From: Phenylobacterium sp.
Lineage (GTDB): Bacteria; Pseudomonadota; Alphaproteobacteria; Caulobacterales; Caulobacteraceae
Direction: 5' to 3'
Assembly: GCF_013822795.1 (NCBI RefSeq)
Contig: NZ_PNLB01000003.1
Location: 62,001-126,000, forward strand
Length of the DNA: 64,000 nt
Of the stretch, positions 1 through 64,000 are shown piece after piece. The notes under the pieces were generated by a model. It saw only the letters and a program-made list of their open reading frames with translations. It was not told the DNA's origin and ran no database searches. Every line of letters begins with the position of its first letter. Position 1 is the first letter of the stretch. A program made the translations under genes and the position numbers.

Positions 1-133
1 GAACAAGCGGGCCTGAGGCGCCCGCGCCCTGCCCCGCTGTTAGCCGCGCTGGGGCTCGGCGTAGAAATTAAACGCTTGTTTGACCCTGGGTCATGGGCCT
101 AGTTTGGCCTGGTCGTCGGGCTGTTCCGGCGAC
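1..133. other. Leader region before FMN riboswitch, no gene assigned
   Basis: No convincing gene is visible. One forward frame is open from base 1 to a TAG at 100-102 but has no recognisable content, so the tail of an upstream gene cannot be excluded. A palindrome TGACCC-T-GGGTCA lies at 81-93 and could be an operator or part of the riboswitch transcript's promoter region. Confidence 0.35.
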
Positions 134-287
134 CGCGTTCTCAGGGCGGGGTGAAAGTCCCCACCGGCGGTAATGGCGGCCTTGGCCGCACGAGCCCGCG
201 GGCGCCCGATAGCCGATAGGTCGTCGGGGACAGCAGATTCCGGTGTGATCCCGGGGCCGACGGTTAGAGTCCGGTTATGAGAACCGC
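134..287 (+). promoter_or_regulatory. FMN riboswitch (RFN element)
   Basis: The conserved RFN core is directly readable. A 5' arm GCGTTCTCAG is followed by GGGCGGGGTGAAAGTCCCC and a GGCGGTAAT block; then come GACAGCAGAT, TCCGGTGTGATCCCGGGGCC and GACGGTTAGAGTCCGG. The closing arm ATGAGAACCGC pairs with the 5' arm as P1. It lies about 100 bases before ribH2, whose product makes the riboflavin precursor, so FMN-dependent repression is expected. The mechanism, termination or ribosome-site masking, cannot be decided by eye. Confidence 0.95.
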
Positions 288-386
288 TGGCGACGGCCAG
301 TCCTTGCGCGTCCGCGTGCGGGGATCCCTGGCCGGGGCCTAGCGTCTCCCTGAGTCGTGGTTTCAATCCATCTCAGGGATCTGACC

Positions 387-884
387 ATGACTGTCACCCA
401 CTTCGAAGTCCCCACCGCCAACGGCGCTTTCCGTCTGGCCCGCATCGCGTTCGTCCAGTCCGGCTGGCACAGCGAAATCGTCGACAACGCCTATCAGGGC
501 TTCCTCAAGGAGATCGGCGGCCTCGGCTTTTCCGAGAGCGCCATCGACCGGTTCGAGGTGCCCGGCGCCTTTGAAATCCCCCTGCACGCCCAGACCCTGG
601 CCAAGACCGGCAAGTACGCGGCCATCGTCGCAGCCGGCTTCGTGGTCGACGGCGGCATCTATCGCCACGACTTCGTCGCCTCGACGGTGATCTCGGGCCT
701 GATGCAGGTGCAGCTCTCGACCGAGGTGCCGGTGTTCTCGGTGGTGCTGACCCCGCACCACTTCCATGAGCACGACACCCACCAGTCCTTCTTCCGCGAA
801 CACTTCCTGACCAAGGGCGCGGAGGCGGCCCAGGCAGTGGCCAAGACCATCGCCAGCCTGGCCAAGCTCGCCGCGGCGGCGTGA
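387..884 (+). CDS. ribH2: 6,7-dimethyl-8-ribityllumazine synthase, type II (RibH2)
   Basis: It condenses 5-amino-6-ribitylaminouracil with dihydroxybutanone phosphate to lumazine, the penultimate step of riboflavin synthesis, in the cytosol. The 165-residue protein carries PGAFEIP (59-65), VDGGIYRHDF (about 88-96) with the likely general-acid His94, and Trp27 near the N-terminus as in the type II (Brucella/Mesorhizobium) enzymes. The ATG at 387 is preferred over an in-frame start at 357 because the family begins close to MTVTHFEVP. The gene sits directly behind an FMN riboswitch. The other rib genes are not in this window, so this is a stand-alone riboswitch-controlled copy. Confidence 0.93.
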   Translation: MTVTHFEVPTANGAFRLARIAFVQSGWHSEIVDNAYQGFLKEIGGLGFSESAIDRFEVPGAFEIPLHAQTLAKTGKYAAIVAAGFVVDGGIYRHDFVASTVISGLMQVQLSTEVPVFSVVLTPHHFHEHDTHQSFFREHFLTKGAEAAQAVAKTIASLAKLAAAA

Positions 885-892
885 GGCATGGG

Positions 893-1321
893 ATGATGCA
901 GGAGACCATACCCATCCCGGCCGGCTTCCAGCGTCATTTCCGGCACAGCCCGGTCACCGACCCGTGGGAGCCGATCTACAGCCGCAGGACCGACGACGCC
1001 GTCATCCTGGGACTGGTGGCCGAGGCGGCTCACACCAACAGCCGCGGCATGGTGCACGGCGGACTGATCAGCGCCCTGGCCGACAACGCCATGGGGCTCT
1101 CCTGCGCGCACCGGCTCGGGCCGGACGCCAGTCTGGTGACGGTCAACCTCGCCCTCGACTTCCTGGGCGCGGCCAAGATCGGCCAGTGGCTGGAGTTCGA
1201 CACCGTGTTCGTGAAGCCGGGCTCGACCCTGGCCTTCGCCCAGGCCTTCGTCACCGCCGACGGCGAACCCTGCGCACGGGCCAACGGCACGTTCCGCGTG
1301 GTGCGGAAGCCCCCGGCCTAG
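893..1321 (+). CDS. PaaI-family hotdog-fold acyl-CoA thioesterase
   Basis: This 142-residue single hotdog domain is predicted to hydrolyse an acyl- or aryl-CoA thioester in the cytosol. The family signature is the GMVHGGLISALAD stretch, with His-Gly-Gly at 55-57 and the following helix residues that shape the active site. It follows ribH2 by 8 bases. A GTG at 881 overlaps the ribH2 stop and is in frame, but the ATG at 893 has a GTGAGG Shine-Dalgarno-like stretch at good spacing, so 893 is chosen. The substrate cannot be inferred, and no functional link to riboflavin synthesis is evident beyond co-transcription. Confidence 0.82.
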   Translation: MMQETIPIPAGFQRHFRHSPVTDPWEPIYSRRTDDAVILGLVAEAAHTNSRGMVHGGLISALADNAMGLSCAHRLGPDASLVTVNLALDFLGAAKIGQWLEFDTVFVKPGSTLAFAQAFVTADGEPCARANGTFRVVRKPPA

Positions 1322-1587
1322 GGAACAAGCGTAAGGCGGCCTCGGGCGTAACGTCCGCGGCCGCCGACCGCGCCTTGGGGCCCAAGGTGCGACTTCTCGC
1401 GCCCGCATAGAGTAACCATATAAAGTACGCATTTTACGCATCTTTTGCGATCAACCAGACCGCGTGTATTTCGAGTTGCGTTCGCTCGCGAAGCAACGCA
1501 AGCGTTAGGTCAAGCGTAGTCGGGCTTGGGGGCGAGCCTTCCGGGAATTGCGCACGCCGCGGAATTCACGCGAAGCTTGAAATAGCG
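1322..1587. other. Intergenic region with hairpins and AT-rich promoter-like stretch
   Basis: No gene is seen. A short palindrome CCTTGGG-G-CCCAAGG lies at 1373-1387. An AT-rich stretch at about 1408-1450 contains TACGCAT and TTACGCATC in tandem. A strong stem occupies 1475-1497 (GTTGC-G-TTCGC, loop TC, GCGAA-GCAAC). The region probably ends the thioesterase transcript and holds the promoter of the PAS-protein gene at 1588, possibly with an operator for its Phd-like domain. Confidence 0.4.
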
Positions 1588-2499
1588 ATGAACAACGGCC
1601 ACGGAGAGACTTCCGTCGTCACCGCCGGCGAGATCAGCCGGAACTTTGGACAGTGGCAGGACCGCGCCTTGGGCGGCCCCGTCATAGTCACCCATCACGG
1701 ACGCCCACGCGTCGTGCTGGTATCGGCGGACTACTACTCGGCATCGAAGGAAGACCACTGCTTCCACCCGCGCGAAGACCGCGAACCGTCGTACGAAGTC
1801 AGCCAGCACGCGATCCTCGACCACGTCACCGAGGCCTTCATGGCCTTGAATGCCGAGTTGCACATCACCGCGGTGAACCACGTGTTCGAGGCGCTGGTCG
1901 GACACAACGCCTCGCAGCTCGTCGGCCGGTTCTGGGCGGACTTGTTTCCACCGGCGGCGCGCTCGCTGTTGGGCGATCAGCTTAAGCGCGCCCTGCGCAC
2001 CGGCGAGACGCTGGAGTTCGAGGCGCCGGGCGACGCTCCCGGCGTGCGCCGCTACGCCTTCCGCGCCTTTCCCTATCCCGGCGGGGTGGCGGTGCTGATC
2101 CAGAACCGCACGGCCGAGCGCGAGATGCAGGCGCAGTTGAACGAGGCGCGCGCCCTGGACGCGGCGCTGTCGATGCTGCCGCAAGTGATGGTGCTGCGGC
2201 TCAACGTCCGCGGGGTGCTGACCACCGTCGACGCCGGATTCGCCAGGCGGCTTGGTTTTTCGGCCGAGGAGCTGATCTCCCGCCGCCTGCCCGACATCGC
2301 CCGGCCGCGCGACCGCGGCGCGCTGACCGAGGCGCTCGAGGCGGCGCTGCAGGGCGGTCAGCCGAGCCAGATCACCACCACCCTGCTGATCAAGGATGGC
2401 GGCGAGTTGCCGGTGAGGATCGGGCTGGCGACGGTGGTCCGCGACCTCGTGCCCGACGGGCTGGTCGCGGCGGTGACGCTGGACGCCAGCCAGGCCTAG
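1588..2499 (+). CDS. Phd/YefM antitoxin-like domain fused to two PAS domains
   Basis: The 303-residue protein begins with a Phd/YefM-type segment (about 8-55): TAGEISRNFGQWQD, then PVIVTHHGRPRVVLVSADYY, which matches the DNA-binding and dimerisation part of prevent-host-death antitoxins. Two PAS-like domains follow at about 75-185 (FMALNAELHITAVNHVFEALVG) and 190-300 (VLTTVDAGFARRLGFSAEEL). There is no kinase, cyclase or HTH output domain, so the Phd-like part is probably the DNA-binding output and the PAS parts the sensor. No toxin gene is adjacent. It is convergent with the ABC-F gene and overlaps it by 4 bases. The ligand and target promoters are unknown; autoregulation is an inference. 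Confidence 0.78.
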   Translation: MNNGHGETSVVTAGEISRNFGQWQDRALGGPVIVTHHGRPRVVLVSADYYSASKEDHCFHPREDREPSYEVSQHAILDHVTEAFMALNAELHITAVNHVFEALVGHNASQLVGRFWADLFPPAARSLLGDQLKRALRTGETLEFEAPGDAPGVRRYAFRAFPYPGGVAVLIQNRTAEREMQAQLNEARALDAALSMLPQVMVLRLNVRGVLTTVDAGFARRLGFSAEELISRRLPDIARPRDRGALTEALEAALQGGQPSQITTTLLIKDGGELPVRIGLATVVRDLVPDGLVAAVTLDASQA

Positions 2500-4085
2500 T
2501 CCGCGCCCAGCCGCAGTTCGCGATCGATCCCGATCGCGTCCAGGAAATCGCGGTCGTGGCTCACCACGAGGATCGCGCCGTCATAGCCGCGCAGCGCCGC
2601 CTCGACCGCGGCGATCGAGTCGAGATCCAGGTGGTTGGTCGGCTCGTCCAGCACCAGCAGCTGCGGCGGGATCTCTGACATCAGCATGCAGGCCATGGCC
2701 GCACGCAGCCGCTCGCCGCCGCTCAGCGCCGAGACCGGCTTTTCCGCCGCGGCGTTGCGGAACAGGAAGCGCGCGAGCGCCGCATGGGCGTCATTGCGTG
2801 TGGCGCCGGGGTTCAAACGCTGGAAGGCTTCGACCAGGGTTTCAGCCGGACGGAGCATGGCCGTCTTCTGGTCCAGAAGGGCGCCCCTCGCGCCATGGGT
2901 GACCCGACCGGCGGTCGGGGTCAGCTCGGCCGTCGCCAGGCCGATCAAGGTCGACTTGCCGGCGCCGTTGCGGCCAGTGACGGCTACCCGCTCAGGGCCG
3001 GCGATCCGCAGCGACAGCCCCCGCAGCACCGGCGACGCGCCGGGATAGGCGAAGGCGACGTCGTCGAAGGCCAACACCGTCTTGCCCGCCGCCAGGCCGG
3101 AGGGCGGCAGCTCGAAGGTCAGCCGGCGCAGCCGCTCGACGCGGCCCTGCGCCTCGGCCAGATCGCCAGCCGCCTGTTCGCGCAGCCGCCCGGCCACCTG
3201 GCCTTCGCGCGCGCCGGAGTTCTCGGCCCGCTCGGCCATGCCGCCGAGCAGGATCTTGGGCTCGCTGCGCTTGGCGGCGAACTTGCGGCCCGCGGCGTCG
3301 CGGCGATCCTTGCGCTCCCGGGCGACCTGGGTCTCGCGTTCGACGCGGGCCAGCGTCCGCTCGGCGTCGGCCAGGTCGCGGACGGCCGCCGCCTCGGCCT
3401 GCGCCTTGCGCTCGGCATAGAGGTCATAGCCGCCGCCATAGACCTTGGCGCCCAGGCTGGTCAGCTCGACGATCCGGTCCATCTGGCGCAGCAGGGCGCG
3501 GTCATGGCTGACCACCACCGCCCCGCCCTTCCAGCCGGCCAGCACCTGGGCGATCAGCTCGCGCGCCTCGGCGTCAAGATTGTTGGTCGGTTCGTCGAGC
3601 AGCAGCAGGTCCGGCTCACTGGCCAGCAGGCCGGCCAGCGCCGCGCGGGTCGCCTGACCGCCGCTGAGCTCGGCGGCGGGACGCGCAGGATCGAGGCCCG
3701 CCAGGCCGACCTGGGCGAAGGCCGCCTCCAGCCGCGAAGGCATCGCCCAGTCGGCCTCGTCGAAGTCGTCTTCGGTCCCCTCGCCGGCCTCGATCCGGTC
3801 GAGGCGCGCGAGGTCGCCGGCGAGCCCCAGAACGTCGGCGACGCTGGCGCCTGGCGGTGGGGCAAGAGCCTGGCGCAAGACGCCGATGCGGCCGCGCACG
3901 GCGACGGCGCCGGCCGCGGGCGCGATCTCGCCCAGCATCAGCCGGACCAGCGTGGTCTTGCCCACGCCGTTGCGCCCCACGAGGCCGGTGCGTTCGGCCC
4001 CGAAGGCGAGGGTCAGATCATCGAAGAGCGGATGGCCGTCAGGCGTTTTGTAGGAAAGGCCGTCGAGCGTCAGAAAGGCGGACAT
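2496..4085 (-). CDS. ABC-F family ATPase (tandem ATP-binding cassettes, no TM)
   Basis: The 529-residue soluble protein has two ABC modules. The first has Walker A GRNGVGKTT (37-45), LSGGQATRAAL and LLLLDEPTNNLD. A charged Arg/Lys/Ala-rich linker (about 230-310) precedes the second module, with GRNGAGKST, LSGGERLRAAM and LVLDEPTNHLD. ABC-F proteins act on the ribosome as translation factors or antibiotic-protection proteins. The length and linker resemble the Uup/YheS-like branch, but the exact subfamily cannot be called. The ATG at 4085 lacks a clear Shine-Dalgarno sequence and is overlapped by a leader ORF (4143-4039). Confidence 0.9.
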   Translation of the reverse strand: MSAFLTLDGLSYKTPDGHPLFDDLTLAFGAERTGLVGRNGVGKTTLVRLMLGEIAPAAGAVAVRGRIGVLRQALAPPPGASVADVLGLAGDLARLDRIEAGEGTEDDFDEADWAMPSRLEAAFAQVGLAGLDPARPAAELSGGQATRAALAGLLASEPDLLLLDEPTNNLDAEARELIAQVLAGWKGGAVVVSHDRALLRQMDRIVELTSLGAKVYGGGYDLYAERKAQAEAAAVRDLADAERTLARVERETQVARERKDRRDAAGRKFAAKRSEPKILLGGMAERAENSGAREGQVAGRLREQAAGDLAEAQGRVERLRRLTFELPPSGLAAGKTVLAFDDVAFAYPGASPVLRGLSLRIAGPERVAVTGRNGAGKSTLIGLATAELTPTAGRVTHGARGALLDQKTAMLRPAETLVEAFQRLNPGATRNDAHAALARFLFRNAAAEKPVSALSGGERLRAAMACMLMSEIPPQLLVLDEPTNHLDLDSIAAVEAALRGYDGAILVVSHDRDFLDAIGIDRELRLGAD

Positions 4086-4143
4086 GGGAAACCGTGGACA
4101 GATTGGCGTTCAGGACGAGGTGGGTGTCCGTCGCGATGTCCAT
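4039..4143 (-). CDS. Possible 34-aa leader ORF overlapping the ABC-F start
   Basis: On the minus strand an ATG at 4143 opens a 34-codon frame beginning MDIATDTHLVLNANLSTVSH. It runs through the ABC-F start codon in another frame and stops at 4039-4041. An AAGGAG stretch lies about 10 bases before its ATG, a better ribosome site than that of the ABC-F gene. Genes for antibiotic-protecting ABC-F factors are often controlled by such leaders through ribosome stalling. That this is a real peptide is inference from position and ribosome site only. Confidence 0.35.
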   Translation of the reverse strand: MDIATDTHLVLNANLSTVSHVRLSDARRPFLQNA

Positions 4144-4338
4144 GGTGGGCCGTCTCCTTGCGGTGAGCGTCCGATATAGGGGCCGGCGGGCGGCTTCGCA
4201 AATCGCGGTTTCCGGACCTGTCGCTGCAGCGACGCTTGCGATCAGCCCTCGCTATGCGGATTTGAAAGCAAGAGCCGGAGTTTCACCCCCCGCCCGTGGG
4301 CCTATCCCATCGCTCACCAGATCGATGGAGCATTTGAG

Positions 4339-5390
<1,052 letters not shown>

Positions 5391-5394
<4 letters not shown>

Positions 5395-6119
5395 GCGCCC
5401 TGGCCTCCACTCCGGCCGGCGAAGGGCGCCTGGCGTCCTTCGACTGGCCTCAGGTCGAGCGCGACCTCGACGCCCAGGGCTCAGCCCTGCTGCCCGGCCT
5501 GCTGACGCCGCACGAGTGCGCGGCGATCTCAGGCCTCTATGACCGCGAGGACGGCTTCCGGAGCCGGGTGGTGATGAGCCGCCACGGCTTCGGGCGCGGC
5601 GAGTACCGGTACTTCGCCTATCCCCTGCCCGCCCTGGTCGGCGGCCTGCGGACCCGGCTCTATCCGCGGCTGGTCCCGATCGCCAACCGCTGGAACGAGG
5701 CGATGGGGATCGCGGTGCGTTATCCCGACGAGCACGCCGCGTTCCTGCAGCGCTGCCACGAGGCGGGGCAGCAGAGGCCCACGCCGCTGCTGCTGCAGTA
5801 CGGCCCTGGCGACTACAACTGCCTGCACCAGGATCTATACGGCGAGCATGTGTTTCCGCTGCAACTCGCCGTGCTGCTGTCAGAACCGGGACGCGACTTC
5901 ACCGGCGGCGAGTTCGTGCTGACGGAACAACGGCCGCGCATGCAGTCGCGGGCCGAGGTCGCGCCGCTGCGCCAGGGCGACGGGCTGATCTTCGCCGTCC
6001 ACCACCGGCCGGTGCGCGGAACTCGCGGCAGCTATCGGGTCGTCATGCGTCACGGCGTCAGCCAGCTGCGCAGCGGCCAGCGCCACACCCTCGGCGTCAT
6101 CTTCCACGACGCCGCCTGA
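5391..6119 (+). CDS. 2OG-Fe(II) oxygenase of the Ada-linked DNA-repair type (Oxygenase-NA-like)
   Basis: This 242-residue 2-oxoglutarate/Fe(II) dioxygenase has the metal motif HQD (His146, Asp148), a distal His in the HHRPVRG/VVMRHGVSQ region and a late Arg (QRHTLGVIFHDAA) for 2-oxoglutarate. The sequence resembles the Pfam family Oxygenase-NA (oxidative demethylation of damaged DNA) rather than classical AlkB. The GTG start overlaps the ada stop, so it is translationally coupled, as expected for an alkylation-damage gene. The substrate lesion is not provable from the sequence. Confidence 0.82.
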
Positions 6120-6136
6120 ACTTTTCGGAGACCGAG

Positions 6137-6607
6137 ATGTCCTTCAAGATCACCGGCCTGCCGGTCGATGAGTTTCGCCCGTTGTTCGGCCTTTCCGACA
6201 GCGAGCTCGCCGCCCGCGGCGTTATTCGTCACACGGCGACGACGCCGATCGGATTTCCCTGCCGCGTCACCCTGCAAGACGCCGCCGTGGGCCAGACGCT
6301 GCTGCTGTTGAACTACGAGCATCAGAGCGCCGACACGCCCTATCGTTCCTCGCACGCCATCTTCGTGAGCGAGGCGGCCCAAGAGACCGCCGTGGTCGTC
6401 GACGCCCTGCCCCAATGCCTGGCCGTGCGGCCGCATATCTCGCTACGGGCGTTCGACGCCGCCGGCATGATGACCGCCGCCGAGCTTTCCCCCGGCGCAG
6501 ATCTGGCGCCGGCGATCGAAAAACTGCTCGCCGATCCGCAGGTCGCCTACCTGCATGCCCACAATGCAGGCCGCGGCTGCTTCGCCGCACGGATCGACCG
6601 CAACTGA
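6137..6607 (+). CDS. DUF1203 family protein
   Basis: A 156-residue cytosolic protein of the DUF1203 type: FKITGLPVDEFRPLFGLSD at the start, GFPCRVTLQDA and LLLNYEHQSADTPYRSSHAIFV in the middle, and a conserved end with YLHAHNAGRGCFAARIDR. No signal peptide or membrane segment is seen. It starts 17 bases after the oxygenase stop with a GGAGACCG ribosome site, so it is probably the third gene of the ada operon. Its function is unknown; conserved His and Cys residues (HAHN, RGCFA) hint at an enzyme, which is only inference. Confidence 0.8.
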   Translation: MSFKITGLPVDEFRPLFGLSDSELAARGVIRHTATTPIGFPCRVTLQDAAVGQTLLLLNYEHQSADTPYRSSHAIFVSEAAQETAVVVDALPQCLAVRPHISLRAFDAAGMMTAAELSPGADLAPAIEKLLADPQVAYLHAHNAGRGCFAARIDRN

Positions 6608-6628
6608 GGCTTGCGCAGACTCCCCGGA

Positions 6629-7888
6629 ATGCTGAAGGTTCCGGCCTTCAAATTTCGGGGAGTGGCGTTGGTGCTTAAGTTTGGTCTTCCGCTCGCAGTT
6701 CTGCTGGCGAGCGCTTCGCCGGTCCTGGCCCAGGCCCCCAAGGTCAAGCCCGAGACCAAGATCCTGCACGAGAACCTGATCGTGCTGGACACCCACTTCG
6801 ACACCCCGGCCAACGAGGCCAATCCCGGCTTCGACATCCGCGCCCGCAACAAGGTCGAGGACGGCAGCCAGGTCGACTATCCGCGGATGGTCGAGGGCGG
6901 CGTCGACGGCGGCTTCTTCGTGGTGTTCACGCCGCAGGGCGCCAACACCAAGGAAGGCAACATCGCCGCGCGCGATCACGCCCTGCTGCGGACCATGGTG
7001 ATCCACGAGATGGTCGCCAAGAACAACGACATCTTCGCCCTGGCGACCAAGGCCGACGAGGCCGCCACGATCAGCCAGAGCGGCAAGCGTTTCGTCTACA
7101 TCAGCATGGAGAACGGCTCGCCGGTGGCCGGCGACCTGACGCTGATGAAGACCTTCTACGACATGGGCGTGCGGATGATCTCGCCCGTGCACTTCGCCAA
7201 CAACGACCTGGCCGACAGCGCCACCGACCCGAAGGGCCCGATCCACGGCGGGCTGTCAGCGGAGGGCAAGCAGTTCGTGGCCGAGGCCAACCGCCTGGGC
7301 ATGCTGCTCGACGCCAGCCACGCCTCCGACCAGGTGCTGGACCAGATGCTCGACCTGTCCAAGGCGCCGATCATCCTGTCGCACTCGGGCGTCAAGGCGA
7401 TCTACAACCACCCGCGCAATGCGCCCGACGACCTGCTGCGCAAGCTGGCGGCCAAGGGCGGCGTGATCCAGATCAACGCCTTCTCGGGCTACATGAAGGA
7501 CATGCCGGACCTTCCGGAGCGCAAGGCAGAGCTGACGGCGCTGTTCAAGACCTACGGGCAACCGCGCGACATCCCGGCCGACAAGCGCGAGGCCTATCGC
7601 GCCGCGCGCAACGCCATCGAGGCCAAGTACCCGATCGCGCGGGCCAACATGGACGACCTGATGAAGCACATCCTGCATGCGGCGCAGGTCGCGGGTAAGG
7701 ACCACATCGGGATCTCCGGCGACTTCGACGGCGGCGGCGGCATCGAGGGCTTCGACGACATCACCTACTTCCCGGCCCTGACCGAGCGGCTGATCGCGGC
7801 CGGCTTCAGCAAGGACGACCTGGCCAAGTTTTGGGGCGGCAACGCCCTGCGGGTGCTCAAGCAGGCGGACGAGCTGAAGGCGAAGTAG
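6629..7888 (+). CDS. Exported membrane dipeptidase (peptidase M19)
   Basis: This zinc dipeptidase of the renal-dipeptidase family cleaves dipeptides outside the cytoplasm. The metal-site start LDTHFDTPANE, the SHASD and ILSHSG blocks (middle) and GISGDFDGGGG near the end are the family landmarks. A signal peptide with core LPLAVLLASASPVLAQ precedes the mature enzyme. Starts at 6629 (ATG) and 6671 (GTG, with GGGGAG about 9 bases before it) both leave a complete signal peptide; 6629 is given, and 6671 is equally defensible. It lies in the same direction as the DUF1203 gene but probably has its own role. Confidence 0.88.
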   Translation: MLKVPAFKFRGVALVLKFGLPLAVLLASASPVLAQAPKVKPETKILHENLIVLDTHFDTPANEANPGFDIRARNKVEDGSQVDYPRMVEGGVDGGFFVVFTPQGANTKEGNIAARDHALLRTMVIHEMVAKNNDIFALATKADEAATISQSGKRFVYISMENGSPVAGDLTLMKTFYDMGVRMISPVHFANNDLADSATDPKGPIHGGLSAEGKQFVAEANRLGMLLDASHASDQVLDQMLDLSKAPIILSHSGVKAIYNHPRNAPDDLLRKLAAKGGVIQINAFSGYMKDMPDLPERKAELTALFKTYGQPRDIPADKREAYRAARNAIEAKYPIARANMDDLMKHILHAAQVAGKDHIGISGDFDGGGGIEGFDDITYFPALTERLIAAGFSKDDLAKFWGGNALRVLKQADELKAK

Positions 7889-7951
7889 CCGCCGCTTGCC
7901 TGACGCGGCGGCGGCGGGCGCAAGCTCCTTCGAAATCTCGGAGGGCCCGCG

Positions 7952-8755
7952 ATGTACGAACACCTCGAGCTGCGCCAGGACGGCGACGTCGTCTGGGCGA
8001 CCATGAACCGGCCCGAGCGGCTGAACGCCCTGAACCGCAAGCTGGTCGAGGAGCTGCGCGACTTCTTCGTCGGGCTCTACTGGCGGCGCGACGTGCGGGT
8101 GGTGGTGCTGTGCGGGGCCGGCGGGGCGTTCTGCGCCGGGCTGGACCTCAAGGAGCGCAACACCGCAGCGCCCGGCGGGCGCTCGGTCGGGGCCAGCCTG
8201 ACCGGCCAGCGGCAGATCAGCGAGATCGTCATCGCCATGCGCCGCTGCCCGCAGCCGATCATCGCCTGCGTCGACGGGGCGGCCAGCGGCGGCGGCTTCG
8301 CCCTGGCGCTGGCCAGCGACGTGCGGATCGCGACGCCGAAGACCCGCATGAACGCCGCCTTCATCCGCATCGGGCTATCGGCCTGCGACATCGGGGTCAG
8401 CTACTTCCTGCCGCGGATGGTCGGCTCGTCAGTGGCGGCCGAATACATGCTGACCGGCCGGTTCATCGACGCCGAGCGCGCATATCAGCTGGGCCTGGTC
8501 AGCCGGGTGATCGCGCCCGAGGCCATGCAGGCCGAGGCGCAGGGCTTCGCCGCCGACATGCTGCACGCCACGCCGCTGGGCCTGCGCCTGACCAAGGAGG
8601 CGCTGAACCACGCCATCGACGCCCAGGGCCTCGAGGCGGCGATCGCCATGGAAGACCGCAACCAGATCCTCGCCAGCCTGGACGGCGACTTCGGCGAAGG
8701 CGTCGCGGCCTTCCTCGAGAAGCGCCCGCCGAACTATGAGCGGCGCGAGGGCTGA
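7952..8755 (+). CDS. Enoyl-CoA hydratase/isomerase (crotonase) family protein
   Basis: This 267-residue crotonase-fold protein acts on acyl-CoA substrates. The oxyanion-hole segments are visible as AGGAFCAGLDLKE and DGAASGGGFALALASD. The region that normally holds the catalytic Glu pair reads IGLSACDIGVSYFLPR, with Asp where the second acid usually sits, so hydratase, isomerase or other crotonase chemistry cannot be chosen. A GGAGGGCCC ribosome site precedes the ATG. A hairpin directly after the stop (8757-8784) probably ends the transcript. Confidence 0.87.
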   Translation: MYEHLELRQDGDVVWATMNRPERLNALNRKLVEELRDFFVGLYWRRDVRVVVLCGAGGAFCAGLDLKERNTAAPGGRSVGASLTGQRQISEIVIAMRRCPQPIIACVDGAASGGGFALALASDVRIATPKTRMNAAFIRIGLSACDIGVSYFLPRMVGSSVAAEYMLTGRFIDAERAYQLGLVSRVIAPEAMQAEAQGFAADMLHATPLGLRLTKEALNHAIDAQGLEAAIAMEDRNQILASLDGDFGEGVAAFLEKRPPNYERREG

Positions 8756-8756
8756 G

Positions 8757-8784
8757 CCCCTCCCCGCTCACCCCGGCGGAGGGG
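8757..8784 (+). terminator. Hairpin after the crotonase gene
   Basis: CCCCTCC (8757-8763) pairs with GGAGGGG (8778-8784) around a 14-base loop, followed by TTC. It lies 1 base after the stop codon. There is no long T-tract, so it is a moderate terminator call. Confidence 0.5.
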
Positions 8785-8881
8785 TTCAACGATCTAATCC
8801 CAGGAATCGTCATCCTCGGCCGCGTCAGCGTGCCGGGGATCCATAGACACAGTGCTCACCGTCGAAATCTGCGAGTATGGA

Positions 8882-8906
8882 TGGCCGGGACCTGCCGGCC
8901 CGGCCA
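8882..8906 (-). terminator. Hairpin after the DUF885 gene
   Basis: TGGCCGGG (8882-8889) pairs with CCCGGCCA (8899-8906) around a 9-base loop. It sits 18 bases beyond the stop of the minus-strand DUF885 gene and is the likely end of that transcript, though without a T-run. Confidence 0.45.
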
Positions 8907-8924
8907 TGACGATGGATGTTTCGA

Positions 8925-10709
8925 CTACGCGATCGGCTGGTCGAACATCAGCTGGCCGACGAAGCGGGCCGGCGGCGAACCGAACGACAGCACCTTGTCG
9001 TGGTAGCGCATGAGGTTGAAGTCGGCGCCCCAGCGCTTCTCGGCCTCGCGGCGCAGGGCCCAATGCTCCTGCCAGCCGACGAAGTAGGTCGGCAGCTGCG
9101 CCGACGAGACCTGCGCCCGCACCCATTTGCCGGCCGCCTCGCGCTCCTGCTGGAAGGCCTGGACCGTCATCAACTCCATCGCCGCCTCGCGGCTCATGCC
9201 GTCGACATGGACGCCCTGGTCGAGGATGGCGTTGGCGATCACCCGCAGATGCAGTTTCAGATGCGCCAGGAGATAGAGCGGGTCGCCGCCGAGGTACCCG
9301 GCCTCGGCCATGACGTCCTGGGCGTAGACCGCCCAGCCCTCGACGAACGAGCCGGAGTACAGCACCGAACGCAGCACCGACGGATAGCGGTTGGAGTGGG
9401 CCAGCTGCAGGTAGTGGCCGGGCATCGCCTCGTGGATCGTCACCTCCTGCATGCCGTAGACGTTGTATTCGCGCAGGAACGAGTCCGCCTGGGCGTCGGT
9501 CCAATCGTCCGGGATCGGCGAGATCTTGTAGAAGGTGCTCTGGCCCTTATCGAGCGGCCCGGGCGGGTCGCAGTAGGCCACCGCCACCCCGCGCTGGTAC
9601 TCCGGCGTCAGGATGATCTTCACCGGCTCGGTCGGCACGGTGACCAGGCCCTTGGCGCGGACGAAGTCGGTGGTCTGCTTCAGCTGGCGCTCGGCCTCCT
9701 CGACCAGGCCGCCCCGCGCCGGCTTCCTGTCGTAGGCCAGCTCCAGCGCCGCCTCGATCACCTTCTGCTGCTGCTCGGGGCTCGGATTGGCTGGCGCGTC
9801 GGGCGCACCCGGCCGGCCGGCGACGACGCCGCGGGCGATGCCGTACATCTGGGCGCGGATGTCGGTCAGCGCCGCCAGGGCCTTGGTCTTGATCTCAGCG
9901 CGGCTGAGCGGCGAGTTCAGCGCGAAGGCCAGCTTGCGGTCGTACTTTTCCGCGCCGATCCGGAAGTCGCCAGCGGCGGCGGGGACCAGTTCATTCTCCA
10001 GCCAGGCCTGGTGCTCGTCGATGGCGCGGGTCAGGCCCGCGGCGGCCGCGTCCAGACGCGCGCGGTCGGCGCCGCCGAGCACGCCCGCCTGCGCCGTCAC
10101 CTGCGCGACCAGCGAATGCAGTCCCTTGTTCTGACCGACCATAGTCTCGGCATGGATCTTCGGGACCCGGGCCGGCTGCAACTCCTTGCGGCTCTGGGCC
10201 AGGAAGGCCGGCAGCTTCTCCATGCGGCCGGCGGCCGAACGCAGGCGATCGGGCAGCGGCGCGAACTCACGCGCCATCAGACCGTCGAGCGCGCTGCCGG
10301 CGATGTTCGAGTAGATCAGCGGGTCCCAGGCCCAGTCCTGCAGCACCTCGTCGGTCCAGATCTGACCGCGGACCTGGTTGCCCAGGATCGCCGCATCGAC
10401 CTGGTTGGCCCGCGACAGCCCCGCGTGCGGGATCGCCTCGAGCGCCGCCAGGACATCCTTGTTGAACCGGATCCGCGCGGCACGGCCGGCGGCGCTGACG
10501 TCGTCGAGCTCAGCGTCGTAGCGGTGGTCGCCGATGATGGTGGCGAACGCCGGGCTGAGCTTCAGATACCCCTCCAGCCAGTCCTTGGAGACCTTGGCGA
10601 ACGCCGCGTCCTGCGGCGAACCTCCGACCTCGGCGGCGGCGGCCAGATCCAGGGGAACCAGCGCCGCCAGGCTGGCGGCGGCGAGCAGGTGTCGGCGGGT
10701 CAAGCGCAA
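8925..10709 (-). CDS. DUF885 family exported protein (predicted metallopeptidase)
   Basis: The 594-residue protein begins with a Tat/Sec-like signal (MRLTRRHLLAAASLAALVP with a nearby AAAAE cleavage region). The RR at 5-6 followed by H suggests Tat export. The DUF885 landmark TIHEAMPGHYLQLAH is present, a HExxxGH metal-site motif, and further conserved blocks such as GRFRIG-type and PVKIILTPEY segments match the family. DUF885 proteins are predicted zinc peptidases, but activity is not shown here. It is a single minus-strand gene, separated by hairpins from the crotonase gene. Confidence 0.85.
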   Translation of the reverse strand: MRLTRRHLLAAASLAALVPLDLAAAAEVGGSPQDAAFAKVSKDWLEGYLKLSPAFATIIGDHRYDAELDDVSAAGRAARIRFNKDVLAALEAIPHAGLSRANQVDAAILGNQVRGQIWTDEVLQDWAWDPLIYSNIAGSALDGLMAREFAPLPDRLRSAAGRMEKLPAFLAQSRKELQPARVPKIHAETMVGQNKGLHSLVAQVTAQAGVLGGADRARLDAAAAGLTRAIDEHQAWLENELVPAAAGDFRIGAEKYDRKLAFALNSPLSRAEIKTKALAALTDIRAQMYGIARGVVAGRPGAPDAPANPSPEQQQKVIEAALELAYDRKPARGGLVEEAERQLKQTTDFVRAKGLVTVPTEPVKIILTPEYQRGVAVAYCDPPGPLDKGQSTFYKISPIPDDWTDAQADSFLREYNVYGMQEVTIHEAMPGHYLQLAHSNRYPSVLRSVLYSGSFVEGWAVYAQDVMAEAGYLGGDPLYLLAHLKLHLRVIANAILDQGVHVDGMSREAAMELMTVQAFQQEREAAGKWVRAQVSSAQLPTYFVGWQEHWALRREAEKRWGADFNLMRYHDKVLSFGSPPARFVGQLMFDQPIA

Positions 10710-10774
10710 GGTGCAGCCCTCTGAAAGCGAAGCGCTACACTTACGCTTGCCGCCGCGCCGCTGGAAGCCGCCGG

Positions 10775-11143
10775 CTACTCCCGGTCGAGTTCGTCGAGCA
10801 GCCGGCGCAGACGGGCCTTCTCCTCGTCCGACAGCGCCTGGCGGCGGGCGAAGTGCGCGACCATCGGGGCCAACTCGCCGCCGAACAGGCGGTCGAGCAG
10901 GCCCTGGCTCTCGGCGGTCACGTACTCGTCGCGGGCCACCAGCGGCGCGTAGAGCGTGCGCCCGTCCTGCTTGCGCGAGGCGATCGCCCCCTTCTTGAGC
11001 AGCCGGTTGACCAGGGTCTTGACCGTCGCCTCGCCCCAGCCCTGGGCCGGCGCGACGGCCTTGACCAGTTCATCGGGGGTCTGCGGACCGCCGGACCAGA
11101 GCGCCTCCATCACCTGGCGCTCGGCCTCGGTGATGCCGATCAC
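10775..11143 (-). CDS. BlaI/MecI/CopY-family transcriptional repressor
   Basis: This 122-residue repressor begins IGITEAERQVMEALW and has a winged-helix recognition region GWGEATVKTLVNRLLKKGAI followed by an RTLYAPLV wing and a C-terminal dimerisation helix set. The GTG at 11143 overlaps the stop of the upstream gene (GTGA). Upstream in-frame extension is out-of-frame membrane-protein sequence and is rejected. BlaI-type repressors bind TACA/TGTA-like dyads, and two such dyads lie before the operon (11609-11644). No BlaR1 sensor protease is next to it; the partner is a TolQ/MotA-like membrane protein. Confidence 0.88.
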   Translation of the reverse strand: MIGITEAERQVMEALWSGGPQTPDELVKAVAPAQGWGEATVKTLVNRLLKKGAIASRKQDGRTLYAPLVARDEYVTAESQGLLDRLFGGELAPMVAHFARRQALSDEEKARLRRLLDELDRE

Positions 11144-11595
11144 GCGGCGAGCCGGCGCAGGCGCGCGTCCAAGTCCTGATGGCAGATCACCGCCAGGGTC
11201 GAAGCCGCCAAGCCGAGCATGACCTGGAACATCGCTTCGGCGTAACCGGGCGCGAGCACGGCCATGGCCGGGGTCGGACGCACGTTGGCCAGGCCCATGA
11301 AACCGCTGACCAGGGTAAAGGACGCGCCGAACAGGCCGAGCAGCAGCGCCCCGACCCACATGCCCTTGAGGTACCGCAATCCCGCCACCGATCGGCTCGG
11401 CTGGGCCGACAGGGAACGGCCGAACCCGAGCGCCCAGAGCACGACCGCGGCCACGCCCATGACCATCAGGACGAGCATGACGCCCTGGTTCAGCCGCGAG
11501 GCGTCGAGAAACACCTGGGCGAAGCTCAGGCGTTCGAACTCCGGAACCACGATCGGGTTCATGGGATCGGGCTGCGGGATGACCGTCGACTGCAT
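11140..11595 (-). CDS. MotA/TolQ/ExbB-like membrane protein
   Basis: The 151-residue protein has three hydrophobic segments (about 35-60, 80-105, 120-140) separated by a short basic loop (RSLSAQPSRSVAGLRYLKG). The layout resembles the MotA/TolQ/ExbB proton-channel fold, but without the large cytoplasmic domain of TolQ. The ATG at 11595 has an ideal GGAGGA ribosome site; an ATG four codons earlier overlaps it. It is the first gene of an operon with the BlaI-type repressor and is followed by it with a GTGA overlap. Its function is unknown; it may be the signal-sensing or regulated membrane component. Confidence 0.65.
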   Translation of the reverse strand: MQSTVIPQPDPMNPIVVPEFERLSFAQVFLDASRLNQGVMLVLMVMGVAAVVLWALGFGRSLSAQPSRSVAGLRYLKGMWVGALLLGLFGASFTLVSGFMGLANVRPTPAMAVLAPGYAEAMFQVMLGLAASTLAVICHQDLDARLRRLAA

Positions 11596-11608
11596 CGCTT
11601 CCTCCAAA

Positions 11609-11644
11609 TTACGTTTGTAGTTCTCAATTGGATTACACGCGTAA
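11609..11644 (-). promoter_or_regulatory. Tandem TTAC-N4-GTAA operators (BlaI-type)
   Basis: Read on the minus strand, TTAC-GCGT-GTAA (11633-11644) and CTAC-AAAC-GTAA (11609-11620) are two dyads of the form TAC-N4-GTA, centred 24 bases apart. That is about two helical turns, right before the start of the TolQ-like gene. BlaI-family repressors bind TACA/TGTA-type dyads, and the encoded BlaI protein is in the same operon, so autoregulation is likely. Confidence 0.6.
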
Positions 11645-11770
11645 ATCGACTCGTCAAGCCTTGGTCCGCATGACTGTCATCCCGGTTTCGGCGCCAGCCG
11701 AAGACCGGGCCCCATTCACGCGGCGGCCGCCGTACGCAGCTCGATACGATCAGGAGATCATGGATCCCGA

Positions 11771-13429
11771 TTAGACGCAGACCACCCCCGACTTGGCGTC
11801 GGTGTACGCCCCGCCAAGGTAGGCGACCTCGCCGTTGACCAGCACGGCGTCGACGCCGCGGGCGTCGCGGACGTAGCGCATCCCCTCGCCGGGCATGTCG
11901 AACACCGGCCGCTCTTCGGCCCGGTCGATGGTCGCGGGATCGAAAACCACGATGTCGGCGGCGTGGCCGGGGGTCAGCCGCCCCCTGCCCTTCAGGCCCC
12001 AGATGTCGGCGGTCTCGGCGGTGATCTTGCGCACCGCGTGCTCGAGGCTCAGGCGCCCGGACTTGCGGACGAATTCGCTGAACAGGTAGCCGGTGTCGCC
12101 ATAGGTCGAGAACGAGGCGATGTGCGCGCCGCCGTCGCTGGCCCCGATGTGGACGAGCGGATGGGCGAGCATCGGTCCGATGCGGTCGGTGTCCTCGTGG
12201 CCCATATCGGCGGCGAGAAAGGCGACGTCCAGGCCGTGAGCCAGCGAGATGTCGATCAGCGCCTGGGCCGGGACCTGGCCGCGCTCGGCCGCGATCTCGC
12301 CCAGCGTCCTGCCGACCATTTCGGCCGGCGCGGCGTCGCCGCCGCGCACGATCAGCCCGCCCATCATCTTGCGGCCGCCGTCGGGGCCAAGGTCCTCGAC
12401 CATCTTGGCGACGGTGTCGGGGTCGTTGAGCGAGTGGAGCCGCGCCTCCAGCGGCTGGCGCAGCACCCGCACCCAGCGCGGCAGCCGCGCGAAGAACAGG
12501 CTCGGCCGCAGCAGCGAGAAGCTGATGTCGATCGGTCGGGTCTGCATCTGCGGCCAGACCCGCGCGCCGCGGGCGAACTGCTCCTCGACCCGGGCCAGGA
12601 TCCGCGGGGCGTTATCCGGCGTCGAGGTGTTGTCGAACACCGGCGAGAAGGTGGTCGGGATGGCGTGCTTGAGCGACAGCTCCGAAAGCTGGTCGATGCG
12701 GGCGATGGTGATGTCGACGTCGTAGAACTCCGGCACGCACTGAAGCATGCGGCCGAACTCGCCCAGCACCGCCGACAGCGCGTCCAGCTCTGCGAAATCG
12801 GCGAAGCGGCTGGGCACTGGGCGGCCGTGCTCGTCGAGGTCGACGAAGCTGGTCGACAGGCCGACCGCGCCGGCCGCCAGACACTCGCGCAGGAGATCTT
12901 GCATGGCGGCGATCTCAGCGGGGGTGGCGGTGCGCTGCTGGGCGGCCTCGCCCATCACCCACAGCCGGATGACGCTGTGGCCGACCAGCGGCGCGACGTT
13001 GATCGAGAGGTTGCGGGCGATGGCGTCGCGGTAGCCGGCGAAGTCCTCCCAGCTCCAGTCGAAGGCCTGGGTGAAGGCCTCGGGCGGCATCTCCTCGATC
13101 TGCTGGAACATGCCGACCACCTTGGGCCGGTCTGCGGCCTTCAGCGGGGCCAGCGACAGCGAGCAGTTGCCGGGCACGATGCAGGTGACGCCGTGCTCCA
13201 GCGCCGGGCGCGCCGCGCCGTCCCACAGCAGCTGGACGTCGAAGTGTGTGTGCGGGTCGATGAAGCCGGGCGCAATGACCCGCCCGCCGGCGTCGATCTC
13301 ACGCCGGGCCGGGCCGGAGACCTCGCCGACCGCCGCGATCAGGCCGTCCTTCACCGCCACGTCGCCCTTGAAGGCCTTCTCGCCGGACCCGTCGACCACG
13401 AGCCCGTTACGCACGATCACGTCGAACAT
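11771..13429 (-). CDS. N-acyl-D-amino-acid deacylase-like amidohydrolase
   Basis: The 552-residue amidohydrolase is D-aminoacylase-like: FDVIVRNGLVVDGSG opens the composite beta-sandwich, GFIDPHTHFDVQLLWD holds the HxH metal pair, and late DGGAHIASF and ADIVVFDP blocks close the fold. It hydrolyses N-acyl-D-amino acids or similar amides. The ATG at 13429 has CTGGAGGGA before it, and the frame upstream is overlapping-gene sequence, so this start is firm. It is the last gene of a three-gene operon with two very short coupled genes upstream (13644-13417 and 13847-13641). Confidence 0.88.
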   Translation of the reverse strand: MFDVIVRNGLVVDGSGEKAFKGDVAVKDGLIAAVGEVSGPARREIDAGGRVIAPGFIDPHTHFDVQLLWDGAARPALEHGVTCIVPGNCSLSLAPLKAADRPKVVGMFQQIEEMPPEAFTQAFDWSWEDFAGYRDAIARNLSINVAPLVGHSVIRLWVMGEAAQQRTATPAEIAAMQDLLRECLAAGAVGLSTSFVDLDEHGRPVPSRFADFAELDALSAVLGEFGRMLQCVPEFYDVDITIARIDQLSELSLKHAIPTTFSPVFDNTSTPDNAPRILARVEEQFARGARVWPQMQTRPIDISFSLLRPSLFFARLPRWVRVLRQPLEARLHSLNDPDTVAKMVEDLGPDGGRKMMGGLIVRGGDAAPAEMVGRTLGEIAAERGQVPAQALIDISLAHGLDVAFLAADMGHEDTDRIGPMLAHPLVHIGASDGGAHIASFSTYGDTGYLFSEFVRKSGRLSLEHAVRKITAETADIWGLKGRGRLTPGHAADIVVFDPATIDRAEERPVFDMPGEGMRYVRDARGVDAVLVNGEVAYLGGAYTDAKSGVVCV

Positions 13430-13644
13430 GTTCCCTCCAGCAGCTTGCGCCAGGAATGCCCGGCCAGCTCGTCCAGGTGCGCCGCCCCGCAGGCGGCCAT
13501 GAGTTCGAGGCCCTTGTCGGCCTCCAGCACCACCACGCCCTGCCCGCCGTTCGGGTAGCGCAGTCGCAAAACCAGTTCGGCCGAGCCGTCGTGGCCGGCG
13601 GCGATCTCCGCCCCGGCGATCACGGCCTCGGCCGGCCCGCTCAT
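13417..13644 (-). CDS. Small coupled protein upstream of the D-aminoacylase
   Basis: A 75-residue protein of unknown function: MSGPAEAVIAGAEIAAGHDG at the start, LVLRLRYPNGGQGVVVLEADKG in the middle, then GLELMAACGAAHLDELAGHSWRKL in pieces. Its start overlaps the stop of the next upstream gene (ATGA), and its 3' end overlaps the D-aminoacylase start by 13 bases. It has no signal peptide or membrane segment. The tight coupling on both sides and balanced composition argue it is real. A partner or accessory role to the amidohydrolase is inference. Confidence 0.7.
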   Translation of the reverse strand: MSGPAEAVIAGAEIAAGHDGSAELVLRLRYPNGGQGVVVLEADKGLELMAACGAAHLDELAGHSWRKLLEGTCST

Positions 13645-13847
13645 CGCCGCGGCGGCTCCACAAACACCACGTCGCTGCCGAGGATCAGCCCAGCCGGCTT
13701 GCGCATGGCGAAGATATGCAGGTTCCAGCTGCGGATCTGGTCGACGGCGCTGCCTAACGGTTCGTCCGGCAACGCGCGGGCGGCCAGGTCCTCGACGCGC
13801 TCGCCCGCCAGCGGGGTCACGAAGCGCCGCTGTGGGGTCAGGTCCAT
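13641..13847 (-). CDS. Small LysM-like protein, first gene of the aminoacylase operon
   Basis: A 68-residue protein: MDLTPQRRFVTPLAGERVED, then LAARALPDEPLGSAVDQIRSW and GLILGSDVVFVEPPRR. The GERVEDLAARAL to GSDVVFVEPP arrangement resembles a LysM-type repeat (start of the repeat, helical core, closing strand), but with no signal peptide. It overlaps the next gene by ATGA and is followed by the D-aminoacylase gene. LysM similarity is a visual call only; the role is unknown. Confidence 0.6.
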   Translation of the reverse strand: MDLTPQRRFVTPLAGERVEDLAARALPDEPLGSAVDQIRSWNLHIFAMRKPAGLILGSDVVFVEPPRR

Positions 13848-13995
13848 GGGCTTCCTCCGTCTTTGTCGGCCGAAACGCTGCTTGCCCCTCCGCCGCGTAA
13901 GTCCAGGAGAAATCGCCGCCCTGCTGACAACACTGCTGACAGGTTTGTGCGAGGCCCGCGCTAGAACCTGCCGGTGATATCGCCGCAGCGGGTTT

Positions 13996-14010
13996 GTTCG
14001 CAGAATGTTC
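13996..14010 (+). promoter_or_regulatory. LexA/SOS box of uvrA (GTTC-N7-GTTC)
   Basis: GTTC-GCAGAAT-GTTC is a perfect match to the LexA-binding form known in alphaproteobacteria. It lies about 83 bases before the uvrA start, in the expected promoter position. It implies induction of uvrA by DNA damage through LexA cleavage. Confidence 0.85.
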
Positions 14011-14092
14011 CCGTGTTATCGGTGAGTCTCGGAACTACATTGGACGGAAGCTGCTGAGGGCATCGGCGGCTGCAAGCGTTTTCCGGAAAAAC

Positions 14093-16986
<2,894 letters not shown>

Positions 16987-16990
<4 letters not shown>

Positions 16991-17532
16991 CGGCCGCCGA
17001 ACAACGGCAGGGTGTCGGGGGCCAGCGCGCCCTCGATCTCCAGCATGCGCAGCTTGGTGTCGGCGCCGCCGGGGGCCGAGAAGCCGCCCTTGCGGCCGCC
17101 GGCCGCCAGGATGCGATGGCACGGCACCACGATAGGCCAGGGGTTGGCGCCCAACGCCTGACCGACGGCGCGCGACAGGCTGACGTCGCCGAGCCGGCGG
17201 GCGATGTCGCCATAGGTCAGGGTCTGGCCCGGTGGGATGGCCCTAGCGATTGCGTAGACCTGGGCCGCGAGCGGAGCGATCGCCCCATCGGCCAGCGTCA
17301 CCTCCAACAGATCCCGCTTCTCGCCGCGCAGCAGCGCCTGCATGCCGGCGATGGCGTCCGCCACGGCGGGAGGCGGCTCCCCCTCCTCCATCCCGGGGTG
17401 GCGACGGGCCATGCGGGCGCGCGGATCGCCGCCCTCGCTGAGCGGCAGCATGACGCCTGTCAGCCCCTGCGCGTTCCAGGCGACGCCGCAGAGGCCGATG
17501 GCGGTGTCGAACAGGGCGAAGCCGTCGGTCAT
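16987..17532 (-). CDS. ogt: Methylated-DNA-protein-cysteine S-methyltransferase (Ogt)
   Basis: This 181-residue suicide methyltransferase removes O6-methyl groups from guanine in DNA. The catalytic VPCHRILA motif, the [16 protein letters not shown] helix-turn-helix and the Arg finger region ([15 protein letters not shown]) are all present; there is no Ada N-terminal zinc domain. This is the second O6-alkylguanine repair gene in the window besides ada, and it is probably constitutive because no operator is seen. It is convergent with uvrA and overlaps its end by 4 bases. Confidence 0.92.
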
Positions 17533-17681
17533 GATGCAAACCTAGCACCCGGCAAGCGAAGGCGCTGGCGGCTTTCGGACCCGCACGCAGGCCGCCGCTG
17601 ACGCCAGGGAATGACGCTTGCATTCAAACGCGTGTTCGAAATAGCCTCGCTCCATACTTAAGAAGATTAGGGAGCGACCCA

Positions 17682-18293
17682 ATGAAACTTTACGGCGCGC
17701 CGATGCCGGCGCCGAACCCCCGCCGCGTGCGCATCTTCCTGGCCGAGAAGGGCGTCGAGCTGCCCGAGACGCCGGTCAACATGATGAAGCGCGAGCACAA
17801 ATCGGCCGAATTCCGGGCCAAGAACTCCATGGGCCAGTTGCCGGCCCTCGAACTGGACGACGGGACCTGCATTTCCGAGACCGTCGCCATCTGCCGCTAC
17901 TTCGAAGAGACCCACCCCGAGCCGCCGCTGTTCGGCCGCACGGCAGTCGAGAAGGCGTTGGTCGATCAGTGGATCCGCCGCGTCGAGTTCGCGGTGATGA
18001 TGCCGGTCGGCAACTTCTGGCGCCACGCGCACCCGTACACGGCCGCGCTGCTGACCCAGTTCAAGGACTTCGGCGAATCCAACAAGGAGACCTACCAGGG
18101 CGCCCAGAAGTATCTGGACCGCGAATTGGAAGGCCGCGAGTTCCTGGTCGGCGACAGCTACACCATGGCCGACATCTGCCTGCTCTCGACGGTCGATTTC
18201 GCCGAGTGGATCGGCCTGCCGGTCGAGGACGAATTCGCCAACCTCAAGGCCTGGCGCGAGCGGGTGAAGGCCCGGCCGAGCGCCGACGCCTAG
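17682..18293 (+). CDS. Glutathione S-transferase family protein
   Basis: The 203-residue two-domain GST fold has a thioredoxin-like N-terminal half (MKLYGAPMPAPNPRRVRIFL, then MGQLPALELDDGTCISETVAI with the Glu-Ser/Thr pair that binds glutathione) and a helical C-terminal half (VGDSYTMADICLLSTVDF). The start Ser/Cys of the active site reads PAPNPRRVR, so the catalytic residue is not obvious. It is preceded by an AGGGAGCG ribosome site. The substrate is unknown. It is convergent with the membrane-protein gene, overlapping by 4 bases. Confidence 0.9.
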   Translation: MKLYGAPMPAPNPRRVRIFLAEKGVELPETPVNMMKREHKSAEFRAKNSMGQLPALELDDGTCISETVAICRYFEETHPEPPLFGRTAVEKALVDQWIRRVEFAVMMPVGNFWRHAHPYTAALLTQFKDFGESNKETYQGAQKYLDRELEGREFLVGDSYTMADICLLSTVDFAEWIGLPVEDEFANLKAWRERVKARPSADA

Positions 18294-19177
18294 GCGTCGG
18301 CCGCCTTGGTGAGCCCCCGATACGCCACCGCGGCGGGGGCGATCACCACAGCGTAGTAGATCGCCGTCAGCCAGCCGGAGACCAGCAGATAGAGCACGGT
18401 GGTCAGGGTGAAGTAGGACTGCACGGACGTGCTGTCGGGGCTGAACATTTTGCCAGCCTCTTGAAGATTGCCGCCCTTGGCGATGGCGACGGCCGCCGCG
18501 AAGATCACCAGCACCAGCAGCGACATGGCGATGATGCCGCAGATCGCCAGGCCGTAGGCGCCGGTCAGCTTCCAGAACTGGCCCTTGGTCAGCCGCCAGG
18601 AGTCGAAGATCGCCAGGCGATGCTCGGAGAAGGTGATCGCGGGGGCCAACGACAGCCGGACGGCCGTATAGAACAGGACCCCCAGGATGAAGAACTCGAT
18701 GACAATGCCCATCATCGCGCCGGCGCCCTGGCCAGCAACCGCCATCACCAGGGCTGCAATCAAGCCGGCCACCAGCACCGCGCCGATCGTCGCGAGGAGG
18801 ACCAGCATGAAGTAGACGCCAGTCAGCGCCGCAAGCCGAGCCTCGTCCGCGCCCAACTTCAAATACGCGAAGCCGCGATCCTCAGGACGCAGGGTCACGC
18901 GATAGACCGCCGCCGCCATCACGCATTGGAACAGCAACCCGACGATCATCATCGGGAACAGCACGGCGAGCATTTCGCCTAGAGCAGCCAGGTTCGGCGT
19001 GTCGGCCGGCCCTGCGTCCAGCATCGCGCTGGCCTCCCGCCCGACGGTCGTCAGGTAGATGGCGCTGCAGACGCTGACGAGGAAGCACAGCACCGCCCAG
19101 ACGAGAACCGTCCTTGGGCGTTCGCGCGTCAGTCGGAAACCCTCGAAAGCGGCGTCAGTCGCCGAAAACGCGCTCAT
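18290..19177 (-). CDS. Multi-pass membrane protein of unknown function
   Basis: The 295-residue protein has about six hydrophobic segments (roughly 25-45, 70-92, 118-145, 150-170, 200-225 and 255-285). It opens with AFSATDAAFEGFRLTRERP, an arrangement seen in uncharacterised Caulobacterales membrane proteins, and carries the conserved-looking SWRLTKGQFWKL stretch between segments. There is no transport or enzyme motif. The start is one of two adjacent ATGs (19180 or 19177). It stands alone between the convergent GST gene and the divergent trmFO. Confidence 0.72.
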   Translation of the reverse strand: MSAFSATDAAFEGFRLTRERPRTVLVWAVLCFLVSVCSAIYLTTVGREASAMLDAGPADTPNLAALGEMLAVLFPMMIVGLLFQCVMAAAVYRVTLRPEDRGFAYLKLGADEARLAALTGVYFMLVLLATIGAVLVAGLIAALVMAVAGQGAGAMMGIVIEFFILGVLFYTAVRLSLAPAITFSEHRLAIFDSWRLTKGQFWKLTGAYGLAICGIIAMSLLVLVIFAAAVAIAKGGNLQEAGKMFSPDSTSVQSYFTLTTVLYLLVSGWLTAIYYAVVIAPAAVAYRGLTKAADA

Positions 19178-19306
19178 CACAATCCTCTGGCCAAGCCGTC
19201 GCTAATAACGAGTCGGCCTCTGTTTGGCTGCGGATTCTGGTGGGGGAGTTCAACCTTCGCAAGGCCCCGCTCGCGAAGTGTTACGATCGTTGCTAGTTAG
19301 TCACGC

Positions 19307-20713
19307 ATGTCGAACCAACCAGTACATATCGTCGGCGGGGGCCTGGCCGGTTCCGAAGCCGCTTGGCAAGTCGCCCAGGCCGGAGTTCCGGTCGTCCTGC
19401 ATGAGATGCGCCCGGTCCGGAAGACCGACGCGCACCAGACCGACGGCCTGGCCGAGCTGGTCTGCTCCAACTCGTTCCGCGCCGACGACTGGACCGGCAA
19501 CGCGGTCGGCCTGCTGCACGCCGAGATGCGCAAGCTGGACTCGATCATCATGGGCTGCGGCGACGCCAACCAGGTGCCGGCCGGCGGCGCCCTGGCCGTC
19601 GACCGTGACGGCTTCTCGCAAGCTGTCACCGCGCGGCTGGAAGCCCATCCGCTGGTCACCATCGAACGCGAAGAGATCGCCGGCCTGCCGCCGGCCGAGT
19701 GGGACAACGTCATCGTCGCCACCGGGCCGCTGACCTCCCCGGCCCTGTCCGAGGCGATCTTGCAGCTGACCGGCGAAGGCGAGCTGGCCTTCTTCGACGC
19801 CATCGCCCCGATCGTGAACTTCGAGTCGATCGACATGGACGTCTGCTGGCGTCAGTCGCGCTACGACAAGGCCGGCCCGGCCGGCGACACCGCCGCCTAC
19901 ATCAACTGCCCGATGGACAAGGCGCAGTACGAGGCCTTCATTGACGCCCTGCTGGCCGGCCCGAAGTCCGAATTCAAGGACTGGGAGAACGTCCCCTATT
20001 TCGACGGCTGCCTGCCGATCGAGGTGATGGCCGAGCGCGGCCGCGAGACCCTGCGCCACGGGCCGATGAAGCCCGTCGGCCTGACCAACGCCCACAATCC
20101 GGAGGTGAAGGCCTACGCCATCGTCCAGCTGCGCCAGGACAATGCGCTTGGCACGCTGTGGAACATGGTCGGCTTCCAGACCAAGCTGAAGCACGGCGCC
20201 CAGACCGAGATCTTTCGGACCATCCCGGGTCTGGAGAAGGCCGTGTTCGCGCGCCTCGGCGGGCTGCACCGCAACACCTTCCTGAACAGCCCCAAGCTGC
20301 TCGACGGCCAACTGCGGATGAAGAACCAGCCGCGGCTGCGATTCGCCGGCCAGGTGACCGGGGTCGAAGGCTATGTCGAGAGCGCCGCCGTCGGCCTGCT
20401 GGCCGGCCGCTTCGCCGCCGCCGAGCGCCTCGGCCGTCCGATCGAAGCGCCGCCCGCGACCACCGCCCTGGGCGCCCTGATCGGCCATATCACCGGCGGC
20501 CACATCGACGCCGGCAAGGGCTCGTTCCAGCCGATGAACATCAACTACGGCCTGCTGCCGCCGATGGACGCCGCCGGCCCGAAACGACGCGAGGACGGCA
20601 GCCGCATCGGCGCCAAGGAGCGCGGTCGCAACAAGAAGCTGGCGGTCGGCGAGCGCGCCCTGGCCGATCTCGACGCCTGGGTCGCCGGCGCGCCGGCGCT
20701 GGCCGCCGAGTAG
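19307..20713 (+). CDS. trmFO: tRNA (uracil-5-)-methyltransferase TrmFO, folate dependent
   Basis: This flavoprotein uses methylenetetrahydrofolate and FAD/NAD(P)H to make 5-methyluridine at position 54 of tRNA. The 468-residue protein starts with a dinucleotide-binding motif [11 protein letters not shown] (9-19), has LVCSNSFR with Cys53 matching the catalytic-site Cys known in TrmFO, and ends with the family's [15 protein letters not shown] block. It replaces TrmA in organisms using folate. It lies next to a phytoene-synthase-like gene in the convergent orientation, with a 3-base gap. Confidence 0.95.
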
Positions 20714-20716
20714 CCG

Positions 20717-21409
20717 CTAAAGCCGCCCGCGGGCGCTGGCCCAGAACAGGCGCAGGCGTGCCTCCAGCTCGGAGGCGCGCCGCCCCTGCGCGCGAACCCG
20801 GGCCAGGGTAGCGTGAGCGACGGCCGGGAAAGCAGCCACCGACATCCCCTGCCCGGCGGCCAGCGCCTCTGACAGCGCCGCTTGAGCGGCCTCCCCCTCC
20901 ATGTCCGCGGTGCCCATCAGCAGGCCGATGGCCCACGCCTCGCCCGCCCGTTCAGCGCGGACGAGGTCGGCTTTCGGGTCGAGGATCAGCGCGACGGCGC
21001 GGGCCGCCCCGCCGGCCGAGCCACGCGCCCATTCAAGAGCGTCAGCAAGGTTCATCGGCGCCGCATCGAGCTCGCGGTAACGGGCCTCGATCATCGCCTC
21101 CAGCGGCTCGCGCGGCAGGGCGTGGCGGGCGATGGCGGCGGCCAGCGCCTGGGCCGTCGGATGCTGGCGGACGGGCCGTCCTTCGAACACCTCGTCCAGC
21201 ACCTCGCGCCACCAGGTCAGGCGAATCTCGCCCATCAAGGCGTTGGACGCGACCTTCGGCGCGCGGGCCAGCTCATAGTCGAAGGCGTAGACGGCCATGA
21301 CATCGGCGCGAGCGGCAGGATCGGCGATGAAGCGGCTGGACAGCCAGCGCTCCGGATCGAGGCGGCGGGCCTGATCGTCGAGGTCGGCGGCGGGTTGGGT
21401 CTCGGACAT
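20717..21409 (-). CDS. Phytoene/squalene synthase-fold protein (NDUFAF6-like)
   Basis: The 230-residue all-helical trans-prenyltransferase fold is recognisable from WREVLDEVFEGRPVRQHPTA and EAWAIGLLMGTADMEGE. The Asp-rich metal motifs (DxxxD) of true phytoene or squalene synthases are not seen: the first site reads YAFDYELARAPK. The protein therefore resembles the non-catalytic NDUFAF6 group linked to complex I assembly. The ATG at 21409 is preferred over a TTG at 21418. Its neighbours are the Mth938/NDUFAF3-like gene and secDF, a common alphaproteobacterial cluster. Its role in complex I is inference. Confidence 0.78.
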   Translation of the reverse strand: MSETQPAADLDDQARRLDPERWLSSRFIADPAARADVMAVYAFDYELARAPKVASNALMGEIRLTWWREVLDEVFEGRPVRQHPTAQALAAAIARHALPREPLEAMIEARYRELDAAPMNLADALEWARGSAGGAARAVALILDPKADLVRAERAGEAWAIGLLMGTADMEGEAAQAALSEALAAGQGMSVAAFPAVAHATLARVRAQGRRASELEARLRLFWASARGRL

Positions 21410-21422
21410 CTCACACAAGCAA

Positions 21423-21448
21423 AAGGCCCGCCGGGTGGGGCGGGCCTT
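21423..21448 (-). terminator. Rho-independent terminator after the PuuD-like gene
   Basis: A 10-base stem pairs AAGGCCCGCC (21423-21432) with GGCGGGCCTT (21439-21448) around a 6-base loop. Read on the minus strand the stem is followed by TTTT, the right direction to end the gene that stops at 21472. Confidence 0.8.
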
Positions 21449-21471
21449 CCGATCTTAGACGTGTTCGGCGA

Positions 21472-22077
21472 CTAGCCGAAGATGGTCTGGTTCATGGTCA
21501 TGGTGACCAGCATCGGCAGCGACAGCAGCGTGTTGGTGCGCGAGAACAGCATGGCCAGCTTGCCGGCCTTGGCCTTGGCGTCAGCGTCGCCTTCGACGAT
21601 GCCCAGGGCGATCTTCTGGTTCGGCCAGATGAAGACCCAGACGTTGAAGAACATGATCGTGGCCAGCCACATGCCGACGCCGATGAAGGTGTGCTGCGGC
21701 ACCGAGAAGCCGTCCAGCGCGCCCAGGGTGAAGGCCTGGAACAGGTAGCCGCGGTTGAAGGCGAGGATCACGCCCATGATCCAGGTGGCCAGCGCCGCAT
21801 AGCGGAACCAGAACAGCGCCTCGGGGGCGATGTACTTGGAAACGGCGGGCTTCAGCTCGGCCGGGATGTCCGGCATTTTCCGGATCTGGACGAAGTTGAA
21901 GTAGTACAGCAGCCCGATCCAGAGGATGCCGAAGAAGGTGTGCATCCAGCGGAACACCGCCTGCCAGAAGATCGCGTCAGCCGAGCCGTAGTGGCTCATG
22001 TAACCAACGACCATGATCACAGCGAGCAGGAAGCTCACGATCATGGTGTTGCGGAAGTTGGACAGCAGTCCCTGCAT
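21472..22077 (-). CDS. PuuD-like membrane protein (urate oxidase N-terminal family)
   Basis: The 201-residue protein has about five TM segments (near 10-28, 35-60, 85-110, 130-155, 180-198) and the signature FRWMHTFFGILWIGLLYYF with conserved His and aromatic residues. These match the membrane domain of the PuuD urate hydroxylase family (Urate_ox_N). The cytochrome c domain of full PuuD is missing, so activity on urate is uncertain and many homologues are called only by this domain. The start ATG at 22077 is preceded by a weak ribosome site. It lies between the Mth938 gene and the phytoene-synthase-like gene. Confidence 0.7.
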   Translation of the reverse strand: MQGLLSNFRNTMIVSFLLAVIMVVGYMSHYGSADAIFWQAVFRWMHTFFGILWIGLLYYFNFVQIRKMPDIPAELKPAVSKYIAPEALFWFRYAALATWIMGVILAFNRGYLFQAFTLGALDGFSVPQHTFIGVGMWLATIMFFNVWVFIWPNQKIALGIVEGDADAKAKAGKLAMLFSRTNTLLSLPMLVTMTMNQTIFG

Positions 22078-22149
22078 TGTCGATGCCCCTCAAGTTTCCA
22101 GCCCTGAAGACTGGGTATAGGGCGCTTCGCAGCAGTCGAAAAGCCAAGC

Positions 22150-22509
22150 TTAGACGGCGATCAGGGCGGCCGCGAGCTTGCGGCCTTCGGCCGTGAGGAT
22201 GTTGTAAAGTCGGCAGGCGGCCGGCGTATCCATGAATTCCAGGCCGATACCGGCCCGCTGCAGCGCCTCGCGTACCGCGCGCGGGGGCAAGGCGTTGTGC
22301 ATCCCCGCGCCCAGCAGCACGAACTCGACGTCGCCGCGGCCGGCGGCGATGATGTCCGCGAAGTGGTCCGGCGACAGTTCGCCCATCGTGCGGACGGGCC
22401 AGACCCTGGCCTCGTCGCGCACGATCAGCAGGGAGCCCTCGTGGCGACCGGTGGAGAGGCGGAAGCCGCCATCTCCGTAAGCGTCGATCTGAGGCGCGTC
22501 CCGAGCCAT
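22150..22509 (-). CDS. Mth938-like domain protein (NDUFAF3-like)
   Basis: This 119-residue single-domain protein of the Mth938/DUF498 fold has QIDAYGDGGFRLSTGRHEGS at the start, VEFVLLGAGMHNALPP in the middle and GIGLEFMDTPAACRLYNIL near the end, the family's ligand-like pocket. In mitochondria the related NDUFAF3 helps assemble respiratory complex I. It is directly downstream of secF (7 bases) and close to a phytoene-synthase-like gene resembling NDUFAF6. The link to complex I here is inferred from family relations and gene order. Confidence 0.85.
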   Translation of the reverse strand: MARDAPQIDAYGDGGFRLSTGRHEGSLLIVRDEARVWPVRTMGELSPDHFADIIAAGRGDVEFVLLGAGMHNALPPRAVREALQRAGIGLEFMDTPAACRLYNILTAEGRKLAAALIAV

Positions 22510-22516
22510 GGCGCGC

Positions 22517-23455
22517 CTAGCGGGCGGCCATGGGCTTGAGCGGCTCGGCCGGCTCGTCGCCGCGCTTCACACCCCAGAGCAGGATGATCGGCAGGGCCAC
22601 GTAGATCGACGAGTAGGTGCCGACGATGACGCCGAACACCATGGTCACGACCAGCGGCAGCAGCACGGGGCCGCCGAAGAACACCGCGCCGGACAGGGCC
22701 AGGATCGCCGTGCTGCCGGTGATCAGGGTCCGCGACAGACGCTCGTTCTCGGACTTGTTGATGATGTCCGCCAGCGGCGCGGTCTTGTACTTGCGCAGGT
22801 TCTCGCGGAGCCGGTCGAAGGTGATGACCTTCTCGTTCATCGAGTAGCCGATGACGGTCAGCAACGCGGCGATCGAGGTCATCGAGAACTCGAGATGGGT
22901 CAGCGACAGCATGCCCAAGGTCAGCAGCACGTCGTGGAACACGCCCACGACCGCGCCGAGGCCGAACTGCAGCTGGAACCGGAACCAGATGTAGAGCAGC
23001 ATCAGGAACACCGCGACGCCCAGCGCCATGAAGCCGCTGGTCATCAGCTCGCCGGAGACCTTGGGCCCGACGACTTCGACCTTCTTGAAGGTGATGCCGG
23101 GGAAAGTCTTGCTGAGCTCAGTCTTGATGCGCTCGGCGCCGTCGACGGGATTGACGCCCTCGGCGGTGCGGAAGCGCAGCATGGCGCTGTTGGGCGAGCC
23201 CATCTGCTGGACCTGGGCGTCTTCACCGCCCACCCGCATCATGGTCTGACGCAGTTGGCCGATGTCGGCCGGGCCCGGGGTCTGCACCTCGATCATCGAA
23301 CCGCCGATGAAGTCGATGCCCAGGTTCAGGCCCTTGGTGAAGAACGACACGCCCGAGAGCACGATGAGGATCGCCGAGAAGATCGCCGCATAGGGCGCCA
23401 GGCGCACGAAGTTGAAGTGGAATTCGCGCGGCAGGAGTCGGATCAGAGGCCACAT
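22517..23455 (-). CDS. secF: Protein translocase subunit SecF
   Basis: The 312-residue membrane subunit is part of the SecDF proton-driven export motor that pulls proteins through SecYEG. Start MWPLIRLLPREFHFNFVRL, a first TM, the periplasmic domain with GIDFIGGSMIEVQT and then five TM segments including VGVFHDVLLTLGMLSL. The ATG at 23455 is chosen because the family begins just before the first TM; an upstream in-frame extension is the end of the secD region. It follows secD by 11 bases and is followed by the Mth938 gene. Confidence 0.95.
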   Translation of the reverse strand: MWPLIRLLPREFHFNFVRLAPYAAIFSAILIVLSGVSFFTKGLNLGIDFIGGSMIEVQTPGPADIGQLRQTMMRVGGEDAQVQQMGSPNSAMLRFRTAEGVNPVDGAERIKTELSKTFPGITFKKVEVVGPKVSGELMTSGFMALGVAVFLMLLYIWFRFQLQFGLGAVVGVFHDVLLTLGMLSLTHLEFSMTSIAALLTVIGYSMNEKVITFDRLRENLRKYKTAPLADIINKSENERLSRTLITGSTAILALSGAVFFGGPVLLPLVVTMVFGVIVGTYSSIYVALPIILLWGVKRGDEPAEPLKPMAAR

Positions 23456-23466
23456 GTTCTCAAATC

Positions 23467-25068
23467 CTAGACGATCGGCAGCGCCTTCGGCCGGGTGGCG
23501 CGGAACCACAGACCGATAAGCACTTGAGTGATGACGACGGCGGTGAACACCGAGGTGACGACCCCGATGAGCAGCGTCCAGGCGAAGCCGCGGATCGGGC
23601 CGGAGCCGAACTGGAACATGATCAGCGCGGAAATGGCGCTGGTGATGTTGGCGTCCATGATCGAAACCAAGGCCAGTGAGTAGCCATGCTCCAAGGCCGA
23701 GATCGGCGATCTGCCGGCGTGGGCCTCGTCGCGTATCCGTTCATAGATGAGCACGTTGGCGTCGACCGCCACCGCCAATGTCAGGATCAGGCCGGCGATG
23801 CCGGGGAAGGTCAGCGTCGCCTGGGTGAGCGACATGATCCCCAAGATCAGCAGCACGTTGACGATCAAGGCGATGGCCGAGAAGACGCCGAACAGGCCAT
23901 AGGCCAGGATGATGAAGACGATGATCGCCACGCCGCCGATGGCCAGCGAGATGATCCCCGCCTTCACGGCGTCGGCCCCGAGTTCGGCGCCGACCGTGGA
24001 CTGCTGTTCGACCTTCAGCGGAGCCGGCAGCGCGCCGGCGCGCAGCAGGATCGCCAGGTCGTTGGCGGTCTGCGGCGTGAAGCTGCCGCTGATCTGGCCG
24101 TTGCCGCCAGTGATCGCGCTCTGGATGACCGGGGCGGAGATCACTTTGTTGTCGAGCACGATGGCGAAGCGCTTGCCGAGGTTCTGGGAGGTGGCGTCGG
24201 CGAACCGGCGCGCGCCCTGTCCGTTGAAGCGGAACGACACCACGGGCTGGCCGCTCTGTTGGTCGAACCCTTGCTGGGCGTCGGTCAGCATCTCGCCGGT
24301 GACCAGCGCGCGCTTCTTCAGAACGTAAGACTGGGTGGAGCCGTCGTCGCTCTCATAGACGGCCGATCCGGGCGGCACCCGGCCGGCGGCCATGTCTTCC
24401 GGCGTGACACTGTCGTCGACCATCTGGAAGGTCAGCTTGGCGGTCTGGCCGATGACGTCGCGCAGACGTTGCGGGTCGCTCTCGCCCGGGGCCTGAACGA
24501 CGATGCGGTTGACGCCCTGGCGAACGATGGTCGGTTCCTTGGTGCCGAGTTCGTCGATCCGGCGGCGCAGGATCTCGATCGACTGATCGACGGCGCGGCC
24601 GGCCTCGGCGTTCATCGCGTCCTGGGACAGCGACAGCACAATGCGCCCGCCGCCGGCCGAGGAAACCGAGATGCCGCTGCCGCCCGGCGTCGAGGCCGAA
24701 GCCGCCGCCACCGTGCTGCGCAGCTTGTTGACCGCCGTGTTCGCCTGGGCCGGGTCGTTGATCAGGACGCTGACCTGATCATTGACCAGCCGCAGCTCTG
24801 CGAACTGGATATTGGCCTCGCGCAGCTGGGTGCGCACGTCTTCCAGCAGGTTGGTGAGCCGCTCCTGCTTGAGCGCAGCGGTGTCCACTTCCAGCAGGAG
24901 GTGCGAGCCCCCCTGCAGGTCCAGGCCGAGATTAAGGGTCTGCTTGGGCATGAAGCCCGGCAGGCTGTCGCGCACATCGGCGGGCAGCACGTTCGGCAGG
25001 GTGAACACCACGCCGAAGATCGCCGCGAACACGACGGCGATCACCTTCCAGCGCGAGAGATTGATCAT
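23467..25068 (-). CDS. secD: Protein translocase subunit SecD
   Basis: The 533-residue SecD has the N-terminal TM (LSRWKVIAVVFAAIFGVVF), the P1 region with LNLGLDLQGGSHLLLEVD, a large periplasmic domain (about 60-360) and six TM segments at the end, including AVDANVLIYERIRDE, which carries the Asp of the proton path. It works with SecF and YajC to complete secretion. It lies 15 bases downstream of yajC in the usual yajC-secD-secF order. The start at 25068 agrees with the family and has an AAGGGC-like site. Confidence 0.97.
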   Translation of the reverse strand: MINLSRWKVIAVVFAAIFGVVFTLPNVLPADVRDSLPGFMPKQTLNLGLDLQGGSHLLLEVDTAALKQERLTNLLEDVRTQLREANIQFAELRLVNDQVSVLINDPAQANTAVNKLRSTVAAASASTPGGSGISVSSAGGGRIVLSLSQDAMNAEAGRAVDQSIEILRRRIDELGTKEPTIVRQGVNRIVVQAPGESDPQRLRDVIGQTAKLTFQMVDDSVTPEDMAAGRVPPGSAVYESDDGSTQSYVLKKRALVTGEMLTDAQQGFDQQSGQPVVSFRFNGQGARRFADATSQNLGKRFAIVLDNKVISAPVIQSAITGGNGQISGSFTPQTANDLAILLRAGALPAPLKVEQQSTVGAELGADAVKAGIISLAIGGVAIIVFIILAYGLFGVFSAIALIVNVLLILGIMSLTQATLTFPGIAGLILTLAVAVDANVLIYERIRDEAHAGRSPISALEHGYSLALVSIMDANITSAISALIMFQFGSGPIRGFAWTLLIGVVTSVFTAVVITQVLIGLWFRATRPKALPIV

Positions 25069-25083
25069 GTGTACTTCGAGCCC

Positions 25084-25434
25084 TTAGGCCTTGGAGTCGT
25101 TGGCGGGGGCCGGTTCGCCGCGGACACGGACCTCGGCGATCATGCCCTTCACCACCTTGACGGTGACGCCTTGGGCGATTTCGAGGCCGATTTCCTTGTC
25201 CTCGACCCGCACCACCTTGCCGACCACGCCCGAGTTCAGCACGACGGTGTCGTTGCGCTTCAGGTTGGTGATCATCTGCTGGTGCTGTTTCATCCGGCGC
25301 TGCTGCGGGCGGATCATCAGGAAGTAGAAGAGAACGACCAGGCCGACCAGCGGCAGGAACTGGATCAACAGATCCTGCGGGCCGCCCGTGGGGGCGCCGG
25401 CGGCGGTCTGGGCGAAGGCGGGCGTGGCGAACAT
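25084..25434 (-). CDS. yajC: Preprotein translocase subunit YajC
   Basis: The 116-residue membrane protein has one TM segment (about 25-42, LPLVGLVVLFYFLMIRPQQRR) preceded by a short Ala/Gly-rich arm and followed by a basic cytoplasmic domain with KRNDTVVLNSGVVGKVVRV. It associates with SecDF and SecYEG. It is the first gene of the yajC-secD-secF operon, divergent from the DUF815 gene. The start at 25434 leaves a 24-residue N-terminal arm before the TM, slightly longer than usual. Confidence 0.93.
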   Translation of the reverse strand: MFATPAFAQTAAGAPTGGPQDLLIQFLPLVGLVVLFYFLMIRPQQRRMKQHQQMITNLKRNDTVVLNSGVVGKVVRVEDKEIGLEIAQGVTVKVVKGMIAEVRVRGEPAPANDSKA

Positions 25435-25550
25435 GGCGCTCCGAAGCTCAATAGTCGGGCGCGTCTCGGCCCGGTTTTTCAGGTCGGCGGAAGCTATGCG
25501 CTGCGTCTTCGTTTTGCAATGGAAGCGCCGTGCGGCTAAGCACCTTCGCC

Positions 25551-26390
25551 ATGGAAGACGCGTTGAAACCTGTTCTCGTCCGCATCGCCGAAGCCCTTGA
25601 GCGACTGGCTCCCCCGGCCAAGGTAGCCCCTTCGTTCGACGGAGCGCGCCTGTTCCGCCACGATCCCGTGACCGGCGCCTTCCATCCAGCGCCCGACTAT
25701 CCGCTGTCGCTCGCTTCCCTGCTCGGCATCGAACGGCAGAAGGAACGGTTCCTGGAGAACCTGCAGCGCTTCGCGCGCGGCCTGCCCAGCAACCACGTGC
25801 TGCTATGGGGCGTGCGCGGCACCGGCAAGAGCTCGATCTCCAAGGCCGCGTTCATGCAGGTGTCGCAGGACGCGCCCGACCTGAAGCTGGTCGAGGTCGA
25901 CCGCGACCAGGTCACCGAGCTGCCGGCGCTGTTCGATGAGTTGCGCGGGCGGCCCGAACGCTTCGTGGTGCTCTGCGACGACCTCTCGTTCGAGGAAGGC
26001 GCGGCCGCCGCCAAGGCCCTGAAGTCGGCGCTGGAAGGCGGCGTCTCCGGTCCGCCGAGCAACGTGCTGTTCGTGGCGACCTCGAACCGTCGCCACCTGA
26101 TGCCGCGCACCAACACCGAGGACCGCGGCCTGGTCGCCTCGGCCGAGGACGCCGAGGAAGAGGTCAGCGTGTCCGACCGCTTCGGTCTGTGGATCGGCTT
26201 TCCACCGATGGACCAGACGACCTACCTGGCCGCCGTCAACGCCTATGCCGTGCGCTACGGCCTATCGGCACCCGACCTCGACCGCCGGGCCCTGCAATGG
26301 GCGCAGCTGCGCGGCTCGCGCTCCGGGCGCGTGGCCTACCAGTTCATCCGCGACCTGGCTGGCGAGCAGGGCAAGCACCTGCCGCTGTAA
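25551..26390 (+). CDS. DUF815 family AAA-type ATPase
   Basis: The 279-residue P-loop ATPase has Walker A GVRGTGKSS, Walker B-like VLCDDLSFEEG, sensor-type VLFVATSNRRHLMPR and an arginine-rich DRFGLWIGFPPM block, all typical of DUF815. The biological role is unknown; homologues are widespread and often next to sec or division genes. Two starts are possible (GTG 25530, ATG 25551); the ATG is favoured because the extra seven residues are not family-like. It is divergent from yajC and convergent with dipM, with a terminator between. Confidence 0.85.
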   Translation: MEDALKPVLVRIAEALERLAPPAKVAPSFDGARLFRHDPVTGAFHPAPDYPLSLASLLGIERQKERFLENLQRFARGLPSNHVLLWGVRGTGKSSISKAAFMQVSQDAPDLKLVEVDRDQVTELPALFDELRGRPERFVVLCDDLSFEEGAAAAKALKSALEGGVSGPPSNVLFVATSNRRHLMPRTNTEDRGLVASAEDAEEEVSVSDRFGLWIGFPPMDQTTYLAAVNAYAVRYGLSAPDLDRRALQWAQLRGSRSGRVAYQFIRDLAGEQGKHLPL

Positions 26391-26395
26391 CAGAA

Positions 26396-26416
26396 GCCCT
26401 CCCCGATAGGGAGGGC
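26396..26416. terminator. Convergent terminator between DUF815 and dipM
   Basis: GCCCTCCC (26396-26403) pairs with GGGAGGGC (26409-26416) around loop CGATA. It lies in the 40-base gap between two convergent genes and could serve both strands. No T-tract is present. Confidence 0.6.
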
Positions 26417-26430
26417 CTCGCCGCGCCCCA

Positions 26431-28302
26431 CTACTTCGGCAGCACCAACTTGGGATCGATCGGCCGCGCGCGTTCCTGCGGCGTCGGGGCATAGCGCACC
26501 TCGAAGTGCAGCTGCGGCTCGGACACGCCGCCGGTCGAGCCGACTTGGCCGACCTGCTGCCCCTGCACGACCTTCTGCTGCATCTTCACGTCGACCCGAG
26601 CCAGGTGGCCATAGGCGGTGACCCAACCGTCCGAGTGCTTGATCAGCACCAGATTGCCGAAGCCCGGCACCTGGTCGCCGGCATAGACGACATCGCCCGC
26701 CGCCGAGGCTCGGACGGTCTCGCCCTGCGGGCTGCGGATGTTGACGCCGTCGTTGCGCTGTCCGGTGCCCTTGGGGCCGTAGTCCGAAACGATGTCGCCG
26801 CGAACCGGCCAGACGAATCGGCCGCGTCCGAAGCTTGAGATCTGCGCGTCGGTCGGCGTTCCACTGGTCGGGGCCGGCGTGCTCGGCGTCGGAGCCGGCG
26901 TCACGGGCTTCGGCGGCGGCGGCGGCGCGGGCCGGACGGGCGTCGGATAGGCAGGCGCGGGCGTCGTCGCCGGCGGCGGCGTGTAGGGCGGCGGCGGCGT
27001 CGTGGCCGCAGGCGGCGTGTACGGCGCAGGCGCAGGCGCAGGAGGCGTGTAAGGCGGCGGCGCCGGTGTCGGCGTCGGGCGCGGCGCGGCGACCTCCTCG
27101 CGGATCGGTCCGCGGTCGCGATAACCCGTGGGCAGGATCACCTGGCGGCCAGCCTTGATCGACGCCCCGACCCGCAGGCCGTTGGCCTCGGCCAGCGCCT
27201 TCTGAGTGACGCCGAAGCGGCGGGCGATCAGGGCCAGGGTGTCGCCCTGCCCGGCCACGTAGGCCTTGGCCTTGGTCGCCGGCCCCTTGAGCACCTGACC
27301 CGGCTGCAGCGCATAGGGCGCCTTCAGCTTGTTGTCGTCAGCCAGATCCTTGCGGGTGGTGTCGAGGTCGCGAGCGATGGCGTCGAGGTTGTCGCCCTTC
27401 TTGACCGTGTAGGTCTTCGGCTTGCCGGCGGTGTCGACGACCTTGCCGGTCACGCGCATGCGAACGGTGGTGGCGGGCGCCTCCACGACGGGCGGCGGCG
27501 CAGGCGGGGTGACGCGCGGCGGCGGCGTATACGGCGGCGTGCTCGCGGGCGGCGTATACGGCGTGCTCGCTGGCGGCGGCGGTTCGTAGCCGCTGGAAGC
27601 GACCGGGACCTGGGTGCGGACGACCGTCGGCCCCTTGTCCTTGTAGCCATCCGGCAGGATCAGGCGCTGGCCGGGCGAGAGCGGCGCGTCGATGTCGCGC
27701 TCGTTGGCTTCGGCGATCGCCGCGGCGGTGACGCTGAAGCGGCGGGCGATGGCGAACAGAGTGTCCCCGGATTCCACCACATAGGCCTTGCTGTTGGCCG
27801 TGCGCGGGCCCTTCAGCACCTGGCCCGGACGCAGGGCGTAGGGCGGCTTGAGATTGTTGTCCTCGGCCAGCTGCTTGCGGTCGGCGCCGAGCGTGCGGGC
27901 GATGGCGTCGAGGTTATCGCCCTTCTTGACCGTGTAATCCTTGGCGGGTCCCGCAGTGTCGACCACCCTGCCCGCGACCGTCGTGCGGGTCACGGTCTGC
28001 ATGACCGGCGGGGCCGGCGGCAGCGCTGACGTCGTCGCCGGCGGCGGCAGCGGGCGCGCCGGCTGGATGCTGGGCAGCAGCGTCGAGGACACCGGCGGCG
28101 TCGGGCGCGCCTCGGGCAGCGGCTCGGTCGGACGCGCGACTGCAGGCGGCGCGGGCGGCGGCTGGCTCGGCGCCGGAGTGGGCCGGGTCGGGAAATTCGG
28201 ACGCACAGGCTCGACCGTGGTGCAGGCGGTCAACGCCGTGCCGGCCAGAAGGAATAGAACCGTACGCGAAAGAGAAAGCGTCATCGCCGCTCCGGGGAAC
28301 AT
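26431..28302 (-). CDS. dipM: DipM: LysM/LytM envelope division factor with a degenerate LytM domain
   Basis: The 623-residue periplasmic protein has a lipoprotein-like N-terminus (SRTVLFLLAGTALTACTT, lipobox LTAC), four LysM repeats in two pairs (about 122-166, 171-222, 297-341, 346-396), Pro/Thr-rich linkers and a C-terminal LytM domain (about 490-620). Zinc ligands are lost: the HxGxD site reads NDGVN, the HxH motif reads QLH. This fits Caulobacter DipM, a non-catalytic regulator of amidases and lytic enzymes at the division site. GAATC at 28310-28314 and a TTAA-N7-TTAC site at 28331-28345 suggest cell-cycle control. The neighbours pcm, surE and serS match the Caulobacter order. Confidence 0.88.
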   Translation of the reverse strand: MFPGAAMTLSLSRTVLFLLAGTALTACTTVEPVRPNFPTRPTPAPSQPPPAPPAVARPTEPLPEARPTPPVSSTLLPSIQPARPLPPPATTSALPPAPPVMQTVTRTTVAGRVVDTAGPAKDYTVKKGDNLDAIARTLGADRKQLAEDNNLKPPYALRPGQVLKGPRTANSKAYVVESGDTLFAIARRFSVTAAAIAEANERDIDAPLSPGQRLILPDGYKDKGPTVVRTQVPVASSGYEPPPPASTPYTPPASTPPYTPPPRVTPPAPPPVVEAPATTVRMRVTGKVVDTAGKPKTYTVKKGDNLDAIARDLDTTRKDLADDNKLKAPYALQPGQVLKGPATKAKAYVAGQGDTLALIARRFGVTQKALAEANGLRVGASIKAGRQVILPTGYRDRGPIREEVAAPRPTPTPAPPPYTPPAPAPAPYTPPAATTPPPPYTPPPATTPAPAYPTPVRPAPPPPPKPVTPAPTPSTPAPTSGTPTDAQISSFGRGRFVWPVRGDIVSDYGPKGTGQRNDGVNIRSPQGETVRASAAGDVVYAGDQVPGFGNLVLIKHSDGWVTAYGHLARVDVKMQQKVVQGQQVGQVGSTGGVSEPQLHFEVRYAPTPQERARPIDPKLVLPK

Positions 28303-28330
28303 TGGATCGGAATCAGTCGAGGCGTCAGGG

Positions 28331-28345
28331 TTAATGATGGGTTAC
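28331..28345 (-). promoter_or_regulatory. CtrA-like site TTAA-N7-TTAC before dipM
   Basis: TTAA-TGATGGG-TTAC differs by one base from the CtrA consensus TTAA-N7-TTAA. It lies about 30-43 bases upstream of the dipM start, with a GANTC methylation site at 28310-28314. Together they suggest cell-cycle regulated transcription, but single-mismatch sites occur by chance. Confidence 0.3.
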
Positions 28346-28378
28346 GGCCGACGCCCAGGCCACCCAATTAGTCGTACC

Positions 28379-29047
28379 TCACGGCTCCTTGGCGACGCCG
28401 TCGAGCAGAGGAACGAAGCGGACGTCAGTCATGTGTTCGGCCCGGAAGCCGCCCGCCCCGTCGCCGAGATAGCGGATCAACCTCTGCACCGGCCCCTTGC
28501 CCACCGGAGCGACCAGAATGCCCGAGGGTTTCAGTTGTGAAAGCAGGGCCTTGGGCTCATCCGGCGCCGCCGCTGTGACCAAAATGCGGTCAAAAGGCGC
28601 CTGCTCGGGCCAGCCGAGCCCGCCGTCGCCGAAGCGGGTGATGATGTTGGTCAGGCCGAGTTGCTTGAAGCGAGCCTCGGCTTCGCCCAGCAGGGTGCGG
28701 TAGCGCTCGACCGTGTAAACCAGCCGCGAGATCTTGGAGAGGATGGTGGTCTGGTAGCCAGAGCCGGTGCCGATCTCCAGCACGCGCGAACGCGGCTCGA
28801 CCTGCAGGGCCTGGCTCATAAGGCCGACGATGAACGGCTGGCTGATCGTCTGGCCGCAGGCGATCGGCAGCGCCGAATCCTCGAACGCCCTTTCCTTGAA
28901 AAGGTCCGGGGTGAACAGCTCGCGCGGGGTCGACTCGAGCGCCGCCAGCACGGCCGGGTCGCTGACGCCCTGGGCGCGCAGCGACAGCACCAGTCGTGCG
29001 AGTTGGACGTCCCGCCCCTCTTCGCCGTTGTCGTCTTGCTTGCCCAT
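28379..29047 (-). CDS. pcm: Protein-L-isoaspartate O-methyltransferase
   Basis: The 222-residue enzyme methylates isoaspartyl residues with S-adenosylmethionine so that damaged proteins can be repaired. The SAM-binding motif VLEIGTGSGYQTTIL, the PIACGQTISQPFIVGLM stretch before it and FDRILVTAAAPDEP after it are diagnostic. It lies 7 bases downstream of surE, a common pairing in proteobacteria. The start at 29047 reads MGKQDDNGEEGRDVQLARL; a slightly later start cannot be excluded. Confidence 0.93.
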   Translation of the reverse strand: MGKQDDNGEEGRDVQLARLVLSLRAQGVSDPAVLAALESTPRELFTPDLFKERAFEDSALPIACGQTISQPFIVGLMSQALQVEPRSRVLEIGTGSGYQTTILSKISRLVYTVERYRTLLGEAEARFKQLGLTNIITRFGDGGLGWPEQAPFDRILVTAAAPDEPKALLSQLKPSGILVAPVGKGPVQRLIRYLGDGAGGFRAEHMTDVRFVPLLDGVAKEP

Positions 29048-29054
29048 ATCCGCC

Positions 29055-29834
29055 TCAGACCTTCGGCGGCGCGCCCCCGAGCACGCCCTTCAGGCGAAAG
29101 ACGGTTTCGGCGTGAGTCAGGTCGATATGCAAGGGGGTGACGGAAATCTTACCGTCGTAAATGGCCCGCAGATCGGTGCCGTCGGCCGGCTGCGACATTT
29201 CGTGGCGGAAGCCCATCCAGTAATAGTCGCGATTGCGCAGGTCGGTGCGCTTCTCGGCATGGCGCACGGCCACGTCGCGGAACGTCTGGCGGGTGACCTC
29301 GACCTCGGTGATCTCATCCGGCGCTCGCGAGGGGAAGTTGACGTTCATCACTACGTCCTTCGGCCAGCCGATCTCGACCAGCCGCTTGACGATGCCGGGG
29401 CCGAAGCGCTCGGCCGGGGCGAACATGTCCTGGCCGTCGACCAGCGGCCAGCCGGTCTGTGACAGCGCGATCGACGGGATGCCCATAGCCATGCCCTCGA
29501 TGGCGCCTGCGACGGTGCCGGAGAGGGTGACGTCCTCGGCCAGGTTCGCGCCGCGATTGACCCCTGACAGCACCAGGTCAGGCCTTAAGCCGCCCATCAG
29601 CTCGGTGACAGCCAGCATCACGCAGTCGGTCGGCGTGCCGGTGGTGGCGAAGCGACGCTCGTCCAGCCGCCGCACCCGCACCGGATCGGACAGGGTCAGC
29701 GCCCGGCTGGCGCCGGACTGTTCATATTCCGGCGCGCAGATCCAGACATCGTCGGTCAGGGCGCGGGCGATGTTCTCCAGGGCGACGAGGCCTTCAGCAT
29801 GGATGCCGTCGTCGTTGGTCAGGAGGATTTTCAT
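29055..29834 (-). CDS. surE: 5'/3'-nucleotidase SurE
   Basis: The 259-residue metal-dependent phosphatase acts on nucleoside monophosphates and short oligonucleotides. The N-terminal [14 protein letters not shown] holds the Asp-Asp pair that binds the metal, and [16 protein letters not shown] plus YSGTVAGA-type residues complete the active site. Its start overlaps the serS stop (ATGA), so translation is coupled. pcm follows directly. Confidence 0.95.
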
Positions 29835-31108
29835 GCGCCACCGATGTGCGTCAGGCCCGGAAGATAGCGGTGCAGCGCCTGCGGGATGGCGATGCGGCCC
29901 TTCTCGTCCTGATAGTTCTCCATGACAGCCACAAGCGTGCGGCCGACCGCCAGGCCCGAGCCGTTGAGGCTATGGACGAACCGGGTGCCCTTCTCGCCGG
30001 CCTTCTTGGTGCGCGCGTCCATGCGCCGCGCCTGGAAGTCCCCGCAGTTCGAGCAGGAGCTGATCTCGCGGTAGCGGCCCTCCGACGGGATCCAGACCTC
30101 GAGGTCGTAGGTCTTGCGGGCGCCGAAGCCCATGTCGCCGGTGCAGAGCAGCATGGTGCGGAACGGCAGCTCCAGCGCTTTGAGGACGGCCTCGGCACAG
30201 CCGACCATCCGCTCGTGCTCTTCCTCGGACTTGTCCGGAGCGGTGATCGAGACCAGCTCGACCTTGTAGAACTGGTGCTGGCGGATCATGCCGCGGGTGT
30301 CCCGGCCCGAGGCGCCGGCCTCCGAGCGGAAGCACGGCGTCAGCGCGGTCATGCGCAGCGGCAGCTCTTCCTCGGCGACGATCTGGCCCATGACCATGCT
30401 GGTCAGCGGCACCTCGGCGGTCGGGATCAGCCAGCGGCCGTCCGTGGTCTTGAAGAGGTCGTCGGCGAACTTCGGCAGCTTGTCGGTGCCATAGGCGGCC
30501 GCGTCGTTGACCAGCAGCGGGGGCGAAACCTCTGTGTAGCCGTGCTCCTGGGTCTGAAGGTCGAGCATGAACTGGCCGATGGCCCGTTCCAGCCGGGCGA
30601 TCTGGCCCTTCAGCACCACGAAGCGCGCGCCGCTCATGCGGGCGGCGGCCTCGAAGTCGACGAAACCCAGCCCCTCGCCCAGATCGACGTGGTCCTTGGG
30701 ATTGGAGATGGCGAAGGGCTCGCCCCAGCGGCGGACCTCGACGTTCTCGTGCTCGTCAGCGCCGACCGGCACGTTCGGCAGCGGGATGTTCGGCAGCGCG
30801 GCCAGCAGGTCGTGCAGCTCGGCGGAGACGGCGCGTTCCACCTCGGCCTGCTCGGCCAGCACGCCCTTGACCTGCTCGACCTCGGCCATCAGGCGCTGGG
30901 CCTCGGCCTCGTCCTTCTTGGCTTTGGCCTGGCCGATCAGCTTGGAGGCTTCGTTGCGGCGGCTCTGGGCGGTTTCCAGGGCGAGCTTGGCCGCGCGCAG
31001 CTTGGCGTCCAGTTCGATCGCCTGGGCGGCGGCGCCGGAACGGCCCTTCGCAGCCCACGCCTGCTCGTAAAGCTCCGGGGTTTCGCGAATGGCTCGGATA
31101 TCGTGCAT
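29831..31108 (-). CDS. serS: Seryl-tRNA synthetase
   Basis: SerS charges tRNA-Ser (and tRNA-Sec where present) with serine. The 425-residue class II synthetase begins with [18 protein letters not shown] and a long coiled-coil arm (about 30-105) that reads the tRNA variable arm. Motif 2 is seen as [18 protein letters not shown], and motif 3 as [16 protein letters not shown]. It is the first gene of the block with surE, pcm and dipM, separated by 71 bases from tatC. Confidence 0.97.
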
Positions 31109-31179
31109 GGGGCCGCCACAGGTGGGAGTGAGCGGACTTCTCTAGAGCGCGTTGGTTAGCGGGCCAACCCCTCGCGCCC

Positions 31180-32115
31180 TCAGACGACCGCCACGTCCGT
31201 GCCCGCCTCGTCCTCTTCGCGCTTGCGGCGGATCTCGATCAGCCGCACGCACCAGATCGAGATTTCGTAAAGCAGGATGATCGGCACCGCGAGCATGGTC
31301 TGGCTGATCGGATCGGGCGGCGTGACGACAGCCGCAACCACGAACACCCCGACGATAGCGTAGCGGCGGCCCGACGACAGCGCCTTGGACGAGATCAGCC
31401 CGGCCATGCCCAATAGGGTCAGCACCACCGGCAGCTGGAAGCAGAGGCCGAAGGCCAACAGCAAGGTCGTCACCAGGCTCAGATAATCCGAGACCTTGGG
31501 CAGCAGTTCGACCGTCACCCCCGCATCGCCGACGATCTGCTGGGACAGCGAGAACCACAGCACGAACGGCAGGATCACGTAGTAGACCAGCGCTGCGCCC
31601 ATCAGGAACAGGCTGGGCGAAGCCAGCAGGAACGGCAGGAAGGCTTTGCGTTCGCGCTTGTAGAGGCCGGGCGCGACGAAGCCGTAGACCTGCCAGGCCA
31701 GGACCGGGAAGGTCAGCACAACCGCGCCGAAACCGGCGAGCTTCAGCTTGGTGAAGAAGAACTCGAGCGGCGCGGTGAACACCAGCTTCAACTTCTCGGC
31801 GCCGGCGGCGTCAGGCACTTCGCGCGCGCCGATCAGAGCCAGGAACAGATCCTTGGTCCCGGACAGGAACTTGAGAATATCGAACCCGGCAGCCTGCTGG
31901 GCGTGCGCCGCCTGCTCGGCCGCCAGCAACTGGGCGGCGATGGCGAACGGGTGCAGCAGGAACATGTAGATCTGCTTGGAGAACCCGAAGCAGATGGCGA
32001 ATCCGATCGCCATGGCCAGCACGCAGACGATCAGCCGCGAGCGCAGCTCGACCAGGTGATCGAGAAGCGGGGCGCGCGAGGCCTCGATCTCGGAGTCGTC
32101 TTCCTGGTAGCTCAC
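31180..32115 (-). CDS. tatC: Twin-arginine translocase subunit TatC
   Basis: The 311-residue TatC recognises twin-arginine signal peptides and forms the translocation site. The N-terminal block has APLLDHLVELRSRLI with the conserved Glu, and the six TM segments include FPVLAWQVYGFVAPGLYKRE. It has a long periplasmic insertion after the first TM (about 60-130) rich in Ala and Gln, larger than in E. coli, and a charged tail. Its start overlaps the tatB stop (ATGA-type). Confidence 0.96.
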   Translation of the reverse strand: MSYQEDDSEIEASRAPLLDHLVELRSRLIVCVLAMAIGFAICFGFSKQIYMFLLHPFAIAAQLLAAEQAAHAQQAAGFDILKFLSGTKDLFLALIGAREVPDAAGAEKLKLVFTAPLEFFFTKLKLAGFGAVVLTFPVLAWQVYGFVAPGLYKRERKAFLPFLLASPSLFLMGAALVYYVILPFVLWFSLSQQIVGDAGVTVELLPKVSDYLSLVTTLLLAFGLCFQLPVVLTLLGMAGLISSKALSSGRRYAIVGVFVVAAVVTPPDPISQTMLAVPIILLYEISIWCVRLIEIRRKREEDEAGTDVAVV

Positions 32116-32621
32116 GCCTTGGCTCCCGCCTTGGGCTTGGCCTTCGCCGGTTTGGCGGCGGCGGCCTTGGGTTTCGCGGCGGACTCGGTCTTGGGCTTGG
32201 CCGCGCGCGGCGCGCGCGGCTTGGCTTCCTTGACGATCGGCGCGGCGGCCGGGGCCGGCTCGGGCTCCGAAGCCGGCGGCTCGTAGGCCTGGCTGATCGA
32301 CGGCGGGAACTGCACGCCGCCCCCCTCGAGGCTGTCGCCGATCTCTTTGAAGACCTGGTCGACCTGAGCCTTGGACGCGTCCGCCGCGGCGTCGGCGATC
32401 TGGCCGCGGCGCATGGCTTCGACTTCCTTGCGGAGCTCGTCCAGTTCGGACTGGCGCGCCATCTCGTCGAAGCTGGCGCGGAACTCATTGGCCATGCCGC
32501 GGATCTTGGCCGTGAATTGGCCGAGCTTGCGCAGCATGACAGGCAAGTCCTTGGGTCCCACGACGATCAGAGCGACCGCCGCGATGACCAGGAGTTCAAG
32601 CCCGCCGATCTCGGGAAGCAT
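32112..32621 (-). CDS. tatB: Sec-independent translocase protein TatB
   Basis: The 169-residue TatB has MLPEIGGLELLVIAAVALIV as the TM hairpin start, then the amphipathic helix VGPKDLPVMLRKLGQFTAKI and a long Ala/Pro/Lys-rich tail. It pairs with TatC to bind substrates. It is followed by tatC with a 4-base overlap and separated from tatA by 77 bases containing a strong hairpin. Confidence 0.95.
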   Translation of the reverse strand: MLPEIGGLELLVIAAVALIVVGPKDLPVMLRKLGQFTAKIRGMANEFRASFDEMARQSELDELRKEVEAMRRGQIADAAADASKAQVDQVFKEIGDSLEGGGVQFPPSISQAYEPPASEPEPAPAAAPIVKEAKPRAPRAAKPKTESAAKPKAAAAKPAKAKPKAGAKA

Positions 32622-32645
32622 TCGTAAGGCAGCCTAGACGTAAGA

Positions 32646-32673
32646 GCCCGCGCCGATCGGAACCGGCGCGGGC
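32646..32673 (-). terminator. Hairpin between tatA and tatB
   Basis: GCCCGCGCCG (32646-32655) pairs with CGGCGCGGGC (32664-32673) around an 8-base loop. It lies downstream of tatA in the direction of transcription and upstream of tatB. No T-run follows, so it may reduce read-through or stabilise the tatA end of the transcript, which fits the higher TatA amount needed. Confidence 0.5.
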
Positions 32674-32698
32674 GAAATGTTGGACGGGACGGACGCGG

Positions 32699-32905
32699 TT
32701 AGCCGCGCGCTTCGTCCTTCTCGCGTTCGGTGTTCGGCAGCGGCTTGCTCTCCGCGGAGGTCGGCTCGTCCTTCAGGCCGTCACGGAAGGCGCGGATGCC
32801 CTTGGCGGCGTCGCCCATGATGCCCGAAAGCTTGCCGCGGCCGCCGAACAGCAGCGCCACGACGACCAGAACGATCAGCCAGTGCCAAATCGAAAATGAG
32901 CCCAT
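32699..32905 (-). CDS. tatA: Sec-independent translocase protein TatA
   Basis: The 68-residue TatA begins [20 protein letters not shown], the TM segment followed by the [19 protein letters not shown] amphipathic helix and a short charged tail. The start at 32905 is preferred over an ATG ten codons upstream because the family begins with this short periplasmic end. TatA forms the translocation pore with TatBC. It follows scpB and precedes tatB. Confidence 0.94.
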
Positions 32906-33004
32906 CAGGCCAAACTCCTTAACGTCGGCGGCCACCCTCGGCCGCGCGCCCGCTCTCTGTTGTGAACGGAATATAGTCGGTCACGCTGCAAGACGCCACG
33001 CGTC

Positions 33005-33652
33005 CTAATGCGCTGGATCGTCCTCGCCCAGGAAATCCGTGTGGAATTCGGGCGCCTCGTCGTCCCCCAACGGGTCTTCTTCAGGCATTCCGAGGCCGGC
33101 GGGGTTGGGAACATTGAAGTCCGGCGGCAGATCAAGGCTGAGCAGTCCCGCCGCCTTCATCTCGGCTACGCCGGGCAGGTCGCTCAGACTGGCTAGGCCG
33201 TAGTGCTCGAGAAAGGCGTCCGTGGTGCCATAGGTTACTGGCCGACCGGGCGTCCGGCGACGGCCGCGCATCCGCACCAGCCCCAGCTCCAGCAGAACAT
33301 CGAGCGTGCCCTTGCTGGCCTGGACGCCGCGCACCGACTCAATTTCCGCGCGGGTGACCGGCTGGTGATAGGCGATGATGGCCAAGGTCTCCTGGGCGGC
33401 CTTCGACAGGCGGCGCGGCTCCTCGCGCTCCTCGGTCATCAGGAAGGCCAGGTCCTCGGCGGTTTGAAAGCGCCAGCGGCCGGCGACGCAGGCCAATTCC
33501 ACGCCCCGGCCCTCGTAGGTCTTCTGCAACGCGGCGATGGCCGCCTCGACATCGGCGCTGGCCGGAAGCCGTTTGGCGAGGTCTTCCCGGCTGAGCGGAC
33601 CGGCGGCGGCGAACAGCAGCGCCTCGATCTGGCGTTCGGTCTCGCTGCTCAC
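33005..33652 (-). CDS. scpB: Segregation and condensation protein B
   Basis: The 215-residue ScpB joins ScpA and SMC in chromosome condensation and segregation. Two winged-helix halves are visible: RQIEALLFAAAGPLSREDLA at the start, and LSKAAQETLAIIAYHQPVTR followed by IESVRGVQASKGTLDVLLEL. The C-terminal tail is acidic (about 175-215). It overlaps scpA by 4 bases, so the pair is translationally coupled. Confidence 0.94.
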   Translation of the reverse strand: MSSETERQIEALLFAAAGPLSREDLAKRLPASADVEAAIAALQKTYEGRGVELACVAGRWRFQTAEDLAFLMTEEREEPRRLSKAAQETLAIIAYHQPVTRAEIESVRGVQASKGTLDVLLELGLVRMRGRRRTPGRPVTYGTTDAFLEHYGLASLSDLPGVAEMKAAGLLSLDLPPDFNVPNPAGLGMPEEDPLGDDEAPEFHTDFLGEDDPAH

Positions 33653-34452
33653 GGCCGCAACTCCTTGCGGGCCCGAAGGTAGATGTCGGCGAAGGCTTCG
33701 AGCTGGCGGGTCTCGAGCGCCCCTTCCTTGACCAGCTCCAGGCTGGCCGAGAGGGTCGAGGCGACGTAGGAGGCCTGGCTAGGCCCCTCCCCCGCGGGCC
33801 GAAGCGGCGCGACGCCGTTGAGCGGCGTCCAGCGGTCGAGATCGGGCAGCATGTGGCGCAGCCGGTCGCGGGCGTCTTCCAGCGGATAGGCCTGCTGGAC
33901 GCGGGGCGTGTAATGGCGGCCCTGCTCCTTGCGGCGCTGCTCGATATAGGCGCTCATCAGGCCGTAGAGGTCGCCCTCGAGCCGGGTCGAGGGCACGACC
34001 TTGATGGCTTCGGGGTCACCACGGACGAAGACCTCGCGGCCTAGCTGGGTCCCGTCGCGCAGGGCGTCGGCGGCCTTGCGCATGGCGTCGAGCTTGGCCA
34101 GACGGAAGGCGAGCTGGGCGGCCATCTCCTCGGCCGGCAGTTCCTCGGCCTTCGGGCGCTCGGGCCTGGGCAAGAGCAGCCGCGACTTCAGGTAGGTCAG
34201 CCAGGCGGCCATGACCAGATAGTCGGCGGCCAGCGAGAAGCGCACGCGCCGGGCCTGCTGGACGAAGCTCAGATATTGATCGGCCAGCTTGGTGATCGAC
34301 AGCTGGAGCAGATCGACCTTCTGGTTGCGGGCCAGGGCCAGCAGGACGTGCAACGGGCCTTCGTAGCCGTCGATGTCGATAACCAGCGCATCGCCGTCTT
34401 CGGCCGCGGTCCTGGCCGCATCGAAGTCGAGCGTGGGCTGGAAGGCGCTCAC
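33649..34452 (-). CDS. scpA: Segregation and condensation protein A
   Basis: The 267-residue kleisin ScpA links the heads of the SMC dimer. It opens LVIDIDGYEGPLHVLLALAR, then QKVDLLQLSITKLADQYLSF, the conserved SMC-binding helices; the C-terminal helix region binds the other head. The GTG start at 34452 overlaps the nagZ stop (GTGA). It is translationally coupled to scpB. Confidence 0.94.
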   Translation of the reverse strand: MSAFQPTLDFDAARTAAEDGDALVIDIDGYEGPLHVLLALARNQKVDLLQLSITKLADQYLSFVQQARRVRFSLAADYLVMAAWLTYLKSRLLLPRPERPKAEELPAEEMAAQLAFRLAKLDAMRKAADALRDGTQLGREVFVRGDPEAIKVVPSTRLEGDLYGLMSAYIEQRRKEQGRHYTPRVQQAYPLEDARDRLRHMLPDLDRWTPLNGVAPLRPAGEGPSQASYVASTLSASLELVKEGALETRQLEAFADIYLRARKELRP

Positions 34453-35471
34453 GCGGCCCACCTGCCGTCGAAGGCGGCGTCGAACCGGGCGCGGGCCTCG
34501 TCGAGGTCGAAGGGCTCGGCCACCTTGGCCAGCCGGCCGAGCGCCGCCTTGGCGCGGCGCAGGGCCTGACCCGAAAGCGCCTTGGTCCCGGCCAGCACGG
34601 CCTTCATCTCGGCCATGTCGCCATTGCAGTGCAGGACCACGTCGCAGCCGGCGGCGAGCGAATCGCGGGCGCGATCGGCGAACTCGCCGCCGAGCGCCTT
34701 CATCGACAGGTCGTCGCTCATCACCAGGCCATCGAAGCCGATCGCCCCGCGGATGACCTGACTCATGGCCTTCTTCGAGGTCGTCGCCGGCCGCTTGGCG
34801 TCGACGGCCGAGTAGACCACGTGGGCGGTCATCGCCATCGGCATGTCCGACAGCATCTTGAACGGCGCGAAGTCCCAGGCGTCGAGCTCGTCAAAGGACG
34901 TGTCGACCACGGGCAAATCATGGTGGCTGTCAGCCATGGCGCGGCCGTGGCCCGGGATGTGCTTGATCACCGGCAGCACCCCGCCCGCGATCAGCCCCTC
35001 ACAGGCGGCGCGCCCCAGCAGCGCCACCCCGTCGGGGGTCTTGGCGTAGGCGCGGTCGCCGATGACGTCGTGCGCCCCGGCGACCGGCACGTCGAGCACC
35101 GGCACGCAGTCGACATTGATCCCCAGCGCCGCCAGGTCGTGCGCCAGCAGGCGCGCGCCCAGACGGGTGATCTCCCGCCGCAGCAGCGGATCGTTGGAGG
35201 CCAGCTCGCCGTAGGCCCGACCGGGCGGATAGCGTCGCCAGTGCGGCGGCCCCAGGCGCTGGACCCGGCCGCCCTCCTGGTCGATCAGCACCGGCGCGTC
35301 GGGGCGGTCGACCGTGGCCCGCAGCTGGTCGACCAGCTTGCGCACCTGATCCGGCGTCTCGACGTTGCGGGCGAAGAGAATGAACCCCCACGGCCGGACG
35401 TCGCGGAAGAACGCATCTTCCTCCCGCGAGAGCGTCAGGCCCGAGCAGCCAAGGATCGCGGCGGCGGTCAC
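34449..35471 (-). CDS. nagZ: Beta-N-acetylhexosaminidase (NagZ)
   Basis: NagZ removes N-acetylglucosamine from muropeptides in peptidoglycan recycling (glycoside hydrolase family 3). The 340-residue protein begins TAAAILGCSGLTLSREEDAF, has the catalytic KHIPGHGRAMADSHHDLP region with the conserved His/Asp pair, and DGLVMSDDLSMKAL with the nucleophile Asp. The GTG start at 35471 overlaps the stop of the SPOR gene (GTGA); a longer in-frame extension is SPOR-gene sequence and was rejected. It is followed by scpA. Confidence 0.94.
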   Translation of the reverse strand: MTAAAILGCSGLTLSREEDAFFRDVRPWGFILFARNVETPDQVRKLVDQLRATVDRPDAPVLIDQEGGRVQRLGPPHWRRYPPGRAYGELASNDPLLRREITRLGARLLAHDLAALGINVDCVPVLDVPVAGAHDVIGDRAYAKTPDGVALLGRAACEGLIAGGVLPVIKHIPGHGRAMADSHHDLPVVDTSFDELDAWDFAPFKMLSDMPMAMTAHVVYSAVDAKRPATTSKKAMSQVIRGAIGFDGLVMSDDLSMKALGGEFADRARDSLAAGCDVVLHCNGDMAEMKAVLAGTKALSGQALRRAKAALGRLAKVAEPFDLDEARARFDAAFDGRWAA

Positions 35472-36277
35472 TTCACGAAACAGCTTTTGCCGGCCGCCTT
35501 CAGCTTGTCGCAGAAGGCCGCGGCGTCGGCGCGGCTGGAGAAGCCGGTGACCTGGGTGCGGTAGAGGGTCGAGGTCCCCTTCTGGACCGCCTCGACCTTC
35601 TTGCCCTTGCCGGCGGCGACGCCGGGAGCGACCGCGACGGCCTTGTTCCATTCGGAGTCGGCCAACGCCTGGGACGAGAAGGCGCCGATCTGGACGGCGG
35701 CCGAACCGCCAGCAGCGGCGGGCCGGGGCGCCGGCGCCTGGGCCAGAGCCGCGTCGATCGACTTCGGCGCCGGAGCGGCGGGCGGCGTGACCTTGGTCAC
35801 CGGGACGGCGGGCGGAGCCACGGCCGGGCGCAGGCCGCCCGACGTGGTCGGCGCGATCGGCGCGGCCGAGACCGGCGAGGTCGGGGCCGGACGCGGCGGC
35901 GGCTGCACCGTCACCGGAGCCGGGCGGGCCTGGGGCTGTTCCGGCGGCGCGGTGAAGTTCGGCGCGGCCGGGGCCTCCGAGCCATCTTCCGAGTGGTAGA
36001 TTTGCAGACCGGCGGCCGGATCGGCGGGCTGAGCCTCGGCGGGCGGCGCGGCTTTCATCTCGGCCACCGGTGCGCCGACGGTGCGCGGCGCATCGCCGGC
36101 TTCGCGCACGCCGGAACGGTAGAACATGATGATGGCGACCACGAGCGCGATAAGGACCAGGGCGCTCAGGATCAGCATGACGGGCGCAGGGCCGCCGCCG
36201 CGCACCGGCTGGCGCGCATCGAAGGACAGCGGCGCGTCGGTCGGGGGCGTATAGGCGCCGCGATCGGGGTCGGACAT
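35468..36277 (-). CDS. ftsN: SPOR-domain cell division protein (FtsN-like)
   Basis: The 269-residue bitopic membrane protein has a short cytoplasmic head, a TM segment (about 32-54, PVMLILSALVLIALVVAIIM), a long Pro/Ala-rich periplasmic linker and a C-terminal SPOR domain (about 195-269, AAVQIGAFSSQALADSEWNK onward) that binds denuded glycan at the septum. The layout matches FtsN, and in Caulobacter FtsN maps just beyond nagZ in this order. Two GANTC sites (36294-36298, 36313-36317) lie in the upstream 99 bases. Identity as FtsN rests on layout and context. Confidence 0.8.
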   Translation of the reverse strand: MSDPDRGAYTPPTDAPLSFDARQPVRGGGPAPVMLILSALVLIALVVAIIMFYRSGVREAGDAPRTVGAPVAEMKAAPPAEAQPADPAAGLQIYHSEDGSEAPAAPNFTAPPEQPQARPAPVTVQPPPRPAPTSPVSAAPIAPTTSGGLRPAVAPPAVPVTKVTPPAAPAPKSIDAALAQAPAPRPAAAGGSAAVQIGAFSSQALADSEWNKAVAVAPGVAAGKGKKVEAVQKGTSTLYRTQVTGFSSRADAAAFCDKLKAAGKSCFVK

Positions 36278-36376
36278 GGAAGGCTCCGAAAAGGACTCGG
36301 TGGCCGCGGCGCGAATCGCGCGCGGCGTTTCGGTGAGTTTACCGAAGGGAACCGGGCTTCGAAGCCAGCCCTACGT

Positions 36377-37549
36377 CTAATTCCAGACGTCGAGGTGGAA
36401 AAGTCGGCGGTGCTCTTCGATGGCGAACCGGTCGGTCATGCCGGCGATGTAGTCGCACACCACTCGCGCCCGCCCGGCCTCGTCGCGGTTCTGCGAGCGA
36501 GCGAACCACTCGGTCGGCAGGACGTCAGGCTCCGCCATGAACAACTGGAACATCTCGGCAAGAATACGGCGGGCCTGGCTGCGCGTGCGATTGACCTTCC
36601 AGTAGCGGTACATGCGGTTCATCAGGAACTCGCGCAGGCGCGACAGGTCCTCAAGCATGTCCCGGGAAAAGGAGACGAGCGCGTGGTCCATGTTTCGCAC
36701 GTCCTCAGGCGTGGCGACCTTGGCCTCCAGGGCGCGGCGATGGGTCTCAGCCAGAACGTCGTCGACCATGGCCCCGATCATGCGCCGGACGGCTTCCAGG
36801 CGGGTGATCACAGGGTCCACGCCCGGATAGTCCTTGTAGACTCCGGCCAGGATCGGCCCGATCAACGGCACGTCCAGCAGGTCGTCCAGCGTGAACAGGC
36901 CGGCGGCGACGCCGTCGTCGACGTCGTGATTGTTGTAGGCGATGTCGTCGGCCAGAGCCGCCACCTGGGCCTCGGCCGACGCCCAGGTCGACAGGCGCAG
37001 GTCGTAATCCTTGTCGAACTCGGCGATCGAGTTCCACGACGGGCGGTCCAGCTTATCGGCGACCGGCCCGTTGTGCTTGATGATCCCTTCCAGAGTTTCC
37101 CAGGTCAGGTTCAGGCCGTCCCATCCGGGATAGCGGCGCTCCAGCTTGGTGACGACCCGGAAGGTCTGCACGTTGTGGTCGAAGCCGCCGTACTTCTCCA
37201 TCTGGATCTGCAGCTCGTCCTCGCCAGCGTGTCCGAACGGCGGGTGGCCGAGATCGTGGGCGAGCGCGATGGTCTCGGCCAGGTCAGCTTCGAAGCCCAG
37301 CGCCGTAGCCACCGAGCGAGCGATCTGCGCAACCTCAAGCGAATGGGTCAGCCGGGTTCGAAAATGGTCGCCTTCGTGAGCGACGAAGACCTGAGTCTTT
37401 TCCTTGAGTCGCCGAAACGCCGTTGCGTGGATGATTCGGTCGCGATCGCGCGCGAAGGCCGTGCGGGTGCGGCTCTCCGGCTCGGACACCTTGCGGCCCA
37501 AGGACTTGGTGGGATCTTCGGCGTAGGGCGCGCGGGGCGGAAGGATCAT
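36377..37549 (-). CDS. dgt: Deoxyguanosinetriphosphate triphosphohydrolase-like HD protein
   Basis: The 390-residue HD-domain protein hydrolyses dNTPs to nucleoside and triphosphate. The HD metal site is visible as [16 protein letters not shown]-type sequence and [18 protein letters not shown], then [13 protein letters not shown]. The ATG at 37549 ([19 protein letters not shown]) is preferred over an upstream in-frame start. It is divergent from erpA with 78 bases between, and the ftsN-like gene follows. In many relatives argS lies between dgt and the SPOR gene; it is absent here. Confidence 0.93.
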
Positions 37550-37627
37550 CGGGTCTCGGTTTGACGACGCCCTCTTGGACGAAGGGCTTGGCGATCTCAT
37601 ATAGTCCAGGCAGAGGTTTTCCGCAGT

Positions 37628-37960
37628 ATGACCACGACCGAACTTACCCTATCGCCCGCCGCCGCTCGCCGGCTGCACGAAATCGGCGCCGTCGAAGGCA
37701 AGCCGATCATGTTGCGCGTGGCCGTCGAGGGCGGCGGCTGCTCCGGCTTCCAGTATCAGTTCGACCTCGTCGACGCCGCCCAGCCGGACGACCTGAAAGT
37801 CGAGCGTGATGGTGCGGCCGCGCTGGTGGACGAGATGTCCCTGGTGATGCTGAAGGGCTCGGAAATCGACTTTGTCGACGAACTGGCCGGCGCGGAGTTC
37901 AAGATCCGCAACCCCAACGCCAAGTCCAGCTGCGGCTGCGGCGTCAGCTTCTCAATCTAG
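37628..37960 (+). CDS. erpA: Iron-sulfur cluster insertion protein ErpA
   Basis: The 110-residue A-type carrier hands [4Fe-4S] or [2Fe-2S] clusters to target proteins. The three conserved Cys are seen in [12 protein letters not shown] and near the end in [11 protein letters not shown]. It is divergent from dgt. A terminator hairpin follows directly. Confidence 0.94.
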
Positions 37961-37970
37961 CCTGAATCAA

Positions 37971-38001
37971 AAAGGGCGGGAGCCGCGGCCCCCGCCCCTT
38001 T
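37971..38001. terminator. Convergent terminator between erpA and the CsgG/SH3 gene
   Basis: AAAGGGCGGG (37971-37980) pairs with CCCGCCCCTTT (37991-38001) with one bulged C, around a GC-rich loop. A-run and T-run flank the stem, so it can end transcripts from both sides. Confidence 0.78.
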
Positions 38002-38008
38002 CGAGCCC

Positions 38009-38980
38009 TTAGCGCGAAGGCTCGAGCTTGGTGTTCAGCACCCAGCCGACATTGTCGTTCTCGTCGGCGACTTCCCACCAGAGGCCGTCCTTCTGGCCGG
38101 TCGGATAGAGAATCGCGCCCGGCTGCAGCGCGCGGACCAACGCGCCCTTGGCGTCCGGCGCGCGGCGCATGTTGACCGGAGCCGTCGCGGTGAAGGTCTT
38201 GGACGGCGAGGCCGGAGCCGCACCGGGCGAGTTGGACACCAGGCCCAGCTCGCTGACCATCTTCGAATAGGCCTGGATGAACGACAGGGTGACAATGCGG
38301 CCGGTCTCGGTGTCTTCGTAGCCGCCGCCGACGGCGCCGCCGAAGCCGGTGGAGCCGAAGCCGCCGCCGCCCGCGCTCCAGCCGATGTCGTTCTTCACCG
38401 CATAACCGTCGGTGACCGAGACGGTCTCGGTGGTGCGGACGTTGGTCAGCGACAGCACGGTGTTGGCTTCCAGCTTGCGGGTCTTGATGCCGCCCACCAG
38501 CGCGCCGGCGGTGCCGCCGATCAGCCCGCCGGCGATGCCGGCCAACGCCGAGCCGCCGGCGTTGCCGTCGGCCGCCTGCACTTCAGCGACCAGAACGTAG
38601 TCGGCGGCCTTGATCTGGCCCTGGCCGACGTTCGAGCCGCGCTGCATGCCGAGGCCCGAGCCGATGTCGCGTTCAGCCTGCGCGGCGTTGAGGCCCGCGC
38701 CGCGGTCCACCAGGTTGAAGCAACCCGACTTCTGGACGATCGAGCGCAGCAGCTTGGCCGGCGGAGCCAGATTGTACTGGTTCCAACCGCGCGGATCGTC
38801 GCCGTTGGTGATCGACAGCGTGCCGAGCTTGCGGGTGCAACGCGGCACTTCGGCCGATGCGGCCTCCTGCATCTTCTGAGCGTTGGACGCCTTGGCCGGA
38901 CGGCCTTGCGCGAACGCACCCGCCGGCGCCGCAGTCAGCACCGCTGCGCCGACCATGGCCAGCTTTGCAAAACGCGACAT
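38009..38980 (-). CDS. CsgG-like periplasmic protein with C-terminal SH3 domain
   Basis: The 323-residue exported protein has a signal peptide (MSRFAKLAMVGAAVLTAAPAG, cleavage near AFAQ), no lipobox Cys, a CsgG/curli-assembly-like domain (about 50-250, with FNLVDRGAGLNAAQAERDIG and AADYVLVAEVQAADGN, and a Gly-rich hairpin GGLIGGTAGALVGGIKTRKL) and a bacterial SH3 domain (about 260-323, VNMRRAPDAKGALVRALQPG). CsgG itself is a lipoprotein pore; the lack of a lipid Cys argues for a soluble or otherwise anchored relative. It is convergent with erpA and divergent from xth. Confidence 0.82.
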   Translation of the reverse strand: MSRFAKLAMVGAAVLTAAPAGAFAQGRPAKASNAQKMQEAASAEVPRCTRKLGTLSITNGDDPRGWNQYNLAPPAKLLRSIVQKSGCFNLVDRGAGLNAAQAERDIGSGLGMQRGSNVGQGQIKAADYVLVAEVQAADGNAGGSALAGIAGGLIGGTAGALVGGIKTRKLEANTVLSLTNVRTTETVSVTDGYAVKNDIGWSAGGGGFGSTGFGGAVGGGYEDTETGRIVTLSFIQAYSKMVSELGLVSNSPGAAPASPSKTFTATAPVNMRRAPDAKGALVRALQPGAILYPTGQKDGLWWEVADENDNVGWVLNTKLEPSR

Positions 38981-39109
38981 GATTACCCCCGAACAATGAC
39001 AATTGGTCGCAGGTAGCTAGACTATCATTGCGACAAGGTCACGTGCGTTCGCAGGGCTTGAGCCGCAGAGGCGGCGCCACTAGCGTCCCGCCCCTAGCTG
39101 GAGCAGTCG

Positions 39110-39889
39110 ATGCGCATCGCGACCTGGAACGTAAATTCTGTCAACGCACGCCTGGAGACGGTGCTGCGCTGGTTCGAGGAGGCCGCGCCGGACGTCGCCT
39201 GCCTGCAGGAAATCAAATGCGTCGACGAGAAGTTTCCGGCCGAGGCGTTCGAGCGCCTGGGCTACAACGTCGCCGTCCACGGCCAAAAGACCTACAACGG
39301 CGTAGCCATCCTCTCGAAGGCGCCGCTGGAGGACGTTCGCAAGGGCCTGCCGGGCGACGACGCCGACGAGCAGGCGCGCTATCTTGAGGCGGTGATCAGC
39401 GGACCGCGTCCGGTGCGGGTGGCGTCGATCTACCTGCCGAACGGCAATCCCATCTCCACCGAAAAGTTCGATTACAAGCTGCGCTGGATGGCGCGCCTGA
39501 ACGCCCATGCCCGCGAACTGCTAAGCTACGAGGAGCCGCTGGCCCTGGTCGGCGACTACAACGTCATTCCCGAAGCGCGCGATGCGGCCCACCCAGAGAA
39601 CTGGCTGGGCGACGCGCTCTTCCAGCCGCAGAGCCGCGAGGCGTTCCGGGCTTTACAGTGGCTGGGCCTGACCGAAGCCTACATGACCGCCGACGGCGCG
39701 ACCGGGGCCTACACCTTCTGGGACTATCAGGCCGGCGCCTGGCAGCGGAACAACGGCATCCGCATCGACCACGCCCTGCTCTCGCCCCAGGCCGCCGACC
39801 TGCTGCGCGGCTGCGTGATCCACAAGGACGTGCGCGGCTGGGACAAGCCCTCCGACCACGTGCCGCTGGTCGTCGAGCTGGAGATCTAG
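39110..39889 (+). CDS. xth: Exodeoxyribonuclease III (Xth/ExoA type)
   Basis: This Mg-dependent AP endonuclease and 3'-5' exonuclease serves base excision repair. The 259-residue protein begins MRIATWNVNSVNARLETVLR, has DVACLQEIKCVDEKFPAEAF with the catalytic Glu, and ends WDKPSDHVPLVVELE with the Asp-His pair (SDHVPL). It is in a stand-alone position between the SH3 gene and the small exported-protein gene. Confidence 0.95.
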   Translation: MRIATWNVNSVNARLETVLRWFEEAAPDVACLQEIKCVDEKFPAEAFERLGYNVAVHGQKTYNGVAILSKAPLEDVRKGLPGDDADEQARYLEAVISGPRPVRVASIYLPNGNPISTEKFDYKLRWMARLNAHARELLSYEEPLALVGDYNVIPEARDAAHPENWLGDALFQPQSREAFRALQWLGLTEAYMTADGATGAYTFWDYQAGAWQRNNGIRIDHALLSPQAADLLRGCVIHKDVRGWDKPSDHVPLVVELEI

Positions 39890-39961
39890 TTCGTCGCAAA
39901 GCGTTTGCCGCAATTCCGGCCCGATCCTAGCTGCACCATAAGTTCATCGGAGGTGATCCCC

Positions 39962-40339
39962 ATGCGAGTTCTCATGATTGCGACGCTCGCCCTGGCGGCG
40001 TCCGGCGCCCAGGCCCTGGCCCAGGACAGCGCGGCCAACGCATCGGCCGCAGGCGGCGCCTCTTCCGAGGCGGCGGGCCATCTCGCCGCCGCAGGCGTGC
40101 AGGCGGTGGTCGGCGTCGCAGCCCTGCCCGTCAGCGCCGCCGCTGGCGCCTCGGTCGTCGGCGGCTCGGCGGTGGCGTCGGCGGGCGCTGGGTCAGTTGC
40201 GGCCGGCGCCGGTCTCTCCGAAGCCGCGGGCGCCTCAGCGGACTTCACGTCCGGACCGCTCAAGGTTGACGACAAGGTCGTCGTCTCGCCCGACGCGATG
40301 CCTGCGGTGCCCTACAACGCGCAGAAACCGAATCCCTGA
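39962..40339 (+). CDS. Small exported Ala/Gly-rich protein
   Basis: The 125-residue precursor has signal peptide MRVLMIATLALAASGAQALA and a long Ala/Gly/Ser-rich low-complexity region (about 22-95) that ends in a short ordered tail (LKVDDKVVVSPDAMPAVPYN). The ATG at 39962 has an ideal GGAGGTGAT site. Its stop overlaps the start of the DUF2145 gene (ATGA). Function unknown. Confidence 0.75.
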   Translation: MRVLMIATLALAASGAQALAQDSAANASAAGGASSEAAGHLAAAGVQAVVGVAALPVSAAAGASVVGGSAVASAGAGSVAAGAGLSEAAGASADFTSGPLKVDDKVVVSPDAMPAVPYNAQKPNP

Positions 40340-41145
40340 TGAAAGCCTTTCAAGCTGCTCTCGTCGCGACGGCGCTCAGCGCCGTCGCAGCCGCCCCGGC
40401 GAGCGCGCAGGACAGCTCCGTCCGCGCGATCTCCCGGCACCTGAGCGCCGAACAGGCGGCCGCGTTCTCCAAGCAGGTCGAGCGCGACCTGGCCTCAAAG
40501 GGCGCACGGGTGGCGATGGTGTTCCGCGCCGGCCGCATGCGCGACCAGCTGCCCGAGGGCATCGCCTATACCCACGGCGCGCTCTGGGTCTACCGCGACA
40601 TCAAGACCGCCGACGGTGGCACGATGAAGGGCTACGCGGTCTACAACCTCTATGCCGGAAACGGGTCGGATTGGTCGAAGATCGAGAGCCGGTTGGTCCA
40701 GGACTACCCTCTCGACTTCACCCGCGGCTCCACCGTCGACGACATGGCTGTGATCATCCCCAGCCCGGAGATGCAGCGCCGAATCCTGGCGGTAATCGAC
40801 AGCCCGACCTACCAAAAGGTCCACAACCCGTCGTACTCGTTGGTCGCCAACCCGTGGGCCCGCAAGTACCAGAACTGCAACAACTTCATGCTGAACGTGA
40901 TCGGCGCGGCGATCTGGCAGACGGACGATCCGCAACGGATCACCACGAACCTGAAGGCCCACTACAAGCCGACGGTCGTGAAGACCAACGCCGTGGTGCG
41001 TCTCTTCGGACCGATCGCCGACCAGCGGCTGCGCACCGACGACCAGGACTCCACGGTCCGCACGGCGACCTATGAGTCGATGGCCGAGTTCATGCGCGAG
41101 AACAACATGTTGCAGGAAGCCTACGTCTTCAACTTCCAGCGCTGA
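40339..41145 (+). CDS. DUF2145 exported protein
   Basis: The 268-residue precursor has a signal peptide (MKAFQAALVATALSAVAAAP, cleavage near ASAQ) and DUF2145 blocks GIAYTHGALWVYRDIK, VYNLYAGNGSDWSKIESRL, NPWARKYQNCNNFMLNVIGA. The His of THGA and Cys of QNCNNF could form a Cys-His catalytic site, but no activity is established. The start ATG overlaps the previous stop, so it is translated with the small exported protein. Confidence 0.8.
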   Translation: MKAFQAALVATALSAVAAAPASAQDSSVRAISRHLSAEQAAAFSKQVERDLASKGARVAMVFRAGRMRDQLPEGIAYTHGALWVYRDIKTADGGTMKGYAVYNLYAGNGSDWSKIESRLVQDYPLDFTRGSTVDDMAVIIPSPEMQRRILAVIDSPTYQKVHNPSYSLVANPWARKYQNCNNFMLNVIGAAIWQTDDPQRITTNLKAHYKPTVVKTNAVVRLFGPIADQRLRTDDQDSTVRTATYESMAEFMRENNMLQEAYVFNFQR

Positions 41146-41206
41146 GCTTCTCCTGCCCGGAGTTCGGAGCTAGCGTGGCCGCGAGAAGCTGCTGGGAGAT
41201 CGGGCC

Positions 41207-41809
41207 ATGGGCGCGGTCGAACTGGTCGGAGTGGCCGCAAGCCTGAGCTTTCTAGCGGGCTGGAGGCTCTATGCGTGCATCGCCGCCGCGGGCTTGGCTA
41301 TGCGTTTCGGGCTCATCGATCTGCCGCAGAAAATCCAGGCCTTGGACGCGCTCGCCAATCCCTGGGTGATCGGCATCGCCGCCCTGGGCGCCGTGGCCGA
41401 GCTGGTCGCCGACAAGGTGATGTGGTTCGACAGCCTCTGGGACGGGGCCCACACGCTGATCCGTCCGCTGGGCGGAGCGTTGTTGGCGCTGGCCATCGTC
41501 GATGCGTCCGACCCGGCCTGGCAGGTGGTCGTGTTCATGCTGGGCGGCGGCGCCGCCCTGCTGAGCCACAGCGCCAAGGCCAGCGCCCGCGCGGTGGTGA
41601 ACACCAGCCCCGAGCCGGTCAGCAACATCGCCGTCAGCGGCTTCGAAGACGTGATGACCGCCGGGGGCCTGTGGCTGGTGCTGAGCCAGCCGCACATCGC
41701 CCTCGCCGTGGCGACCTTCCTGCTGCTGTGCGCGCTCGGTGTGATCTATGTCAGCTGGCGCATGCTGAGGCGGCTTCGGCGCTGGTGGTCCCGCGGGACT
41801 AGCCCCTGA
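41207..41809 (+). CDS. DUF4126 membrane protein
   Basis: The 200-residue integral membrane protein has about five TM segments. The family blocks are ELVGVAASLSFLAGWRLYAC, DLPQKIQALDALANPWVI and a conserved STSPEPVSN-like segment (VNTSPEPVSNIAVSGFEDV). The C-terminal tail is strongly basic (about 178-196). Function unknown. It overlaps the convergent YidB-like gene by 11 bases. Confidence 0.8.
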   Translation: MGAVELVGVAASLSFLAGWRLYACIAAAGLAMRFGLIDLPQKIQALDALANPWVIGIAALGAVAELVADKVMWFDSLWDGAHTLIRPLGGALLALAIVDASDPAWQVVVFMLGGGAALLSHSAKASARAVVNTSPEPVSNIAVSGFEDVMTAGGLWLVLSQPHIALAVATFLLLCALGVIYVSWRMLRRLRRWWSRGTSP

Positions 41810-42182
41810 GCTTGCCGAGGATGTCAGCGATGCCGCCCAGTCCGCCGCCGGCTGGGACCTGGCCGTTCGGGGTCAGCTGATCAATCACCTGCGGCAGCAC
41901 CTGGGCCAGCGTGCCGGCGGCGGCCTGCGGGTCGATACCCAGCTTGGCGGCGAATTCGGCCACCATGCCCGACGAGAGCACCGCCTGGATCTGCTCGGCC
42001 GAGACCGGCATGTTGCCGCCCGTCGAGACCCACGACTTGGCGATCTCGCCCAATCCGCCCTGTTCGAAGGCGCCGAGCAGACCGCCGAGGCCGCCCGGCT
42101 GCTGGCCAAGGAGGTCGGTAATGGCCCCGATCGGCGAGCCGTCGCCGCCCGCGCCGCCCAGAATGCTGTCCAACAGACCCAT
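41799..42182 (-). CDS. YidB family protein (DUF937)
   Basis: The 127-residue Gly-rich protein starts MGLLDSILGGAGGDGSP and carries the YidB core: SWVSTGGNMPVSAEQIQAVL, then KLGIDPQAAAGTLAQVLPQV and VIDQLTPNGQVPAGG. The homologue in E. coli is of unknown function. No signal peptide. It is divergent from the gene at 42311. Confidence 0.82.
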   Translation of the reverse strand: MGLLDSILGGAGGDGSPIGAITDLLGQQPGGLGGLLGAFEQGGLGEIAKSWVSTGGNMPVSAEQIQAVLSSGMVAEFAAKLGIDPQAAAGTLAQVLPQVIDQLTPNGQVPAGGGLGGIADILGKLRG

Positions 42183-42310
42183 ATCGCGCTCCTGTCATCT
42201 GGTGATCGAACAGATCTCCGAAGGCATATGAGACACCACCTGAGTGACACTTCAATCATCGGCTGGCGGGCGCTCTTCTCGGTTTTCGCGAACGGCGCTA
42301 GCGTCCAGGC

Positions 42311-42952
42311 ATGAACGAATGGCCCAGGCTCTTCCTGCTGCTGGCGTTGGCCGGCGTGGTCGTGACGCTGCTGGGCAGCGCAGCGGCCTGGCTAATGGAC
42401 GAAGAGCGGCGCATCCGGCGCGCGCTGAAGCGGGTCCTGAAGGGGCCGGCCGAAGCGGTGGTCATCGCCCGCGGGCGCGGGCGCGGCGCAGGGTTCAACA
42501 CCTCGACCGGACTGATGGCCGTGGCCTGGGACGCCGGGGCGTGGCTGCTGATCTACCGGCTGGACGAGCTGATGGGCGCCGAGGTCATCGTCGACGGCCA
42601 GGTGGTGGCGCGTGCCTACCGCGGCGAGCCCCGGCGCGCCCTGGACCAGACGCTTGAGCACGCTGCGCGGGTGACGCTGCGGCTGATCTTCGACGACCCG
42701 CATCATCCCGACTTCGACCTCGACCTGTGGCTGGCCGGCGACGAGACGCGCCGGCGGACGACCTCGCCCGGCGACGCCATGCAGGAGGCCAACCGCTGGC
42801 TGGCGCGGGCCGAAGCGATCCTGCGCCGCCCGATCGCACCGCGCGTGGCCGCCGGCCCGCCGGGCCCTGCGTGGCCCCCTGTGGACGACGAAGACGATGC
42901 GAACGACGAGGAGCCGCCGTTCCAGCTGGGCAGCGACGAGCGGCTGCTGTGA
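42311..42952 (+). CDS. Conserved hypothetical single-TM protein
   Basis: The 213-residue protein has an N-terminal TM (about 7-30, LFLLLALAGVVVTLLGSAAAW), then a soluble domain with GPAEAVVIARGRGRGAGFN and VTLRLIFDDPHHPDFDLDLW, and an acidic tail (DDEDDANDEEPPF). No family is recognised with confidence; such proteins occur in Caulobacterales. It starts divergently from the YidB-like gene and is convergent with the racemase-like gene. Confidence 0.65.
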   Translation: MNEWPRLFLLLALAGVVVTLLGSAAAWLMDEERRIRRALKRVLKGPAEAVVIARGRGRGAGFNTSTGLMAVAWDAGAWLLIYRLDELMGAEVIVDGQVVARAYRGEPRRALDQTLEHAARVTLRLIFDDPHHPDFDLDLWLAGDETRRRTTSPGDAMQEANRWLARAEAILRRPIAPRVAAGPPGPAWPPVDDEDDANDEEPPFQLGSDERLL

Positions 42953-42956
42953 GGCT

Positions 42957-43640
42957 CTAGCCCAGCGCGAAGTCGACGCCGGCCTGGGCATGGACCAGCG
43001 CGGTGTCGATCACCGGGCGATCGAGATCCTCTGGCGACAGCAGAAGACCAACTTCCGTACAGCCGAAGATCACGCAGTCGGCGTCCGCCGCACGAGCAAC
43101 CATGGCCAGCACCTCGGCCTTGGAGGCCGGCGATATCACGCCCTGGCACAGCTCGTCGTAGATGATCGCGTGCAGTCGCTCGCGTTCGGCGTCGCCCGGG
43201 ATCGCCGCCTCGACGCCCTGGGCCTTCAGACGGTCGCGGTAGAACGGCTTTTCCATGGTGAAGCGAGTGGCCAACAGCAGCGGCCGCGCGCAGCCCGCCG
43301 CCTTCACCGCGTCGGCGGTGGCGTCGGCAATGTGGATCAGCGGCACAGTCACCGCCGCCTGCACCTGGTCGGCCACCAGATGCATGGTGTTCGCCCCGAT
43401 CATGATCGCCTCAGCGCCGGCCCGCTCCAGCCGGGCCGCGGCCTGGGCCAGAACCTCGCCGGCGCCCTGCCAGTCGCCGTCGGCCTGCATCTGCGCGATG
43501 GGCGCGAAATCCACCGACCACATCAGCAGCTGCATGGAGTGCAGGCCACCCAGCCGCTCGCGGACCAGGCGGTTCATGGCCTGATAGTAGAGCGTGGTGC
43601 TCTCGGCGCTCATCCCGCCCAGCAAGCCGACCGTACGCAT
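42957..43640 (-). CDS. Aspartate/glutamate racemase family protein, catalytic residue altered
   Basis: The 227-residue protein follows the two-Cys (or Thr/Cys) racemase fold: RTVGLLGGMSAESTTLYYQA opens the first half, CVIFGCTEVGLLLSPEDL holds the second catalytic Cys. In the first half the usual CNTMH or TNTMH reads GANTMH, so the first acid/base residue is Ala. Two-base racemisation is therefore doubtful; it may be a one-base enzyme, an isomerase or inactive. The start at 43640 matches the family; an upstream in-frame extension is not family-like. Confidence 0.82.
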   Translation of the reverse strand: MRTVGLLGGMSAESTTLYYQAMNRLVRERLGGLHSMQLLMWSVDFAPIAQMQADGDWQGAGEVLAQAAARLERAGAEAIMIGANTMHLVADQVQAAVTVPLIHIADATADAVKAAGCARPLLLATRFTMEKPFYRDRLKAQGVEAAIPGDAERERLHAIIYDELCQGVISPASKAEVLAMVARAADADCVIFGCTEVGLLLSPEDLDRPVIDTALVHAQAGVDFALG

Positions 43641-43740
43641 TGAACCCTCGACTACGTTTGACTTGGCCGATTGAGCTGCGCGTCCCGCGCAAGCAGTCGT
43701 CCGGCTCACTGCTGGCCGCTAAGCGCCGGGCGCACCCAGC

Positions 43741-44220
43741 CTAGAGCGCCGCCTTGATCGCGCCGACGACCTCGTCGTCCAGCGGTTCCGTGCGCGGGCC
43801 GAAGGCGCGGATCAGCTTGCCGTCCTTGCCTACCAGGATTTTATGGAAGTTCCAGACCGGCTCGGCCGGTTCGCCCAGCACTTCCTTGGCCCACTTGTAG
43901 AAGGGGTGGGCGCTGTCGCCCTTGACGTCGGTCTTGCCGGTCAACGGGAAGTCGACGGCGAACCGGGTCTCGCAGAATTCCTTGATCTCGGTTTCGGTGC
44001 CCGGTTCCTGCCCCGCGAACTGGTTGCAGGGCACGCCCAGAACGACCAACCCCTGATCGCGATAGTCGCTGTAGAGCTTCTCGAGCCCCTCGTACTGCGG
44101 GGTCAACCCGCACTGCGAGGCCGTGTTCACCACCAGCACGACCTTGTCCCGATAGGTCTCCAGCGGCAGGTGGCCGCCTTCGATGGTGTGGAACTCAAAG
44201 TCGTAGGCGAACTTGGTCAT
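43741..44220 (-). CDS. Glutathione peroxidase (Cys type)
   Basis: The 159-residue thioredoxin-fold peroxidase reduces hydroperoxides. The active site reads NTASQCGLTPQY with Cys37 (not selenocysteine), the second motif is LGVPCNQFAGQEPG with the Gln, and the Trp is in VWNFHKILVGKDG. The reductant could be thioredoxin or glutathione. It lies between the racemase-like gene and the Gfo/Idh/MocA gene, all on the minus strand. Confidence 0.92.
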   Translation of the reverse strand: MTKFAYDFEFHTIEGGHLPLETYRDKVVLVVNTASQCGLTPQYEGLEKLYSDYRDQGLVVLGVPCNQFAGQEPGTETEIKEFCETRFAVDFPLTGKTDVKGDSAHPFYKWAKEVLGEPAEPVWNFHKILVGKDGKLIRAFGPRTEPLDDEVVGAIKAAL

Positions 44221-44262
44221 GGCCGTGCTCCACCGCTGGGGTCTTGCCCAAACCTAACGCCG

Positions 44263-45189
44263 CTACCCCCGATCCTCCAACGCCTGTTCGACAGCCAGCG
44301 CCAGATCGAGCGCTCGGGCCGCCTCCTGGGCGGTCACGATCGGGCGAGGCGACTCGCCGCGCACCGCCGCCAGGAAGCCCTCGACGCTGGTCGCCAGGGT
44401 GTCCTTCACCGCCGGCGCGTCGGCATAGTCCTCGTTCAGCGGGAAGCCGGTGGTGTTGCGGAACTTGCGGCTGATGAAGTCGATCTCGACCTCGCCGGAC
44501 GGATAGACCAGCTTCATGCTGCGCTTGCGCTCCAGCGCCATGCGCGAGGAATCGAACACCGCGGTGAAGCCGTCGTCGAAGGTCACCTCGGCGCGGGCCT
44601 GGTCCCAGCCGCCGGAGAAATCGACCTTGCCCTCGCCTTCCACCGCCACGGGCTGGGCGGTCGACAGCGACAGCGCCAGGTCCAGATCGTGGATCATCAG
44701 GTCGAGCACTACCGAAACGTCGAGGCTGCGCTCGGACGGGGTGCCATGGCGGATCGATTCCAGGCGCAACGGCTGCTCGGGGATGTCGAACAGGCCCATG
44801 GCCTGGAACACCACTCGCTCCTGGTGGCCGCAGGCGACGACCAGATTCTGCTTGGCCGCCTCGGCGATGATCTTGTCGGCGTCGGCCAGGCTGATGGCGA
44901 TAGGCTTTTCAATGTAGACCGGCTTGCCGGCCTTTAGCGCCGCCAGCGCGCCCTCGATGTGGACGCTGGCCGGCGAGGCGACCGTGACGACGTCGCAGGC
45001 CTCAAGAAACTCGTCGATCTTGTGGAACGCCCGGCCGCCCAGCGGAACGGCCAGCGCTGCGGCGCGGTCGGGGTGGTGAGTGTCGAGCACCGCCGACAGC
45101 ACAGCCCCCTTGGCGCCCGCATACTTGCGCGCGTGGTGGCCGCCGAACACGCCGGCGCCGATCACGCCGCCTCGCAGGGGTTCGCCCAT
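44263..45189 (-). CDS. Gfo/Idh/MocA family oxidoreductase
   Basis: The 308-residue NAD(P)-dependent oxidoreductase has a Rossmann start GVIGAGVFGGHHARKYA, the cofactor-domain end KPVYIEKPIAISLADADKI with the catalytic-type EKP, and a C-terminal substrate domain with HDLDLALSLSTAQPVAVEG. The substrate (sugar or inositol-like) cannot be told. The ATG at 45189 is preferred over one five codons upstream. It follows no clear pathway neighbours. Confidence 0.86.
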   Translation of the reverse strand: MGEPLRGGVIGAGVFGGHHARKYAGAKGAVLSAVLDTHHPDRAAALAVPLGGRAFHKIDEFLEACDVVTVASPASVHIEGALAALKAGKPVYIEKPIAISLADADKIIAEAAKQNLVVACGHQERVVFQAMGLFDIPEQPLRLESIRHGTPSERSLDVSVVLDLMIHDLDLALSLSTAQPVAVEGEGKVDFSGGWDQARAEVTFDDGFTAVFDSSRMALERKRSMKLVYPSGEVEIDFISRKFRNTTGFPLNEDYADAPAVKDTLATSVEGFLAAVRGESPRPIVTAQEAARALDLALAVEQALEDRG

Positions 45190-45309
45190 GGATTCGCTCC
45201 GCAACCAACTCTAGCGCCGCGCCTTACACGGAAGCCCCACTCGACGCCACCTGCGGCGAGCGCCAACGTGGGCCGCAAGAGATCACCGGCGGGCAAGGGA
45301 GACGCCAGA

Positions 45310-46314
45310 ATGACCACCTCGCGCGAGGTCCGGCTCAAGAGCCGCCCCGTCGGCACGCCGAACGCCGACAACTTCGAACTGGCGTCCGTCACCCTGCCCC
45401 CACCCGCGGCGGGCGAGGTTCAGGTCCGCAACGACTGGATGACCGTCGACCCCTACATGCGCGGCCGGATGAACGACGCAAAGAGCTATGCGGCGCCCTA
45501 CGCCCTGGGCGAGGCCATGCATGGCGGCGCGGTCGGCACCGTCATCGCGTCCGGCGACGAGGGCTTCAAGCCGGGCGACCTGGTGCAGTCCAACTACGGC
45601 TGGCGCGAGGCGTTCAACGCTCACGCCTCGATGGTCCAGAAGCTCGACACTATGGGCCTGCCGCCGCAGGCGTTCCTGGGCGCGGCCGGCATGCCCGGCA
45701 TGACCGCCTATGCGGGCCTGCTGCGGGTTGCGGGCCTGAAGGACGGCGACGTGGTCTTCGTTTCGGCCGCGTCCGGGGCGGTCGGCTCGATGGTCTGCCA
45801 GATCGCCAAGCTCAAGGGCCACAAGGTGATCGGCTCGGCTGGCGGGCCCGAGAAGGTGCGGTTCCTCAAGGAAGAACTCGGGGTCGACGAGGTCCTCGAC
45901 TACAAGGCCGCGCCCGACCTGGTGAAGGCGCTGGAGACCGCCGCCCCCGAGGGGATCGACGTCTATTTCGACAATGTCGGCGGCGATCACCTGGAAGCCG
46001 CGCTCAACTCGGCCCGGCCGTTCGCGCGCTTCGCGCTGTGCGGGATGATCTCGATGTACAACGCCACCACCCCGCCGCCGGGACCACGCAACATCGCCTT
46101 GGCGGTCGGCAAGCAGATCCGCATGGAGGGCTTCATCGTCTCCAGCCACTACGACTTGCTGCAGGCCTTCCACCACGACCTGGCCGAGTGGCACGCCGCC
46201 GGCAAGCTGCAGTGGCGTGAAACCGTGGTCGAAGGCATCGACCGCGCCCCCGAAGCCTTCCTCAAGTTGTTCTCCGGCGAGAACTTCGGGAAGATGCTGG
46301 TCAAGCTGTCCTGA
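45310..46314 (+). CDS. NADP-dependent zinc-free medium-chain oxidoreductase (CurA-like)
   Basis: The 334-residue MDR-fold protein has the N-terminal GroES-like part (SREVRLKSRPVGTPNADNFE, TVDPYMRGRMNDAKSYA), GMPGMTAYAGLLRVAGLKDG and the nucleotide-binding VSAASGAVGSMVCQIAKLKG; LEAALNSARPFARFALCGMI follows. The structure matches curcumin/prostaglandin reductase-like enzymes (CurA), which reduce enone double bonds. The physiological substrate is unknown. The ATG at 45310 is chosen because the family starts at TSREVRL and the longer frame upstream is unrelated. Confidence 0.86.
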   Translation: MTTSREVRLKSRPVGTPNADNFELASVTLPPPAAGEVQVRNDWMTVDPYMRGRMNDAKSYAAPYALGEAMHGGAVGTVIASGDEGFKPGDLVQSNYGWREAFNAHASMVQKLDTMGLPPQAFLGAAGMPGMTAYAGLLRVAGLKDGDVVFVSAASGAVGSMVCQIAKLKGHKVIGSAGGPEKVRFLKEELGVDEVLDYKAAPDLVKALETAAPEGIDVYFDNVGGDHLEAALNSARPFARFALCGMISMYNATTPPPGPRNIALAVGKQIRMEGFIVSSHYDLLQAFHHDLAEWHAAGKLQWRETVVEGIDRAPEAFLKLFSGENFGKMLVKLS

Positions 46315-46377
46315 GGACGTTGGCCGCTCGGGAACGAGCCGCTACAAGCCAAAGGTTAGTTCCTGCCGGAGTTTCCC

Positions 46378-47277
46378 GTGTCTCGCCTGTTCAGCGCCTA
46401 TGTGATCGTCGACTGGAGCGCGGCGGCCAAGCCCGCGACGGGCCCCGACTCCGTCTGGATCGGGGTGATGAAGCGCGACCTGCGCTTCAGGCTGTCGTTC
46501 GAGGCGTTCAATCCCGCCACCCGCGCCGAGGCCGAAAAGAAGCTCGCCGAGATTCTCGACGACTTCCAGAAGCGCGGTGAGCGCGTGCTGGTCGGCTTCG
46601 ACTTCCCGCTCGGATTCCCGCGCGGCCTGGCCAAGGCCCTCGCCCTGCCCGGCGACCTCCCGTGGCGGGCGGTCTGGGATCAGCTCGACAAGATGGTCAA
46701 GGACAAGGCCGACAACACCAACAACCGCTTTGGCGTCGGTTCGGAGATCAATCGGCGGCTGACGGGCGGCCCGTTCCCGTTCTGGGGCTGCCCGCCCAAG
46801 GATGCGCTGACCACGCTGCAGCCTAAGCGCACGCGCGCCCATGGCCCGGACGACCTGCCGGAGTTCCGCCACGCCGACCTGGCGGCCAAGGGCGCGGCGT
46901 CGATCTGGAAGCTCTACTACAACGGCTCGGTCGGCGGTCAGGCGATCCTGGGCATCCCGGCGGTGCGCCGCCTCAAGCTCGCCCGCGGCGAGGCCGTGAA
47001 GGTCTGGCCGTTTGAAGGCGGCTTCAAGGCGCTGACCGAGGCCGACCTGGCCGGCGTCGGGGTCGTGGTCGCCGAGGTCTATCCCTCGCTCTACAAGGCC
47101 CAGCCACAGCCCGGCGAGATCAAGGACCAGGCGCAGGTCCGCGTCACCGCCGAGCACTTCGCGCGGCTGGACGAGACCGGCAAGCTGGGGGCGATCTTCG
47201 GCGCGAAGAGCACGGCCGCCGACGTCATCGTCGACGCAGAGACCGAGGAAGGCTGGATCCTGGGCGTCGAAGCCTAG
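46378..47277 (+). CDS. Conserved protein, possible RNase H-like fold
   Basis: The 299-residue cytosolic protein starts at GTG 46378 with a GGAG site 8 bases before it. N-terminal AYVIVDWSAAAKPATGPDSV and VLVGFDFPLGFPRGL look like beta strands carrying Asp residues of an RNase H-like (DUF429-type) fold: D-W-S at the first strand and F-D-F-P-L at the fourth. Further conserved stretches are NRFGVGSEINRRLTGGPFPF and VVVAEVYPSLYKAQPQPG with a Glu. Related proteins are sometimes labelled CbiG without basis. Function unknown; no partner is adjacent. Confidence 0.68.
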   Translation: MSRLFSAYVIVDWSAAAKPATGPDSVWIGVMKRDLRFRLSFEAFNPATRAEAEKKLAEILDDFQKRGERVLVGFDFPLGFPRGLAKALALPGDLPWRAVWDQLDKMVKDKADNTNNRFGVGSEINRRLTGGPFPFWGCPPKDALTTLQPKRTRAHGPDDLPEFRHADLAAKGAASIWKLYYNGSVGGQAILGIPAVRRLKLARGEAVKVWPFEGGFKALTEADLAGVGVVVAEVYPSLYKAQPQPGEIKDQAQVRVTAEHFARLDETGKLGAIFGAKSTAADVIVDAETEEGWILGVEA

Positions 47278-47287
47278 GGCGGACCGA

Positions 47288-47698
47288 TCAGGCCGCGGCC
47301 GAGGTTTCCGGAACCCGGTCGCTGGCCCGGCGGCGGCGCTCGACCACCGGCGGACTGCGCAGCGACTGGATCCACATCGGAACCCAGACGGCGAAGGCGC
47401 CGGCCGCGTCGGCGGCCAGGTCGCTGAAGCTGACCCCGCGATGGGTGAACATCTGCGCCACCTCAATCGAGGCGCCCAGCATGACCGCAGCCAGGGTGAT
47501 TTCCAGGCGCCGATTCTTGGGGAACGCAGCCATCATCAGGGCGGTCAGCCCGTAGAAGGCGATGAAGTGCGCGGCCTTATCGGCCGGCACGAAGTTCTTC
47601 TCCACGCCTTGCAGGCCCGGCGTGATCATGCCGACGCCACAGACCACCGCGGCGGCGATCAGCAGGAAACGGGCAGTGATTTTCGACGAGAGAACCAT
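47288..47698 (-). CDS. VanZ family membrane protein
   Basis: The 136-residue protein has four hydrophobic segments and the VanZ-like core VPADKAAHFIAFYGLTALMM with the conserved His-Phe, and GASIEVAQMFTHRGVSFSDL with EVAQ and DLAAD. The C-terminal tail is basic and Arg-rich. Its role is unknown in non-glycopeptide organisms. Start 47698 is an ATG; a GTG three codons upstream is possible. It is convergent with the gene at 46378. Confidence 0.78.
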   Translation of the reverse strand: MVLSSKITARFLLIAAAVVCGVGMITPGLQGVEKNFVPADKAAHFIAFYGLTALMMAAFPKNRRLEITLAAVMLGASIEVAQMFTHRGVSFSDLAADAAGAFAVWVPMWIQSLRSPPVVERRRRASDRVPETSAAA

Positions 47699-47757
47699 GG
47701 GCGGCACCCTCGCAGATCAGCGTGAATCGACCGTTCACCGCGCGAAAAATAGTTCCG

Positions 47758-49134
47758 CTACAACCCGCGGCGGGCCAACATCCAGAACCGTGCGCTGAGC
47801 AGGCCGGCCGACAGGAACGAGGCTGCGATGACCGCCCAGACGATGCCGTTCAGCCCGATTTTCAGGTGGATCGCCAGGAACCAGGCCAGCGGCATCATCA
47901 CCAGAACATAGCTGGTCAGGTGCGTGAAGGTCGGCAGCCAGACATCCCCGCGCGCCCGCAGCGCCTGGGCGATGACCACCTGCAGGGCGTCGACCAGGAA
48001 GAACAGGCACGACAGGACCAACGCCGCCGACGCCATGGCGATCACCACCTTGTCGGAGGTGTAGGCCTGGCTGATCAGGCTGGCGCTCGGCCAGATGACC
48101 AGCGAGATGACGAGACCGAAGACCGCGGTAATGCCGAACCCGATCAAGCCGGCCCGCGTCACGCCGCGGGCGTCGCGCGCGCCATAGGCGCGGCCGACCA
48201 TCACCGCCGTGCCGGTCGAGAGGCCCAGCGGCACCATGAAGACCAGGGCCGCGACGTTCAGCACCACCGCCCAGGCCGCGACGCTGAGGCCGCCCATCCA
48301 GCCGGCGAAGATGTTCATCGAGGCGAAGGCCGCGACCTCGAAGAAGTTCGAGGCGCCGGCGCCATAGCCGATGCGCCGCTGCTCGACCTCGGCGGGCTTG
48401 TCCCGCTCGGGCTTGTTGAAGACGCCCAGCGCGCGAGCTTCGGGCATGCGCCAGATGTAGGCGAGCATCGCCAGGGCCAGGAAGGTCCGGGCCCCTGTCG
48501 TCGCCCAGGCGCCGCCTACAGCGCCCAGCGCCGGCAGGCCGAAGTTGCCAGGCACCAGGACCAGCAGCAGGGCCAGGTTCACGCCGTTGGCCAGCCACAT
48601 CATCACCGCGCCGGGCTTGGGCTTGCCCAGCCCCTCCAGCCAGAAGCTGGCCGCCACGCTGAAGGCGTATCCGGGCAGCGACAGGGCGAAGATCAGCATC
48701 GCCCTGGCCGCGCCGTCGGCCAGGTCCTTCTCCAGGCCGATGACGTGAAGGAAGGTCGGGCCGGCCGCCAGGGTGACGACCATCGAGACCACACCGATCC
48801 AGAAGCCGTAGGACAGGCCGCGCCGCAGCACTGCGCCGGTCAACTCGCGCCGCCCCTGCCCGATCCGGCGGGCGGTCATCACCTGCACCCCGGTCAGCAG
48901 GCCGACGCACATGGTCACCACCACGCTGGTCGGAGCCCAGGCCAGCGCGTGATAGCCGAGCTGCGTCGCGGAGAACCGGCCAACGACGATGGCGTCGGAC
49001 AGGCCCATGACCATGATGCCCAGGCGCGACAGCACGACCGGCCACGAGAGCTTCCACAGCTCCGCCGTTTCCTTGCGCACAACGTCGATTTCGCGCTCTC
49101 CCGAGGGAAGAGCAGCCTGGGCCGGGTCGGCCAT
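47758..49134 (-). CDS. MATE family multidrug efflux transporter
   Basis: The 458-residue membrane protein has twelve hydrophobic segments in two similar halves. MATE marks are WPVVLSRLGIMVMGLSDAIVVGRFSA in the first half (given in short: SDAIVVG), GLLTGVQVMTARRIGQGRR and in the second half PLGLSTGTAVMVGRAYGARD. It exports cations or drugs using proton or sodium gradient. The ATG at 49134 (MADPAQAALPSGE) is chosen; an earlier in-frame start is possible but gives an unusual tail. The VOC gene lies upstream on the same strand, 123 bases away. Confidence 0.88.
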   Translation of the reverse strand: MADPAQAALPSGEREIDVVRKETAELWKLSWPVVLSRLGIMVMGLSDAIVVGRFSATQLGYHALAWAPTSVVVTMCVGLLTGVQVMTARRIGQGRRELTGAVLRRGLSYGFWIGVVSMVVTLAAGPTFLHVIGLEKDLADGAARAMLIFALSLPGYAFSVAASFWLEGLGKPKPGAVMMWLANGVNLALLLVLVPGNFGLPALGAVGGAWATTGARTFLALAMLAYIWRMPEARALGVFNKPERDKPAEVEQRRIGYGAGASNFFEVAAFASMNIFAGWMGGLSVAAWAVVLNVAALVFMVPLGLSTGTAVMVGRAYGARDARGVTRAGLIGFGITAVFGLVISLVIWPSASLISQAYTSDKVVIAMASAALVLSCLFFLVDALQVVIAQALRARGDVWLPTFTHLTSYVLVMMPLAWFLAIHLKIGLNGIVWAVIAASFLSAGLLSARFWMLARRGL

Positions 49135-49257
49135 GATCTCACCGGTTTTCAAAGAGGCGCGGAAGGTGAGGCTTTGGACCGCGCTCTGCAAGAGGCCGGA
49201 TGCCGCCGGCGCCCATTTTCCAGGCGCCGGTGACTTTACTGGCGCGGGCCTTGCGCC

Positions 49258-49623
49258 TCAGGCTTGGCGGGTGGCCGCCTGCCAGACATTGCCCCATGCG
49301 TCGCGGAATGTCGCCCGGCGGTCGCCATAGGCTGTTTCAAGCGGCGCCTCGAGCGTCTCGGCTCCCGCCGCCATCGCACGCTGGTAGATCAGGTCAGCGT
49401 CCTCGACGTAGACATAAAGGAACGCGGACGTCGGCTCCCGCCGTCCCCCGCCCTCGCTGATCAGCACGACGCCCTCACCGATCCAGACCTCAGCCGGGGC
49501 GTCGCCGCGCACCACGCTGCGCGCCCCGAAGACCGCCTCCAGGAACGCCGCCAACCCGGCGACATCCTCGGTGAATATCCTCGGGACCAGCGTTGGCCAG
49601 CCCTCGGGTCGGAACCGCGTCAT
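49258..49623 (-). CDS. VOC family (glyoxalase-like) protein
   Basis: The 121-residue protein is a single vicinal-oxygen-chelate fold. The start is LVPRIFTEDVAGLAAFLEAVFG, then EVWIGEGVVLISEGGGR and, in the second half, FLYVYVEDADLIYQRAMAAG with ATFRDAWGNVWQAAT at the end. The substrate (antibiotic, aromatic or methylglyoxal) is not shown. It lies upstream of the MATE gene and downstream of the class II DAHP synthase gene on the same strand. Confidence 0.82.
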   Translation of the reverse strand: MTRFRPEGWPTLVPRIFTEDVAGLAAFLEAVFGARSVVRGDAPAEVWIGEGVVLISEGGGRREPTSAFLYVYVEDADLIYQRAMAAGAETLEAPLETAYGDRRATFRDAWGNVWQAATRQA

Positions 49624-49647
49624 GCCGACGCCCTTCCCTGCTCTTGC

Positions 49648-51027
49648 CTAGATCGCCGCGCGCAGCGCCGCTTCGAGGCGTTCTTCCTTGAGCTTCTCGG
49701 CCACCAGGAAGGCCAGTTCCAGCGCCTGCTCGCCGTTCAGGCGCGGGTCGCAGTGCGTGTGATAGCGATCGGCCAGATCGGTCTCTGAGAGCGCCCGCGC
49801 GCCGCCGAGGCACTCGGTGACGTTCTGACCGGTCATTTCCAGGTGCACGCCGCCGGGATGGACGCCCTCGGATTCGGCGATCTGCACGAAGCTCTTCACT
49901 TCCGACAGGATGCGGTCAAAGGGCCGCGTCTTGTAGCCGTTGGCGGCGGTCAGGGTGTTGCCGTGCATCGGGTCGATCGCCCAGACCACCGAGCGGCCGG
50001 ACTTCTTGGTCGCCTGCAGCAGGCGCGGCAAACGCTCGGCGATCTTGTCGTGGCCGAAGCGGCCGTAAAGCGTCAGGCGACCCGGCTCGTTCTTCGGGTT
50101 CAGCACGTCGATCAGCCGCAGCAGGTCGTCCGGCTCCATGGTCGGGCCGCACTTCACGCCGATCGGGTTCTTGATGCCACGGAAATACTCGATGTGCGCG
50201 CCGTCGAGCTGACGGGTGCGCTCGCCGATCCAGACCAGGTGGGCCGAGGTGTCGTACCACTCGCCCGAAGTGGAATCGACGCGGGTCATCGCTTCCTCGA
50301 AGCCCAGCAGCAGGGCCTCGTGGCTGGTGAAGAACTCGACGCGGTGCAAGTCCGGTTGGCTTTCCGGCGTCACGCCGATGGCGGCCATGAAGGTCAGCGC
50401 CTCGCTGATCTTCTCCGACAGCTCGCGGTACTTGGCGCCCTGCGGGCTGTCGGCGACGAAGCCGAGCGTCCAGCGGTGGATGTTGTAGAGGTCGGCGTAG
50501 CCGCCGCCCGCGAAGGCGCGCAGCAGGTTCAGCGTCGCGGCCGACTGGCCGTAGGCCTGCAGCAGGCGCTGGGGATCGGGTCGGCGGGAAGCCTCGTCGA
50601 ACTCCATGCCGTTGATGATGTCGCCGCGATAGGACGGCAGCTCGACGCCGTCCACGGTCTCGACGGGCGACGAGCGCGGCTTGGCGAACTGCCCGGCCAT
50701 GCGGCCCACCTTCACCACCGGCTTGCCGCCGGCGAAGGTCAGCACCACCGCCATCTGCAGGATCAGACGGAAGGTGTCACGGATGTTATCGGCGTGGAAT
50801 TCCTTGAAGCTCTCGGCGCAGTCGCCGCCCTGCAGCAGGAAGGCGCGCCCTTCGGCGACGTCGCCCAGCAGGCTCTTGAGGCGGCGGGCCTCGCCGGCGA
50901 ACACCAGCGGCGGCATCCCGCGCAGCGCCTGTTCCACCTTCGCCACTTCGGCCAGATCCGGATAGTCGGTCGGCACGTGTTTGGCGGGCTTGTTCCTCCA
51001 GGAGGCAGGCGTCCAATGTTCGGTCAT
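49648..51027 (-). CDS. Class II 3-deoxy-7-phosphoheptulonate synthase
   Basis: This enzyme makes DAHP from erythrose 4-phosphate and phosphoenolpyruvate, the first step of aromatic amino acid synthesis. The 459-residue protein is the plant-like class II type: [20 protein letters not shown] at the start, then [49 protein letters not shown], and [18 protein letters not shown] with the metal-binding Cys. The start ATG at 51027 has an AACTGAG-like region only, but the family start agrees. Confidence 0.94.
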
Positions 51028-51122
51028 GGCTCAACTCCGCGCCCGCACGACGAACGGGCCGAGGGCTTCTAAACCCAGAATGATTACGCAGTCGATGACG
51101 TAGGAAGGCCTCGGGGACCTTG

Positions 51123-52325
51123 CTAGGCGTTTTCCGCCCTGCCCTGTCGCTGCACGGCCATACACCCGGCCGCCGCCAGGCCGCCGACCGCCAGCCACCA
51201 TTCCTGCCAGACGCCGAACGACACCGCCGAGAAGGTCAGGTAGGCGACCGCCGTGGCGACCGCCACGCCACGCCCCACGTCGCGCCGCGGCTGGCTCTGG
51301 CTGGCGATGGCCACGAACCAGAACACCGCCGCCGCCGTCGCGCCGATCAGGCCAAGCTCGAGCCAGATCTGCAGCGGGCCGTTGTGCGGGTGAAGCGTGA
51401 TGCCGGGGCCGAACATGCGGCTGGCGTCGATGCCCCAGCCGCGCAGCGGATGATCGCCGATCCAGTCGGCCGCGTGGCGCCAATAGCTCATGCGCATCGA
51501 CCAGGAAAGCGGCACCTCGCGCTCCAGCGTCTGGAACCAGCCGAGCTGGCGGGTGGCCCAGACGACGGCCGGCGCAGCAAGGAACAGCGCCGCAGCGAGA
51601 CCGCCGATGACGCGAGGCGTCCAGACCGGCCAGCGCCAGACCGCCCAGGCGGCCAGGGCGCTGAAGGTCAGGGCGATGATCGGGGCGTCGGCGTCCAGCC
51701 CGAAGCTCGCCCCCAGAATTCCCGCAGCCATCAGCAGGCCAGGCAAAACCCCGGCGCCAGTCCGCCATCCGGCCAGGGCCGCGGCGGGGGTCAACACGGC
51801 CAGCACGAAGCCGCCCTGGGCCACGTTCTTGACTGCCAGGTCCGGCCGGATCGGATCGTTCATCGCCTGGCGCAGCGCCTGGTAGACGCCGGCGCCGGTC
51901 AGGGCCTCGATCGCCAGCAACGCGCCCAGCAGCGCCATGCCCCAGGCGAAGATGCGCAGGGCCAGGGCTCGACTGGCCGAGGTCATGGATCCCGCCGCCC
52001 GGAACAGCGCCCAGTAGAGCACGCCCTGCAGGATCAGCTTCATCGCCGTGGCCTGCCCAGCCTTGGTCGGATGGAACGGGCTCCAGACCATCGAAACGAG
52101 CGCCCAGGTCGCCAGCACCAGGATCGCCAGGGCGGCCGGACGGTCTCGCTCTTCAATGCGCAGCGCGCCGAGACAGAGAAAGCCGCTCAGGCCTACGATC
52201 GGAGCGAAGGCCAGCGGCCCCACCCAGCCGGCGACCGGCGCCAGCACGAAGGCGAAGGCCAGCATCCAGCCGAACCAGGAGGCCTCCCGGACCGGCGCGC
52301 CCGCCCCCACCTCCGCCGCCGTCAC
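51123..52325 (-). CDS. O-antigen ligase/polymerase-like membrane protein
   Basis: The 400-residue integral membrane protein has about ten TM segments. Wzy_C-like marks are PLSWSMRMSYWRHAADWIGD and PLRGWGIDASRMFGPGITLH, followed by HPHNGPLQIWLELGLIG, the periplasmic loop with His and Arg common to O-antigen ligases. It probably works on a surface polysaccharide, whose genes are not here. The GTG at 52325 overlaps the gor stop (GTGA), so it is coupled to gor; that pairing is odd functionally. Confidence 0.82.
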   Translation of the reverse strand: MTAAEVGAGAPVREASWFGWMLAFAFVLAPVAGWVGPLAFAPIVGLSGFLCLGALRIEERDRPAALAILVLATWALVSMVWSPFHPTKAGQATAMKLILQGVLYWALFRAAGSMTSASRALALRIFAWGMALLGALLAIEALTGAGVYQALRQAMNDPIRPDLAVKNVAQGGFVLAVLTPAAALAGWRTGAGVLPGLLMAAGILGASFGLDADAPIIALTFSALAAWAVWRWPVWTPRVIGGLAAALFLAAPAVVWATRQLGWFQTLEREVPLSWSMRMSYWRHAADWIGDHPLRGWGIDASRMFGPGITLHPHNGPLQIWLELGLIGATAAAVFWFVAIASQSQPRRDVGRGVAVATAVAYLTFSAVSFGVWQEWWLAVGGLAAAGCMAVQRQGRAENA

Positions 52326-53698
52326 GCCGCCGCGCCCTGGGGCACGTACTTGTCGCGCATGGTCACCAGCTCTTCGGCCAGTGTCGGGTGCACCGCGCAG
52401 GTCGAATCCCACTGCGGCTTGGTCACCCCCATCTTCAGGGCGATGGCGGCCATCTGGATGATCTCCGGCGAATCCGGCCCGACGACATGGCAGCCGAGGA
52501 TCTTGTCGGTGCCCGCCTCGACCACCAGCTTGATCATGCAACGCTCGTCGCCCCCGTAGAAGGTCGTCTTCATCGGCCTGAAGCGGGACAGGTAAATGTC
52601 GACCTTGCCATGAAGATGGCGGGCGTCGGCTTCCGACAGCCCCACCGAGCCGACCGGCGGCTGCGAGAAGACGGCCGAGGCGACCATGTCGTGATCGAAG
52701 CTGGTCGGGTTGTTGTAGAACTCGGTCTGGGCGAAAGCCGCGCCTTCGCGGATCGCCACCGGTGTCAGGTTGATCCGGTCGGTGACGTCGCCGACCGCCC
52801 AGATGTTGTCGACGTTGGTCTTCGAGAATTTGTCGACGGCGATGGCGCCCGCCTCGTTGAGCGTCACACCCGCGGTCTCCAGGCCCAGGCCCTCGACGTA
52901 CGGCTTGCGGCCGGTGGCGAACATCACGACGTCGGTCTCGATGTCGCCGCAGCCGTCCATGTGGCTGACGAGGCCGGTGGCGGTCTTCTCGATGCTCTGG
53001 TGCTGGCAGCCGAGCATGATCTTCACGCCGCGCTTCTTCATCTCCTCGGTGACGTGCGAGCGGATGTCGTCGTCGAAGCCGCGCAGGATGTTGGGGCCGC
53101 GATAGACCAGCGTCGTGTCGACGCCCAGTCCGGCGAAGATGCCGGCGAACTCGACAGCGATATAGCCGCCGCCTGCGACCATGATCCGCTTGGGCAGCTC
53201 GGGCAGATGGAAGGCTTCTTCCGAGGTGATGATGTGCTCAGCGCCGGCGAACTCGGTCGGCGTCCAGGGCCGCCCGCCGGTGGCGATCAGGATCTTGTCG
53301 GCGGTGACCTCGCCCTTGCCGACCAGCTCGACCGTGTGAGCGTCCTTCAGCCGCGCCTTGGCGTGAACGATCTCGACGCCGGCGTTGCTGAGGTTGGTCA
53401 CGTAGATCCCCGACAGGCGGGCGATCTCGCGGTCCTTGGCCTCCAGGAAGCGCTTCCAGTCGAACTGCGCCTCGCCGACGCTCCAGCCGTAGCCCTCGGC
53501 GACCTGCGCCTGGTTGGCGAACTCCGAGGCGTAGACCATGAACTTCTTGGGCACGCAGCCGCGGATCACGCAGGTGCCGCCCACGCGGTGCTCCTCGGCC
53601 ATGCCGACCTTGGCGCCCGACAGCGCCGCCAGCCGTCCGGCCCGCACGCCGCCTGAACCGGCCCCGATCACGAAGAGGTCGTAGTCGTACTTCGCCAC
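52322..53698 (-). CDS. gor: Glutathione-disulfide reductase
   Basis: This flavoenzyme reduces oxidised glutathione with NADPH. The 458-residue protein has the FAD motif VIGAGSGGVRAGRLAA, the redox-active disulfide GGTCVIRGCVPKK (CxxxxC), a NADPH-binding MVAGGGYIAVEFAGIFAGLG and a C-terminal dimerisation domain with the His-Glu (AVHPTLAEELV). It lies 10 bases downstream of rpiA and is followed by the O-antigen ligase-like gene in a coupled arrangement. Confidence 0.95.
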   Translation of the reverse strand: MAKYDYDLFVIGAGSGGVRAGRLAALSGAKVGMAEEHRVGGTCVIRGCVPKKFMVYASEFANQAQVAEGYGWSVGEAQFDWKRFLEAKDREIARLSGIYVTNLSNAGVEIVHAKARLKDAHTVELVGKGEVTADKILIATGGRPWTPTEFAGAEHIITSEEAFHLPELPKRIMVAGGGYIAVEFAGIFAGLGVDTTLVYRGPNILRGFDDDIRSHVTEEMKKRGVKIMLGCQHQSIEKTATGLVSHMDGCGDIETDVVMFATGRKPYVEGLGLETAGVTLNEAGAIAVDKFSKTNVDNIWAVGDVTDRINLTPVAIREGAAFAQTEFYNNPTSFDHDMVASAVFSQPPVGSVGLSEADARHLHGKVDIYLSRFRPMKTTFYGGDERCMIKLVVEAGTDKILGCHVVGPDSPEIIQMAAIALKMGVTKPQWDSTCAVHPTLAEELVTMRDKYVPQGAAA

Positions 53699-53708
53699 AG
53701 ATGACTCC

Positions 53709-54395
53709 TTACGGCTCGAGGGTGACGACGCCGTCCGGCGTGCCCACCAGGGCCATGTCCGCGAGGTCCAGGAAGAGGCCGTGATCGACCACGCCGGTCA
53801 CGCTCTTCAGCGCATCGGCGAGCTGGGCGGGGTCCTCGATACGCCCGCAAGCTGCGTCATAGATGAGGTTGCCGCCGTCGGTTTTCACCGGGGCGCCGTC
53901 CTTGAGGCGCAGACGCGGCGCGATCCCGAGGTCGCACTCGGCCAGCGCATCGCAGATCCGCAGCATCGTGGTCTCATGTCCGAAGGCCACGACCTCGATC
54001 GGCAACGGGAATTTTCCCAGCTTGGCGACCCGCTTTTCGGCGTCGGCGATGACCACGCAGCGCTTGGAAGCTTCCCAGACCAGCTTCTCGCGCAGCAGGG
54101 CCGCGCCGCCGCCCTTGATCAGCGACAGGGCCGGGCCGATCTCGTCGGCGCCGTCGACGGTCAGGTCGATGGACCTCACCTGGCCGAGTTCGCCGAGGCG
54201 GATACCAAGGCTCTGCGCCAGTTCAGCGGTCGCCAGCGAGGTCGGCACACCGACGATGTCCAATCCGCGAGCCGCCAGAGCCTTTACGAACCAGGCGGCG
54301 GTCGAACCTGTGCCCAGGCCCACGGTCATGCCGTTCTCGACAAGGGCGGCGGCGGCTTCGCCGGCGGCCCGCTTCTGATCGTCTGCAGTGCTCAT
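53709..54395 (-). CDS. rpiA: Ribose-5-phosphate isomerase A
   Basis: RpiA interconverts ribose 5-phosphate and ribulose 5-phosphate in the pentose phosphate pathway. The 228-residue protein has the GLGTGSTAAWFVKAL phosphate-binding loop, SIDLTVDGADEIGPALSLIK with the catalytic Asp pair, and KGGGAALLREKLVWEAS with the catalytic Lys. The ATG at 54395 begins MSTADDQKRAAGEAAAALVE; a longer in-frame extension from 54539 is not family-like. gor follows. Confidence 0.95.
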   Translation of the reverse strand: MSTADDQKRAAGEAAAALVENGMTVGLGTGSTAAWFVKALAARGLDIVGVPTSLATAELAQSLGIRLGELGQVRSIDLTVDGADEIGPALSLIKGGGAALLREKLVWEASKRCVVIADAEKRVAKLGKFPLPIEVVAFGHETTMLRICDALAECDLGIAPRLRLKDGAPVKTDGGNLIYDAACGRIEDPAQLADALKSVTGVVDHGLFLDLADMALVGTPDGVVTLEP

Positions 54396-54432
54396 GGCGG
54401 TGACATAGGCCAAGCGCAGGCTGGCCGCGACG

Positions 54433-55782
54433 TTATTTCTTCGCCTTCTTGGCCAACTTGGCGGCGCGGAAGCGCGCGGCCCAGCCGGGCTTCTCGACCT
54501 GGGCGCTGCGCTCCAGCGCCAGGGCGTCCGGGGCGACATCGCGGGTGATCACCGAGCCCGAGCCGGTATAGGCCCCCGCCCCGATCGTCACCGGGGCGAC
54601 GAGGGCCGAGTTGGAGCCCACGAACGCCCCCTCGCCCACATGGGTCTCGTATTTGTCGAAACCGTCGTAGTTGCAGAAGATCGTGCCCGCCCCGAGGTTG
54701 GCCTTGGCCCCGACCGTGCCGTCGCCGAGGTAGGACAAGTGGTTGGCCTTGGCGCCGGCGCCCACCTTGACCTTCTTGACCTCGACGAAGTTGCCGATGT
54801 GCGCCTCTTCGCCGATCTCGGCGCCGGGCCGCAGGCGCGCATAGGGGCCGATCAGCGCGCCGGCCTTCACCACCGCGCCCTCCAGGTGGCTGAAGGCGCG
54901 GATCACCGCGCCGGTCTCGACGCTGACGCCCGGTGCGAAGACCACGAACTGTTCGATCGCCGCGCCCGCCGCAATCTGGGTGTCCCAGCTGAAATGGACG
55001 GTGTCGGGAGCCAGCATCTGCACGCCCTCGGCCAGAAAATGCGCACGGCGGCGTTGCTGGAAGATCGCCTCGGCTTGCGAGAGTTGCATGGCGGTGTCCG
55101 CGCCCATGACCGCGCTCTCCGGCGCGAGCGAGGCCCGCACCAGCGCGCCGTCCGCCACCGCGATCTTCACCGAGTCGGTCAGATAGTATTCGCCCTTGGC
55201 GTTGTCGTTGGTCACCTTCGACAGCCAGTCGAACATCCGGCGGCGGTCGGCGGCCATCATCCCGGCGTTGCAGACCCTGACCGCCAGCTCCTCGGGCGTC
55301 GCCTCCTTGGCTTCGACAATGCGCAGGACATGGCCGTCGGCGCCGCGCAAGACGCGCCCATAGAGCAGCGGATCGGCAGGCTCGAAGGCCAGCATCGCCA
55401 TGTCGGTCCCACGCGCCCGCAGGTCGAACAGCGGCTCGAGGTCGCCAGGCTCCAGCAAGGGGCAATCGCCGTTCAGCACCAGAACGTCGCCGTCGAAGTC
55501 GGCCAGCGCCTCGCGGGCGGCCAGGACGGCATGGGCGGTGCCCAACGGCGGGTCCTGCACGGCCACGGCGTCCGTCCCCAGTCGCGCCTCGACCAGGGCG
55601 CGCACGGCCGGGCTGTGATTGCCGACCACCACCACGATCCGCTCGCAGCCGGCGGCCTGGACGGTGTCGATCACGCGATCGAGGATGGCCCGTCCGCCGA
55701 CCTTGTGCAGGACCTTCGGCGTCGGCGATTTCATGCGCGTACCCTGGCCGGCGGCCATAATCACAGCGGCGCGTCTGGTCAT
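54433..55782 (-). CDS. glmU: Bifunctional GlmU: GlcN-1-P acetyltransferase / UDP-GlcNAc pyrophosphorylase
   Basis: GlmU makes UDP-N-acetylglucosamine for peptidoglycan and lipid A. The 449-residue protein has the pyrophosphorylase N-terminal half ([50 protein letters not shown]) and the left-handed beta-helix C-terminal half with hexapeptide repeats ([20 protein letters not shown], then [20 protein letters not shown]) holding the acetyl-CoA site. It is divergent from gph. Confidence 0.96.
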
Positions 55783-55864
55783 GGATCGGTCCTCACGAGT
55801 CGGGCGGATGTTGCAATCATGCGGCGTTTAGCCGAAACGGCGAGCGGTTTCGACGGAGGGTTTC

Positions 55865-56569
55865 TTGACCGATCTCAGCGCGCTGGACGGCGCGACCATC
55901 GCCTTCGACCTCGACGGAACCCTGGTGGATTCCGCGCCCGACCTGATCGGGACGCTCAATGTCATCCTGCAGCAGGAGGGCGTCGCGCCGCTGCCGCTGG
56001 AGGAGGCGCGCCCCTTCATCGGCCATGGCGCCCGCCGACTGATCGAGCGCGGGTTCGCCGCCCAAGGCCGGCCGCTGTCGGCCGAACACATGCCCGCGCT
56101 CTTCGAACGCTTCCTGGCGCACTACAACGAGCATAGCGCCGACCTGACCCGCCCCTATCCCGGCGTGGTCGAATGCCTGGCAGAGATGAAGGCGGCCGGC
56201 GCCAGGCTGGCGGTGTGCACCAACAAGCTGACCGGGCTGTCGACGCCGATTCTCGAGAAGCTCGATCTCGCCCGATTCTTCGACGCCGTTGTGGGAGCCG
56301 ATTCGGCCCCCGCCCCGAAGCCCGACCCCCGCCATCTGATTTTCGCCGTCGAGGCCGCAGGCGGGCGGATCGAACGCGCGGTGATGGTCGGCGACGCCTC
56401 CACCGACGCCGGCGCCGCCCGTGCGGCCAAGGCTCCGCTGATCCTGGTCAGCTTCGGCTACACCGAGATTCCAGCGGCCGAACTGGCCCCCGACATCCTG
56501 GTCGATCACTTCGATCAGATGGCAAATGCGTGCGTTCGGCTTCTGACCGCTTGCCCGGCGCAAAGCTAG
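55865..56569 (+). CDS. gph: Phosphoglycolate phosphatase (HAD superfamily)
   Basis: The 234-residue HAD phosphatase salvages phosphoglycolate from DNA repair and oxidation. The nucleophile motif FDLDGTLVDSAPDLIGTL is at 14-31, motif II CTNKLTG lies mid-protein, and motif III/IV VMVGDASTDAGAAR near the end. It starts with TTG at 55865, which fits the family start (TDLSALDGATIAFDLDG). The tRNA-Val gene follows 27 bases later. Confidence 0.9.
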   Translation: MTDLSALDGATIAFDLDGTLVDSAPDLIGTLNVILQQEGVAPLPLEEARPFIGHGARRLIERGFAAQGRPLSAEHMPALFERFLAHYNEHSADLTRPYPGVVECLAEMKAAGARLAVCTNKLTGLSTPILEKLDLARFFDAVVGADSAPAPKPDPRHLIFAVEAAGGRIERAVMVGDASTDAGAARAAKAPLILVSFGYTEIPAAELAPDILVDHFDQMANACVRLLTACPAQS

Positions 56570-56596
56570 CGGCTATAGGCGCACCCTTCCTGCGGC

Positions 56597-56671
56597 GGAT
56601 GCGTAGCTCAGCGGGAGAGCACCTCGTTCACACCGAGGGGGTCACAGGTTCAATCCCTGTCGCATCCACCA
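56597..56671 (+). tRNA. tRNA-Val (anticodon CAC), CCA encoded
   Basis: A full cloverleaf of 75 bases: acceptor GGATGCG pairs with CGCATCC, D-arm TAGCTCAGCGGGAGAGC, anticodon stem CCTCG/CGAGG with loop TTCACAC (anticodon CAC), and T-arm ACAGGTTCAATCCCTGT; discriminator A then encoded CCA. A T-rich tail (ATTTTTCCCTT) follows, probably the terminator. Its 3' end borders the island that holds a tyrosine recombinase, so it is a likely integration site. Confidence 0.95.
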
Positions 56672-56901
56672 TTTTTCCCTTACATTTCAAGCCGCTAGGG
56701 ACTGACCCCGAATTAATTGTCAGTCCGACTGCCAGTTTGAGGGCAAATAGGGGGCACTCTCAGCGCACCCGTGTTCATGGTTCGGTTCACCGTTCCACGA
56801 GGGGTCAGTCGAAATCAGAGCGTTTCAGGACGCTTTCCGGGGTCAGCTCGGTCTGATTCCCCATACACCTGCTGGACGAGGCCGGCCCCTCCACGTGAGG
56901 C
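56672..56901. other. tRNA-proximal island edge with GGGGTCAG repeats and inverted repeats
   Basis: No gene is seen. GGACTGAC (56699-56706) and GTCAGTCC (56719-56726) form an 8-base inverted repeat with a 12-base AT-rich spacer. GGGGTCAG occurs at 56801-56808 and 56839-56846, and its complement CTGACCCC at 56702-56709, so three copies in about 145 bases. They may be arm-type sites for the integrase at 57785. The attachment core would be the tRNA 3' end. Confidence 0.4.
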
Positions 56902-57567
56902 TCAACGGCGACGACGATTCTGTTCGCCGCGCCGGGCAGACTTTCGAGGACCTCGGATAGGCTTCTTCAAGCCCATGTAGAGAAACCCAACTGCAGCCGT
57001 CGCGCTCAGCGCCGCTGCGGCGAGCATCCAGTCGCCCCGCTCGTTGCCTAGGCTTCCCGGGCCAATTGGTTGGCTGGCGTTCCCTGCATTGAAAGACGCG
57101 GCGCTCCCCGAGTAGCCCCTTCCGCCCTCCCTTCCCCCATCGCTGCGCAACAGGTCACCGATCGACTGGCCGTTCAGTTCGCAGCGCGCGACGACTCGAT
57201 CATAGCTCTGGTGCTCGGCAATGCAGACGACGTCCCTTCGCATCGCCAGCCCCTCGAGTGCCCTCTTTGCCGAAGGCCCCTCAGGCGAGCCGAGTTCCGG
57301 GGCATAAAAATCAGCCAGGCGAACTTCGACCCAATCTGACCTGCCAGGGCCAACGCCCACACAGAGGCTGTCACCGTCCCCGACGTAGACAACAGGGCCT
57401 GAGAAGCGCGCTCCGGCCTCGAGATAACTAGGCAAGGGGCCTTGGTCTGGGATCGCCTTGCACGGATCTGCGCGCGCCTCTGCAACGCCTCCTAGACACG
57501 CCAGAGCTATTGCGAGGGGCGCCAGTACTGCGCCCCCACGTTGGACAAGCTTAGCGGCACTGGCCAT
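56902..57567 (-). CDS. Exported SNase-like (thermonuclease family) protein with C-terminal TM
   Basis: The 221-residue precursor has a signal peptide (about 1-35; APLAIALACLGGVAEARA), an SNase-like domain (about 55-150) with YVGDGDSLCVGVG, WVEVRLADFYAPELGSPEGP and SYDRVVARCEL. These correspond to the calcium and catalytic Arg/Glu/Arg region of staphylococcal nuclease. After a Gly/Ser linker comes a TM (about 180-202) and a highly basic tail. It is predicted as a membrane-anchored nuclease facing the periplasm. It lies in the island behind tRNA-Val; whether it acts on foreign DNA is inference. Confidence 0.78.
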   Translation of the reverse strand: MASAAKLVQRGGAVLAPLAIALACLGGVAEARADPCKAIPDQGPLPSYLEAGARFSGPVVYVGDGDSLCVGVGPGRSDWVEVRLADFYAPELGSPEGPSAKRALEGLAMRRDVVCIAEHQSYDRVVARCELNGQSIGDLLRSDGGREGGRGYSGSAASFNAGNASQPIGPGSLGNERGDWMLAAAALSATAAVGFLYMGLKKPIRGPRKSARRGEQNRRRR

Positions 57568-57784
57568 CAGCTCCCCCGCTTCGCGGCTAGATCATACGCT
57601 ACCGATATCGTGGCGCGCAGAAACCCAAAACTCAGAGGTCGCTGCCAACAAAATTCGGATCATCGGCATTCCCGTTCAGGGTGATCGCCGATCACAAACG
57701 TCAAGCCACAGACCACTGCCACGCTGTGAGCCCGTCGAACATCGACTGCGTCTGCTTCCGTGTGCGTCTTGACCGGAGGAAGAC

Positions 57785-59905
57785 ATGGACCTCGAACAGG
57801 GCGATTTCGCTCTAGCCATCTCGCGGTTTTGCCGCCTGCGACTACCGAGAGCCTTCACTGGCGCGGAGGTCCAAAAGCTACGGAATTGCCTCCTCAGCGC
57901 ATGGAAACGAGGCGAAACACCAGCTCGACGCGGCCGGGGCTATGACTGGGTGGACCTGGCCCGAAAGTCAGGCGTCGCGCACGAGCGGATTCTCGCCGGA
58001 CGAAACGTCATTGTCCCGATCCTCGCGGCACACGAGCGAGCGCTTGTCGGGCGACCACAGCTCGCTGCCTCGCCGGATCATCGGTCCAATAGCGCTGATC
58101 CTCGCCCCCGTAGCAGATCTGCTCTTCCGAGAGACGCGGCACCATTCGCGAGAGCCCTCAATCACCACATGACCCGCCATGGCGACAGCAGCTGGTCGCT
58201 GCATGCGGCGATCGCCGGCCCGGAGGACATCCTCGACAAAGGCACGCTTCGCACCTGGCGACGAGGGCTTAAGCAGCCGCAGGCGGTCGAGAGTCTCGCG
58301 CTGCTCAATCGCATTGAACAGCGATATCAGCTTCCGGAGGGGTACTTTCAGGAGAAGCTTGGGCCGCGGCCACGTGCGAGCGCCGGAAAGACGCCGGAAC
58401 TAAGTGCCTCAGAATCTCGACGGCTCGCCTGGCACCTGCCTGACGACTTCGCGTCCCGCCCCGCGGCCGAGCGGGCGCGGATCCTCGAATGGGTGCGCCG
58501 GGTCATCATCTCGGGCAGCACGGACTACCGCAAATATCACGGCGAGACGGTCAAGCAGCGTTTCGGAATGAGATTTGACACGAGCAGGAGGCAGAATGAA
58601 CTCGATGCCCCTCCACAGCTGCAAGAGGAGATGAACGATCTCGCCTCGTTCAAGAGCTCCACGCTCACGAGGACCGGCTTTCAACGCAGCGGGGTCTGGA
58701 ACGAAGCCACAGCGGCTCAGCGGACTGAACACTTTGGCCTCCTCTTTGGCGCGCTTGCCGCCTCGCCAAACGGCGAAGTTCGGGGATTGGGCCTGCCCGC
58801 TGCCGACCTGACCTTCGGAATGCTGCTCTTCCCCGCCGTTTGGGACTGGTACGTCCAATGGCGCGAACGGCGGCGCGGCTTCTACACAAGCTGGGAGGCC
58901 GAGATGCTGCTCCTTGGCGCGGCGCTCACCCGAGCAGAGACAGGCTGGCTACGTCAGCGCCGAGACATCGCCGATCGGCTTGTGCCCGTTGAAGGCCTCG
59001 TGAGTCAGGCCGAGGTCGACGCCGTCAAGACCAACTGGGATCAGGCCTGCGACCGGCTAAACAAACACGCAGTGGCGAGAGCCAAGGAAATCGAACGTGT
59101 AGCCCGCGTCCATCGTGATCCGTTCGAGCCGATCCTGGTGATCCTCGAGGCAGACAGCCCCCTCGCCGAGTACCGCAAGATCACCGAGGAAATCGCGCGG
59201 CGAATGCCGGACCCCAAGCGCTACCCAAAGCCTCATGCTGAGGCGGTGCGATCATTCCTGATGCTCCGCATCGGCCTGCATTCGGGCCTACGGCAAAAGA
59301 ACCTTCGCCAGCTGCTCGCGTGTCGGCAGGACGAACGGCCGCTGACCGAGCGGCAGCTAATCGAGGGCAAACGCGGCGAACTGCGATGGAACGAACGGGA
59401 GCAAGGCTGGGAACTCTTCATTCCTGCAGTCGCCTTCAAGAACTCAAGCTCTTCGTTCTTCGGCAATCGTCCCTTTCGGCTTGTCCTGCCGGACCTGGGA
59501 GGCCTCTACGCCTACATTGACTACTACCTGGAGCGCGGACGAGCGCTACTCCTAAGCGGATCACCCGATCCCGGCACGTTCTTCATTAAGACGGTGAAGA
59601 CCACCAGCCGAAATGCCAGCTACACGCAGAGTGGCTTCTACGAAGCCTGGCGTCTCGTGATTCAACGCTACGGGATCTACAACCCCTACACCGGACGAGG
59701 CGCCATAGAGGGGCTCCTTCCCCACGGCCCTCACAACATCCGCGATGTGCTCGCAACCCATGTGCTCAAGCAGACTGGCTCTTACGAACAAGCGAGCTAC
59801 GCAATCCAAGACACCCCGGAAATGGTCTCCCAGCACTACGGCCGCTTCTTGCCTCAGGACAAGGCCGCTCTCGCGGCGCAGGTTCTCAACAAGGCGTGGG
59901 CATAA
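57785..59905 (+). CDS. Large tyrosine recombinase (island integrase)
   Basis: The 706-residue protein carries a C-terminal tyrosine-recombinase domain: Arg503 in IGLHSGLRQKNLRQLL, His650-Asn-Ile-Arg653 in GPHNIRDVLATHVLK, and Tyr685 in VSQHYGRFL. The second His/Trp position reads IQ, so that residue is replaced. An N-terminal helical region (1-75) and a segment at about 130-195 (MTRHGDSSWSLHAAIAGP, then KGTLRTWRRGLKQPQAVESL) look like an HTH-type DNA-binding part. It is much longer than phage integrases (about 400 aa). Position about 1.1 kb after tRNA-Val fits an integrase acting there. Confidence 0.82.
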   Translation: MDLEQGDFALAISRFCRLRLPRAFTGAEVQKLRNCLLSAWKRGETPARRGRGYDWVDLARKSGVAHERILAGRNVIVPILAAHERALVGRPQLAASPDHRSNSADPRPRSRSALPRDAAPFARALNHHMTRHGDSSWSLHAAIAGPEDILDKGTLRTWRRGLKQPQAVESLALLNRIEQRYQLPEGYFQEKLGPRPRASAGKTPELSASESRRLAWHLPDDFASRPAAERARILEWVRRVIISGSTDYRKYHGETVKQRFGMRFDTSRRQNELDAPPQLQEEMNDLASFKSSTLTRTGFQRSGVWNEATAAQRTEHFGLLFGALAASPNGEVRGLGLPAADLTFGMLLFPAVWDWYVQWRERRRGFYTSWEAEMLLLGAALTRAETGWLRQRRDIADRLVPVEGLVSQAEVDAVKTNWDQACDRLNKHAVARAKEIERVARVHRDPFEPILVILEADSPLAEYRKITEEIARRMPDPKRYPKPHAEAVRSFLMLRIGLHSGLRQKNLRQLLACRQDERPLTERQLIEGKRGELRWNEREQGWELFIPAVAFKNSSSSFFGNRPFRLVLPDLGGLYAYIDYYLERGRALLLSGSPDPGTFFIKTVKTTSRNASYTQSGFYEAWRLVIQRYGIYNPYTGRGAIEGLLPHGPHNIRDVLATHVLKQTGSYEQASYAIQDTPEMVSQHYGRFLPQDKAALAAQVLNKAWA

Positions 59906-59972
59906 CGTCACGCCGCATCTAGCTCTCGACTCGCGAGGGCTTGGTGCGTTGACCCGTGAATTCCGTCAATGC

Positions 59973-60893
59973 CTAAGGCTGTCCCTGGAAACGAACCGAG
60001 TAAACAGCCGGCGTGGCGGCCCACGCACTTGTCTCGATGTATGAGACTGGGTCCTGGATGATCTGCACTTTGGGGGAAGCCGTGAGACAGCCAGCGACGA
60101 GGTAGAGCCAATAGCCCTGGCGATGAGTTCTGGCTGAGCGAAGCTCGCCGGCAGTGACCTCAATCCCCGTGAAGCCGCCGCCTGTCGTGCCCTTAACCTC
60201 GACCCGCTGCAGCGTCCCGCCTTCGTCGCGAAAGTCGATGTCCCACCCCGGGGTCTCGCCCATCGCAGCGCGGTGGAAGTGGGCTGTGGAGCCAGGATGC
60301 TCGGCTTTTATGTGCCGAAGGGCCACTGCCTCCGCCCAATCGCCTATCACCTTGGCCTGCTTGGACCTACGGTAGGAGCTCCGAGCGCGGGTCGGTCCTG
60401 AGGTCGCTACAGGGACTACCAGATTGTCGCTCCTAGCGATGACAATGCTAGCGCTCTCAGGCGGGTTTGCAGTCGCAGTGAGCACCCGCCCGCCCGAAAG
60501 CTCCATAATCCGCTGATAGACGGCGGGCTCGAGCGTACGAACGCCGTCACGCCAGAGGTTGGCAGGAATATCCTCCAAATTCACCCCGTCGACCTTCGCG
60601 GGAACCGGCGTCTCAAAACGCTGATAGCCTTCGATCGCGCAGTACCAGGCCTTTCGTGAGCTCTCCTGGGTCTTGGGATCAAGCCAAATAGTCCCGACCC
60701 GCCCAAACCCGACGTACTCGGCGGGACCACGTTTGCCGCCGAGCCGATGTACCCCGCGATAGTAGACGAAGGGTTCGCCGGTCGTGATCTTGCCCTGATA
60801 CTTTGAGGGGTAGTGGTAGTGCACGCCCTCAACGTCATCCCAGGCGTGCGCCGGATTAGTCACGACGTCGTTGTGCACCAAAACCAATGGCAT
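59973..60893 (-). CDS. PUA/EVE-like N-terminal plus DUF3883 nuclease-like protein
   Basis: The 306-residue protein joins an N-terminal region (about 1-130; HNDVVTNPAHAWDDVEGVHY, YPSKYQGKITTGEPFVYYRG, AEYVGFGRVGTIW), resembling PUA/EVE-like modified-base readers, with a C-terminal DUF3883 domain (about 190-280). The latter has GDWAEAVALRHIK, then GWDIDF with Asp218/Asp220 and VEVKGT with Glu232-Val-Lys234, a PD-(D/E)XK nuclease pattern. The architecture suggests a modification-dependent restriction enzyme. The ATG at 60893 has a GGGGGAG site. Activity is inferred only. Confidence 0.72.
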   Translation of the reverse strand: MPLVLVHNDVVTNPAHAWDDVEGVHYHYPSKYQGKITTGEPFVYYRGVHRLGGKRGPAEYVGFGRVGTIWLDPKTQESSRKAWYCAIEGYQRFETPVPAKVDGVNLEDIPANLWRDGVRTLEPAVYQRIMELSGGRVLTATANPPESASIVIARSDNLVVPVATSGPTRARSSYRRSKQAKVIGDWAEAVALRHIKAEHPGSTAHFHRAAMGETPGWDIDFRDEGGTLQRVEVKGTTGGGFTGIEVTAGELRSARTHRQGYWLYLVAGCLTASPKVQIIQDPVSYIETSAWAATPAVYSVRFQGQP

Positions 60894-61169
60894 GTTCGAC
60901 TCCCCCAAGACGGAGACTACCTGCCATTGGCGGTGCCAAGCCACTCAGATCGCGACGAAGTTCTCTGGCGCGCGAGCGCATGTATGGGTGAAGCAACGAG
61001 GAATTGGACTTGTCGCAAGGGTTTGGAAGAAGGCGCTCAAGTCAGCTCGGTGCCTGAAGAAATCACCTCCTGGTCAGGGATGCGGCTCTCCGGCTGCGGC
61101 GACGTCGACATTACTCCCAAAGCCACGCGGGTTTCTGGAGAGATCGAGCGCCGACGGCCACTCCACAAT

Positions 61170-61209
61170 ATAGCTTTAAGGCTATTCCCACACATAGCTT
61201 AAAGGCTAT
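61170..61209 (+). promoter_or_regulatory. Paired HigA-type operators before the higBA locus
   Basis: Two near-palindromic copies, ATAGCTTTAAGGCTAT (61170-61185) and ATAGCTTAAAGGCTAT (61194-61209), differ by one base and are 24 bases apart, directly before the toxin start at 61218. Their position and form fit operators bound by the downstream XRE-type antitoxin. Confidence 0.65.
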
Positions 61210-61217
61210 ACAGGGGC

Positions 61218-61567
61218 ATGGCTTGGACGGTTATCAACCACGACGACCTCGAAGCGGAGCACGACGCTCTGCCTGAGGACGTGCAGGACGAACTCCGCTC
61301 ACCGGCTTTCTGGAGCGGTTCGGTCCGCTGAAACGCCCTCAGGTGGATACGCTGAACGGCTCCGACCATGCGAGCATGAAGGAAATCCGCTTCAAAGCCG
61401 CCGACGGCGTCTGGCGTTTCGCCTTCGCGTTCGATCCCGACCTTCAGGCCGTCATCCTCTGCGGCGGCGACAAGTCGGGCATTTCGGAGAAGCGCTTCTA
61501 CAAGACGCTGATCAAGACCGCCGATGGTCGTTTCAGCGATTGGCTGGACAGGAAGAAAAGGGAGTAG
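61218..61567 (+). pseudogene. higB: HigB/RelE-type toxin gene broken by a frameshift
   Basis: An ATG at 61218 opens MAWTVINHDDLEAEHDALPE, typical of the HigB/RelE (Gp49-like) toxin start, and runs to a stop at 61329. The rest of the toxin lies in another frame: GFLERFGPLKRPQVDTLNGS from about 61304, and MKEIRFKAADGVWRFAFAFD to YKTLIKTADGRFSDWL, ending at 61567. The break lies near 61293-61303, where about four bases seem missing compared with the expected protein. It is either a decayed toxin or a sequencing error. The antitoxin gene follows 3 bases later. Confidence 0.72.
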
Positions 61568-61570
61568 ATC

Positions 61571-61891
61571 ATGGCTCGTCGCACTGACGACATCCTTGCG
61601 GAGATGACGCCGGAACGCCGAGCCAAGATCGAGGCTCGGGCCGCTGCACTGGCCGAGCATGTCAACACGTTAGCTCAGGTCCGGAAGATCGCTGGAAAGA
61701 CCCAAGCTCAGATCGCAGATCAGTTGGGTAAGAAGCAGCCTTCCATCCAAAAGATGGAGCGGCAGGCTGATTTCTACGTCTCCACACTGCGACGCTTCGT
61801 CGAGGCGGCGGGGGGATCTGTAGAGATCCGCATCAATCTCCCCGACAAGCCTCCGATCGTGCTCGACGAGTTCTCCGACCTCCACGCCTGA
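61571..61891 (+). CDS. higA: XRE/HigA-family antitoxin
   Basis: The 106-residue HTH protein has AEHVNTLAQVRKIAGKTQAQ, then IADQLGKKQPSIQKMERQAD as the helix-turn-helix, and a C-terminal GSVEIRINLPDKPPIVLDEF. It is the usual second gene of HigBA loci in which the toxin comes first. It would repress the locus through the paired operators at 61170-61209. With the toxin frameshifted it may persist as an orphan antitoxin. Confidence 0.85.
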   Translation: MARRTDDILAEMTPERRAKIEARAAALAEHVNTLAQVRKIAGKTQAQIADQLGKKQPSIQKMERQADFYVSTLRRFVEAAGGSVEIRINLPDKPPIVLDEFSDLHA

Positions 61892-62186
61892 TCACGCCGG
61901 GACGTTGGTACAGACCGCAGCTCAGCTGCATTGCTGGGCTGCTTAGCGCCACTTCCGGACATTTGCCCCGGGGCTGGAAGCGGACTCAGTTGAAGGTCCG
62001 CTTGCAGGAACCTCACAAGCGACCGAACCCCACCCTTACGGTCGCACCGGCGTAGACATCGTTGAGACCGTAAGGACAAAAGTCCTGAACGCTTCGGACA
62101 GAAATTCGCCGAGCTTGTCACCCGCAACCGTGAACCCGGGACAAAAACCCTCCTCACCGGGACATCAATTCTGACCCGTTACACGT
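61892..62186. other. Gap with long inverted repeat and possible IS-end remnant
   Basis: No gene is seen. CCTTACGGTC (62034-62043) and GACCGTAAGG (62066-62075) are perfect inverted arms with a 22-base spacer, perhaps a terminator between convergent genes. Near 62140-62180, CGGGACA occurs twice (ACCCGGGACAAAA and CACCGGGACATC) before ATTCTGACCCGTTACACG, which looks like a transposon end with internal repeats. No transposase is near, so this would be a remnant. Confidence 0.35.
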
Positions 62187-63188
62187 CTAGAAGCGACCAG
62201 CCTCAGGAGCCGTCACGGGCTCCATCGGCCATCGGACAGCGATGAGCTTCGAGCTGGCCATCTTGCTGACCGTCACCTGGTTAAACAGGTTCCCAGCTAG
62301 AACCTCGACGGACCCATCGGGTAGGTCGCGAACGTAGAAGCCCACCATGCCGCCGCCGCTGTCGCCGCGCGTGAAGACGACAACCGCGCCGGGCTTCGCG
62401 GTCTCAAGGGGCGTGCCCCACCTGGACCAGGACACTGCTTGGGCGGAGTTTGTTCCGGCGTATCCCGACTGCTTCATCACCCAGTTCGCGAACTGGCTGT
62501 TCCAGGGAAACTCATCGCCAATCGCCCCTCCCCGCCCTTCGGGCGTCGAGGCGATGAACTCGATGATGCGAGGATTGGCGGCAGCCCCCGGGATTTCTTG
62601 CACGCCGCGTTCCGCGAGGGCGACCTTAAGCCAGGGTGCCTGTTCCGCGCCTCGCTCCAAGATCTCAAGGGATTCGGCCGATACGGAGGGGGCGGCCGGC
62701 GAACCGGCGTTGCCTGACGACACCGGCAGGTAGCCGCCTTCACCAGGCTGCCTGTTGTCCAGGTAGCGCTTCAGATCCCCGTTGGCGTCGCGGTACAGCC
62801 CCATCCTGAGGAGCATCTCGAGATTTTCCGCAGCTTTGTCCGGGTCGCCGACCTTGATCATTTCCAGGACGCGGGCGTACTCGGCCTTGTCACGTTCCTG
62901 CTCGCGAGCGGCGACGCCGTTCCAGTAGGCCACGGCCGCATTCCCGAAGGCGCCGATCGCTGCGGCGACGAGCGCGACCGTGAGAGGGTTCGACCACGAG
63001 GCCCAACGCGCCTGTCTTGTGCGCAGAGAGGCTTCGCTTTCGCGCAAGGCCATGTCGCGTTCGCGCAGCAGGTAGTCGCGTTCGTCCATGGACCGCCGTG
63101 CAATACGGTCGGACTCTTCGAGCGCCAAGCGCTCCCTTTCGAGATCCAGGCGCTCCCGCGCGGGCGTTTGATCGTCGGCCTCGCTCAT
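62187..63188 (-). CDS. Coiled-coil/TM protein with degenerate NlpC/P60-like (TIGR02594-type) domain
   Basis: The 333-residue protein has a Glu/Arg-rich coiled coil (8-60), a TM (about 66-90), a helical module (ARVLEMIKVGDPDKAAENLE, 105-124) and a C-terminal domain (about 184-320) resembling TIGR02594 peptidoglycan-hydrolase-like proteins: PWLKVALAERGVQEIPG, FPWNSQFANWVMKQSG, GAVVVFTRGDSGGGMVGFYV, EVLAGN. The expected catalytic Cys (PWCSAF) is Asn230 and the His (GHVGFY) is Met281, so it is probably not an active peptidase. Its start overlaps the stop of the NTPase gene (ATGA). It may sense or bind cell wall or be a membrane effector. Confidence 0.7.
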   Translation of the reverse strand: MSEADDQTPARERLDLERERLALEESDRIARRSMDERDYLLRERDMALRESEASLRTRQARWASWSNPLTVALVAAAIGAFGNAAVAYWNGVAAREQERDKAEYARVLEMIKVGDPDKAAENLEMLLRMGLYRDANGDLKRYLDNRQPGEGGYLPVSSGNAGSPAAPSVSAESLEILERGAEQAPWLKVALAERGVQEIPGAAANPRIIEFIASTPEGRGGAIGDEFPWNSQFANWVMKQSGYAGTNSAQAVSWSRWGTPLETAKPGAVVVFTRGDSGGGMVGFYVRDLPDGSVEVLAGNLFNQVTVSKMASSKLIAVRWPMEPVTAPEAGRF

Positions 63189-64000
63189 GGACCAATAAGT
63201 TCGGGCGTGGCGGGAGCGCCGGTCGTTGACGGCAGATTGATGCCCGCCAGCGCGATGGTCGACTCAATTCGTACGAGCCGAGCCGCCGCCAGCGCCGCGC
63301 TGACCTCGATGCCTTGTCGCGCGCCTGCTACCAGCTCGCTCAGATCCAGATGTTGCACGATCAGCCAGCCATCCTGCTCCTTGCTGAGTTCCGCGGTGAC
63401 CAGAACCGCCTCAAGCAGGCCGACATAGGTCGTCAATTCCTGGCAGATCGAGGCCGCACGATTTGCGTAGTCCTTTCCAGAGGCCCGCACTGCGCGCGCT
63501 TTATCGTTTAGGGCGTCGCAAGGCCCCTTGAGATCGGGAATCGAGGTCGCGCTCGAGAGTTGGGCAACGGCGTCGAGAAGGTCCGCAATCTCTGTTTCAT
63601 CGGCGGTCATGCGCAGCGCGACGGAGCTCGCGCGCACCTTGCTGTCGAGCTCCAGCCGAGCCAACTGGCTTGCGGCGGCGGCGACGTTGAGACCCGCGGG
63701 CTCGGCGTCGGCCAGCTCAAGCACCAGGCGCGCATAGCGGATCAGGTCGCGCGGCAAGCCCCCTGAGAGCATGTGACAGAGTTGAACGAAAGGTTCCGGG
63801 AAGCGGACGATGCGCCGCGCAAGAAGCTCGCGTGATGCGGCGAGCTCGCCGTAGGTCACAAGGCAGACGTCGTCGAACGCGCTGTCGAAGGCGTCACGAA
63901 ATCCGAGCCCGCGGCGCTCGAAGGCGCTCAGCGCGTGTTCGGACACCGAAATCAGATAGAAGCAGCGGGGAATCCCAAACACCGACTTGACGCCGTTGAG
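63185..64000 (-). CDS. P-loop NTPase, C-terminal part (5' end outside the window)
   Basis: The frame is open to the window edge, so the start and any Walker A lie beyond 64000; 271 residues are visible. It begins LNGVKSVFGIPRCFYLISVS, a sensor-1-like strand, followed by AFERRGLGFRDAFDSAFDDV and LCHMLSGGLPRDLIRYARLV, a sensor-2-like motif of KAP/STAND-type P-loop NTPases. After it come helical segments (about 100-265) with no known domain. It is coupled to the downstream coiled-coil/TM protein by a 4-base overlap. Confidence 0.7.
   Translation of the reverse strand, partial: LNGVKSVFGIPRCFYLISVSEHALSAFERRGLGFRDAFDSAFDDVCLVTYGELAASRELLARRIVRFPEPFVQLCHMLSGGLPRDLIRYARLVLELADAEPAGLNVAAAASQLARLELDSKVRASSVALRMTADETEIADLLDAVAQLSSATSIPDLKGPCDALNDKARAVRASGKDYANRAASICQELTTYVGLLEAVLVTAELSKEQDGWLIVQHLDLSELVAGARQGIEVSAALAAARLVRIESTIALAGINLPSTTGAPATPELIGP

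Follow-up and report, generated by a model that had tools for sequence, protein, structure and literature searches.

McrBC works with a GTPase and a separate nuclease; the DUF3883 nuclease domain also ends long helicase-type proteins, and a screen by Lutz et al. in 2019 is said to be the one that found EVE enzymes. The EVE domain of VcaM4I flips 5mC/5hmC, and the enzyme restricts T4gt (PMC7897488); putative type IV enzymes of the EVE-PD(D/E)XK and EVE-HNH kinds are described as 'a substantial variety' by Bell et al. 2020 (PMC7641849), and a GIY-YIG type IV enzyme is also on record (PMC12923530). DUF3883 itself, when fused to an SNF2 helicase, has been termed a novel REase domain (PMC3710099), while a 2023 survey of archaeal systems counts DUF3883, 'presumably' so, among the three groups that make up its type II restriction category (PMC10609329).

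The gene considered here lies in a window of 64,000 nucleotides (the whole stretch of DNA that was analysed) from Phenylobacterium sp., and encodes a protein in which a reader domain of predicted EVE-like fold is joined through a linker to a DUF3883/NOV_C nuclease domain; feature coordinates are collected in Table 1.

Gene, relatives and selection

The gene may also be read from a GTG as a longer ORF of 323 aa (59973-60944 (-)); however, the ATG of the 306-aa ORF is likely the start codon, because the alignment of relatives begins at MPLVLVHND and the putative ribosome-binding site GGGGGAG is read 6 bases upstream. Relatives of full or near-full length occur in a genome of the same genus (G022, 52% identity), in another genus of the same family (G1078, 56%), in two metagenome-assembled genomes (L004 and L005, 62 and 63%) and on a Rhodococcus plasmid (L006, about 30%); a further relative, in G297 (L011) and thus outside the family but within the class, is truncated by a contig end where the nuclease domain begins. 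When five copies were compared pairwise, dN was 0.30-0.43 in 10/10 pairs with dS either saturated or 1.9-2.7; dN is far below dS, and the protein is therefore maintained by purifying selection. The gene is real and not a chance ORF, which bears out the call made in the earlier note, the relatives at 52-63% identity aligning over its full length. On contig C30 of G297 (C30:2-560; L036 and L039) a second gene copy is seen at the contig end, its coding sequence divided between two frames and interrupted by a stop.

The gene is both rare and mobile. The order-wide search recovered the gene in 3/398 genomes at E 1e-10, the window's own counted; profile matches were obtained in 26/385 genomes (class search) and 22/398 (phylum search). 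Among the matches listed, the join of reader and NOV_C is seen in the window's own genome only and is presumed for G297, with the remaining class and phylum matches being reader alone or NOV_C alone. Two scans of viral contigs returned no relatives, and phage records gave three matches, two to the reader only and one to the nuclease only. A match in G037 (E 1.8e-4, residues 97-192, 32% identity) was excluded from the counts as likely chance.

Table 1. Features of the locus in window coordinates
Feature	Position	Strand	Basis
Gene for EVE-like + DUF3883/NOV_C protein, 306 aa, ATG to stop	59973..60893	-	ORF and translation; full-length relatives; dN vs dS
Putative ribosome-binding site GGGGGAG	60900..60906	-	read from sequence, presumed
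Reader domain, residues 1-137, predicted EVE-like fold; D20, Y26, P29, Y32, E107, R119	60483..60893	-	AF2; VIA-align; hhalign; 30/30 rows
Linker, residues 138-173, largely low confidence	60375..60482	-	pLDDT
Nuclease domain, residues 174-303, NOV_C/DUF3883, predicted PD-(D/E)XK fold	59985..60374	-	Pfam PF13020; VIA-align
E188, conserved glutamate, first helix of nuclease domain	60330..60332	-	23/24 rows, remaining row gapped
Catalytic stretch D218 ... E232-V-K234	60192..60242	-	24/24 aligned rows
tRNA-Val(cac), integration site of element	56597..56671	+	ARAGORN; repeat
47-bp left-end repeat	56627..56673	+	identical copy at C3:216352-216398, 97,725 bp away, outside window
706-aa protein, tyrosine-recombinase-like C-terminal motif, convergent with gene	57785..59905	+	motif by eye

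Reader and nuclease domains

Residues 1-137 have no Pfam match at E 1, and the earlier idea of a PUA/EVE fold was therefore testable by structure and profiles only. The AF2 model of the window protein was built from 40 sequences with a mean pLDDT of 79.7, falling below 50 at residues 139-148 and 163-175. EVE proteins top the VIA-align list for the modelled reader (Z 11.7-9.8), the best match being 1zce (Z 11.7, rmsd 2.9, 124 aligned), followed among others by 2hd9 (Z 11.4), 2p5d (10.9) and 2eve (10.0); 1zce, 2hd9 and 2p5d, and others with no telling title, are presumably EVE proteins. The modification-dependent enzyme VcaM4I (6yex) matches over residues 1-142 with Z 10.2, and the N-domain of McrB (6n0s) and human THYN1 (5j3e) align at Z 10.4 and 10.2. 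When 30 readers were compared by hhalign with nine canonical EVE domains from related genomes, the probability was 85 (E 6e-6, collinear over 110 columns), whereas two controls gave 0.2 and 1.3; a search of PDB sequences with the 30-reader profile returned 2p5d as its best match (E 0.0032). An EVE fold (PUA superfamily) is predicted for residues 1-137 and is well supported because the matches of the model and these two model-free tests agree; the PUA/EVE proposal of the earlier note thus stood the fold test set for it. Pfam EVE (PF01878) is not reported for the window protein at E 1 and its curated cut-off is not reached; the domain is therefore named EVE-like by fold, and not as a member of Pfam EVE.

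Other folds of this kind were considered in place of EVE. YTH and ASCH reach Z 8.3 and 9.6 at best vs 11.7 for EVE, modest differences within one superfamily; SRA appears among Foldseek matches at weak E-values and is absent from the 50 VIA-align matches listed. A sequence match to the McrB N-domain 6p0f (E 0.58) is too weak alone, but is consistent with the later fold result.

D20, Y26, P29, Y32, E107 and R119 are unchanged in 30/30 readers, a count which, like the 24/24 of the nuclease domain, is biased towards conservation because the rows came from a profile search. The 30-row alignment omits the window protein itself (L001, L010), the split or partial L013, L036 and L039, and L015, L017, L026, L028 and L058, which are similar to kept rows. 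Where canonical EVE domains have WxGVRN..A, the reader clade common to the DUF3883 and HNH fusions has an invariant signature of its own, aromatic-D-D ... Y-H/Q-F/Y-P..Y ... E ... VR. Y26 falls opposite the invariant N of WxGVRN in the profile alignment, a weak one, which suggests that the reader pocket may be unlike the canonical EVE pocket.

The nuclease domain matches Pfam NOV_C (PF13020) over residues 187-279 with E 4.4e-12 and 46.3 bits, above the curated cut-off of 22.1, and one relative is annotated as 'DUF3883 domain-containing protein'. G216, D218, E232, V233 and K234 are invariant in 24/24 NOV_C-type domains and E250 is identical in 22/24; this alignment omits L001 and L010 (the window itself), and 19 of its domains are from proteins without a reader of the window type. 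The DUF3883 assignment and the D...ExK core of the earlier note are thereby upheld, with D218, E232 and K234 where the note had placed them and the ExK residues retained in homologues. For the nuclease part of the AF2 model, VIA-align gives SPARDA 9qcc (Z 8.7), the Hjc resolvase 2wcw (7.9) and I-Ssp6803I (7.2), values of Z 7-9 that are modest and close to the range the tool labels common arrangements; PDB sequences searched with the profile of the 24 nuclease domains gave no match at E 1. Motif, Pfam family and modelled fold agree in predicting that the DUF3883/NOV_C nuclease is of the PD-(D/E)XK type.

Two other identities were rejected. Seven of the eight PADLOC matches of the protein are to TmtA, each aligning only its NOV_C-like tail over 58-138 positions near the ends of models of 1302-1782 positions; the eighth is PDC-S36. 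A PDB sequence match to MlaD at E 0.89 is taken as chance.

The same reader is also joined to other nucleases, and a pattern of one sensor with different cutters (reader-nuclease swapping) is supported by computation. A window-type reader is fused to HNH (PF01844) in a Vibrio plasmid protein (L007) and in L008, whose record bears the label Acinetobacter phage, and to HNH_2 in 4/4 of the proteins of about 300 aa scanned with Pfam, these four being the reader proteins in which HNH_2 is confirmed; outside NOV_C fusions the reader occurs in 16/385 genomes of the class search. Y14, D16, Y22, P25, Y28, E104 and R124 are invariant among 23 aligned full-length proteins with the reader outside NOV_C fusions, and one HNH_2 protein weakly resembles the modification-dependent enzyme TagI in sequence (E 0.0011). 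The AF2 model of one HNH_2 relative (mean pLDDT 72.3) likewise places EVE proteins on top, with 2hd9 at Z 13.1, and aligns full-length with VcaM4I and TagI at poor rmsd. In a tree of the 30 readers, those joined to NOV_C group with L007, L008, L040 and L041 apart from the HNH_2 group (support 100/98); the tree has long branches and an unsure inner order and carries a warning that row L056 may be falsely joined, and L040, counted there with the HNH group, is a 219-aa ORF in which no HNH motif is seen.

EVE-like proteins of the HNH_2 type and about 300 aa were noted at L012, L016, L022 and L034 and at about 20 more loci. Their N-terminal reader has no Pfam model in the four scanned, and is a candidate for a new Pfam family.

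The element and the settings of other copies

A 97.7-kb region is bounded by 47-bp tRNA-Val repeats (C3:118597-216398), and the window copy is found at one end of it, 3.3 kb from tRNA-Val. Inside are a RES-domain gene, the conjugation proteins TrbE and TrbL and, adjoining the repeat on the right, a phage-type integrase; because the repeats, the integrase and TrbE/TrbL lie together, the region is an integrative element and probably a conjugative one. The 706-aa protein encoded convergently with the gene has a C-terminal R...HxxR...Y spacing that we take to resemble a tyrosine recombinase; it matches no Pfam or NCBIfam family and has PDB matches at chance level only, and may possibly represent an undescribed recombinase subfamily.

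Several further ORFs of the element and the window were read from the sequence. TonB-receptor-like and sulfatase-like ORFs of the element were recognised by eye, and a TIGR02594-family protein adjoins a KAP-type NTPase (62187-63188 (-) and C3:125185-127686 (-)). A Gp49/HTH toxin-antitoxin-like pair is present at 61219-61891 (+), in which the 5' part of the toxin appears by eye to be in another frame than the rest; the gene may be broken. A small secreted-looking protein with the motif YVGDGDSLCVG...VRLxDFYAPE is encoded at 56902-57567 (-), C3:206048-206479 (-) and L066:8404-8802 (+); the motif presumably resembles staphylococcal nuclease, and no Pfam match is found for the protein. The window and G022 versions are 55% identical, and a further similar ORF lies at the element's other end.

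The earlier note had placed the gene alone in a defence-like island. This description is only partly right: the element has tRNA-Val repeats, an integrase, conjugation genes, the Gp49/HTH pair and the RES-domain gene, but eight neighbouring proteins compared with PADLOC at E up to 0.01 gave five weak matches (13.8-24.9 bits) in two proteins, with no clear second defence system among the neighbours scanned.

Other copies are found in varied surroundings. The G297 copy is about 610 bp downstream of tRNA-Val(cac), behind a window-like phosphatase gene (product by eye), and the same integration site is therefore apparently used in another family. The site applies to 2/7 copies, the window and G297, and tRNA-Val was rejected as a general home of the gene; the 39 kb surrounding the copy of G022, the 50 kb surrounding that of G1078 and the stretches of L005 and L006 contain no tRNA gene. 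The G022 copy is divergent from an adjacent C5-methyltransferase and a DUF4928 REase_II gene. The G1078 copy has a C5-methyltransferase/GIY-YIG pair about 4 kb away and a DUF4062 gene on one side, with HsdM, DUF4268 and HsdR genes on the other; its methyltransferase is of the same family as that of G022 (58% identical). The Rhodococcus copy (L006) is clustered with GmrSD and AspBHI-type genes, and phage integrases are near the L004 and L005 copies. A mobility, tRNA or restriction feature is thus close to 7/7 copies as a raw count. In G022 the 47-bp tRNA-Val end is repeated (C1:2046254-2046300 and 2056174-2056250) about 10 kb from the tRNA and far from the gene copy, suggesting a small element at the same site in a relative.

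Proposed function and comparison with known systems

By analogy with described EVE enzymes, the protein is probably a modification-dependent restriction endonuclease (type IV) that works as a single chain and independently of NTP. Building on the computed gene, fold, nuclease family and motif, reader swapping and element, we infer base flipping, dimerisation, DNA cleavage, a target base and phage restriction as follows. The EVE-like domain at the N-terminus would take a modified base from the DNA duplex by base flipping, the receiving pocket probably involving the invariant D20, Y26, P29, Y32, E107 and R119; the PD-(D/E)XK nuclease (E188, D218, E232 and K234 with a divalent metal), probably as a dimer, would then cut nearby. 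As cargo of an integrated element, the window copy would guard both its host and that element against phages, or competing elements, whose DNA is modified.

The target base may be considered in light of host methylation. Relatives of a C5-methyltransferase of the window's genome (G000 C14:28328-29398) occur in 24/24 host-genus genomes examined, two matched in part only, and the enzyme probably sets a core 5mC mark of the genus; a cutter of 5mC in any context would therefore harm its own host. The window protein is thus unlikely to target plain 5mC in the context that the host itself methylates, and a phage-type modification (e.g. 5hmC or a hypermodified pyrimidine) or a 5mC context not made by the host is more likely. 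It is suggested only tentatively that the reader senses a base outside 5mC/5hmC, such as a hypermodified pyrimidine, m4C or m6A, which would be a new specificity spread by mobile elements; the suggestion is made because the reader signature is distinct from that of canonical EVE and the hosts carry C5-methyltransferases.

The main rival is a type II enzyme, because the 2023 survey put DUF3883 'presumably' in that category (PMC10609329); here the EVE-like domain would serve as a DNA-binding or sequence-recognition module, and methylation by a C5-methyltransferase, nearby or in trans, would block cutting. A C5-methyltransferase near 2/7 copies (G022 and G1078) fits such a modification-blocked enzyme too, as does the related methyltransferase throughout the host genus; however, the G022 and G1078 methyltransferases each directly precede another nuclease-type gene, the DUF4928 REase_II and GIY-YIG genes respectively. 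Furthermore, the window copy has no adjoining methyltransferase among seven flanking ORFs scanned with Pfam, the nearest found among the ORFs scanned being of the N6/N4 type at 15.5 kb, and none is annotated in the 16.7-kb L006 stretch, whose gene table is incomplete with many hypothetical proteins. The EVE enzymes VcaM4I and TspA15I, moreover, favour modified cytosine (PMC7897488), and a type II role is considered unlikely.

Two further accounts carry still lower probability. A nuclease of the mobile element's life cycle (resolvase- or Hjc-like, or acting in competitor exclusion), with an EVE-like domain binding unmodified DNA or RNA, would be in keeping with Hjc resolvases as structural neighbours, with the integrase genes near L004 and L005 and with the recombinase-like gene and tRNA-Val repeats near the window copy; it is nevertheless held to be quite improbable, as the window's element has an integrase already, HNH nucleases (one of them weakly like TagI) carry this reader too, and the G1078 and L006 copies stand among restriction genes with no integrase seen in the genes examined around them. 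The rarity and patchiness of the gene could point to a degenerate or inactive passenger with no present function, but dN far below dS in every pair, intact catalytic and reader signatures and a plausible ribosome-binding site make this a very improbable explanation indeed.

Should the proposed modification-dependent endonuclease prove active, it would to our knowledge be the first EVE-PD(D/E)XK enzyme to have been tested, and DUF3883 would be tried for the first time as the nuclease part of a small enzyme with one chain. The reader is common to a larger set of HNH proteins, and one experiment would therefore inform many genes; an enzyme with new base specificity would also be of use in the mapping of modified DNA bases.

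Compared with McrBC, the reader is predicted to be of the same superfamily as the McrB N-terminal readers (6n0s, 6p0f), whereas a GTPase and a separate nuclease are not part of the window gene. At E 1 no Pfam match to the McrB AAA+ GTPase domain is found in the window protein and NOV_C is the only family reported, with no match to Mrr_cat (Mrr / MspJI-type); the earlier view that the protein is neither McrBC nor Mrr therefore agrees with Pfam. Proteins with DUF3883/NOV_C at the C-terminus of a long chain, and the MrcB_N-NOV_C protein (L009), share the same nuclease domain and D...ExK; however, no window-type reader is detected in the long frames (1,069-1,307 codons, class search), and L009 carries MrcB_N in its place. 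In the EVE-like + HNH_2 proteins of the window's class and phylum the reader is homologous and shares the invariant D, Y, P, Y, E and R, but the nuclease is HNH_2. As in the EVE-HNH enzymes VcaM4I, TspA15I and CmeDI (PMC7897488), an EVE-fold sensor and a nuclease are predicted in one chain; in contrast to these, the window nuclease is PD-(D/E)XK DUF3883 and not HNH, and the reader is beyond the Pfam EVE model. The base-flipping pocket of VcaM4I includes Y130, W82, E15 and others; that of the window protein probably involves the invariant reader positions given above.

No description of an EVE-like + DUF3883 fusion was found in the literature searched, in which coverage of subscription journals is thin. 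The available portion of the Bell et al. 2020 account of EVE-PD(D/E)XK type IV enzymes does not name DUF3883/NOV_C (PMC7641849); the window protein nevertheless shares their core architecture and predicted function, and by prediction has both an EVE fold and a fused PD-(D/E)XK nuclease with intact catalytic residues. The earlier note had seen no recognised type IV family in this protein; membership in the predicted class makes it less of an orphan than was held. It is a further member of the EVE-PD(D/E)XK kind predicted in 2020, apparently uncharacterised as far as found.
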